DNA from: Kiritimatiellia bacterium
GTDB lineage: Bacteria; Verrucomicrobiota; Kiritimatiellia; SLAD01
Length of the DNA: 34,682 nucleotides
Direction of reading: 5' to 3'
Assembly (NCBI GenBank): GCA_007126515.1
Contig: SLBD01000180.1
Span: 1 to 34,682, forward strand
The position numbers were made by a program, and so were the translations under genes. Position 1 is the first letter of the stretch; each line of letters begins with the position of its first letter. The notes beneath the pieces were generated by a model. That model did not search any database. It was not told the DNA's origin and saw only the letters and a list, made by a program, of their open reading frames with translations. Shown one piece after another: positions 1 to 34,682 of this stretch.

Positions 1-1274
1 AAGGCAAAGTGAGCGGGCTGGAAAGGCCCGGCTTGATCAGCAACGGCTCCAGCCGCAGCGAGTACTTGTATGTTCGCAATGGTCAACTGAACACCCACCT
101 GAGGGTTCGCTGAAGGCAAGGGCCAATCCGGCAGAACCAAATCACGCACAAAGACATTGGTGACCACAGCATAACTGAAAGGGGCCATCGGGATACTCTG
201 ATCACCCGGCTCGAGCGTAGGTTGATCCATTACGGGAGGGGGCCCGGGCAAAAACCCTGTGACCATGCTGGGAATTTCGATGTTCACAGAGAAGTTGCCA
301 CCGGGATCGGCAGGAAACGGATACCAGGTCTCGACCAGAACATGTGCTCGATGTCGGATTGTCGCGCCCGCCCCCAACCCATCATCGATTCTCTCAAATG
401 TGTTAGAGACCACCACTTCGTTAATCATTGGAACTCGGCGGGCGTTGATCCGATTATAATTCCCATCCAAGGGCACATAACTCGATGATGCAAAGTCCTG
501 AATGACCCCAAAGAAATCAGTCGGATTCGGCACCAACCCTTGCAGGGCATCAACAATTGAGGCCTGATCCCAATCGGCAGGATCTCCGCCGATTGAAACA
601 CGCGGTTGCGCCTCGTCACTGGCATCCAAGTACATGTTGGGGAACCGCGAATAGATAAACGTGCTATTGGGCACGCCGGACGCAGCCATCGCTAATTCTG
701 GTAGGGTGTCGAAACGCATCCATGGGTTCGCCCGAATCGTCAGAAAGTCGGCAGGCAATTCTGGCACGATGTCGTAGCGGATATCGCGCGGGTCTGTTCC
801 AAAACTCAGGCCTGATCCGCTAATAACATTGGCATCCAGGAAACCACTGGAATCCACTGCAACAAAGGTATAGCGACCTACGATCTGATTATTGACTGGA
901 TCTTGGATGGCGATCCAAGGGACAGCAATATTCGCACCTGGAAAAAGAAAGGGGGGGATATATCGCTCTGCCTGCAGTTCTCCGGCGAATAGATTTGTTG
1001 AGCTCCCTGTCGCCGTGTCGGTGGATGTTAATACAGATGAGGGCGGAGCCACAAGCAATCCCCCACTGGTCATTTGGAGATCAATATCCTCCATCGCTCG
1101 AGCCAAGGCAAGATGGAGCAAATTACGGGCCTTCACCACATCGACATAACTTCTCGTCGCCAATCGCTCTGTCCGCATCAATACAGAAAACGATACGGAA
1201 GAAATAATTAGCAGCGCTAGGAAACCCAGCACCATAACAAGAGCTATACCCTGTTTTTGATGGTTGTTTATCAT
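1..1274 (-). CDS. GspK/PilX-like pseudopilin, 3' part beyond window edge
   Basis: The frame is open from an ATG at 1274 to base 3 (424 codons visible) and runs off the left edge, so the C-terminus is missing. The N-terminus (MINNHQKQG, then IALVMVLGFLALLIISSVSF) is a prepilin-type hydrophobic segment after a Gly. Position +5 of the predicted mature protein is Met rather than Glu, as expected for the GspK/PilX tip class. A region with spaced Arg/Glu and a 'LLHLALARAMED' helix follows, recalling the start of GspK and of the large 'Verru_Chthon cassette protein A' family. It starts 3 bp after the stop of the upstream J-like gene and is the last visible gene of the seven-gene operon. A tip pseudopilin is the most likely role; the exact family cannot be fixed without the C-terminus. 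Confidence 0.72.
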   Translation of the reverse strand, partial: MINNHQKQGIALVMVLGFLALLIISSVSFSVLMRTERLATRSYVDVVKARNLLHLALARAMEDIDLQMTSGGLLVAPPSSVLTSTDTATGSSTNLFAGELQAERYIPPFLFPGANIAVPWIAIQDPVNNQIVGRYTFVAVDSSGFLDANVISGSGLSFGTDPRDIRYDIVPELPADFLTIRANPWMRFDTLPELAMAASGVPNSTFIYSRFPNMYLDASDEAQPRVSIGGDPADWDQASIVDALQGLVPNPTDFFGVIQDFASSSYVPLDGNYNRINARRVPMINEVVVSNTFERIDDGLGAGATIRHRAHVLVETWYPFPADPGGNFSVNIEIPSMVTGFLPGPPPVMDQPTLEPGDQSIPMAPFSYAVVTNVFVRDLVLPDWPLPSANPQVGVQLTIANIQVLAAAGAVADQAGPFQPAHFA

Positions 1275-1277
1275 TTG

Positions 1278-2204
1278 TTAATCGATATTTACAGCGGGCC
1301 AATCGAAATTAGCGCGATGAGGTTCGTAATTCGGATAGTATTCGCCGGGGCGATTGAATCCAGTGGCGCTGTGGGGGAAAACACGAACGGCAAATCGCTG
1401 CACGTTCCTACGCACAAAATCTTCGGTAATCGCGGCAGTCTCTCCATGAACACTGGCTAAGTCCGCAGCTCGCTCAGCATCACTCTGGGCAAAGACCTCC
1501 ATGTAAATATCCACCCATAGGGGCGGTCCCCATGCCCACGGAGACCCCCCCGGCAAGGTTCCCATGTTATCAAAATCGAAGCGGCCCTGAAATTCATAGT
1601 CATAAGCGAACACTTCAAACGTTCGAATATTTTCTGCGATGTCGAATGATACGGCGGCTTGCGGATTTCTTAATACCCAATAAGCCCCTTCTTCGATAGA
1701 CGGACTTTCATTAGGCTCATAAGCAGTCACTTGATCCAATGATCTCCATTCGTTCCGGGTGAGACGGTACCGATGATCCATCCAGCTGCCATCAAGGGGA
1801 TCAATCATGGAGCGGATGTAGTAAATGACGGCCGAGGCGGTTCGCCGCGGAGTATCGCCAGGCAACTCAATTTCCCCCGAATGCGCCAACTGGTTCAATT
1901 GAATAAAATGGACACGGTCTGCATCAAAACCGAATGCTTGATCAACATCGGAACGCACTTGAAAACGAACCACATCATCGGCAATCAACGCGCTAAGATC
2001 CCGAGTAATGAAATCAATCGTCGCCCGCCCCCAGACATTGACCTCCGAGCGGCGTGCCCCAGACGACCAGACCGACGCAGACTCCGTGACAACCCGTCCC
2101 AGAAATAACACCAAAACGATCAAGATCGTCATTGCAGCCAGCATTTCGATCAGCGTGAAACCTCGAAATCGCCTTAAATTCTGATGTGAATGCTTATGCT
2201 GCAC
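1278..2204 (-). CDS. GspJ/PilW-like pseudopilin (Verru_Chthon cassette C-like)
   Basis: 308 residues from a GTG start at 2204; no in-frame ATG precedes it, and the ATG at 2220 opens an 8-codon dead end in another frame. The N-terminus shows a class III prepilin site, RRFRG then FTLIEMLAAMTILIVLVLFL, with the conserved Glu at +5. The remaining ~270 residues are a soluble domain, longer than in G- or H-type pseudopilins and matching the size of minor pseudopilins J/PilW. The motif 'WGRATIDFITRDLSALI' resembles the helix seen in J-type proteins and in Verru_Chthon cassette protein C. It lies between the I-like and K-like genes, exactly where gspJ sits in T2SS operons. It is probably cleaved by a prepilin peptidase not encoded here and helps form the tip of a pseudopilus. 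Confidence 0.75.
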   Translation of the reverse strand: MQHKHSHQNLRRFRGFTLIEMLAAMTILIVLVLFLGRVVTESASVWSSGARRSEVNVWGRATIDFITRDLSALIADDVVRFQVRSDVDQAFGFDADRVHFIQLNQLAHSGEIELPGDTPRRTASAVIYYIRSMIDPLDGSWMDHRYRLTRNEWRSLDQVTAYEPNESPSIEEGAYWVLRNPQAAVSFDIAENIRTFEVFAYDYEFQGRFDFDNMGTLPGGSPWAWGPPLWVDIYMEVFAQSDAERAADLASVHGETAAITEDFVRRNVQRFAVRVFPHSATGFNRPGEYYPNYEPHRANFDWPAVNID

Positions 2205-2232
2205 GGTATCTATCTTTCATCCTAAGAAAACT

Positions 2233-2763
2233 TCAATTCGGGGGCCAACTGGTAATTCCTGAATGATACAGTTCCGTCTTAAAGACCATGGCATCCTCCG
2301 GATCCGCGCGACCGAATTGTCCCGGCCAAATTTCAAGGCGAAAACTCTTCAGGCTGGGCGTCTCGTCGTTCATCACCAAGCGATAGCGAACGGCGTATTC
2401 AATAATCGATTCGTCGTCAAACAATGCATACACATTTGTATGGACATTCAACGATCCCGGCGAATCCACTTGAATGCGAAGATTATCCGATGCATACCAC
2501 ATATTCGTGGCCACCCCCGGTGCATTGTAGTTCGCCAACTGATTCCACGGCATGGCCCGACTGGCTGCCCGATACGAATTTAAGACATCATCAGCAAAGA
2601 TCGCGGCTCGAGTTTCTTCGATCGCACGCCGATTGGCATCCAGCCCGGCAGGAAACAGTCCTAAGACCGCCATCATACCGACACTGACAACCAGCAGCGC
2701 CAATGCGATTTCAACCAAGGTAAATCCGGAGACTACTTTTCTGTTATAAGCCACTGCTATCAT
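2233..2763 (-). CDS. GspI/PilV-like pseudopilin (Verru_Chthon cassette B-like)
   Basis: 176 residues from the ATG at 2763; a GTG at 2793 would extend it by 10 residues into the previous gene. The ATG was preferred because it follows a GAGAG purine run and gives a compact leader, MIAVAYNRKVVSG, before FTLVEIALALLVVSVGMMAV. Glu +5 is present. 'LGLFPAGLDANRRAIEETRAAIFADDVLNSYRA' after the membrane helix is characteristic of I/PilV-type minor pseudopilins and of Verru_Chthon cassette protein B. Its start overlaps the end of the H-like gene by about 20 bp, suggesting coupled translation. The C-terminal half is a small beta domain with no catalytic motif. Class assignment is good; the precise subfamily is inference. 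Confidence 0.75.
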   Translation of the reverse strand: MIAVAYNRKVVSGFTLVEIALALLVVSVGMMAVLGLFPAGLDANRRAIEETRAAIFADDVLNSYRAASRAMPWNQLANYNAPGVATNMWYASDNLRIQVDSPGSLNVHTNVYALFDDESIIEYAVRYRLVMNDETPSLKSFRLEIWPGQFGRADPEDAMVFKTELYHSGITSWPPN

Positions 2764-3403
2764 ACTCTCGAATCCGATACAAACCCGTGTCACGCCAAAT
2801 ATTCAGACCGATGACCATGCGCCCCGGCAAGAAAACGGGATCTCCGACAGATGCTCCCGTGACAGGAACAAAGCCCTCCGTCAAAAAGATCGTCTTGTTG
2901 GCAGTAAACCGGGTATTTCCCCTCGTCCGAAATTCAACTGAGCGCAATTCTTGCTGACCCGAGTCATTTAGAGGAAACGGCACATCTGTCAATGTCCCAG
3001 TGTCACTACCTGTACTCCAAAGGTTTACCGCAGCCTGAGGCTCAAAAACCGGATCAAAAATGACGTTTTGAGGGAGGAACGTCCAGCCCTTGATGTATTC
3101 ATCACCACTAAACACTGAATAGGCCCGCAATGCCTTCGGAGCCGATTCTTCTGTGTAGGTCAACAACTCATCCGGGAACACCACGAATGCACTTTGCCTC
3201 TGCGTAATCGCCCACTGACGAGCCAGCGAAACGGTCGTTCTGAGCTCTTGAACGGCGGCATTTATTCCGGCAGAACGGCCGATTCCCTGAAAAGCAGGGA
3301 TGGCGAAGGCCAGCAGCAACCCCATCAACCCCACAACCACCATGAGCTCAATCAGCGTAAAGCCGGAGCGGTGATTGCTACTATTCTGTGTTGCTGGCTG
3401 CAT
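2744..3403 (-). CDS. GspH/FimT-like pseudopilin (Verru_Chthon cassette D-like)
   Basis: 219 residues from an ATG at 3403, three bases after the stop of the upstream G-like gene. The leader MQPATQNSSNHRSG precedes FTLIELMVVVGLMGLLLAFA, a textbook type IV prepilin signal with Glu +5. The following helix, 'NAAVQELRTTVSLARQWAITQRQSAFVVFPDE', is the pattern of GspH/FimT (PF12019) and of Verru_Chthon cassette protein D: selection of early residues, 'ARxxAI', then a beta strand. 'PGRMVIGLNIWRDTGLYRIREY' near the end fits the beta-rich C-terminal domain. Its position, between G-type and I-type pseudopilins, matches gspH. It probably acts as a minor pseudopilin. Confidence 0.78.
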   Translation of the reverse strand: MQPATQNSSNHRSGFTLIELMVVVGLMGLLLAFAIPAFQGIGRSAGINAAVQELRTTVSLARQWAITQRQSAFVVFPDELLTYTEESAPKALRAYSVFSGDEYIKGWTFLPQNVIFDPVFEPQAAVNLWSTGSDTGTLTDVPFPLNDSGQQELRSVEFRTRGNTRFTANKTIFLTEGFVPVTGASVGDPVFLPGRMVIGLNIWRDTGLYRIREYDSSGL

Positions 3404-3406
3404 CTC

Positions 3407-4009
3407 TTACCATGTTCGAATGTGTCGGTCCTGGCGCTCTACTTCATTCCCGCTGCTCCAGACACCGACGCGGCGGTTTTCAATGGTGCCGCTCCACTCA
3501 GGAAATCCACCCACATCAATTTCTCCGTCAAAGTTTGTATCCACGACAATTTCGTATTGCTGTTCCCACGGATCCCAATAATTGAATCCGGTGGCTTCGC
3601 TCAAACTCTCTTCTGCTGCTTCGAGAAAAACGATGCGGCGGGGATTATTGACGTGATTGACATTGCCAGCGGCATCGTTGCCAGGCTCGTCCGTCGTCTC
3701 GCCTATCGCCCGCAGCACATTCATTAATTGATGATTCTCTGCATTGGCACCCGCCAAGGTTCCATACCGATAATCGTTACCAGCGGGATTATTGCCGTGC
3801 GGGAATCGCCCATACTCATTCAGATAATTCATCACCGCGTTGTGGATCGATCGAGCTTCGGTGTTGGCTCGGGCCCGGTTGGCGCTATGAAAAGCGCGGC
3901 TGATCATCGGGGTCGAAATCGCCGCCAAGACGGCAATGATGGCAATCACGACCATCAGCTCGATCAACGTGAATCCGTGACGGCAGAGATAGGGTTGCTT
4001 CTGTTTCAT
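3407..4009 (-). CDS. GspG-like pseudopilin, paralogue 2, with EF-hand-like loop
   Basis: 200 residues from the ATG at 4009. A Met nine codons upstream (4036) lies inside the preceding gene; the 4009 start has an AGAAGAGAG purine run just before it and gives the leader MKQKQPYLCRHG before FTLIELMVVIAIIAVLAAIS. The soluble part has the GspG-type 'ARSIHNAVMNYLNEYGRFP' helix, a 'WDPWEQQYEI' strand and 'VDTNFDGEIDV', which matches a DxNxDGxID calcium-loop pattern; true GspG proteins bind Ca2+ in their C-terminal loop. The C-terminal 'VGVWSSGNE...W' resembles 'VAVWSTG...W' of the 4518-5066 product, so the two are tandem paralogues separated by a more canonical GspG. Likely an additional major or minor pseudopilin. 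Confidence 0.78.
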   Translation of the reverse strand: MKQKQPYLCRHGFTLIELMVVIAIIAVLAAISTPMISRAFHSANRARANTEARSIHNAVMNYLNEYGRFPHGNNPAGNDYRYGTLAGANAENHQLMNVLRAIGETTDEPGNDAAGNVNHVNNPRRIVFLEAAEESLSEATGFNYWDPWEQQYEIVVDTNFDGEIDVGGFPEWSGTIENRRVGVWSSGNEVERQDRHIRTW

Positions 4010-4023
4010 GTTCAAACTCTCTT

Positions 4024-4518
4024 CTAGCGAATCCAATCGTACTCTTCACTTTCGCCTGTTGGGCCCATGGAATACAAATCAAAGGAAAATCTTCCTTGAT
4101 TTCGGAACTGATAGGGCTCTCCCCACGGGTCCATAAATGTTAAATCAACAAATTGGTTCGTAAAGTCACCTAACTCGGCTTCCCATGTGTTCAAGGTAAT
4201 CATATCCATCGCTGGGTAGGCCCCGCGTTCGAGCCGGTATTCTTCCAGAGCATTGCGCAGCAATTGTAAGTCCGCGCGGGCGCGGCTGTCTTCGGATCGG
4301 CGGGCGGCGTACCCGGCAATCCCCAGAACAATGCCGCCCAGAACCGCAATGATCATGATGACGGCCAGTAATTCCACCAAGGTAAAGCCAGCTCGTTGAT
4401 CCCGCGTTGAACGGTGCCCCTTCGTGATCCTACACGAGGTGCACGGAGAGGTGCCCCCTCCCAGGAGATCGCTACATGTAGACTGAGAAAGATGGGAATT
4501 ATATGAAGACATTAGCAT
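4024..4518 (-). CDS. GspG-family major pseudopilin with unusually long leader
   Basis: 164 residues. The ATG at 4518 overlaps the previous stop as TAATG, so translation is probably coupled; a TTG two codons upstream is possible but unnecessary. The hydrophobic segment is the canonical FTLVELLAVIMIIAVLGGIV after 'DQRAG', but about 44 residues precede it, against 5-20 in most prepilins, and include four Cys or Met-rich stretches with no clear later start codon. The rest is typical GspG: 'ADLQLLRNALEEYRLERGAYP', 'FMDPWGEPYQFR' and 'FSFDLYSMGPTG' near the C-terminus. Of the three G-type proteins it is closest to classical GspG and would be the main pseudopilus subunit. The long leader may be real or may mean a non-standard start. 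Confidence 0.78.
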   Translation of the reverse strand: MLMSSYNSHLSQSTCSDLLGGGTSPCTSCRITKGHRSTRDQRAGFTLVELLAVIMIIAVLGGIVLGIAGYAARRSEDSRARADLQLLRNALEEYRLERGAYPAMDMITLNTWEAELGDFTNQFVDLTFMDPWGEPYQFRNQGRFSFDLYSMGPTGESEEYDWIR

Positions 4519-5066
4519 TACCAACTCGCGATCAGTTCATTATTGGGTGCGCCCGTGCTCCACACGGCCACGGTTTGGCGAACGGTCACAGGATCATGAT
4601 CGTCCGGTTCCACCAGAATTTGATTTCCATAATCAAGATTGACGGCGAAACGATAGAGTTCATTTCCCCATGGATCGCGAAATTCATTCGCCTCCAACGC
4701 TCGCTCCGGGAACTCCATGAACGTGATTCGGCGACGATTAAAATCAGCCATATCCTCATGTCCGGACAAAAGCTCAATGATTTCGGCATCGACGGGCAAT
4801 CCTTCCGGCCCCATTTGAGTGCCCCACAACGCAGTTGGCCAAACACTGTAGGCATCCAGATACGCGCGCAAGGCAGTCGCCAAAGCAGCCACTTCGTTCT
4901 GGGCTTGATTACGGCGGGCCGATTCGGTGATGCGGCTGATTACCGGCATAGAAATGACGGCCAAAATGCCAATAATGGCAATTACCACCATCAACTCCGT
5001 CAAAGTAAAAGCAACTTTGCTGCCCCAGCGATTCTGGGCAGCCACAACGTGTACAGAATGGGTCAT
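4518..5066 (-). CDS. GspG-like pseudopilin, paralogue 1, with Ala at cleavage site
   Basis: 182 residues; first gene of the operon, with AAGGA six bases before the ATG at 5066. The membrane segment FTLTELMVVIAIIGILAVIS is preceded by 'GSKVA', so the residue before the cleavage point is Ala where prepilins nearly always have Gly. Glu +5 is kept. 'QNEVAALATALRAYLDAYSVWP', 'FRDPWGNELYRF' and the C-terminal 'VAVWSTGAPNNELIASW' place it with G-type pseudopilins, and it shares the layout of the 3407-4009 product. Gly-to-Ala at -1 is known to be partly tolerated by prepilin peptidases, so it may be processed slowly or be specialised. Other interpretation: an uncleaved, membrane-anchored pseudopilin. 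Confidence 0.77.
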   Translation of the reverse strand: MTHSVHVVAAQNRWGSKVAFTLTELMVVIAIIGILAVISMPVISRITESARRNQAQNEVAALATALRAYLDAYSVWPTALWGTQMGPEGLPVDAEIIELLSGHEDMADFNRRRITFMEFPERALEANEFRDPWGNELYRFAVNLDYGNQILVEPDDHDPVTVRQTVAVWSTGAPNNELIASW

Positions 5067-5473
5067 AAGATCCTTACTATTTCAAATCACTACCATACAC
5101 GCAAGCCTGGTCTTTTGTTCAGTTTTCGTTATTTCGTCCGTCGTCGGTCGTCATTCGTCGGTCGTCGGTAGAAATGGGGAGGGCGAGACTCTGTCGAGCC
5201 GGGATTTTCACCACAGAGAGCACTGAGGCACAGAGGAGGGCTGAGGGAGGAAAGGTGAAAGCTGAGGGCCCTCGACTCACTTCTCTTCATTTTCACTCTT
5301 TTTCGGGCGACGAGAGCGGGCGACGCGAACGATGGACCATTAAGCTGGCGCATTCCCGACGTGACCGCTTCGGCCACCGCCATGCCAAACATCCAGGCTT
5401 ATCCTCCCAGGTTAATCCGTACTTCATGGCATTTGAAATTGTATTGCACATGAGATGTGATAGGATTTAGCGC
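5067..5473. repeat. Gene-free mosaic of dispersed repeats
   Basis: No convincing gene. Reading along the plus strand: an alternating GTCGTCGGTCGT / CATTCGTCGGTCGTCGGT low-complexity tract (5140-5169); GGGAGGGCGAGACTCTGTCG followed by AGCCGGG (about 5177-5203), a string type common between genes in Verrucomicrobiota (recalled, not searched); TTCACCACAGAGAGCACTGA and continuing CAGAGG-type repeats (5207-5240), the widespread 'CACCACAGAG' intergenic repeat; and a 36-bp segment at 5363-5398 that recurs at 34393-34428. Frames through the region look like shadows, except possibly the short minus-strand peptide discussed in the findings. It separates the pseudopilin operon from a divergent toxin-antitoxin pair. 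Confidence 0.6.
5092..5121 (-). promoter_or_regulatory. Possible promoter of the pseudopilin operon
   Basis: On the minus strand, TGAACA (5121-5116) lies 18 bp before TATGGT (5097-5092), each matching four of six sigma70 consensus positions, about 25 bp upstream of the first start codon. The match is modest and was found by eye; it is the only paired candidate seen in the leader. Confidence 0.3.
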
Positions 5474-5707
5474 ATGAGCACAGCCATGGAAAACGTGCGG
5501 AATGAAGCCTTAACACTCTCGCTAAGTGAGCGAGCCAGTCTTGCGCACGAGTTGATCCTTAGCCTCGATGAACCCGCCAATTATGATCTTGGGCCAAATC
5601 AAGAGCTTGAGATTGCTCGTCGTGTTCAAGTTGTGCGAGAAGGTTCTGCCGAAGGCCGGCCTGTCGCCGATGTATTCTGCGACATCAAGGCGAAGTACGG
5701 AACATGA
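5474..5707 (+). CDS. Antitoxin of an addiction module (PF09720-like)
   Basis: 77 residues. The pattern 'ALTLSLSERASLAHELILSLDEPA' followed by an acidic and basic helix ('IARRVQVVREGSAEGRPVADVFCDIKAKYG') is that of the small 'putative addiction module component' antitoxins (PF09720, TIGR02574), which neutralise RelE/ParE-type toxins. The stop overlaps the toxin start as ATGA (5704-5707), the usual translationally coupled antitoxin-first order. An alternative in-frame ATG lies at 5486. AGGA lies seven bases before the first ATG, supporting 5474. Likely autorepresses together with the toxin, though no clear operator was identified. Confidence 0.85.
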   Translation: MSTAMENVRNEALTLSLSERASLAHELILSLDEPANYDLGPNQELEIARRVQVVREGSAEGRPVADVFCDIKAKYGT

Positions 5708-6021
5708 TCACCATGAAGATTCTGCGTGAGGCAGAAAAGGAACTCTGGGAGGCCGTTGCGTACTACGAAGAAAAGGCTCCTGGGCTTGGATTAGACTTTC
5801 AGGCCGAATTGGCAACCACTTTAAAAGTGATTCAAGAGACACCCGACCGTTGGCCCCTGAGAGAAGATGGAACGCGCCGATGCCTGACTCACCGGTTCCC
5901 TTACGTGATCATATATACTCATATCTCTGGGGGCATTTGGATCATTGCAGTCGCTCACTGCAAACGCGAACCTCGCTATTGGGATGGACGCATCCGTACT
6001 TCGAATGGACCTTTATCCTAA
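5704..6021 (+). CDS. ParE/RelE-superfamily toxin
   Basis: 105 residues. 'ILREAEKELWEAVAYYEEKAPGLGLDFQAEL' is the two-helix start of ParE/RelE toxins (PF05016), followed by 'TPDRWPLREDGTRRCLTHRFPYVIIYTHISGGIWIIAVAHCKREPRYW', the antiparallel sheet with the 'R.FPY.I.Y' and 'I.AVAH..R.P.YW' signatures. In this superfamily the toxin either cleaves mRNA at the ribosome (RelE) or poisons gyrase (ParE); the sequence fits the ParE/plasmid-stabilisation branch, but the target is inference. It is coupled to its antitoxin by ATGA; an internal ATG at 5713 is also possible. Its last 9 bp overlap the 3' end of the convergent transporter gene. Confidence 0.85.
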   Translation: MITMKILREAEKELWEAVAYYEEKAPGLGLDFQAELATTLKVIQETPDRWPLREDGTRRCLTHRFPYVIIYTHISGGIWIIAVAHCKREPRYWDGRIRTSNGPLS

Positions 6022-8265
6022 ACCGATGATTTGTTCAAAATCGACTCGGTTGGCAGCTAACACATAGGCAACGGGCAGATCGGCTGTCTCGGCATGCAGG
6101 TGACGGTAGTAGGCCGCATACGCTTCGGTGGTCTCCTCTGGCTCAGGGGCACGCAGCCCCAAAAAGACTAAGGCAGATTCATGCGAGGAGGATCGAATCA
6201 ATTCAAAAGGACTTTCTCCAGCAGGCGGAGTAATCAGATCGACCTGAACATCCAACCGTTGAGCAACAACATGTTCACTGAGGCTGGCCTCGATCTCTTC
6301 AGGATCCATATCTTTGCTGATGATCCGCCGCAGCCGCAAGCGGGACTCAGACCAATTCTCATGCCGTTTGAGCAAATGCGCCAAAGTCAACATCAACCCA
6401 ATGTTCGCCTGCTGACCACTCCACCAGATATCAATAAACGGCTCCTCAATCAGCTTGGGACGCTCGGCCTGTTCTGTTTCCCTGACCAACACCAAATTTC
6501 GATCCATGCGATAGACGGCCATGACCAATTTGGCATATTGATCGATCCCTTTCTCGTCCGCACTATCTCCCATCAACACGGTATTGGGCCGAATGGGGCC
6601 ATATCCGTAAGCCCGCACAAGGGCCTCGGCCCCCTTGTAGAAGTTATCGTCGCGCATGACCTTGACCAAGCTGTCGATCCCACGCTTTTCTAGATAATCT
6701 TCAATGCTATGACGCAAGGCACGAATTCGCTCGGTGACCCATTGATCGCCAGACACCAGCGCGGCCACTGTCATTCCGCTGGCGCTGCGCACCAGTGCAT
6801 GGGCCATCTCAATCAAATACCAACGCGATTGCGGGGCCCCGCTGAGTACCAGAATATTCGGTCGCCAGGTACGTTCATCGGCTTGTCGCCGAGCTAATTT
6901 TCGAATGGCAAAGCGCGAGATCAACATCAAAATGCCGTATCGCATATCGCCCCATTGAGCCTGCAAATTGCGCCGCTTAACAACGGCATAGATCACACCG
7001 ATCAGGACGAGGGCGATGAATGTGGCGCCGGCATTGATCATGAACATGGTGGCAAAACAAGCAATCCCCCCCAACAAACACCAGAACGGATGCACGCGAA
7101 AACGGGGACGCCATGAGGGACTATCAATTAAGCCTTCCAGCCCCGCAGAGAGATTGATCAACCCATACGAAGTCAGGAAGAACATCGAGAGCACCGGCGC
7201 AATCAGATTCAGATCTCCCAACAAAATCGCAACCAATGCGACCCCAAACGTTAAAGCGGTTGCAATGCGCGGGTCGTTCTTCTTCCCAAAACCACGCCCT
7301 ATACATCCCGGAGTGATGCGATCGCGGCTCAAGGCTTGCAATGTGCGCGGCGCCCCCAGCAAGGCCCCCAATGCACTCGACAAGGTGGCCGCCCATACCC
7401 CCAGCAAAATCAATCCGCCCCAACGAGCTACAGACCGCATAATCATTGGGTCGGCGATCAATACTTCGCGATCTGGTACATGCAGGATCAATACGATTGG
7501 GATGGCCATGTAGACCAAATAACCGACACCCACGGCCGCGAGCGTCCCTCGCGGCAAGGCTTTGTCGGGCTCCTTTAGATCGCCGGACATAGCCAGCCCT
7601 GCTTCGATCCCTGTCACGGCAGGGAAGAAGACCGCAAAGACGACCCAGAAAGGGACTCTTCCCGTTAAATCCACGACCGCTTCCGGCAACGTCCGCTCCA
7701 CGGGTCCACCGAAGAAGAAGGAGGCTAACGAGGCGACGATTAACAGCAGGATCAGAAACTGCGTCTTCAGCGCCAGATCTGCGGACACGATCGCCAATAC
7801 AGTCAATGCCGTCAGTGTCAACACTGCGATCAATCGGATCTCTGTGATCGCGAAGGGTAAGACGGCCACCCAATCCGACACATCCACTGATGCGGATAGG
7901 GCCTCAGCAAAACCGGTGATGTAGAATGCCACGCCCACCGATTGAGCCAGGAACAAGGGCACTCCAATGGCGGCACCGACCTCGATGCCGAGCGCGCGGG
8001 AAATGATGAAATAGGCGCCCCCTCCCCCGACATGCATGTTTGTGGCCGTGGCCGACAGGGACAGGCTCGTGAGAAACGTGATTGCAGTCGCCATTGTCAC
8101 AATTAATAGCGTCTGCGCCAACCCCACCTGCCCCAGCACCCAGCCAAAGCGCAGATACATGATCACGCCGAGGATCGTCAGGATGCTGGGCGTAAAGACT
8201 CCCTTGAATGCCCCAAAGGCGTACCCCGAGGATGCCGACTCTTTTTGTTCGTCTGCGGGTTTCAT
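6013..8265 (-). CDS. SLC12-type cation-chloride cotransporter homologue (APC superfamily)
   Basis: 750 residues. The N-terminal ~430 residues form about twelve membrane helices; the first, 'GVFTPSILTILGVIMYLRFGWVLGQVG', matches the TM1 signature of the KCC/NKCC family (SLC12), and 'TSLSLSATATNMHVGGGGAYFIISRALG' matches TM2-TM3. The C-terminal ~300 residues are soluble and include 'IDIWWSGQQANIGLMLTLAHLL', the prokaryotic form of the IDVWW..DGGL motif of the eukaryotic cotransporter C-terminal domain. This supports electroneutral cation/chloride symport across the inner membrane, with the tail as regulatory domain; the substrate is inference. It follows the NYN gene by 15 bp with a poor ribosome site, so it may depend on readthrough or coupling. 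Confidence 0.85.
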   Translation of the reverse strand: MKPADEQKESASSGYAFGAFKGVFTPSILTILGVIMYLRFGWVLGQVGLAQTLLIVTMATAITFLTSLSLSATATNMHVGGGGAYFIISRALGIEVGAAIGVPLFLAQSVGVAFYITGFAEALSASVDVSDWVAVLPFAITEIRLIAVLTLTALTVLAIVSADLALKTQFLILLLIVASLASFFFGGPVERTLPEAVVDLTGRVPFWVVFAVFFPAVTGIEAGLAMSGDLKEPDKALPRGTLAAVGVGYLVYMAIPIVLILHVPDREVLIADPMIMRSVARWGGLILLGVWAATLSSALGALLGAPRTLQALSRDRITPGCIGRGFGKKNDPRIATALTFGVALVAILLGDLNLIAPVLSMFFLTSYGLINLSAGLEGLIDSPSWRPRFRVHPFWCLLGGIACFATMFMINAGATFIALVLIGVIYAVVKRRNLQAQWGDMRYGILMLISRFAIRKLARRQADERTWRPNILVLSGAPQSRWYLIEMAHALVRSASGMTVAALVSGDQWVTERIRALRHSIEDYLEKRGIDSLVKVMRDDNFYKGAEALVRAYGYGPIRPNTVLMGDSADEKGIDQYAKLVMAVYRMDRNLVLVRETEQAERPKLIEEPFIDIWWSGQQANIGLMLTLAHLLKRHENWSESRLRLRRIISKDMDPEEIEASLSEHVVAQRLDVQVDLITPPAGESPFELIRSSSHESALVFLGLRAPEPEETTEAYAAYYRHLHAETADLPVAYVLAANRVDFEQIIGLG

Positions 8266-8280
8266 CCGGTGCCAAATCGA

Positions 8281-9099
8281 TTAATGAACTTTATGAATGA
8301 CGTAGCCGCCGGATTTTTCGTCGTGCTCAACACCTAACAACTTGCGGCGAGAGGCTTCTTCCAACATCAAATTGAACGACCGAAAGCCATAGAAGGATTC
8401 GGAAAACCCGGGTTGTCTCCTCTTCAAGGTCTGTTTGACCATTGATCCCCACACCTTGTCCTCGCCGCTCCGTTCGGCCAGCAACTCCTCGCAAACGGTG
8501 AGGATGAGCGACAGCCCCTCCTGGCTGCGATCCTCCTCATCGGCATCTTTCTTGGGGGTGGCTTCAGCCTTTTTCCGGGCAGGCGCTTTTTGTCGTGTCC
8601 GTTTTTCCTCGCCATGCTGTCGGGAGCGAACCAGGTCATCGTAATAGATAAACTCGTCACAATTGGCCACCAACAAATCGGAGGAGGAGTTCTTCACTCC
8701 AACGCCGATCACGATCTTGTTGTTTTCCCGCAATTTGCTGACCAAGGGAGAAAAGTCCGAATCTCCGCTAATCACAACAAACGTGCGCACATGGGACTTG
8801 GTGTAGCACAGGTCGAGGGCATCTACGACAAGCCGAATGTCGGCGGAATTTTTGCCGGATTGCCGCACATGAGGAATATCGATGAGCTCGAATGAGGCTT
8901 CATGCATTGCTGCCTTGAAATCACGATAGCGGGACCAATCGCAATAGGCTTTTTTGACGATGATAGTTCCCTTGATGAGGAGCTTCTCAAGAATCAATTG
9001 GATATCGAACTTTGAATAGTTCTCATCTTTCACTCCGAGAGCGATATTTTCAAAATCGCAAAATACTGCCATACTTTTAGTTTCATTTATTCCATTCAT
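8281..9099 (-). CDS. NYN-domain RNase-like protein with C-terminal LOTUS/OST-HTH domain
   Basis: 272 residues. The N-terminal half is a NYN (LabA/DUF88, PIN-like) domain: 'AVFCDFENIALG' with Asp15 and Asn18, 'KNSADIRLVVDALDL' with Asp87 and Asp93, and 'FVVISGDSDFSPLV' with Asp113 and Asp115 give the acidic metal-binding set of active PIN-fold nucleases. A charged linker (about 150-195) leads to a C-terminal domain (about 198-272) with 'KVWGSMVKQTLKRRQPGF', then 'YGFRSFNLMLEEA', the LOTUS/OST-HTH RNA-binding pattern. The start overlaps the tsaB stop as ATGA, with an AAGGAAG site upstream; an internal ATG at 9072 is the alternative. Probably a cytoplasmic single-strand or structured-RNA endonuclease; its target is unknown. 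Confidence 0.85.
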   Translation of the reverse strand: MNGINETKSMAVFCDFENIALGVKDENYSKFDIQLILEKLLIKGTIIVKKAYCDWSRYRDFKAAMHEASFELIDIPHVRQSGKNSADIRLVVDALDLCYTKSHVRTFVVISGDSDFSPLVSKLRENNKIVIGVGVKNSSSDLLVANCDEFIYYDDLVRSRQHGEEKRTRQKAPARKKAEATPKKDADEEDRSQEGLSLILTVCEELLAERSGEDKVWGSMVKQTLKRRQPGFSESFYGFRSFNLMLEEASRRKLLGVEHDEKSGGYVIHKVH

Positions 9100-9812
9100 A
9101 CTCCACTTCCTTTCTCCTTCAATCGCGGCTCTACCGGTGGATGCAAATACAATGGCACCGGGGCAACGGATGGAACAGCAGCTACTTCATCACACGCCGC
9201 GAGCCGTCCCACCCATTCTGCAGAGGGTGTCGCCGAAACTCGACGCCACGCTGCGGTTGCTGTCTCGTCGTGACTATCAATGAGCGGTTGCAACCGGTCC
9301 CATTCGGATGAAATCACCCACGTAACATTGTCAGCTGTCAACTGGTTGAGCTGTTGCACACACTCCGGGACCGTCAAAAGGGACCAGGTATCCACAGCAT
9401 CTGCAGCACCTTGTTTGCAGGCAAAGCGCCCCCGCCAGACACGATCGCGACGCGCATCGCCGAGAATCCATAGTTCGTTCACGGCCGAGCTGGTGGCTGC
9501 CCATTCTGCAGCCATTGCCCTTCCACTATCGATGGCGCGAACGGGCTTATGCCCCGGCAGCGCCAGGTGCTGCGCTGCGGTCAAAGCCACTCGCATACCG
9601 GAATAGCGACCGGGCCCGCGGCCAGCAGCAAATAGATCGACCTCGGACCAATCGGGCCAATCCGCTCTTGTTCGAGCTTCTTCCAGCGCTGCAAACAAAG
9701 CCGCTGCGCCATTCCGCGAGGCAGCCACACCCGCGGTTGCCACCACCTCTTCATCCCGTAGACACGCCACTTCTCCGCGCGCTGATGAGCAATCTATGGC
9801 GAGGATGTTCAT
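9096..9812 (-). CDS. tsaB: tRNA threonylcarbamoyladenosine biosynthesis protein TsaB
   Basis: 238 residues. The start '[18 protein letters not shown]' and the segment 'DLFAAGRGPGRYSGMRVALTAAQHLAL' match the ASKHA-fold TsaB (YeaZ) family, including the GPG..SG.R region. TsaB scaffolds the TsaD-TsaB-TsaE complex that transfers threonylcarbamoyl to A37 of ANN-decoding tRNAs. The ATG at 9812 overlaps the tsaE stop as ATGA and has AGGA five bases upstream, so it was preferred over the ATG two codons earlier (9818). The C-terminal third is less conserved, as usual in this family. TsaD is not in the window and must be encoded elsewhere. Confidence 0.9.
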   Translation of the reverse strand: MNILAIDCSSARGEVACLRDEEVVATAGVAASRNGAAALFAALEEARTRADWPDWSEVDLFAAGRGPGRYSGMRVALTAAQHLALPGHKPVRAIDSGRAMAAEWAATSSAVNELWILGDARRDRVWRGRFACKQGAADAVDTWSLLTVPECVQQLNQLTADNVTWVISSEWDRLQPLIDSHDETATAAWRRVSATPSAEWVGRLAACDEVAAVPSVAPVPLYLHPPVEPRLKEKGSGV

Positions 9813-10249
9813 CGCCATCCTGCGTCCATGATGATTCGTCGCTGGTTTTCAGCTTCGCCATGTTCAAGGCGGATGTGAACCGTCTCGGCCGGCAAAGCGG
9901 ATGCAGCCCGTTCCGGCCATTCAATCGCGGTAATGCCAGCCCCTTCCATATATTCATCCAGCCCCATGTCCAAAGCATCCTCGGCCCCTTGCAACCGATA
10001 CAAATCGATATGATACAGGGGCACATCCCCGCCATACTCATGCACCAGCGTATAGGTGGGACTAGACACGGGCTGCTGCACGTGTAGCCCCGAAGCGAGT
10101 CCTTGCACGAAACAGGTCTTTCCGGCCCCCAGATCCCCATGCAGAGCCAGTACCGAGCCAGCTGGCAATCGCCGAGCCAGTGAAGCGGCTACCGCTTGCG
10201 TTTGCTCAGCCGATTCACTGAGGATTGTGGTCGCATCGATCTTCTTCAT
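9809..10249 (-). CDS. tsaE: tRNA threonylcarbamoyladenosine biosynthesis ATPase TsaE
   Basis: 146 residues from the ATG at 10249. A Met 21 codons upstream (10312) is possible, but the family normally begins shortly before '[20 protein letters not shown]'. The P-loop '[20 protein letters not shown]' and '[12 protein letters not shown]', 'LYHIDLYRL' and '[10 protein letters not shown]' are the diagnostic TsaE (YjeE) motifs in order. It is the small ATPase that resets the TsaBD complex. It opens a tight run tsaE-tsaB-NYN with ATGA overlaps at each junction. No strong ribosome site precedes either candidate start. Confidence 0.9.
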
Positions 10250-10389
10250 GGAACGCAGAGAATTAGTGTGAGCTGACACACGTGACTCCAACGCAAATGG
10301 CCGGATTTCCATTCAAACGGGGACACCCACCCAGTCAACATTGGACAGTCACGGACATGTAATCGGTCACGGCTGAATGCCTCCCCTGA

Positions 10390-11268
10390 TTACTCATCAT
10401 CTGAATCATCGCGCGCCAAACTGACAACTGAACCTCGGTTCAGGTGGCGATTACAGTAAGCGATAAACGCTTCACGATCCGATGGAGAAATATAGATGGG
10501 TTGCTTTGTGTCCTTGACCTGAACCCGCACAAGACCCTTGGTTGTCGTGGAGTAAAACGTCGCAGACTCCGACACACTGACCTTACGGACAGCCTCTACA
10601 GATTGAATCACGTTATAAGAGAGTGGTAAGTAGAAGAGCCACCCCTTGATTAAGATTCCTTCATCCGAAGCCATATAGGACAAAGGCTTATAGATCAACG
10701 GTCGGATTGTCCACGCCAACTCTGACCAAAAGGTCGAATCGCGCGCAGCCTTGGAATTAACGTCCCACTCAACCCGCTTAAATTTGAGTCCATGACGAAT
10801 CGCGCGGACTCGAGCCAGAAGGAGTGTCAGCGCAAACACGATCAAGATCCAGAGGATCAACTCGCCAGGCGTGTTGGACAGAAGAGCCCGCTCTTCTCCT
10901 CCCGCAGTCGTAGTTACCCCTGCAAGTCGATAATAGGTAATCATCGAAAATATGAGGGGAGAAAATAAGTGCGTGAATGAGGTGGTGATTTGGTTGATGG
11001 ACGAAGAGGCCATTAACAGGTGGACCCCATACAAGCCCAAGATTCCTAAACTCCAGAAGAAATTGAAGAAATCCTCAAACGTCCCCGTCTGTTGTTGCTG
11101 ACGTTGTTCTAGTCGGCGTTGCTCAACAATCGACAGCGATTCCATATCCACGTGTGGCTCTGCAGCAAGCTGCCAAGGGATGATGATCGCCGCCAATACA
11201 AAGATCAGCGCTAGAAGCTCCAGTCCCCAAGGCCATCCAGAGGACTCCCATATTCGTTGATTACTCAT
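10390..11268 (-). CDS. Membrane protein with C-terminal bacterial PH-like domain
   Basis: 292 residues; no named family recognised. There is an N-terminal membrane helix (about 16-36), a polar Glu/Gln-rich stretch with a QQQQ run (about 50-62), two hydrophobic segments (about 68-110), and another helix (about 133-155). A soluble region follows in which 'IRPLIYKPLSYMASDEGILIKGWLFYLPLSYNVIQSVEAVRK' and 'LVRVQVKDTKQPIYISPSDREAFIAYC' have the shape of bacterial PH-like domains (bPH families), often found on small membrane proteins. Role unknown. The gene lies 117 bp downstream of the 11386-11874 gene, after a possible terminator, and about 140 bp upstream of tsaE. Confidence 0.65.
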   Translation of the reverse strand: MSNQRIWESSGWPWGLELLALIFVLAAIIIPWQLAAEPHVDMESLSIVEQRRLEQRQQQQTGTFEDFFNFFWSLGILGLYGVHLLMASSSINQITTSFTHLFSPLIFSMITYYRLAGVTTTAGGEERALLSNTPGELILWILIVFALTLLLARVRAIRHGLKFKRVEWDVNSKAARDSTFWSELAWTIRPLIYKPLSYMASDEGILIKGWLFYLPLSYNVIQSVEAVRKVSVSESATFYSTTTKGLVRVQVKDTKQPIYISPSDREAFIAYCNRHLNRGSVVSLARDDSDDE

Positions 11269-11325
11269 AAGTTGTTCCGTTCAGAATGCAGTATTCACTC
11301 ACAAAACGCAAACACAATCGGGATC

Positions 11326-11366
11326 AAAAATAAAACCGGCCAATCCACACACTCCGACACCGGTTT
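11326..11366 (-). terminator. Possible rho-independent terminator after the 11386-11874 gene
   Basis: On the minus strand AAACCGG (11366-11360) and CCGGTTT (11339-11333) form a 7-bp stem around a 20-nt loop, followed by TATTTTT (11332-11326). It lies 20 bp past the stop codon of the upstream gene. The stem is short and the loop long, so strength is uncertain. Confidence 0.45.
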
Positions 11367-11385
11367 GAGCCTCGTTTTTCAGACG

Positions 11386-11874
11386 TCATGGAGACTCACA
11401 TTCGGTCTTTGCCCGCTCTAGTTCATGGACACGCTTTTGCAAGTCGGCCATCTTCTGTTCATATTTTTTATCGACGTTTTCCACCGCTGTAACCAAGAGA
11501 CCATTGACTTGATTTTGTTGAGACCACAGCCGATACGTGTAGAACTTCAGCAGCCCCCAAATCACCTTTTTCAAAATCACCAACAGCCGCGCACACGCGC
11601 GTCGGCGCTCCCGAATTTCAAAGTCAGAGATGTCCACAAACGCTGCCTCGCGCAGGCAGGAAAGGTAAAATGCCAAAAACTCATCATGATCGCGTAAGGT
11701 CGACAAATTAGCGCGTTCCGTCAATCCCACCTTGGCATCGGCATATCTTCCTGCGGCCATATTCTGCCGGATCGTTTCCTCAATTTCACGCACAACGGCA
11801 TCGGTGTCGATACCGGGCGCATGAATCGTAAACATCGGTTGATCTGGATTCGCACTTGGTTTTTCGTTAGACAT
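11386..11874 (-). CDS. Stand-alone protein resembling the N-terminal module of polysaccharide-cluster proteins
   Basis: 162 residues from the ATG at 11874 (MSNEKPSANPDQ). Longer forms from 11892 or a TTG at 11916 are possible but lack better ribosome sites. 'MFTIHAPGIDTDAVVREIEETIRQNMAAG' and later 'ARLLVILKKVIWGLLKFYTYRLWSQQNQVNGLLVTAVENV' resemble the conserved module found in front of methyltransferases or glycosyltransferases in exopolysaccharide clusters, where a 'QQN..N' motif follows a basic amphipathic helix. The tail (about 130-157) is a coiled coil ('KYEQKMADLQKRVHELERAK'). No catalytic domain is attached, so it may act as a membrane-peripheral partner. Assignment rests on motif memory and is moderate. 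Confidence 0.6.
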   Translation of the reverse strand: MSNEKPSANPDQPMFTIHAPGIDTDAVVREIEETIRQNMAAGRYADAKVGLTERANLSTLRDHDEFLAFYLSCLREAAFVDISDFEIRERRRACARLLVILKKVIWGLLKFYTYRLWSQQNQVNGLLVTAVENVDKKYEQKMADLQKRVHELERAKTECESP

Positions 11875-11960
11875 GCTCAGCGTGTAACGCATCGACACTT
11901 TTTGCGCAAGCAGCAATCACTGGCGACAAAGCCAATCGCGGGCGCGAAGCCTAATAGAAG

Positions 11961-11982
11961 CTGCTTGTTCGAAGACAAGCAG
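11961..11982. promoter_or_regulatory. Palindrome in a divergent promoter region
   Basis: CTGCTTGT (11961-11968) and ACAAGCAG (11975-11982) form a perfect 8-bp inverted repeat around TCGAAG. It lies in the 224-bp divergent space between the genes starting at 11874 (minus) and 12099 (plus), a position suited to a shared operator. It has no T-run, so a terminator is unlikely. The regulator is unknown. Confidence 0.4.
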
Positions 11983-12098
11983 AGTTGAGCCAAGGTGGTT
12001 GACGGTGTACGCTGGGCTGATGGTTGTTTTGCATTGCCACGAACAAAAAGCGACAGGGAATGTCTATGCGTGAAAGGCAAGGGAAAGGAAGGAAGTTG

Positions 12099-13547
12099 AT
12101 GAAGATCGGACTCTTTTTGGTATTGGCTTGGATGCTCTTTCAGTCCTTTGATGTTGGGGCGACCGACCCGATCAACGAAACAGACGCAGCGTCGGGGGAT
12201 GCTACCGAACGCACTCCCCTCGCCCCGCCGCAAGATGCAGATCCGAGTTTTATCCATGAGCTACGGCATCATCCGTGGGTGCGCGCCTGGACGGAAAGCC
12301 TGCAAGTGGAAGCTCAAACCAATCCAGATCTCTGGGTGGCACCTGGAATTGTAGCCAACCGACATCAACAGCGGATCACTCTATGGGCAGAGGCAACCGG
12401 GCTGCCTTCGGATACCCCGGTTGAATTCTTGTTGATTGGTGAGCTCAGTGGTCACGATTACGAAGCCATTGCCATTTCTTATGCGCGGCCCTCCGATGTC
12501 TATGAGGCGCTAACCTTCATCGGCCTGCCGCCGGGGCAGCCGGTGATGCCGCGCGAGCTGCGGTTCTTCCCTAAAGGAGAACAAGTCCATATCTTTTTTC
12601 GCTGGCGGACAGATGACAGCGAATACGTTGAGTTAAAGGCGGAATCGCTCATCCGGGATCGCCGTTCAGGAGCGGCCTTGCCGGCCACGGGATTCACATT
12701 TGTTGGCTCTCAATGGTTGGACATGGACGGCGAACGTGTGCTGGCAGCGGATCAACGGGATCCCCGCTCGATCATCTCCGTCTATAATGAATCAACGACT
12801 GTACTAGATCCCCCGAGACAAGCGGGCCAGCAACAACTCTTTGGCTTCCTGCACGCGTATCCGGATCGGCAACCGGCCCACGGCACGTTGCTGGAGGTGG
12901 TCCTTGTTCCTGAGCGCACCGACGGCACACGTCGTGTCGCGGACGTGACGCTGGCAGTCGACAAGACGGCGGATGGCTTGAGCTTGCAACTGCAGGATGA
13001 GGCAGGCAATGCCCTTCATGAAGAAAGCTCCCTACCCGGTGTGCTCGCTGCGTTTGAGAGACTTAAAGCGAGGGAGCAAACGCCGTTTGTGCAGGTGGAA
13101 AGCACGGCGGATGTACCGCTCGAAGAACTCCGCAGCTTGTACCGATGGCTGCGGGCCTTCCAGGACGAAGAGGTGCTCTTTATTGAGCCGCCCGAAGCAC
13201 AAGAGCTATTTTATCGCGCGTTTTTACCCAACGAAGCTCACCGCGACCCGGCGCAACGACCTTCCCAGGCCTTGGAGCTACGGATTCCTAATCCGATAGC
13301 CAAACAGCCGGTCGAAGTTGTGCATATTCAAGATCAGCGACGGCGGATTGACGACGAATTTGACCCGACGATTGAACACCACGTCGTCCCAGAACCGGAT
13401 GACCTGCCCGGCGTACTGGCAGATATCGGTCACCATTTACCGGTATTGTTGGTTTTCGCTCCTGCCCAACTGACTCTGGGCGAGTTAATGACCTGGCTCT
13501 GCCCCGTCCGCGAGACCCACCCCACCGTGCACTTGTTTTTGGATTAA
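12099..13547 (+). CDS. Secreted YdjY-domain protein
   Basis: 482 residues from the ATG at 12099, preceded by GGAAGGAAG. An upstream ATG at 12060 would add 13 residues and bury the signal peptide. MKIGLFLVLAWMLFQSFDVGA is a signal peptide, cleaved probably after VGA. 'WVAPGIVANRHQQRITLWAEATGL', 'VEFLLIGELSGHDYEAIAISYARPSDVYEALTFIGLPPG' are the YdjY-domain signature (HDYEAI and PSDVYEAL). The following ~300 residues, including a 'DVPLEELRSLYRWLRAF' helix and a C-terminal alpha/beta stretch, were not recognised. YdjY domains are of unknown function, found in periplasmic or exported proteins. Its TAA stop overlaps the convergent kinase stop inside TTAA (13544-13547). Confidence 0.75.
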   Translation: MKIGLFLVLAWMLFQSFDVGATDPINETDAASGDATERTPLAPPQDADPSFIHELRHHPWVRAWTESLQVEAQTNPDLWVAPGIVANRHQQRITLWAEATGLPSDTPVEFLLIGELSGHDYEAIAISYARPSDVYEALTFIGLPPGQPVMPRELRFFPKGEQVHIFFRWRTDDSEYVELKAESLIRDRRSGAALPATGFTFVGSQWLDMDGERVLAADQRDPRSIISVYNESTTVLDPPRQAGQQQLFGFLHAYPDRQPAHGTLLEVVLVPERTDGTRRVADVTLAVDKTADGLSLQLQDEAGNALHEESSLPGVLAAFERLKAREQTPFVQVESTADVPLEELRSLYRWLRAFQDEEVLFIEPPEAQELFYRAFLPNEAHRDPAQRPSQALELRIPNPIAKQPVEVVHIQDQRRRIDDEFDPTIEHHVVPEPDDLPGVLADIGHHLPVLLVFAPAQLTLGELMTWLCPVRETHPTVHLFLD

Positions 13548-15217
13548 TACCGGAAACTACTTTTGCCCATGAACTCCCGCAAAATCGACGTCGCGGGGAT
13601 GTGGTCGATCGGAATGCTTAGAAAACACTCAAGGAAGTCCAGCAGGCGCCGCGCCTCCGCATACTGCGGATGATAGGGCTTCACCTCGCGCAACAACGGC
13701 TCCGCCAAGGTCTTCAACGCCGCCAGCTCGTAGTCCAATGCTGAATTGAAGGCGGCATCCGCCTCCTTTTGAAAAGGAAAGATCCAGCGCTTCTCGCCCC
13801 GCCGCACGCTGGGCCACATTTGCAGAGTACCTAATGCGGAGTTTCCACGGAATTGATGATCCCGAACCATCCGCCGCACCAAGCGGTTGTCGGTCGTCGA
13901 TATGCGGTTATGAAAATCCAGATTCAATTGAGTTAAAGCACTGATGTAGATCTTGAATTTGTGCTCTGCAGGAATGGTAGCGGTCAACCGAGGATTGAGG
14001 GCGTGAATCCCTTCGATAATGACCATTTGACCCGGCTCAATTCGCAGCATATGCCCCTTGAAGGTGCGCTTGCCATTCTCAAAATTGAACTTGGGCATCT
14101 CTACTTCATCACCTTGGTCCAGCCGCTCCAAGTGCTCGTTCAACAGATCCAAATCGATTGTTTCAATGTGCTCAAAATCATATTCGCCCTGCTCGTCTCG
14201 AGGCGTCCGATCACGATCCACGAAGTAATCATCCACGGAAATAGTGACGGGACGCAAGCCGTTGACTCGCAATTGGACGGCCAATCGTTTTGAGAAGGTT
14301 GTCTTTCCAGAAGACGAAGGACCCGCAATACAAACCCACTTGATCCGATCACGCCCGGCAGCAATTTTATCGGAGATCTGAGCAATTTTCTTTTCCTGAT
14401 ACGCCTCAGAAATCTTGATGAAGTCGCTGCTCTCACCTTTGGCAATAATCTCGTTCAGTTGACCGGCTGTCTGTACGTCGACGATGCGCCCCCACTCTTT
14501 ATGTTCCTTGAAAATCTGGAACAAATGCGGCTGACGCTCAAAAGGCGGCATATGAGGCGCCGTTTCGCGTTCCGGATACTGAATCACAAATCCAGGCGGG
14601 TAGGAAATGATGTTGAAATGTGTCAGTGTTCCGGTGGAAGGAGCCAAAGGGCCATGGGCCAAATCGGTAAAATCTTCGCACGAATAAACCACAATTTTCG
14701 GCGGGTTTCGGAACCGTAGCAGGTTGTACTTATCCCACTGTTTCTCCTGTTCAAATCGGCCCACTGCCTCGCCAAAAGAAATTTTACGACGCTCAATCGG
14801 AACATCTTGCCGGACCAATTCCATCAATCGTCGATCAATTGCCTCTAACTGGGCGCCATCAATGCCCGACTGACCATTCATTTCGAAACTGCAATACAAC
14901 CCGGAACCCAAGGAGTGCTCAATCGAGAACCTTGCCTTCGGATACACATCGTTCACGGCCTTGGCCAACACAAAGGCGAGGGAGCGACGATACATGCGCC
15001 ACCCATTGGGATCTTCCATGGTGAGCAACTCAACGTTGCAATCCACTTCCAATGGATAGGTTAAAGAAACGACATCGTTATTCACCAGCGCCCCCAGATA
15101 CGGCAATCCAGAGGTTGCACAACCGGCCTGCTTCATTAAATCTGCAACGACGGTTTGCGGGGGACACCGCACAGTGCGTCCATCACTTAAAACAACTGTA
15201 ATCTCTTGCTTCTGCAT
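13544..15217 (-). CDS. TGS-domain nucleoside (uridine-like) kinase
   Basis: 557 residues from the ATG at 15217, which has AGGAG eight bases upstream; an in-frame start at 15259 adds 14 residues without a site. Domains: a TGS-like N-terminus (about 1-65, 'ITVVLSDGRTVRCPPQTVVADLM'), a region resembling the second additional domain of threonyl-tRNA synthetase (about 70-200, with 'SIEHSLGSGLYCSF'), then a phosphoribulokinase/uridine kinase domain (about 290-500) with P-loop 'CIAGPSSSGKTTFSKRLA' (GPSSSGKT at 299-306), 'ISVDDYFVDRDRTPRDEQGEYDFEHIETIDL' and 'IIEGIHALNP'. This architecture is known in Bacteroides, Clostridia and PVC bacteria as a nucleoside kinase. Substrate is inferred. Confidence 0.85.
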   Translation of the reverse strand: MQKQEITVVLSDGRTVRCPPQTVVADLMKQAGCATSGLPYLGALVNNDVVSLTYPLEVDCNVELLTMEDPNGWRMYRRSLAFVLAKAVNDVYPKARFSIEHSLGSGLYCSFEMNGQSGIDGAQLEAIDRRLMELVRQDVPIERRKISFGEAVGRFEQEKQWDKYNLLRFRNPPKIVVYSCEDFTDLAHGPLAPSTGTLTHFNIISYPPGFVIQYPERETAPHMPPFERQPHLFQIFKEHKEWGRIVDVQTAGQLNEIIAKGESSDFIKISEAYQEKKIAQISDKIAAGRDRIKWVCIAGPSSSGKTTFSKRLAVQLRVNGLRPVTISVDDYFVDRDRTPRDEQGEYDFEHIETIDLDLLNEHLERLDQGDEVEMPKFNFENGKRTFKGHMLRIEPGQMVIIEGIHALNPRLTATIPAEHKFKIYISALTQLNLDFHNRISTTDNRLVRRMVRDHQFRGNSALGTLQMWPSVRRGEKRWIFPFQKEADAAFNSALDYELAALKTLAEPLLREVKPYHPQYAEARRLLDFLECFLSIPIDHIPATSILREFMGKSSFRY

Positions 15218-15284
15218 ATCCGTTTCTCCTTCTCTCAGCGCTGATGATCCTGTCGGCAACGGGTTGATTCAGTCCCATCCATTC

Positions 15285-15417
15285 CAGCAATTCTAATTAT
15301 GGCCTCTTCCGGCTGAAGCCGGTACTACAAACAACCTGATTCCCCCCGAAACCCCGCATGTAGTTCCGGCTTTAGCCGGTCTTCTACAAGAGTTTCTGGC
15401 CATAATTAGAATTGCTG
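15285..15417. repeat. 133-bp nested palindromic (REP/MITE-like) element
   Basis: The outer arms CAGCAATTCTAATTATGGCC (15285-15304) and its exact reverse complement (15398-15417) form a perfect 20-bp inverted repeat. Inside, CCGGCTGAAGCCGGTACTAC (15310-15329) and the reverse complement of 15361-15380 (CCGGCTAAAGCCGGAACTAC) match at 18 of 20 positions, each with its own CCGGCT/AGCCGG hairpin. No reading frame of note lies between. Such CCGGCT..AGCCGG units are a known type of dispersed bacterial repeat. It occupies the divergent space between the kinase (start 15217) and methyltransferase (start 15550), which otherwise holds only the promoter at 15436-15464. Confidence 0.8.
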
Positions 15418-15435
15418 CATCCATTCAGCTTTCTA

Positions 15436-15464
15436 TTGTCACCAAGCCAGCGGATAGGTATAAC
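15436..15464 (+). promoter_or_regulatory. Sigma70 promoter for methyltransferase-fetAB operon
   Basis: TTGTCA (15436-15441), a 17-bp spacer and TATAAC (15459-15464) match five of six consensus positions in each box. Transcription would start near 15471, leaving an ~80-base leader before the ATG at 15550, which is preceded by AGGGA. It lies just beyond the palindromic element. Confidence 0.6.
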
Positions 15465-15549
15465 CACCTTTGGCAGGAAGAGAAATCTTTTTTTATTGAT
15501 TTCACTCTCACGGCAATGTGTCCCCTGCCGATTGAGGGACTGATCACAC

Positions 15550-16353
15550 ATGGATAATCAAGCACAGTTGCTATTTGCAAAGTCGTATCAGCTCAGAAAC
15601 CGGCTGAAACGAATTCAGCTTGCCCTGGGCCCGATGGAGGAGCGCAGCGGGCTCTGTATCGGCCCTGTGCCGATGGCCTTGCGAGCCCGACTGATGGCAA
15701 TCGGGGGAGATTGGTCCTTTTCAGGCGCAGCTGACGGCCGACTCCCGTTTCGGGACGGCTCGTTTGATCGTGTAGTATTGCTGGATCACCTGGAAATGGT
15801 GCCCGATGATTACGCGTTTCTTGCTGATGTGCATCGCGTGCTAAAGACCGCAGGCATTCTGTTTGTTGATGTCGAAAACCGCAAGCGTTGGACCTTCTGG
15901 TGCCCGTTACGTCGTTTATTTGGAGTCGGGGAACGAGCAGAGTCCCGAGTTCGACCGGGATATACCGAGCGCGAATTATTTGATCTACTCAAAGATGGAT
16001 TCGACCTGCAAGAGGCCCGTACCTATTCTCGATTTTTCGTTGAAGGAATTGAAACCCTGCAGCGACTTGCTCTGGGAGCATTTGTTGGCGGCATGTCGGC
16101 TAGCTCAGAGGAGGATGCAGAGGAAGATGACACGATCGCCGGACGGATAGCCCGCATCCAAGCGATCTCCTACCCCTTCTTCCTACTGGCGGCAAAACTC
16201 GACTGGTTACTCTTCTATACACATGGGTACCGACTCTATGCGATCGCCCGGCGGCGACTCTGGAAGCCACGACGCACCCCCAAACTGAGGGATGGCCGGA
16301 CACTGGCCGATGCCACACTCAATACGAAAATTGGCACCGCCGCCCCGTTCTGA
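15550..16353 (+). CDS. Class I SAM-dependent methyltransferase
   Basis: 267 residues. 'GLCIGPVPMALRARLMAIGGDWSFSGAADGRLPFRDGSFDRVVLLDHLEMVPDDYAFLADVHRVLKTAGILFVDVEN' follows the Methyltransf_11 plan: a degenerate glycine-rich SAM loop, 'LPF.DGSFD.V' after strand 4 and 'HRVLK.AGIL' before strand 5. The loop lacks the usual D/E-x-G-x-G, so SAM binding may be altered. The C-terminal ~90 residues include an acidic run (SSEEDAEEDDT, about 182-192) and a hydrophobic stretch ('YPFFLLAAKLDWLLFY', about 205-220) that may contact the membrane. Substrate unknown. fetA starts 13 bp downstream, so they are probably co-transcribed. Confidence 0.75.
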   Translation: MDNQAQLLFAKSYQLRNRLKRIQLALGPMEERSGLCIGPVPMALRARLMAIGGDWSFSGAADGRLPFRDGSFDRVVLLDHLEMVPDDYAFLADVHRVLKTAGILFVDVENRKRWTFWCPLRRLFGVGERAESRVRPGYTERELFDLLKDGFDLQEARTYSRFFVEGIETLQRLALGAFVGGMSASSEEDAEEDDTIAGRIARIQAISYPFFLLAAKLDWLLFYTHGYRLYAIARRRLWKPRRTPKLRDGRTLADATLNTKIGTAAPF

Positions 16354-16366
16354 TTGCTGAGGGCTC

Positions 16367-17002
16367 ATGCAGGAACCGGCCATCGATATCAGCCAGATAG
16401 ATGTTGTCCTCGGAGGGCAATCCGTGCTCTCTTCTTTTTCACTGCAGGCGGAAACAGGCGAAAAGATCTGTCTATACGGCGCATCCGGATGCGGGAAGTC
16501 GACCTTGTTGCGCTGTCTGCTGGGCCTCGTGATTCCCCGCGCCGGGGCCATTCGCATCCAGAGCACGCCCCTAAACGCCCAGTCTATCTGGCACCTTCGC
16601 GCTCTCATGGCCTGGGTGCCACAAGATCCGGATTGGGGAACGTTGACGGTTCGGGATGCGTTGCTACGCCCTTTTTCCTTCCGAGTGAACCAGAGCCTGC
16701 CAATGCCCGAGTCACAGATCCCTGAATGGTTGGATCGACTCCAGTTACCGGAAAGTCTCTTGAACAAATCGACCCAGGATCTGTCAGGCGGAGAGAAACA
16801 GCGAGTCGGAATGGTGGGTGCCCTGCTCTTGAATCGCCCCATCCTGCTTCTGGACGAAGTGACGTCTGCACTGGACAGCGCTAATCGCGACCGCGTCCGG
16901 GAAGCGCTGGATGACCTGCAAGATCGGACAGTGCTGGCCGTATCCCACGACGCAGATACAGAAACGTGGGCAGATCGGCGAATGGATCTGGGGGATCGTT
17001 GA
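16367..17002 (+). CDS. fetA: Iron export ABC transporter ATPase FetA (YbbL-type)
   Basis: 211 residues, with GAGGG just before the ATG. A complete ABC ATPase: Walker A 'LYGASGCGKSTLLRCLLGL', Q-loop 'WVPQDPDWGTLTV', signature 'DLSGGEKQRVG', Walker B 'PILLLDEVTSALD' and H-loop 'LAVSHD'. Its length and the directly overlapping UPF0014 permease identify it as FetA. In E. coli FetAB exports iron and raises resistance to oxidative stress. The stop and the fetB start overlap as TGATG (17000-17004). The family assignment relies mainly on the neighbour, since the ATPase alone is generic. Confidence 0.85.
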   Translation: MQEPAIDISQIDVVLGGQSVLSSFSLQAETGEKICLYGASGCGKSTLLRCLLGLVIPRAGAIRIQSTPLNAQSIWHLRALMAWVPQDPDWGTLTVRDALLRPFSFRVNQSLPMPESQIPEWLDRLQLPESLLNKSTQDLSGGEKQRVGMVGALLLNRPILLLDEVTSALDSANRDRVREALDDLQDRTVLAVSHDADTETWADRRMDLGDR

Positions 17003-17781
17003 TGCACGAAATCTCCACGAGCGGATTATTGATCGGGTATTTATTGCTGGCAATCCCGCTCGCCATCCTTTTGTGGGCGCGGGTGCCGATGATACCCTCT
17101 GTCCTGTGGTCCGTCGTGCGGATGACCGTCCAGCTGTTGCTGGTCGGCTTCTATCTGCGCTTTGTGTTTGCCTTGAACCATCTGGCCATCAACCTTGCGT
17201 GGCTGTTGATTATGATTATGGTGGCGGATGGTGCGGCGCTGACGGGCAGTGGATTGAGGCTGCGCCGCATGGGACCAGCTTTGTTTATTGCAGTCGCGGT
17301 GGGCACACTGGTCCCTGTCCTGATATTCACCGGAGGGATTCTACGACTGGATTCTTTATTCGAAGCCCAATACCTGATTCCGATTTCAGGCATGGTGTTG
17401 GGCAACTGTCTGCGGGCAGACATCATTGGCTTGCGCGCCTTCTACGGAGCCATTCGCAAGAACCGCGGCGCCTGTCAGCTATGCCTGACAGAGGGCGCAA
17501 CGCTACACGAAATGACGAGGCCGTGGCTGCGAGATGCCCTCGAAGCCGCGTTAGCCCCTACCGTTGCGACCATGGCCACAATCGGCCTGGTATCTCTGCC
17601 CGGGATGATGACCGGCGTCATTCTTGCTGGAGCCGATCCGATGACCGCCGTCATCTACCAAATCGCCATTATGATCGCCATCTTCTCCGGCACCGCACTG
17701 ACCGTTCTGCTCGCAATCCTGCTCTCGTTGCGCAGCAGCTTCGATCCGTACGGGAATCTCGACGAACGGATTTTTCGTTGA
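17002..17781 (+). CDS. fetB: Iron export permease FetB (YbbM, UPF0014)
   Basis: 259 residues from the ATG at 17002, which overlaps the fetA stop; a start 12 codons upstream would lie inside fetA. About seven membrane helices span the protein. 'RMTVQLLLVGFYLRFVF', 'ISGMVLGNCLRADIIGL', 'EGATLHEMTRPWLRDALEAALAPTVATMATIGLVSLPGMMTGVILAG' and 'IMIAIFSGTALTVLLAILL' are the UPF0014 hallmarks; the LPGMMTG segment is the most diagnostic. It is the inner-membrane partner of FetA. Only 9 bp separate its stop from the convergent ettA stop. Confidence 0.9.
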   Translation: MHEISTSGLLIGYLLLAIPLAILLWARVPMIPSVLWSVVRMTVQLLLVGFYLRFVFALNHLAINLAWLLIMIMVADGAALTGSGLRLRRMGPALFIAVAVGTLVPVLIFTGGILRLDSLFEAQYLIPISGMVLGNCLRADIIGLRAFYGAIRKNRGACQLCLTEGATLHEMTRPWLRDALEAALAPTVATMATIGLVSLPGMMTGVILAGADPMTAVIYQIAIMIAIFSGTALTVLLAILLSLRSSFDPYGNLDERIFR

Positions 17782-17790
17782 GCCGCAGCC

Positions 17791-19464
17791 TCACCGATGA
17801 ATCGGTCGAAACTTGATCCGGTGCGGTCGGTCGGCCGCATCCCCCAAGAGGCGGCGACGTTGCTCATGGTATGCCTCATAGTTTCCTTCAAACCAAACGA
17901 CGGAGCCATCATCTTCAAAGGCGAGGATATGAGTGGCAATCCGATCCAGAAACCAGCGATCATGGCTAATCACCACCGCGCAGCCGCCAAAATCGATCAA
18001 TCCCTCCTCCAGCGAACGCAGTGTGTCGACATCAAGATCGTTGCTGGGCTCGTCCAACAGCAGCAGATTGCCGCCGCCGCGCAGTAAGCGGGCAAGATGA
18101 ACGCGATTTCGTTCTCCTCCGGACATCACGCCGACTTTCTTTTGCTGATCGGCCCCACGAAAATTAAAGCGCGCACAGTACGCGCGACTATTCATTGTGC
18201 GCCCGCCCAACTCAACCGTGTCCTCTCCGCCACTGATGGCCTCGAACACCGTGTCCTCTGGATTGAGGTCATCGCGGAGCTGGTCGACATAGGAAATCGC
18301 CACAGTCGCCCCGACCTCCAAGCGACCGCCGGTGGGCTCCTCTTGACCGGTGATCATCCGAAACAAGGTCGTCTTTCCGGCCCCATTACCGCCAATCACG
18401 CCGACGATTCCGCCCGGCGGCAAATCAAATGACACATTCTCCATGATTAACCGGTCGCCGTACGCCTTGGAGAGCTCCGTCGCCCGCACCACCAAGTCGC
18501 CCAGCCGCGGTCCCGGCGGAATCCGAATCTGCAATTGATCTTCACGCGTATCCGCCTGCTGCGCCGCCAATTCGTCGTAGCGCTTCAAACGCGCCTTGTT
18601 CTTCGTCAACCGCGAAGACGCATTCAACCGCACCCAAGCCAGTTCCTGCTCCAGCAGTTTCCGCCGCGAGGCGGTCTGCCGGGCTTCGCGCTCCATGCGT
18701 TGCTGCTTCTGCTCCAACCAGCTTTCATAATTGCCTTTATAGGGGTTCGCGCGCCCCTGCTCCAACTCCAGAATCCATTCGGTCACGTTGGAAAGGAAGT
18801 ACCGATCGTGAGTCACCACCACCAATGTCCCGCCAAACCGCTTCAGATAGGTTTCCAGCCAGGCCGTAGATTCTGCATCCAAATGGTTCGTAGGCTCATC
18901 GAGCAGCAAGACATCGGGATTGGAGAGCAACAGTCGACACAAGGCCACCCGCCGTCGCTCACCACCCGAAAGAATGGACACATCGGCATCGGCAGGCGGC
19001 AGACGCAATGCGTCCATGGCCATTTCTACTTGATGATCCAGCTCCCAGAGGTCGCCGGTATCAATCTGATTCTGAACCCGATCAAACTCGTCTTCCAGTT
19101 TGCGCTGCTGTTCCGGGGAATGATCCTCCCCGAGCAATCCGCACAGTTCATCGTAGCGATCCAAAATCCGCCGCGCTTCAGCAACCCCCTCATCTACATT
19201 ACCCTGCACATCCTTGTCAGGATTGAGTTGAGGCTCCTGGGGCAGATACCCAATTTTGACGTTGGGCGCAATTTGAACCTCCCCCGTATAGTCCGTGTCA
19301 AGTCCCGCCAAAATTCGCAACAGCGAGGACTTACCCGATCCATTCGCGCCAATCACTCCGATCTTGGCCCCGAAAAAGAAGGCCAGCGTGACATTATCCA
19401 AGATGGTTTTGCGATCGTGCTGACGCGTCATCTGCATCAGGTTAAAGACATATTCTCCAGCCAT
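17791..19464 (-). CDS. ettA: Energy-dependent translational throttle protein EttA (ABC-F)
   Basis: 557 residues, close to the usual EttA length (about 555). It has two ABC domains: Walker A 'GANGSGKSSLLRILAGL' and 'GGNGAGKTTLFRMI', signatures 'LSGGERRRVALCRLLL' and 'MSGGERNRVHLARLL', Walker B 'VLLLDEPTNHLD' and 'LLLLDEPSNDLD'. The insert between 'LNPDKDVQGNVDEGV' and 'LWELDHQ' is the arm domain, and the linker with 'YKGNYESWLEQKQQRMEREARQ' is typical of EttA. EttA binds the ribosomal E site and gates early elongation by ATP/ADP ratio. It is encoded 36 bp after the upstream membrane-protein gene, so may be cotranscribed. Confidence 0.92.
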   Translation of the reverse strand: MAGEYVFNLMQMTRQHDRKTILDNVTLAFFFGAKIGVIGANGSGKSSLLRILAGLDTDYTGEVQIAPNVKIGYLPQEPQLNPDKDVQGNVDEGVAEARRILDRYDELCGLLGEDHSPEQQRKLEDEFDRVQNQIDTGDLWELDHQVEMAMDALRLPPADADVSILSGGERRRVALCRLLLSNPDVLLLDEPTNHLDAESTAWLETYLKRFGGTLVVVTHDRYFLSNVTEWILELEQGRANPYKGNYESWLEQKQQRMEREARQTASRRKLLEQELAWVRLNASSRLTKNKARLKRYDELAAQQADTREDQLQIRIPPGPRLGDLVVRATELSKAYGDRLIMENVSFDLPPGGIVGVIGGNGAGKTTLFRMITGQEEPTGGRLEVGATVAISYVDQLRDDLNPEDTVFEAISGGEDTVELGGRTMNSRAYCARFNFRGADQQKKVGVMSGGERNRVHLARLLRGGGNLLLLDEPSNDLDVDTLRSLEEGLIDFGGCAVVISHDRWFLDRIATHILAFEDDGSVVWFEGNYEAYHEQRRRLLGDAADRPHRIKFRPIHR

Positions 19465-19500
19465 AGGTTTGTTTTCTTTCGTAGTAGAGACGAACGAGAA

Positions 19501-21546
19501 TCAGATCGAGCCACGCAGGAACTGTTCGGTCAACTCAGGATTCAAGGAACGAGCACGCTCGATGGATTGCCGGGCATCAATCGATTGCCCCGACTGCTGG
19601 TAGGCTTGGCTCAGATATAACCAACCCCAGACTTGGTCTGGCGCTACTTGGTTCACAACGCGCAGGTGCCGAATGGCTGAGGCCGAATCTCCCAGCGCCA
19701 ACTGACTGATGCCCAAATTCAAATGAGCAGTCAGCCATTCCGAGCTTTCCCGGTTGACGCGATCCACTGCACGACTTAACTCTCGAACGGCTGCAGCATG
19801 ATTGCCGAGATAGCGCTGGCAAATTCCCAAATTCAATGAGACGAGGCTCATTCGTGGAGCTTGAACTTGAAGGAGTCCATAGCAGGCCGCTGCCTGTTGG
19901 AATTGGTTATTCGCCATAAAAATGGGGGCCGCCCCCAGCAACGCTGCCGATAGCGGTGGTTGTCGGAAACGACCGATTTGCTCGCGCAACGACCGACGGG
20001 ACTCCTCCAGGCTTCGCTGACCCTCTTGCCATATAGCCTCTCGCTGCGCAGCTAATTGTGGATACTGGGTCACATTCCGAATCAGAATCGTGGTACTTCC
20101 ATCAAAATACAGGGGCTCCCAATCCGGCTGACTGCCAATGGAACGAACGGCCTCCGCTGATCGGCTCCACAAATTATTAATCACAATTGCATCGGGTTCA
20201 TAGTCCCGCATCAGCTGGTTCCAGGCCTCAGTTTGACCGGACAAAGCCGCTGTCAATTGTCCGAAAACCAACCGCCCATGGACTCCCACTCGATCATCGA
20301 TGAATGTCTGGCGATCCGGTAAGGCATACGCGAGAAACCCACCATCCATCGGCAAGTGTACCCATCGTTCTGGAAACTCGTCATGTTGCAAAACAGGCAA
20401 GGCCGAATAGGCGGTGGCTGCCTTATTCACTCCCAGCCCAAATGATGAAAAGCTGCCGGTTGAAATAAAATAGCGATTCGACACCAAGGAAAACATGGAC
20501 AGCAACGCGACTCCAACCACGCCCGTGGCACCCCCCCAACCGCCAAACAGGGTGTGCGAGATCTGAGGCAACTTACTGGAGATCAAATCTCCAGCCGCCT
20601 GCAAGCTAATGGCCAGAAAAGGAAAAGATAACAAGGCAAACCAATGGATACCTGTGGCGACAGAACGCACGGCCAAAAGAGCGCCGACCATCGCAACTGC
20701 AGTAAGCGCAACGGGCAATGGCTGCTTACATGTTAGCAAACCAACCGCCCCGATGATTAATGCCACTGTGACCACACCGCCCGCCAAACGAGAATCAAAT
20801 AGACCACTCACCGGTGAGATCCAATCACGATATAAGGCTCCCGCAAATGCCCCCTCAAGGCCTCCATACAAACCCACTCCAAATGGATTCACACATGTCG
20901 CCACCAACAAAGCGACGACCCACCCGATCGCTGGCAGTACGGGAGCAAAACTCCTCACTCCCTGCGGCTGAGCAAAGTACGTTTGAACGGCAAACAAAGC
21001 CGTGATCACAGGTCCCCACAAAAAGGAAATGTGCATATTCGCCCACACAATTTGTACCGGCAGAAGCACCGCAAAGGTTTTCAAATTCCAAGCCGATCGG
21101 GATAGCATGACTAAAAATATCGATGCAAACAGCAGACTGAACACTCCTGGGCGCACCAGAAACTGCGGCGCCAGCAACCAAGCCGCCACACACAGGGCAA
21201 GAGCAAGCGCCCCATCCGACACCAGGGGGCGCAGCAAACGGACCAACAGATAGAAGGCAACGCCAACAGCCAACATGTGCAACAGCGTCACCCCAACGGC
21301 ACCGCCCCATCCCCAGATCGTCGCGAGCATCCAGTCATACAGCCAATTTGTATTGATCCATGATGCGCCTTCACTGATCCTTGTAAACGGATCGAGGCGG
21401 GTGAACCCTTGTTGCCCCGACGCCAAATGCATCCAAAAGTCGCTGTGACTAATCGTCCGCAGTCCAGGCAGCAATACAACAAACATGCCTAGAGCAACCA
21501 CCCACGAGCAGCGGGCAGGAGAACGAGTGGTATCGGTTTGGTTCAT
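19501..21546 (-). CDS. Polytopic membrane protein with C-terminal TPR repeats
   Basis: 681 residues from the ATG at 21546, which has AAGGAG eight bases upstream; a start at 21582 is less likely. About ten or more membrane helices occupy residues 15-375. After the first comes 'SHSDFWMHLASGQ...DPFTRISEGASWINTNWLYDWML', a 'D.WWHLA.G...DPFS' and 'W...WL' pattern recalled from uncharacterised polytopic proteins of PVC bacteria that resemble lipid-linked glycosyltransferases in layout. A soluble segment follows, then at least three TPR-like helical pairs (about 540-680: 'AACYGLLQVQAPRMSLVSLNLGICQRYLGN', 'LNLGISQLALGDSASAIRHL', 'AYQQSGQSIDARQSIERARSL'). Function unknown; envelope polysaccharide work is a guess. 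Confidence 0.7.
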   Translation of the reverse strand: MNQTDTTRSPARCSWVVALGMFVVLLPGLRTISHSDFWMHLASGQQGFTRLDPFTRISEGASWINTNWLYDWMLATIWGWGGAVGVTLLHMLAVGVAFYLLVRLLRPLVSDGALALALCVAAWLLAPQFLVRPGVFSLLFASIFLVMLSRSAWNLKTFAVLLPVQIVWANMHISFLWGPVITALFAVQTYFAQPQGVRSFAPVLPAIGWVVALLVATCVNPFGVGLYGGLEGAFAGALYRDWISPVSGLFDSRLAGGVVTVALIIGAVGLLTCKQPLPVALTAVAMVGALLAVRSVATGIHWFALLSFPFLAISLQAAGDLISSKLPQISHTLFGGWGGATGVVGVALLSMFSLVSNRYFISTGSFSSFGLGVNKAATAYSALPVLQHDEFPERWVHLPMDGGFLAYALPDRQTFIDDRVGVHGRLVFGQLTAALSGQTEAWNQLMRDYEPDAIVINNLWSRSAEAVRSIGSQPDWEPLYFDGSTTILIRNVTQYPQLAAQREAIWQEGQRSLEESRRSLREQIGRFRQPPLSAALLGAAPIFMANNQFQQAAACYGLLQVQAPRMSLVSLNLGICQRYLGNHAAAVRELSRAVDRVNRESSEWLTAHLNLGISQLALGDSASAIRHLRVVNQVAPDQVWGWLYLSQAYQQSGQSIDARQSIERARSLNPELTEQFLRGSI

Positions 21547-21680
21547 TACATAGCTCCTTCCAATCAGATCAATCTCACCCAATATGATGTAACTTTCCTC
21601 GGATTGTCGAGTTGTTCTGCCATGTTGGACCTCAGGATGGCATGAATGTTCAGGATTCCAACAACCGGAACCTCAACCAT

Positions 21681-21719
21681 AAAAAGCCCTCGTGCACAGG
21701 AGATGCTGCGCACGAGGGC
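21681..21719 (-). terminator. Rho-independent terminator of the GH13 amylase gene
   Basis: On the minus strand GCCCTCGTGC (21719-21710) and GCACGAGGGC (21695-21686) form a perfect 10-bp GC-rich stem around 14 nt, followed by TTTTTA (21685-21680). It lies 36 bp past the amylase stop and is the strongest terminator seen in the window. Confidence 0.9.
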
Positions 21720-21755
21720 ATGGATCGAATTCAATTTCGAATAATTGGGTCTAGC

Positions 21756-24700
21756 TTAGTTCCCACCCACCCGAGCAAAGGGAACGGTGAACTCGTCGCC
21801 ATCTTCCCACTCAAAGCTGGAGTTGCTGTCGGTGGTGCCCGGCGAATCCAATGTCGCGTTGTCAAACGGGATGGAGCTAACAGCGGAATCCGCACCCGCC
21901 GAAATAAACACGCCAATGCCGTTGTTCTCGATGTGCGCACGGGTGATGTTCAAGGTGCTCAGCGGCACGGCCATCTCATAGAACGTGTTCCGAGAATGAT
22001 CATGCCCGATGTAGTTCGTCAACTCGACGTTCGGATTATCCAAGAAATCGTCGATATCGGGAACACCGTACAATGAGGTGCCGACAAATCCTTGGCTTTT
22101 GGCGATTTGAATGCCGGCCTGGGTCTCAGTGAAATAATTCACACCCAGATCGTCGTCGCCCGCCCAAGCACCTCCGACCGCTCGCGACAAATAGGGGTGA
22201 TCGCCCCACAGATCCGAGCGCATGGCAATTTGCACGTTCGGCAGAGTCGACCCGACAAAGGAATCAAGTTTGTCCCACATCAACGGCCCCACGCCGCCCG
22301 CTCCAGTATCAATGGAAATGAACTGCAGGATGCCTTGGCTATTATAAACGCTGCCACCGGCCGCCGACCCGGCATTGGATGGATCAAGGATGTCCGTGAT
22401 GTCCACAAACTGCCAAGCCAAATACAAGTTGTCATCATCCCAACGCGCCCACAGGTGCGTCAGATTGGCGGGTGCTTCGTGCATGGTCCAGTTTCCACCA
22501 AGCGAGCGCGGGTCGCTGTTGGCCAAATTCAGGGCAATCAGGTTGTCGTTATTCCATTCGTTCCCTGTGTTGACACCATCGATTGTGACCGTGCCTGATT
22601 GGCCAAAGGTCGGATTCGTCGAGGGAGGCGTCATTCCGCCGGGTTCGCCACCGTTGCCACCGCCATTATCACCACCGATGGTCACAATATAATCGTTGCC
22701 GTCGTTGCTATCCCAATGCTCTACACCATCGTAATCCCGGATCATTACCGCAAAACGGACAACAGTACCATCAGGGTGTGTGCCCAACGAAATATGCCAC
22801 CAATCACCGTCCTCCCAATCTTCATTGCGATCCATGGGCGTCAACGGCCAATCACCCTCGCAAGGAGGATCGATGCAGTAGACGATGTAGGCAGCTTCGG
22901 AGGAATTCTCTGGGAAGGCCGCCGTATCAATCCAGACTTCATTGTCTTCGCTGACAAACACGCTGGTTCCGAAGATGTATTCAAGGTCTTCGGTTTCACC
23001 GTTATCGTCACCAATGACAAGACCATGATTCTGGCCGTCGTTGTCCTCGGTAACGCTAACTCCGTCTCCATCCGTCATAACGACATAAAACTGCACCGTG
23101 TCGCCGTCGTTCAACGTGCCGATGTTGAATGACCACCACTCCCAGTTGCCTCCGTCCAAGCTGGCATTACGAACCATAGGAGCTTCCACCATTGCTCCCA
23201 TGGCACTTCCGCTCGTAGTCGTCACCTGATAGAAGAGCGTTGCGTAGGCCGCAGCACCCGGCGGAGTTGCCCCCGCATCGACCCATGTATCGTTGTTTTC
23301 ACCTTCAACACGAGTCTGGACTTGCGTGTCTTGAATTTCACTTTCCTCACCGCCACCATTACCCGGAGGCGTGTGACCGGCGCCATCCAAGAAGCGAACG
23401 CGGTAGAAGCCCATGGGATCGCCATTCAACTCGATTTCCTCGGTCACATCGATACCTTCACCAATGTCTACGAACTCTTCGTCTAAGCTCGGCGTATGTT
23501 GCACCATATATCGACGGCTCCCGCCGGGTGCCTGGAAGGCGAAACGGCCTGCCGTTCCCATATGCATAAGGATCATTGGCACTTGGTCGTCCATTGGATC
23601 GATGTTCAGCAAGAACGCTTCCAGATGCGTGTATCCACTGGGTGTCATCTGGCTACCCAGATTCGGCGTCGTTGGATCCAGTCCAAGTCCCTCGTACCAC
23701 CAGTCCTCAACACCATCCAGATTGCTGTCCTGGCCGGAACCTGCCTGACGAGTAATCGTCACACTAGCCACGGCGGCGGAATCAACAATCGAGAGGTTGT
23801 TGAAGAAGAAGTCGCGGTTTGAGTTCTGTCCGTCATCGGTGCCGTTGTTCCAGGACCAAGCGCGGAACTGGGCGATTTCGCCACTGAAGGTTCCGGTCAT
23901 GGTCTGGCCTTCGCTACCATCTGGATTAATCGTCACCGAGTAGGCATTCGGTCCTGTCAGCGTGAAGCTGATGTTGATACCGGCTGCCGTCCAGGCAATG
24001 TCAGTCTCCCCTTCCGGCGTCAGGTAGTATGTCTCACCGCCATTGAAGTAGAGTTCCCACAACGTGTCGCCAGCCGCATCGCGCAAGGCGACGCCTACAG
24101 AACCGCCTTCTTCCCAGATCCAACCATTGCGCATGCGCACGCTGAAGGTTTGACCTTCTGCCAGAGGCGCAGCAAAGGGCCGAATCGCATCAATCCCATG
24201 GCCACCGGAATGCGACCACAAGCCGAACTCAGAATCTCCCAAGAAGGATCCAGCTTCTTCGCCGCCCACATTGAGCTGCCACGCTTCGAATCCGGTTCCC
24301 TGATTAGATCCGGTTGTCCAATCGCTGTAGTTACCAGCATTATCAGACGCGATGATCCCGGAACCACCAGCGCTGACGGTGATCACATTGTCACCGACCG
24401 CCAATGGGATTCCAGAAATCGACCAGGTCGCACCCGCAGGTGTCGTCCCAGACACTCCATTCAACTGATTGATCCAGCTCAGATTGCCCGCAATGCCCTC
24501 TGCCGTACCCAAAACGGTATAGGTCCCCGTCGCAAACGGCACAGTGATGTTGGAAGCTGGGTCTGTGATCACTATGCCAGGCTCCGGCGTTTCACCATCT
24601 TGCTGACGGGTAATCGTCACCGAAGCCGTCACAGTCTGGGGCTCACCGGCTCCTTCCTGAGTTATTTCCAAGTTATCAAAGAAATAATCACGATTGGAAT

Positions 24701-27700
24701 TGAACTCATCGCCAGTCCCATTATTCCACGACCAGAACCGGACATTGTCGATGCCGCCCAGAATGGTACCGGTGATCACTCGTTCGGTGCCTCCGACGGG
24801 TGTCAGCGAAACCGAATACTCCGTTGCACTTGTCAAGGTAAACGCAATATCAATGCCAGCATCGGTCCAGTTGATATCGGTTTCACCTTCTGGCGTGTTG
24901 TAGAAGTCATCGCCGCCATTGAAGTAGATTTCCCAGCGGGTATCTTCTCCACCCCGCAAGGCCATACCAATCGATCCACCGTCTTCCCAAATCCAACCAT
25001 TCTGGATGCGGGCATGGAACGTTTGGCCAACTGCCAAGCTAGACGAGAAGGAACGCACGGCTTCCACGCCGTTGCCACCTTCATGAGACCACAGGCCAAA
25101 GCCCGAACCGCCGACGAAGTTGCCGGCATCATCGGTCACATTGATCGCCCATGTGCCAAAGCCACTCCCTTGATTACTTCCATCGGACCAACCGGCGCCG
25201 TAGTTTGCTGATGAATCTTCGGCAATGGTGTCACCAGCGCCACTCCCCGCGACTTCGCCGGAAATCGTGATGAGGTTGGCTCCGACGGCCAAAGCGATAT
25301 CATCCAATGTCCATTCGGCGGCTCCAGCAATCGTGCCCGAAGCCCCCGTCAAGGAGTTGCTCCAAGTCAAGTCGCCGAGAATGCCTTCGCTGGTCCCTTC
25401 GAGTGTAAAGGTATCCACTTCATGAGCAACGGTGGTGTTTGACGGCGGCACCGCGATCTCAATCGGAGCGCCACACTCGACAACCGCAAGGTAGTTGTTG
25501 CCGTTATTGTTCGCCCAGCTTTGCTCTTCTTCCTCGTCTTCGAGCATCACTGCATATTCAATTTCCGTGCAGGCTGCAAAGCTGCCGATGTTGGCAGACC
25601 AGAGGTCGTTTTGACCAAAGGATCCGGCGCCGTCTGTCACAAAGACCAAGTCGACTTCGAACCAGTTGTCCCCATCCGGGCTGTAGACCACATTGCCGCC
25701 TACGGCTTCGCCTTCCGGCCAAGATTCAATAAAGATGACGATTTCATCGGCGGGGCCAATCTGACCGTTAACCGGCTCATGGCGAACATTGCCGATCCAC
25801 TGCAAGCCAGACTCTGGCGGCGGCGGCTCATTTCCACCATGCTCTTCCAGCACCAGCATCTGCACGAAGGCCGTACCCACGTTATTATTGCCATCAGAGG
25901 GGAATGTAACGGAAATGCCGTTATCTAATAGATCCTGCCCCGTGCGGCCGTCACCTGGCCACAAATAGGCATTGGGATCATCGCCCATCAGATTCCGCAC
26001 GTTGTAATTGCGCGACGGATCCAAGGAAATGGCATTCACGCCAGCTAGCGCAAACGTTCCAGAGCGCTCATTCCACGGGTCCAAGTTGACAAAGTTCAGC
26101 ATCACATTTTGATGTGCCGGATCCCAACCAAAGCGGTCGTACTTCAAGACCGAGAAGATGCGATCATGAGCGCCGCCCGTGGTCCGGTCCAGGTACCACT
26201 GGTCATGCGTGCGCGTGGCCGGATTGGCCATACGGGCATGATGCAGGCGCGAGTACGCCTCTTCCAACAAGCCATCGCGATTATTCCACAAGGCCTGCAT
26301 ATTGTGCCACTTGAAGATGTCCGGAATCCAACGACCGAACTGGAAACGGAAAATAGAGAACCCAAAGTTGTCTTCATACCCCAACTCCTGGCCTTGATAC
26401 ATCTGGGGCGCTCCATCCACAACCGCGCCGGCCGCGTAGCGGGAGAACGTCCACCAACGATCTTCCGGAGCATTCTGGTCATGGTTGATCAAACCGCGCA
26501 TGATGCCAGCGAAACCGTAATCGGTCTTGTTCTCATCAATGATCCCACGGATTTCCATGGTGTTCGCCGAGCTGCCCAGCACTTGCCAGACCCAGTTCTG
26601 GTTGATGATGTCCATGTGTCGACCCGCACGTTGAGATACCGGGCCACCATCCAAGGATTCCGCCATGAATAGGAAGTCCCATTTGGTCTGACGAATCTTG
26701 TTCACAAAATATTCCCACGCTTGCGGAGGTAAGCCTTGGGCGTAATCGCAACGGAAACCGCCGAGGGTGCCGCCGGACTTTTCAATCCAGTAGGTGCCGA
26801 AGTAGGCGAAATATTCTGTCATGCGGCGCACGTCTGAGCCGGGTTGGGTAATATCCCAAAACGTATCGTCTTCGGCCGTGACCTCAAACAGGGCTGGATA
26901 GGTACCCCAAAACAGCGCCGTCACATCCGGCCACTTACCAAAATCGTTCCGTTCGGCGGGCGCAGGCCCCATTTCTCCCGCATTACGGGCAGGCAGCCAA
27001 AAATGGAAATCATCCTGATTATATCCATATTCATCGCAGGGCAGATGAGTCCCATTGACGTAGCGCGAATACCAATTCGGCAGGATGTCCGCAATCAACG
27101 CATTCGGGTTGGCAGCGGGCTGGGTCGGGTCATCCGGATCACGGCCGATTTCCGCGTCCCAGGAAGTATGGTTGAAAATGATGTCAAAAAAGAAATCGAT
27201 GCCACGCGCACCGGCGGCGGCTGCGAAATCCTGAAATGCGTCCATCGCGGCCTCGCGGGTGTTTCCGTCGCCCATGTGCGGGGCCACTTCCCACATATTC
27301 TGAATCGAGTACGGACTGCCCGGCCCTTGCGATTTATCAACACAGGGGTGATCGCCAATCGGGTGAATGGGCTGGATCCAAAGTGTGTTCACGCCCAGAT
27401 TTTCGAAATAATCCAAATTGGCGTTGCTATTCGGGTTCATCAGGTCTTCGAAGGTGCTGCGCGTGCCTTCGGTGTCGCCTGTGGCGTTGATGACGTTGAC
27501 CTGCAATTCGTAGAGGATGACATCGCGAGCCTTGGTCGGCGAGACCATGATTGCTGTATCGCGACCACCGACCCAGCGCCATTCCGTGTCACCCGAACGA
27601 CGATATCGCGCTGTGACTCGGTAGGCCCCAGTCTTATTGACTGGCAAAGTCGCTTCCCACTTGCCACCGCCTGCATTGTTCAGCGGGATTCCGACAAAAT

Positions 27701-28013
27701 AATTCGTACTAGACGGGGCAGGCGCCGGAATCGAAAACGGATCCTGATCCCCCAATGTGGCGTAGTCGCGGCGATTCAAGTTCGACCACAACTGCGCTTC
27801 CTCGACATTGCTGTCATTGGGCCAAAACTCAAACGACACCGTCTCAAATTGCGCCGTATCTTCATTGATATAGTAATTCAAGGTCAGGTAATCATGGTTG
27901 GCACCATTGACTGCCAGATATGGACCTTGAGCCAGCGCCGCTGTCGACGTGAGCAGAAAGAGAACGAGCAAGAAACCGCGCAGCATGCGGTCCAAACTAG
28001 ATACTGAATTCAT
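21756..28013 (-). CDS. Secreted multidomain GH13 alpha-amylase-family enzyme
   Basis: 2085 residues, start at 28013 with GAGGA upstream. Signal peptide 1-28 (cut after ALA). An N-terminal beta domain (about 30-160) precedes the GH13 barrel (about 163-625), with all motifs: 'FFFDIIFNH' (Asp277, His282), 'GFRCDYAQG' (Arg421, nucleophile Asp423), 'FLFMAES' (acid/base Glu452) and 'INHDQ' (Asp512). Then a GH13 C-terminal beta domain (to 722); a starch-binding-like module (738-848); two Ig-like units each carrying a ~190-residue insert (851-1138 and 1148-1424); 'DSNLDGVEDWW..LGLDP' spacer (1429-1450); a 'FAFQAPGGSRRYMVQ' beta unit; two more starch-binding-like modules (1565-1667, 1683-1780) with 'DWWHISLGT' and 'DSNDGNDY'; a Gly-rich linker; and a CBM9/DOMON-like C-terminus (1805-2085). 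Expected to degrade starch-like alpha-glucans outside the cell; exact specificity unresolved. Confidence 0.9.
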   Translation of the reverse strand: MNSVSSLDRMLRGFLLVLFLLTSTAALAQGPYLAVNGANHDYLTLNYYINEDTAQFETVSFEFWPNDSNVEEAQLWSNLNRRDYATLGDQDPFSIPAPAPSSTNYFVGIPLNNAGGGKWEATLPVNKTGAYRVTARYRRSGDTEWRWVGGRDTAIMVSPTKARDVILYELQVNVINATGDTEGTRSTFEDLMNPNSNANLDYFENLGVNTLWIQPIHPIGDHPCVDKSQGPGSPYSIQNMWEVAPHMGDGNTREAAMDAFQDFAAAAGARGIDFFFDIIFNHTSWDAEIGRDPDDPTQPAANPNALIADILPNWYSRYVNGTHLPCDEYGYNQDDFHFWLPARNAGEMGPAPAERNDFGKWPDVTALFWGTYPALFEVTAEDDTFWDITQPGSDVRRMTEYFAYFGTYWIEKSGGTLGGFRCDYAQGLPPQAWEYFVNKIRQTKWDFLFMAESLDGGPVSQRAGRHMDIINQNWVWQVLGSSANTMEIRGIIDENKTDYGFAGIMRGLINHDQNAPEDRWWTFSRYAAGAVVDGAPQMYQGQELGYEDNFGFSIFRFQFGRWIPDIFKWHNMQALWNNRDGLLEEAYSRLHHARMANPATRTHDQWYLDRTTGGAHDRIFSVLKYDRFGWDPAHQNVMLNFVNLDPWNERSGTFALAGVNAISLDPSRNYNVRNLMGDDPNAYLWPGDGRTGQDLLDNGISVTFPSDGNNNVGTAFVQMLVLEEHGGNEPPPPESGLQWIGNVRHEPVNGQIGPADEIVIFIESWPEGEAVGGNVVYSPDGDNWFEVDLVFVTDGAGSFGQNDLWSANIGSFAACTEIEYAVMLEDEEEEQSWANNNGNNYLAVVECGAPIEIAVPPSNTTVAHEVDTFTLEGTSEGILGDLTWSNSLTGASGTIAGAAEWTLDDIALAVGANLITISGEVAGSGAGDTIAEDSSANYGAGWSDGSNQGSGFGTWAINVTDDAGNFVGGSGFGLWSHEGGNGVEAVRSFSSSLAVGQTFHARIQNGWIWEDGGSIGMALRGGEDTRWEIYFNGGDDFYNTPEGETDINWTDAGIDIAFTLTSATEYSVSLTPVGGTERVITGTILGGIDNVRFWSWNNGTGDEFNSNRDYFFDNLEITQEGAGEPQTVTASVTITRQQDGETPEPGIVITDPASNITVPFATGTYTVLGTAEGIAGNLSWINQLNGVSGTTPAGATWSISGIPLAVGDNVITVSAGGSGIIASDNAGNYSDWTTGSNQGTGFEAWQLNVGGEEAGSFLGDSEFGLWSHSGGHGIDAIRPFAAPLAEGQTFSVRMRNGWIWEEGGSVGVALRDAAGDTLWELYFNGGETYYLTPEGETDIAWTAAGINISFTLTGPNAYSVTINPDGSEGQTMTGTFSGEIAQFRAWSWNNGTDDGQNSNRDFFFNNLSIVDSAAVASVTITRQAGSGQDSNLDGVEDWWYEGLGLDPTTPNLGSQMTPSGYTHLEAFLLNIDPMDDQVPMILMHMGTAGRFAFQAPGGSRRYMVQHTPSLDEEFVDIGEGIDVTEEIELNGDPMGFYRVRFLDGAGHTPPGNGGGEESEIQDTQVQTRVEGENNDTWVDAGATPPGAAAYATLFYQVTTTSGSAMGAMVEAPMVRNASLDGGNWEWWSFNIGTLNDGDTVQFYVVMTDGDGVSVTEDNDGQNHGLVIGDDNGETEDLEYIFGTSVFVSEDNEVWIDTAAFPENSSEAAYIVYCIDPPCEGDWPLTPMDRNEDWEDGDWWHISLGTHPDGTVVRFAVMIRDYDGVEHWDSNDGNDYIVTIGGDNGGGNGGEPGGMTPPSTNPTFGQSGTVTIDGVNTGNEWNNDNLIALNLANSDPRSLGGNWTMHEAPANLTHLWARWDDDNLYLAWQFVDITDILDPSNAGSAAGGSVYNSQGILQFISIDTGAGGVGPLMWDKLDSFVGSTLPNVQIAMRSDLWGDHPYLSRAVGGAWAGDDDLGVNYFTETQAGIQIAKSQGFVGTSLYGVPDIDDFLDNPNVELTNYIGHDHSRNTFYEMAVPLSTLNITRAHIENNGIGVFISAGADSAVSSIPFDNATLDSPGTTDSNSSFEWEDGDEFTVPFARVGGN

Positions 28014-28049
28014 TGCATTTTCCTCATCATTTATTGCCGCTCACCTGCC

Positions 28050-28064
28050 TTGCACACCGTGCAA
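28050..28064. promoter_or_regulatory. Small palindrome in the amylase leader
   Basis: TTGCAC and GTGCAA flank ACC (28050-28064), a perfect 6-bp inverted repeat between the proposed promoter and the ribosome site of the GH13 gene. It could be an operator or a leader hairpin; no regulator is identified. Confidence 0.3.
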
Positions 28065-28105
28065 ACGCTGAACGGACGTGAACACACATTTGTTAACACT
28101 GCACT

Positions 28106-28160
28106 AACATACCGAGCAGAGGGGAAAAAGTAAAACGCTTTTCCAGTAAATTGTTTTACT
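28106..28160 (-). promoter_or_regulatory. Possible promoter overlapped by tandem operator-like repeats
   Basis: Two adjoining 16-bp units, AGTAAAACGCTTTTCC (28129-28144) and AGTAAATTGTTTTACT (28145-28160), share AGTAAA-N4-TTTnCn symmetry; the second is a near-perfect palindrome, the sort of site bound by LacI-family sugar regulators. On the minus strand TTTACT (28134-28129) stands 17 bp before TATGTT (28111-28106), four of six matches each, so the first unit would cover the -35 box. The gene starts about 95 bp downstream. The pairing is by eye, and the LacI link is inference. Confidence 0.35.
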
Positions 28161-28286
28161 CGCTCCCGGTGGGGAGATTAACCCATTGGGGAAAAGAGAG
28201 TAACACCAAATCAGATGCTCATGAAATAGGAGCCGGATTGCGACTAAGTTGGGAGAAAACCGTCGGCGGCAGCAAGGTTACGACGT

Positions 28287-28673
28287 TCAGATAATTCGCA
28301 CTGGGTATCGGGCGATCTGCCCATCAGTGGTGGCAATTTCCCAACCGTGCACAAGGGCATGGGCTATCAAGAGGCGGTCAAAGGGATCCCGATGGATGGG
28401 GGGAAGCTTGTTCAGCATGAAAATCCCCTCATCCTGAATCAATTCACGATCAAAGCCCGATGCTGAAACCGCATCAAGGAGGAATGTATGGGGGGCAGAA
28501 GGCAAAGTCAGCTTGCCGATGTCATACTTGATCTGGACCTCCCATAGCGATACCTGATGAAAAATCCATCGGATATCAGACTGCTTTGTAAGTTCGACAT
28601 ACCGCTTCGGCAACTCAATCGCCTCCAGTAGTATCCACAGCGCGATCTGCGTATCTACAAGGATTTGCCTCAC
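28287..28673 (-). CDS. vapC: VapC-type PIN-domain toxin
   Basis: 128 residues. 'RQILVDTQIALWILLE' with Asp7, 'FHQVSLWEVQIKYDIGKL' with Glu45, 'LPPIHRDPFDRLLIAHALV' with Asp96 and Asp99, and 'IATTDGQIARYPV' with Asp117 give the four-acid PIN active site of VapC ribonucleases. The size and the preceding Phd-like antitoxin, overlapping as ATGA (28670-28673), identify a toxin-antitoxin module. VapC toxins cut tRNA or rRNA loops; the target here is unknown. It is followed by the amylase regulatory region, with no obvious terminator between. Confidence 0.88.
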   Translation of the reverse strand: MRQILVDTQIALWILLEAIELPKRYVELTKQSDIRWIFHQVSLWEVQIKYDIGKLTLPSAPHTFLLDAVSASGFDRELIQDEGIFMLNKLPPIHRDPFDRLLIAHALVHGWEIATTDGQIARYPVRII

Positions 28674-28918
28674 GATTCTCGATCCCCGTAAAACTCTTTC
28701 TCAAAGCCATCCAATCGATCGTTAAAATCAACAGGCACCGCAAACTTCCCTTTCAGCAACCCCATCTTCAGGGGCTTGCGGGCGTCCAATGGGCGAGTCA
28801 GTGGGCGCAACTCAGCCATCGGTCGATTGCGAGCACAAATCAAAAAATGACTCCCGCTCGCAGCCTGCTCCACATACTGCCCCAAATGCGCCTTGGCCTC
28901 ACTTAAGTTAACATTCAT
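28670..28918 (-). CDS. Phd/YefM-type antitoxin
   Basis: 82 residues. 'MNVNLSEAKAHLGQYVEQAASGSHFLICARNRPMAELRPL' is the Phd/YefM fold: a DNA-binding N-terminus with 'EAK..L..YV..A..G' and 'I..RN.P.AEL.P'. The C-terminal half ('MGLLKGKFAVPVDFNDRLDGFEKEFYG') is the toxin-wrapping tail seen with PIN partners. It probably neutralises the downstream VapC and represses the operon. There is no ribosome site before the ATG, and the likely promoter ends almost at the start codon, so the message may be leaderless. Confidence 0.87.
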   Translation of the reverse strand: MNVNLSEAKAHLGQYVEQAASGSHFLICARNRPMAELRPLTRPLDARKPLKMGLLKGKFAVPVDFNDRLDGFEKEFYGDRES

Positions 28919-28922
28919 GAAA

Positions 28923-28953
28923 GTAGTCTACTACAAGTCCAGTTTATGTCAAC
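28923..28953 (-). promoter_or_regulatory. Promoter and palindromic operator of the Phd-VapC operon
   Basis: A perfect -35 TTGACA (28953-28948) lies 16 bp before TAGACT (28931-28926), three of six matches. The palindrome AGTAG-T-CTACT (28923-28933) overlaps the -10 box, a suitable place for autorepression by the antitoxin. The implied transcription start is near 28919, next to the ATG at 28918. Confidence 0.45.
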
Positions 28954-29026
28954 AACTAGAGCGCAGAGATTGGTCTTCACGCCAGCACGTATTCGTCTAT
29001 CGGCGGTCTTGGTAATGGACGTCTAT

Positions 29027-31093
29027 TCATTCGCCGGACCCGCGGTCAGCCGCCCCCTTAAACAAGGAGCTAGGTCCCTCCACGCCCCCCGTGACCCGCA
29101 TTGCGTCCACCGGCGCGCCGTTCATGGACACGGCCAGAGCTTCGCCATCGGACGGTTCCCAAAGAATCAGCTGTACATCCGGCAGGGAGTGCTCGCTCAT
29201 CATTTTTGCGACGACATCGAGTTGGTTCCTCGATCGCGTCATCGTTACCTCCAACTGCTCCCCCACACCTTCTTTGTAAGCGTTGCTGATGCCATCATCC
29301 CAGTAGAATCGACGCGTTGCGACACCCGCATGTGCTGGTGGCACCAAAAACAAGTTCAGTTGACTCCACGAAACGTCTGCCGTTCCCAGCACAGGTGGCA
29401 AGGTTGCCACGATCGCTCCTTGGCGCACAAATAACGGAATTTGATCCAGCGCCGGTTTCGCCGAAACCATCTGCGGTCCTTCATGAATGGTGCCCGACCA
29501 GACGTCCAACCAAGGTCCAGGCGGCAACCAGACATCGCGTGCGGCCTCCTTGCCTTCTTCTCTATCAATAATCGGCGCCACCAACAAGTCGTCCCCAAAC
29601 AAATACTGCGTGTCATCTGCTGCTTCAGGAAACTCCGGCCACAGCAAATCACAACGCCGGGCAATCGGCAGTCCGCGCTTCCACGCTTGAAACGCTGCGG
29701 CATAGATCACGGGGAGCAAGCGATACCGCAACTGCAAGTAGTCGCGAACAATACGTTCCGCCGACTCCCCATACGCCCAGGGATAGCGACACGTATTTCG
29801 GGATGAATGCAATCGCGCAATGGGAGAAAAGACCCCAAATTGCATAAATCGAATCACATACTCCGCGTCCGGCTCCCCCATATGCCCTGTCAAATCTTCA
29901 CTTAAATAGGGCAACAAGGATTCGATGGCGTAATTCAACATGTTTTTCACGCCCAACTGCAAAAAGCGCCAGTGACTCCGAGTGTCACCCGTCCACCAAA
30001 TCGGATACCGATGCGCGGCCGGATGCGAGGGATGAGCAGGACGCCCGTTCCAAATGCCATCGACATTCGACATGATCAAGGGTCGCCGATTCGTGGCATG
30101 GGCCGCTGTCATGTCGTGATACAGCCGCATCCCCCACACCTCTTTGGTCAATCCCTGTTCCGGCGACTGCAAATGCGTGTGCCAGTTGCGATCATACCAC
30201 CAAGCGTCTGCGCCTTTCGACAGCAGCGAATCCAGACCCTGCTTCCGAAACGCCAACTCATTGGAAGCTAGGGCATGTTCGCCTACTGGCTCTGGATGAT
30301 CATTGAATACCACCCTCACACCCCGGTCATGGCACTTTTGTAAAAACCGGGCCATGTCAGGAAACAGCTCGGCATCGATGTCATAGCCACATGACCCGCC
30401 TTGCCGCCAGTCTGTATCCACCACAAAGACATCCAGCGGGAAGCCGCGCTCACGAAATTCATCAATCAAGCCCAAGGCATCTTGTTCGCTGTACGGATGA
30501 TACCGACTGTACCAAAACCCGAACGCATACAACGGCGGCATCGGCACCGGCCCGGTCAACTGGATATAATCCCGTAAAAACTGATCATAGCCCGCCGCTT
30601 TGGGCAAAAACACATACCAATCACGCACGCACTCAACAATACCCCAGCCGGACTCATCCTCCTCACACTCAGAGGGGGGAGGCAGCGCTCCCCATTCAGG
30701 CGGAACCAATCGCGGACTATCAGCCAGAATCCAGTAATCCGGTAAATTCGACGGCGCAGGCATCGGTTTCAATACACCATCACGACGGGTCAAGCGATGC
30801 TTCCACCCCCCATCCTTGGAGTGCATCTCAATCTCCGTGATCCGCTTGATAGTTTGCGGGATCCGCAGCGATGCATGGGCCAACTCCACCAGGACGTGAT
30901 CCTCTGTATACACAGCATCCAGCGGAGCCGGACTCTCAAAATCGCGATTGAGGACCGTGAACGTGGGACGATCTTCAAACCCCTCAGGACTTTCCTGCTC
31001 GATCCGGAACAACCATGGCGTCAACGCCTGAACCCGGATTCGATCGTTCACCCGCACTTCACGTTCTTCTCGTATTTCGCCAGAGCTTTGCAT
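29027..31093 (-). CDS. GH31 family glycosidase (alpha-glucosidase/xylosidase-like), cytoplasmic
   Basis: 688 residues from the ATG at 31093, with AAAGGA seven bases upstream; an ATG at 31114 would add seven residues. No signal peptide. The N-terminal beta domain ('LTPWLFRIEQE') leads to the GH31 barrel from 'PPLYAFGFWYSRYHPYSEQDALGLIDEFRERGFPLDVFVVDTDW'. The nucleophile is Asp301 in 'DAWWYDRNW', and the acid/base is Asp370 in 'PIWWTGDTRSHW'. The nucleophile motif differs from the common 'WxDMNE'. 'PIARLHSSRNTCRYPWAYG' and 'YLFGDDLLVAPI' complete the family pattern. The C-terminal beta domains are present and full length. It would cleave alpha-linked oligosaccharides in the cytoplasm; whether glucose or xylose is released is not decidable from sequence. 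Confidence 0.87.
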   Translation of the reverse strand: MQSSGEIREEREVRVNDRIRVQALTPWLFRIEQESPEGFEDRPTFTVLNRDFESPAPLDAVYTEDHVLVELAHASLRIPQTIKRITEIEMHSKDGGWKHRLTRRDGVLKPMPAPSNLPDYWILADSPRLVPPEWGALPPPSECEEDESGWGIVECVRDWYVFLPKAAGYDQFLRDYIQLTGPVPMPPLYAFGFWYSRYHPYSEQDALGLIDEFRERGFPLDVFVVDTDWRQGGSCGYDIDAELFPDMARFLQKCHDRGVRVVFNDHPEPVGEHALASNELAFRKQGLDSLLSKGADAWWYDRNWHTHLQSPEQGLTKEVWGMRLYHDMTAAHATNRRPLIMSNVDGIWNGRPAHPSHPAAHRYPIWWTGDTRSHWRFLQLGVKNMLNYAIESLLPYLSEDLTGHMGEPDAEYVIRFMQFGVFSPIARLHSSRNTCRYPWAYGESAERIVRDYLQLRYRLLPVIYAAAFQAWKRGLPIARRCDLLWPEFPEAADDTQYLFGDDLLVAPIIDREEGKEAARDVWLPPGPWLDVWSGTIHEGPQMVSAKPALDQIPLFVRQGAIVATLPPVLGTADVSWSQLNLFLVPPAHAGVATRRFYWDDGISNAYKEGVGEQLEVTMTRSRNQLDVVAKMMSEHSLPDVQLILWEPSDGEALAVSMNGAPVDAMRVTGGVEGPSSLFKGAADRGSGE

Positions 31094-31358
31094 TCGCCAA
31101 TCCTTTCTGCTCATCTTTTCTTCATGAATTCAGGACAACTACAACAGGAACCCGCCCAGGTCCAGTCCCGTTGCCCCCCTCAGGCAGGGCAGACGCATCA
31201 AAATTTGTATCTTTGTCTGCGACTGGATCTCTTGCTGACGAGCAGGTTTTGCGAAGGACTCGATGGGCAAAGGGCGAGACGGGCTCTTCCTGCCCACACC
31301 GGGGGTAGACATTTGTCCCTCCCTTGATCCCTCAACACTTCTCGGGTACCCTCTTGTT

Positions 31359-32831
31359 ATGGCTTCTGCCACACAAACCATGGACCTATTAGCCCCGCTA
31401 TCTGCTCATCGCTGGGATGAATCCGCAGCGCGGCACCTGCTCAATCGTGTTGGCTTCGGCCCCACGGCGGAGGAAGTGACGGCCTTTGCCATGATGGGTA
31501 TTGATGATGCGGTTGACACACTCATCCATCCTGAACGCACGGCCTTCACCCTGCCTCCGCCCAGCTGGGCGACAGCCCCCCCCGGCACCACATCGTCTCA
31601 GCTCAGCGAGACAGAGTCATTATCGGCGGGACGGATATCCTCCCTGCGACAGTGGTGGGTGCAACGCATGCACACATCGCCGCGCCCCTTGGAAGAGAAA
31701 ATGACGCTCTTCTGGCATAGTCATTTCGCCACGCAATCTGACAAAGTCACCGATCCACTCCTCCTGTACCGGCACAACCAACTGCTTCGCGATCATGGCC
31801 TCGATTTCTTCAACCTACTTGTCCTCCGCGTGGCTCGAGATGCTGCGATGGTCCGATTCCTCGATCTCGACACCAGCCAAAGCCAGCGGCCCAACGACAA
31901 TTTCGCGCGGGAGTTGATGGAATTGTATACCCTGGGTGAAGGCAACTACAGCGAGACCGATGTCCGCGAAGCCGCCCGCGCCTTTACCGGCTGGACCGTC
32001 CAAGACGGTCGGGCCGTCTTGGATCCGCGACGCTTCGACGACGGCCGCAAAACATTTCTGGGACGCACCGGCCCCTGGCGCAGCGAAGACATCATCCGCA
32101 TCCTCTTTGAACAGCCAACAGCCACTCAATTCGTCACCACCAAACTCTTCTCCTTTTTTGCCTATCCCGACCCCGAGCCGGAAGTCGTCACGGCCCTCGC
32201 AGACAGTTTTGCTGACGTTCACTTCAGCATTCGTGATTGGCTCGCCCGACTCTTCCGCTCCGAACTCTTCTACTCAACGGCAGCCCAAGGCAGCCGCGTC
32301 AAAAGCCCAGCGGAATACGTGATTGGACTCTATCGCCAACTCGGCATCGACGACCCACCGTTTGCCATCACTGAACTCGCCATGCGGCGGATGGGACAAG
32401 AACTCCTCAATCCCCCCGACGTCGATGGCTGGAAAGAAGGCACTCACTGGATCAACGCTCAAACCCTAATGATGCGTTATCACTTCGCCTATTTCTGCAC
32501 CACCGGCACCGTTGTCGAAGGATTGATCGATCGCAATCGCAGTGCCTATCGCGCCCCCGAGCGAATCACGGATCGTTCCCCTCTTTTTCAAGCAGCCGAC
32601 TGGATTGAGGAATCCGACTACGGCCAGCCCACAGCATGCGCGCGCCAAGCCATCCGCCGCATTTTCGGTCGCCCTGCCCTACCCGCCGAAGAGCAGCGCT
32701 GGTCTGAGTACTTGCAAACCGCCAGCAACAACGCCCGGGTCGATTTTCATCTGGGCCGCCGCATGCCCCGCGAACGATTTCAAAGTGCCGCCTATCTCCT
32801 GTTATGTTCACCCGAGTATCAAGTGTGTTGA
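31359..32831 (+). CDS. DUF1800 protein
   Basis: 490 residues from the ATG at 31359. An ATG far upstream (31263) would add 32 low-complexity residues, and neither has a good ribosome site; 31380 is another option. 'LLNRVGFGPTAEEVTAFAMMGIDDAVDTLI', 'KMTLFWHSHFATQSDKV', 'ARELMELYTLGEGNYSETDVREAARAFTGW' and 'QELLNPPDVDGWKEGTHWIN' are the standard DUF1800 (PF08811) blocks. No signal peptide is visible, although the partner downstream is a Tat substrate. DUF1800 and DUF1501 are paired in many PVC and proteobacterial genomes; their job is unknown. The DUF1501 gene begins three bases after the stop. Confidence 0.88.
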   Translation: MASATQTMDLLAPLSAHRWDESAARHLLNRVGFGPTAEEVTAFAMMGIDDAVDTLIHPERTAFTLPPPSWATAPPGTTSSQLSETESLSAGRISSLRQWWVQRMHTSPRPLEEKMTLFWHSHFATQSDKVTDPLLLYRHNQLLRDHGLDFFNLLVLRVARDAAMVRFLDLDTSQSQRPNDNFARELMELYTLGEGNYSETDVREAARAFTGWTVQDGRAVLDPRRFDDGRKTFLGRTGPWRSEDIIRILFEQPTATQFVTTKLFSFFAYPDPEPEVVTALADSFADVHFSIRDWLARLFRSELFYSTAAQGSRVKSPAEYVIGLYRQLGIDDPPFAITELAMRRMGQELLNPPDVDGWKEGTHWINAQTLMMRYHFAYFCTTGTVVEGLIDRNRSAYRAPERITDRSPLFQAADWIEESDYGQPTACARQAIRRIFGRPALPAEEQRWSEYLQTASNNARVDFHLGRRMPRERFQSAAYLLLCSPEYQVC

Positions 32832-32834
32832 GCC

Positions 32835-34112
32835 ATGTCCCGATTCCAATCCCAACTTTTCAGCCGTCGCGAGTTTCTCCGTAGCAGCTTGATGCTGACC
32901 GCAGCCGCCGGCACCGCGCCGTCCTTTCTGACGCGCACCGCATTGGCGGCTCAAAATCCGAATGGTCTCACCTCCCTCTCCAGCGTCACCGATGATCGCA
33001 TCCTTGTCGTCGTCCAGTTATCCGGCGGTAACGACGGCTTGAACACCATCATTCCCTATACTGATGATCGATATTATGAATTCCGGCCGACCCTCGCGTT
33101 GTCTCGCCCGCAACAGATTCGCGTGAATGACGAGTTGGCCGTCCACGCCGCTTTGCGTCCTCTGCAACGCGTGTTTGACGAAGGTGAGTGCACGTGGATC
33201 CAAGGTGTCGGCTATCCTAATCCCAACCGCTCTCATTTCCGCTCCATGGAGATCTGGCAGACCGCGTCCGACGCCAGCGAGCAAATCCGCACCGGCTGGA
33301 TCGGCCGCTATTTCGACAACGCCTGCAGTGGCGCACCTGGAGTTCCCGAAGCCGTCACCATCGGTCGCGAATTACCCGCAGCCATGCGCCGCGCCAACGG
33401 CCACGATGCCGGCATCACCGTAGAACGGCCCGACCAATTTGCGTGGGCCACTCGCGGCCGCACCACCACGCATCGTCGCCAGCAACGCGATATGCTACAA
33501 TTCTTGCAGCAACCCGAACACACCCCGTTGCAAGGCAGCACCATCGACTACCTGCAACACACCGCCCTGCAAGCCATCGCATCGACCGATGTCATCGCCG
33601 CCGCCGAGCGCTCCTATCGCTCCACCGTCGATTACCCGTCTACTCGCTTTGGCCATTCCCTTCAGCAAATCGCCAAACTGATCAGTGGCGGCGTAGCGGG
33701 CCGCGTCTACTACGCCTCCATCGGCGGCTTCGACACCCACGCCAGCCAAGCCGGAGTCCACACGCGGTTACTCAATGACCTATCCACCAGCCTCGTCGCC
33801 TTTCGACAGGACTTGATCCGGCTACGGCAATGGGAACGCGTCGCCGTCATGGGCTTCTCCGAATTTGGTCGGCGCGTCGACGAAAACGGCAGTCAAGGCA
33901 CCGATCACGGCGCCGCCGGGCCCATGTTCGTCATGGGCAAACATTTCCAAGGAGGTTTCGTTGGCAAGCATCCGCCCCTCGATCAACTCGGACGTAGCGA
34001 CCTGATTTTCCATACCGACTTCCGCCAAGTCTACGCCACCCTCTTGCAGAACTGGCTCGGCACCGATCCCCTCCCCATCCTCGGCAGCAACTTCGAACCG
34101 ATTCAGATTTAG
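32835..34112 (+). CDS. Tat-exported DUF1501 protein
   Basis: 425 residues. The N-terminus 'FSRREFLRSSLMLTAAAGTAPSFLTRTALAA' is a twin-arginine signal (SRREFL), cleaved after 'ALAA'. 'ILVVVQLSGGNDGLNTIIPY' and 'YYASIGGFDTHASQ', then 'VAVMGFSEFGRRVDENGSQGTDHGAAGPMFVMG' are DUF1501 (PF07394) motifs, a family in the alkaline phosphatase/sulfatase superfamily with metal-ligand-like Asp and His residues in 'GFDTH' and 'GTDHG'. It is translationally adjacent to DUF1800 (3-bp gap). Probably acts in the periplasm after export as a folded, metal-loaded protein; substrate unknown. Confidence 0.9.
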   Translation: MSRFQSQLFSRREFLRSSLMLTAAAGTAPSFLTRTALAAQNPNGLTSLSSVTDDRILVVVQLSGGNDGLNTIIPYTDDRYYEFRPTLALSRPQQIRVNDELAVHAALRPLQRVFDEGECTWIQGVGYPNPNRSHFRSMEIWQTASDASEQIRTGWIGRYFDNACSGAPGVPEAVTIGRELPAAMRRANGHDAGITVERPDQFAWATRGRTTTHRRQQRDMLQFLQQPEHTPLQGSTIDYLQHTALQAIASTDVIAAAERSYRSTVDYPSTRFGHSLQQIAKLISGGVAGRVYYASIGGFDTHASQAGVHTRLLNDLSTSLVAFRQDLIRLRQWERVAVMGFSEFGRRVDENGSQGTDHGAAGPMFVMGKHFQGGFVGKHPPLDQLGRSDLIFHTDFRQVYATLLQNWLGTDPLPILGSNFEPIQI

Positions 34113-34481
34113 CAATAGGTCATGTCGAGGGTTCTGATCGGCGCAGCGCTGATTGGCTCGTGGGCAAGAACCTCAGCGAAGTAATAGGTTGTCATGTCGA
34201 GCGAAGTCGAGACATCTATGGCGCTGGGCACCGCTGGAGATTCCTCCACTCCGTCCCGTCGCTGCGCTCCGTGACTCCGGTCGGAATGACCGTCACAAAA
34301 AGGGATTATTTAATAGTCTTTTATCACAAGCGAAGCCCTCATTCCCTCAGGCCGACAGATCCAGCCATGAAGCGAGTCATGTCGAGCGAAGCGACCGCCT
34401 CGGCCACCGCCATTCCCAACGCCCAGCTCATCCGCCATCCCCACCTTGCACACCCACCCGTTTCGCAGCATACTATCCCCC
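34113..34481. repeat. Gene-free region with GTCATGTCGAG-type dispersed repeats
   Basis: Three copies of GTCATGTCGAG begin at 34119, 34191 and 34376. The middle one opens a longer inverted pair: GTCATGTCGAGCGAAGTCGA (from 34191) against the reverse complement of about 34237-34290, which contains GTCATTCCGACCGGAGTCAC, a palindromic intergenic repeat type found in many phyla (recalled, not searched). A hairpin-like GGTTCT...AGAACC (about 34130-34171) follows the DUF1501 stop but lacks a T-run. At 34393-34428 lies a second copy of the 36-bp segment at 5363-5398. No protein gene can be supported except a possible 30-codon minus-strand frame (34339-34431). Confidence 0.65.
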
Positions 34482-34682
34482 ATGAAAACAACACACACTC
34501 AACACCCTCATTTATCTTGGCTCTGCATTCTCGGCCTCTACATCAGCTTTCTCCTCCCAACCTTCGCCAGCGCCACACCCAACTGGGGAATCGAAGTCGA
34601 AGGCGGTTGGGTTTGGCCCGGGCGCATTGATGTCCGCATCCCGGGCGACGCAGGCACTCGCTTCTCGTTCCGGAACGATCTC
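34482..34682 (+). CDS. Secreted beta-barrel-like protein, 5' part only
   Basis: 67 codons are visible before the window ends. The start MKTTHTQHPHLSWLCILGLY continues through a hydrophobic stretch to 'FASATPNWGIEVEGGWVW', so a signal peptide cleaved after 'ASA' is likely. 'IEVEGGWVWPGRIDVRIPGDAGTRFSFRNDL' resembles the first strands of small outer-membrane barrel proteins that begin with an aromatic strand and a conserved 'RIPGDxGTRFS' turn. No ribosome site was noted. Family assignment rests on this short motif and is tentative. Confidence 0.55.
   Translation, partial: MKTTHTQHPHLSWLCILGLYISFLLPTFASATPNWGIEVEGGWVWPGRIDVRIPGDAGTRFSFRNDL

Follow-up and report, generated by a model that had tools for sequence, protein, structure and literature searches.

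In RTX adhesins, split Ig-like domains hold sugar-binding domains clear of the polypeptide chain so that the binding face points outward (PMC12077191, PMC10865825). In MpIBP, FrhA and AhLap, the Ig-like domain is interrupted by a larger beta-sandwich of the PA14 or CBM type whose termini lie together, with an SBD of 175 aa, for instance, held within a UKD of 118 aa (PMC10865825, PMC12077191). Close termini are a main requirement for inserted domains, and a census of domain insertions in ECOD found the insert to be smaller than its host in 77% of events (PMC13114784).

Here we describe interrupted Ig-like domains in a secreted GH13-type amylase of a Kiritimatiellia bacterium (GCA_007126515.1, contig SLBD01000180.1, positions 1 to 34,682 of the forward strand; this stretch of 34,682 nucleotides is the window below). 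By analogy, the geometry appears to be the same in kind as in the adhesins: a beta-sandwich larger than the Ig-like domain splits its sequence and would be projected off the chain, although sugar binding was shown in the adhesins and is proposed here. The host of FrhA is split after its first strand, whereas the host described here is split before its last; the guest belongs to a concanavalin A-like family rather than to the sugar-binding sandwiches of the adhesins; and the carriers are secreted enzymes rather than surface adhesins. A Pfam scan of the window protein that recovered its Alpha-amylase domain gave no match to RTX repeats at E <= 1, and the protein does not appear to be a large type I-secreted RTX-repeat adhesin. 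Our literature search found no account of this nested pair of Ig host and guest in Kiritimatiellae.

A nested unit present twice in a secreted amylase

The amylase gene occupies window positions 21756..28013 on the minus strand and encodes 2085 aa (Pfam Alpha-amylase, E 8.7e-11, above the cut-off). Its GH13 catalytic region spans aa ~155-720 (25854..27551, minus strand), of which the Pfam match covers aa 199-288 only; D423 (FRCD), E452 (MAES) and D512 (NHD), located by their motifs, are candidates for what we take to be the catalytic residues. A GH31 glycoside hydrolase gene (29027..31114; Pfam GH31, E 4.9e-49) adjoins it upstream on the same strand, as would befit an alpha-glucan locus. Farther on, a DUF1800 and DUF1501 pair lies on the opposite strand (31263..34112). 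The C-terminal third of the amylase (aa ~1425-2085; 23741..21756) gave no convincing Pfam match, and its last ~280 aa are, judged by eye, presumably CBM9/DOMON-like.

Between the catalytic region and the C-terminal third lie two nested units, both on the minus strand and delimited by alignment. In unit 1 (aa 850-1137; 25466..24603), strands A to F of the Ig-like host, placed by alignments and the host profile (aa 852-920; 25254..25460), end in 'GANLITISGE'. The lectin-fold insert follows at aa 931-1119 (24657..25223; profile search and alignments), and the host resumes with its G strand, 'TASVTITRQ', at aa 1129-1137 (24603..24629; motif control and coevolution). In unit 2 (aa 1144-1424; 24584..23742), strands A to F (aa 1146-1215; 24369..24578), located in an AlphaFold2 (AF2) model and alignments, end in 'GDNVITVSA'. 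They are followed by the insert (aa 1222-1412; 23778..24350), delimited by a model of the insert alone and by fold search, and by the G strand 'VASVTITRQ' (aa 1415-1423; 23745..23771), which is strand 269-277 of the unit model and coevolves with strands B and F. The preliminary description, which had proposed two Ig-like domains each interrupted by a domain of ~190 residues, thus located both correctly, and every insert motif that it listed as shared is present in both units.

Trimmed to cores of 189 aa (unit 1) and 190 aa (unit 2), the inserts share 58.0% identity (Z 37 against shuffles); for the joined Ig hosts the identity is 54.7% (Z 17 against shuffles). These values lie far beyond chance, so the repeat in the amylase is real. 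The 58% protein identity, the Z of 37 and the recurrence of the unit across many genomes rule out an assembly artefact or chance repeat. A search of the same genome found further Ig-nested copies in three other contigs (two in C199, one in C145 and two in C86, the first of the C86 copies far diverged), giving at least seven in four proteins, and "inserted twice", as it was first put, is better worded as one nested unit present twice. That the insert was then duplicated together with its host remains plausible, but in a tree of units, units of other proteins are at least as close to the two window units as these are to one another, and the two are not recovered as sisters. The doubled state may for this reason be old; recent tandem duplication receives no support from the tree.

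An insert within the F-G loop of an Ig-like host

The host is an Ig-like domain of ~77 aa interrupted between strands F and G. Could the insert instead be a separate bead on the chain, with the TITR strand part of either the insert or the domain that follows? Guest copies do occur in tandem as ordinary beads in one protein (L186); a TITR strand assigned to another domain would have contradicted the preliminary description, but the evidence on its partners places it with the host. Numbering unit residue 1 as aa 1146, direct-coupling analysis of 95 nested units ranks I275-Y20, which joins strands G and B, second among all pairs, and T276-D63, joining G and F, third. When the analysis is restricted to host columns, the antiparallel register of F and G (residue sum 339) has a mean z of 1.90; permutations, which do not preserve relatedness, give 0.25 +/- 0.26, and 0 of 100 reach 1.90. 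Registers in which the G strand forms a hairpin with the last strand of the insert peak at a z of only 0.92, and this difference holds whether or not the permutation keeps relatedness.

The distribution of the strand agrees with its coevolution. A strict 'VTITR' motif follows 75 of the 94 Ig-nested inserts, and most of the other 19 carry variants such as TINRR or LIIR; it follows none of the 35 free inserts and none of the 6 nested in CotH proteins. Conversely, Ig domains without a guest possess the strand. The uninterrupted repeat form given in the preliminary description indeed exists (for example GANPITITATNAIGDSATNTVTITR in L104 and GENTITVFATNDLGGAGSDNVVITR in L110), and we counted 16 uninterrupted host copies, a few of them weak matches, against 97 nested ones. 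L271 (G038:C19:13500-21500, minus frame 1), a single open frame spanning 2591 aa or more, contains many tandem Ig repeats in which copies with the guest in the F-G loop alternate with empty ones. After one repeat of L271 (aa 265-339) comes another stretch that resembles the insert but is more divergent.

The AF2 model of unit 2, built from a 35-row alignment (pLDDT 93.3, pTM 0.77), has strand 62-70 followed by 74-79 and strand 257-266 followed by 269-277, pairing being deduced from this order together with the coevolution. Strand order, coevolution and empty hosts all point to a host that resumes after the guest, its two halves forming one Ig domain. A bead-on-a-string architecture is ruled out by the coevolution and the strand controls, and we regard it as very improbable indeed; insertion of the guest into a loop of an Ig host, as originally suggested, appears settled as far as sequence and structure prediction can settle it.

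The joined host resembles domain B of glucodextranase (Glucodextran_B, PF09136) weakly but over its whole length, with a profile match in 4 of 12 members (best E 0.001); the window's own host scores 16.6 bits, below the Pfam gathering cut-off of 27. Unlike the nested host, the 83-position PF09136 model has no room for a guest.

A lectin-fold guest in two kinds of host

What kind of domain is the guest? Modeled by itself, the insert reaches a pLDDT of 96.4 and a pTM of 0.92, and it is predicted to form a concanavalin A-like two-sheet jelly-roll sandwich resembling L-type lectins. Foldseek comparison with the PDB gave 154 matches at E <= 0.001 (best E about 1e-5, modest TM-scores of 0.4-0.6, ~10% identity), headed by ERGIC-53, Emp47, VIP36, legume lectin, calreticulin, GH16, PL7 and YesU. 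The guest is thus like ERGIC-53, VIP36, Emp47, legume lectin and YesU in fold, but at ~10% identity it has no sequence-profile match in the PDB or Pfam, and their known calcium and sugar sites were not identified in it. The earlier label "lectin-like" accordingly holds for the fold, while for carbohydrate binding it is a proposal. Concanavalin A-like folds serve many functions, including those of lyases and hydrolases. Their termini usually lie near each other, a favorable property in a guest. A Pfam scan of 79 diverse members gave a best E of 0.017 and no family common to more than 3 of them; NCBIfam gave no family for the guest in the window protein or two stand-alone proteins (only PEP-CTERM-related models and one sub-cut-off flagellin match); and a PDB sequence-profile search gave no usable match. 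The family appears to be described by neither Pfam nor NCBIfam. Across the 79 diverse rows, mean column identity is 34%.

With the insert profile, matches were obtained in 27 of 58 near relatives and, in a sample of 388 genomes of the phylum, in 36, of which 33 belong to the window's own class; a pattern-limited scan of 85,000 species returned 18 loci, all in Verrucomicrobia or Kiritimatiellae. Spread by plasmids was considered, and a plasmid search gave no match for the guest. Of the 145 distinct inserts, profiles place 94 in Ig hosts and reading a further 5; 6 are CotH-nested and 40 are neither. The suggestion that the insert be sought in other extracellular enzymes was borne out, as dozens carry it in the same Ig loop. 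Guest copies also lie within open frames of 12,857 and 7,352 aa encoding giant proteins (G282:C14 and G131:C1).

A second host is found in the window's own genome (C42), where the guest follows a CotH kinase domain and lies between 'GYRFVEW' and 'FSANETITVDW...YQAVFE' of an InlB-B-repeat-like domain. Such nesting occurs in L007, L017, L023, L043, L130 and L142, with the CotH kinase domain directly before the host in L007 and L017, the two checked. The L007 host scores 23.4 bits against a cut-off of 23.6 for the divergent InlB B-repeat PF18998, the match being confined to the N half by the interrupting guest, and uninterrupted homologues of this host occur in L066 (GFRFVEWRQDGVPAGTETAIEIALSAATEWEAVFE), L068, L080 and L082. 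CotH inserts cluster, together with L172, inside the Ig-rich part of an unrooted tree (support 80-90), pointing to movement of the guest between hosts in a direction that the tree leaves unrooted. Several origins of the Ig-loop insertion, rather than one, would fit the insert tree, whose starred branches force at least 5 label changes, but its long branches make this reading unsafe. One guest in the window's genome (L006:322-1227, in C86) occupies the usual Ig host and is far diverged, grouping with L087 and L096 and not with the other guests of that genome; it may belong to a separate lineage that occupies this loop or may have replaced an earlier guest there.

The guest also occurs outside both hosts. 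In about ten small proteins (e.g., L051, L052, L180, L188 and L192), a single guest lies between an N terminus resembling a signal peptide and a tail resembling PEP-CTERM, with L051 above the cut-off of the PEP-CTERM model and L052 just under it, and L186 carries three guests in tandem. Since stand-alone and tandem copies exist, the guest is an independent domain, and the confident model of the isolated insert suggests that it also folds by itself. An autonomous guest with more than one host family agrees with the ECOD census, but a guest of ~190 aa in a host of ~77 aa, about 2.5 times its size, reverses the usual size relation (PMC13114784).

A probable glycan-binding mount on secreted enzymes

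Based on these analyses, we propose the following model. Strands A to F of the Ig domain would be laid down first, after which the chain would enter the guest at the F-G hairpin loop. The autonomous concanavalin A-like sandwich of ~190 aa would form within this loop, and the returning chain would form strand G, completing the Ig domain by pairing with F. Since a single hairpin anchors both of its ends, the guest would project laterally from the chain and leave its far face exposed. There it could bind a glycan, probably starch or another alpha-glucan, next to the amylase, keeping the enzyme on its polymer; we infer a resulting gain in activity. That the split Ig domains are mounts presenting a probable glycan-binding module beside the amylase, likely for such a ligand, is the account that we favor and consider probable.

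The partners of the guest support a role with glycans. Among 61 labelled inserts, 50 accompany GH13, GH57 or GH31 enzymes, 8 proteases and 3 esterases (raw counts, not scaled to the secreted proteome), and the starch modules CBM53, CBM25 and CBM48 are frequent neighbors. GH57 and GH13 inserts are intermixed in the tree, and an alpha-glucan ligand is suggested because a shared ligand would be common to alpha-glucan enzymes of different families. Alpha-glucan cannot be its only setting, since the guest also accompanies proteases, esterases and CotH kinases and occurs alone with PEP-CTERM.

These other settings raise the possibility that the guest attaches to the surface or exopolysaccharide of the producing cell, retaining secreted enzymes close to it, in which case any secreted enzyme could carry it. 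S8 and M12 proteases, esterases, CotH proteins and the small PEP-CTERM proteins would fit such a tether, PEP-CTERM being a sorting signal that is associated, in other bacteria, with exopolysaccharide. We nevertheless consider it unlikely, as most enzyme partners are alpha-glucan enzymes from three glycoside hydrolase families, and the protease inserts form nearly a clade of their own (2 label changes), as if specialised. It is still less probable that the insert serves only for spacing or stability, binds no ligand and persists because the F-G loop tolerates it. Hosts lacking a guest exist, and no ligand or binding residue of the guest was identified; the conservation across diverse members, the lectin fold and the use of the guest as an independent secreted domain all argue for more than a passive role.

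The glycan-binding mount that we favor extends split-Ig mounting beyond bacterial adhesins, the setting in which it had been described, to secreted enzymes that degrade polysaccharides; the building principle was already known, and the guest family and the type of carrier are new. The guest greatly exceeds its host in size, contrary to the usual relation, and a protein in which occupied and unoccupied Ig repeats adjoin offers a clean natural system for testing the contribution of a nested binding domain. More tentatively, the guest may be a carbohydrate-binding module of a new family that has alpha-glucans at its center and moves among unrelated host domains, in the Ig F-G loop and the InlB-B loop, as well as occurring free. 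Secreted enzymes of this class of Verrucomicrobiota would then use the split host as their standard mounting. If the guest does bind alpha-glucans, it would constitute a new CBM family extending over GH13, GH57 and GH31 enzymes.
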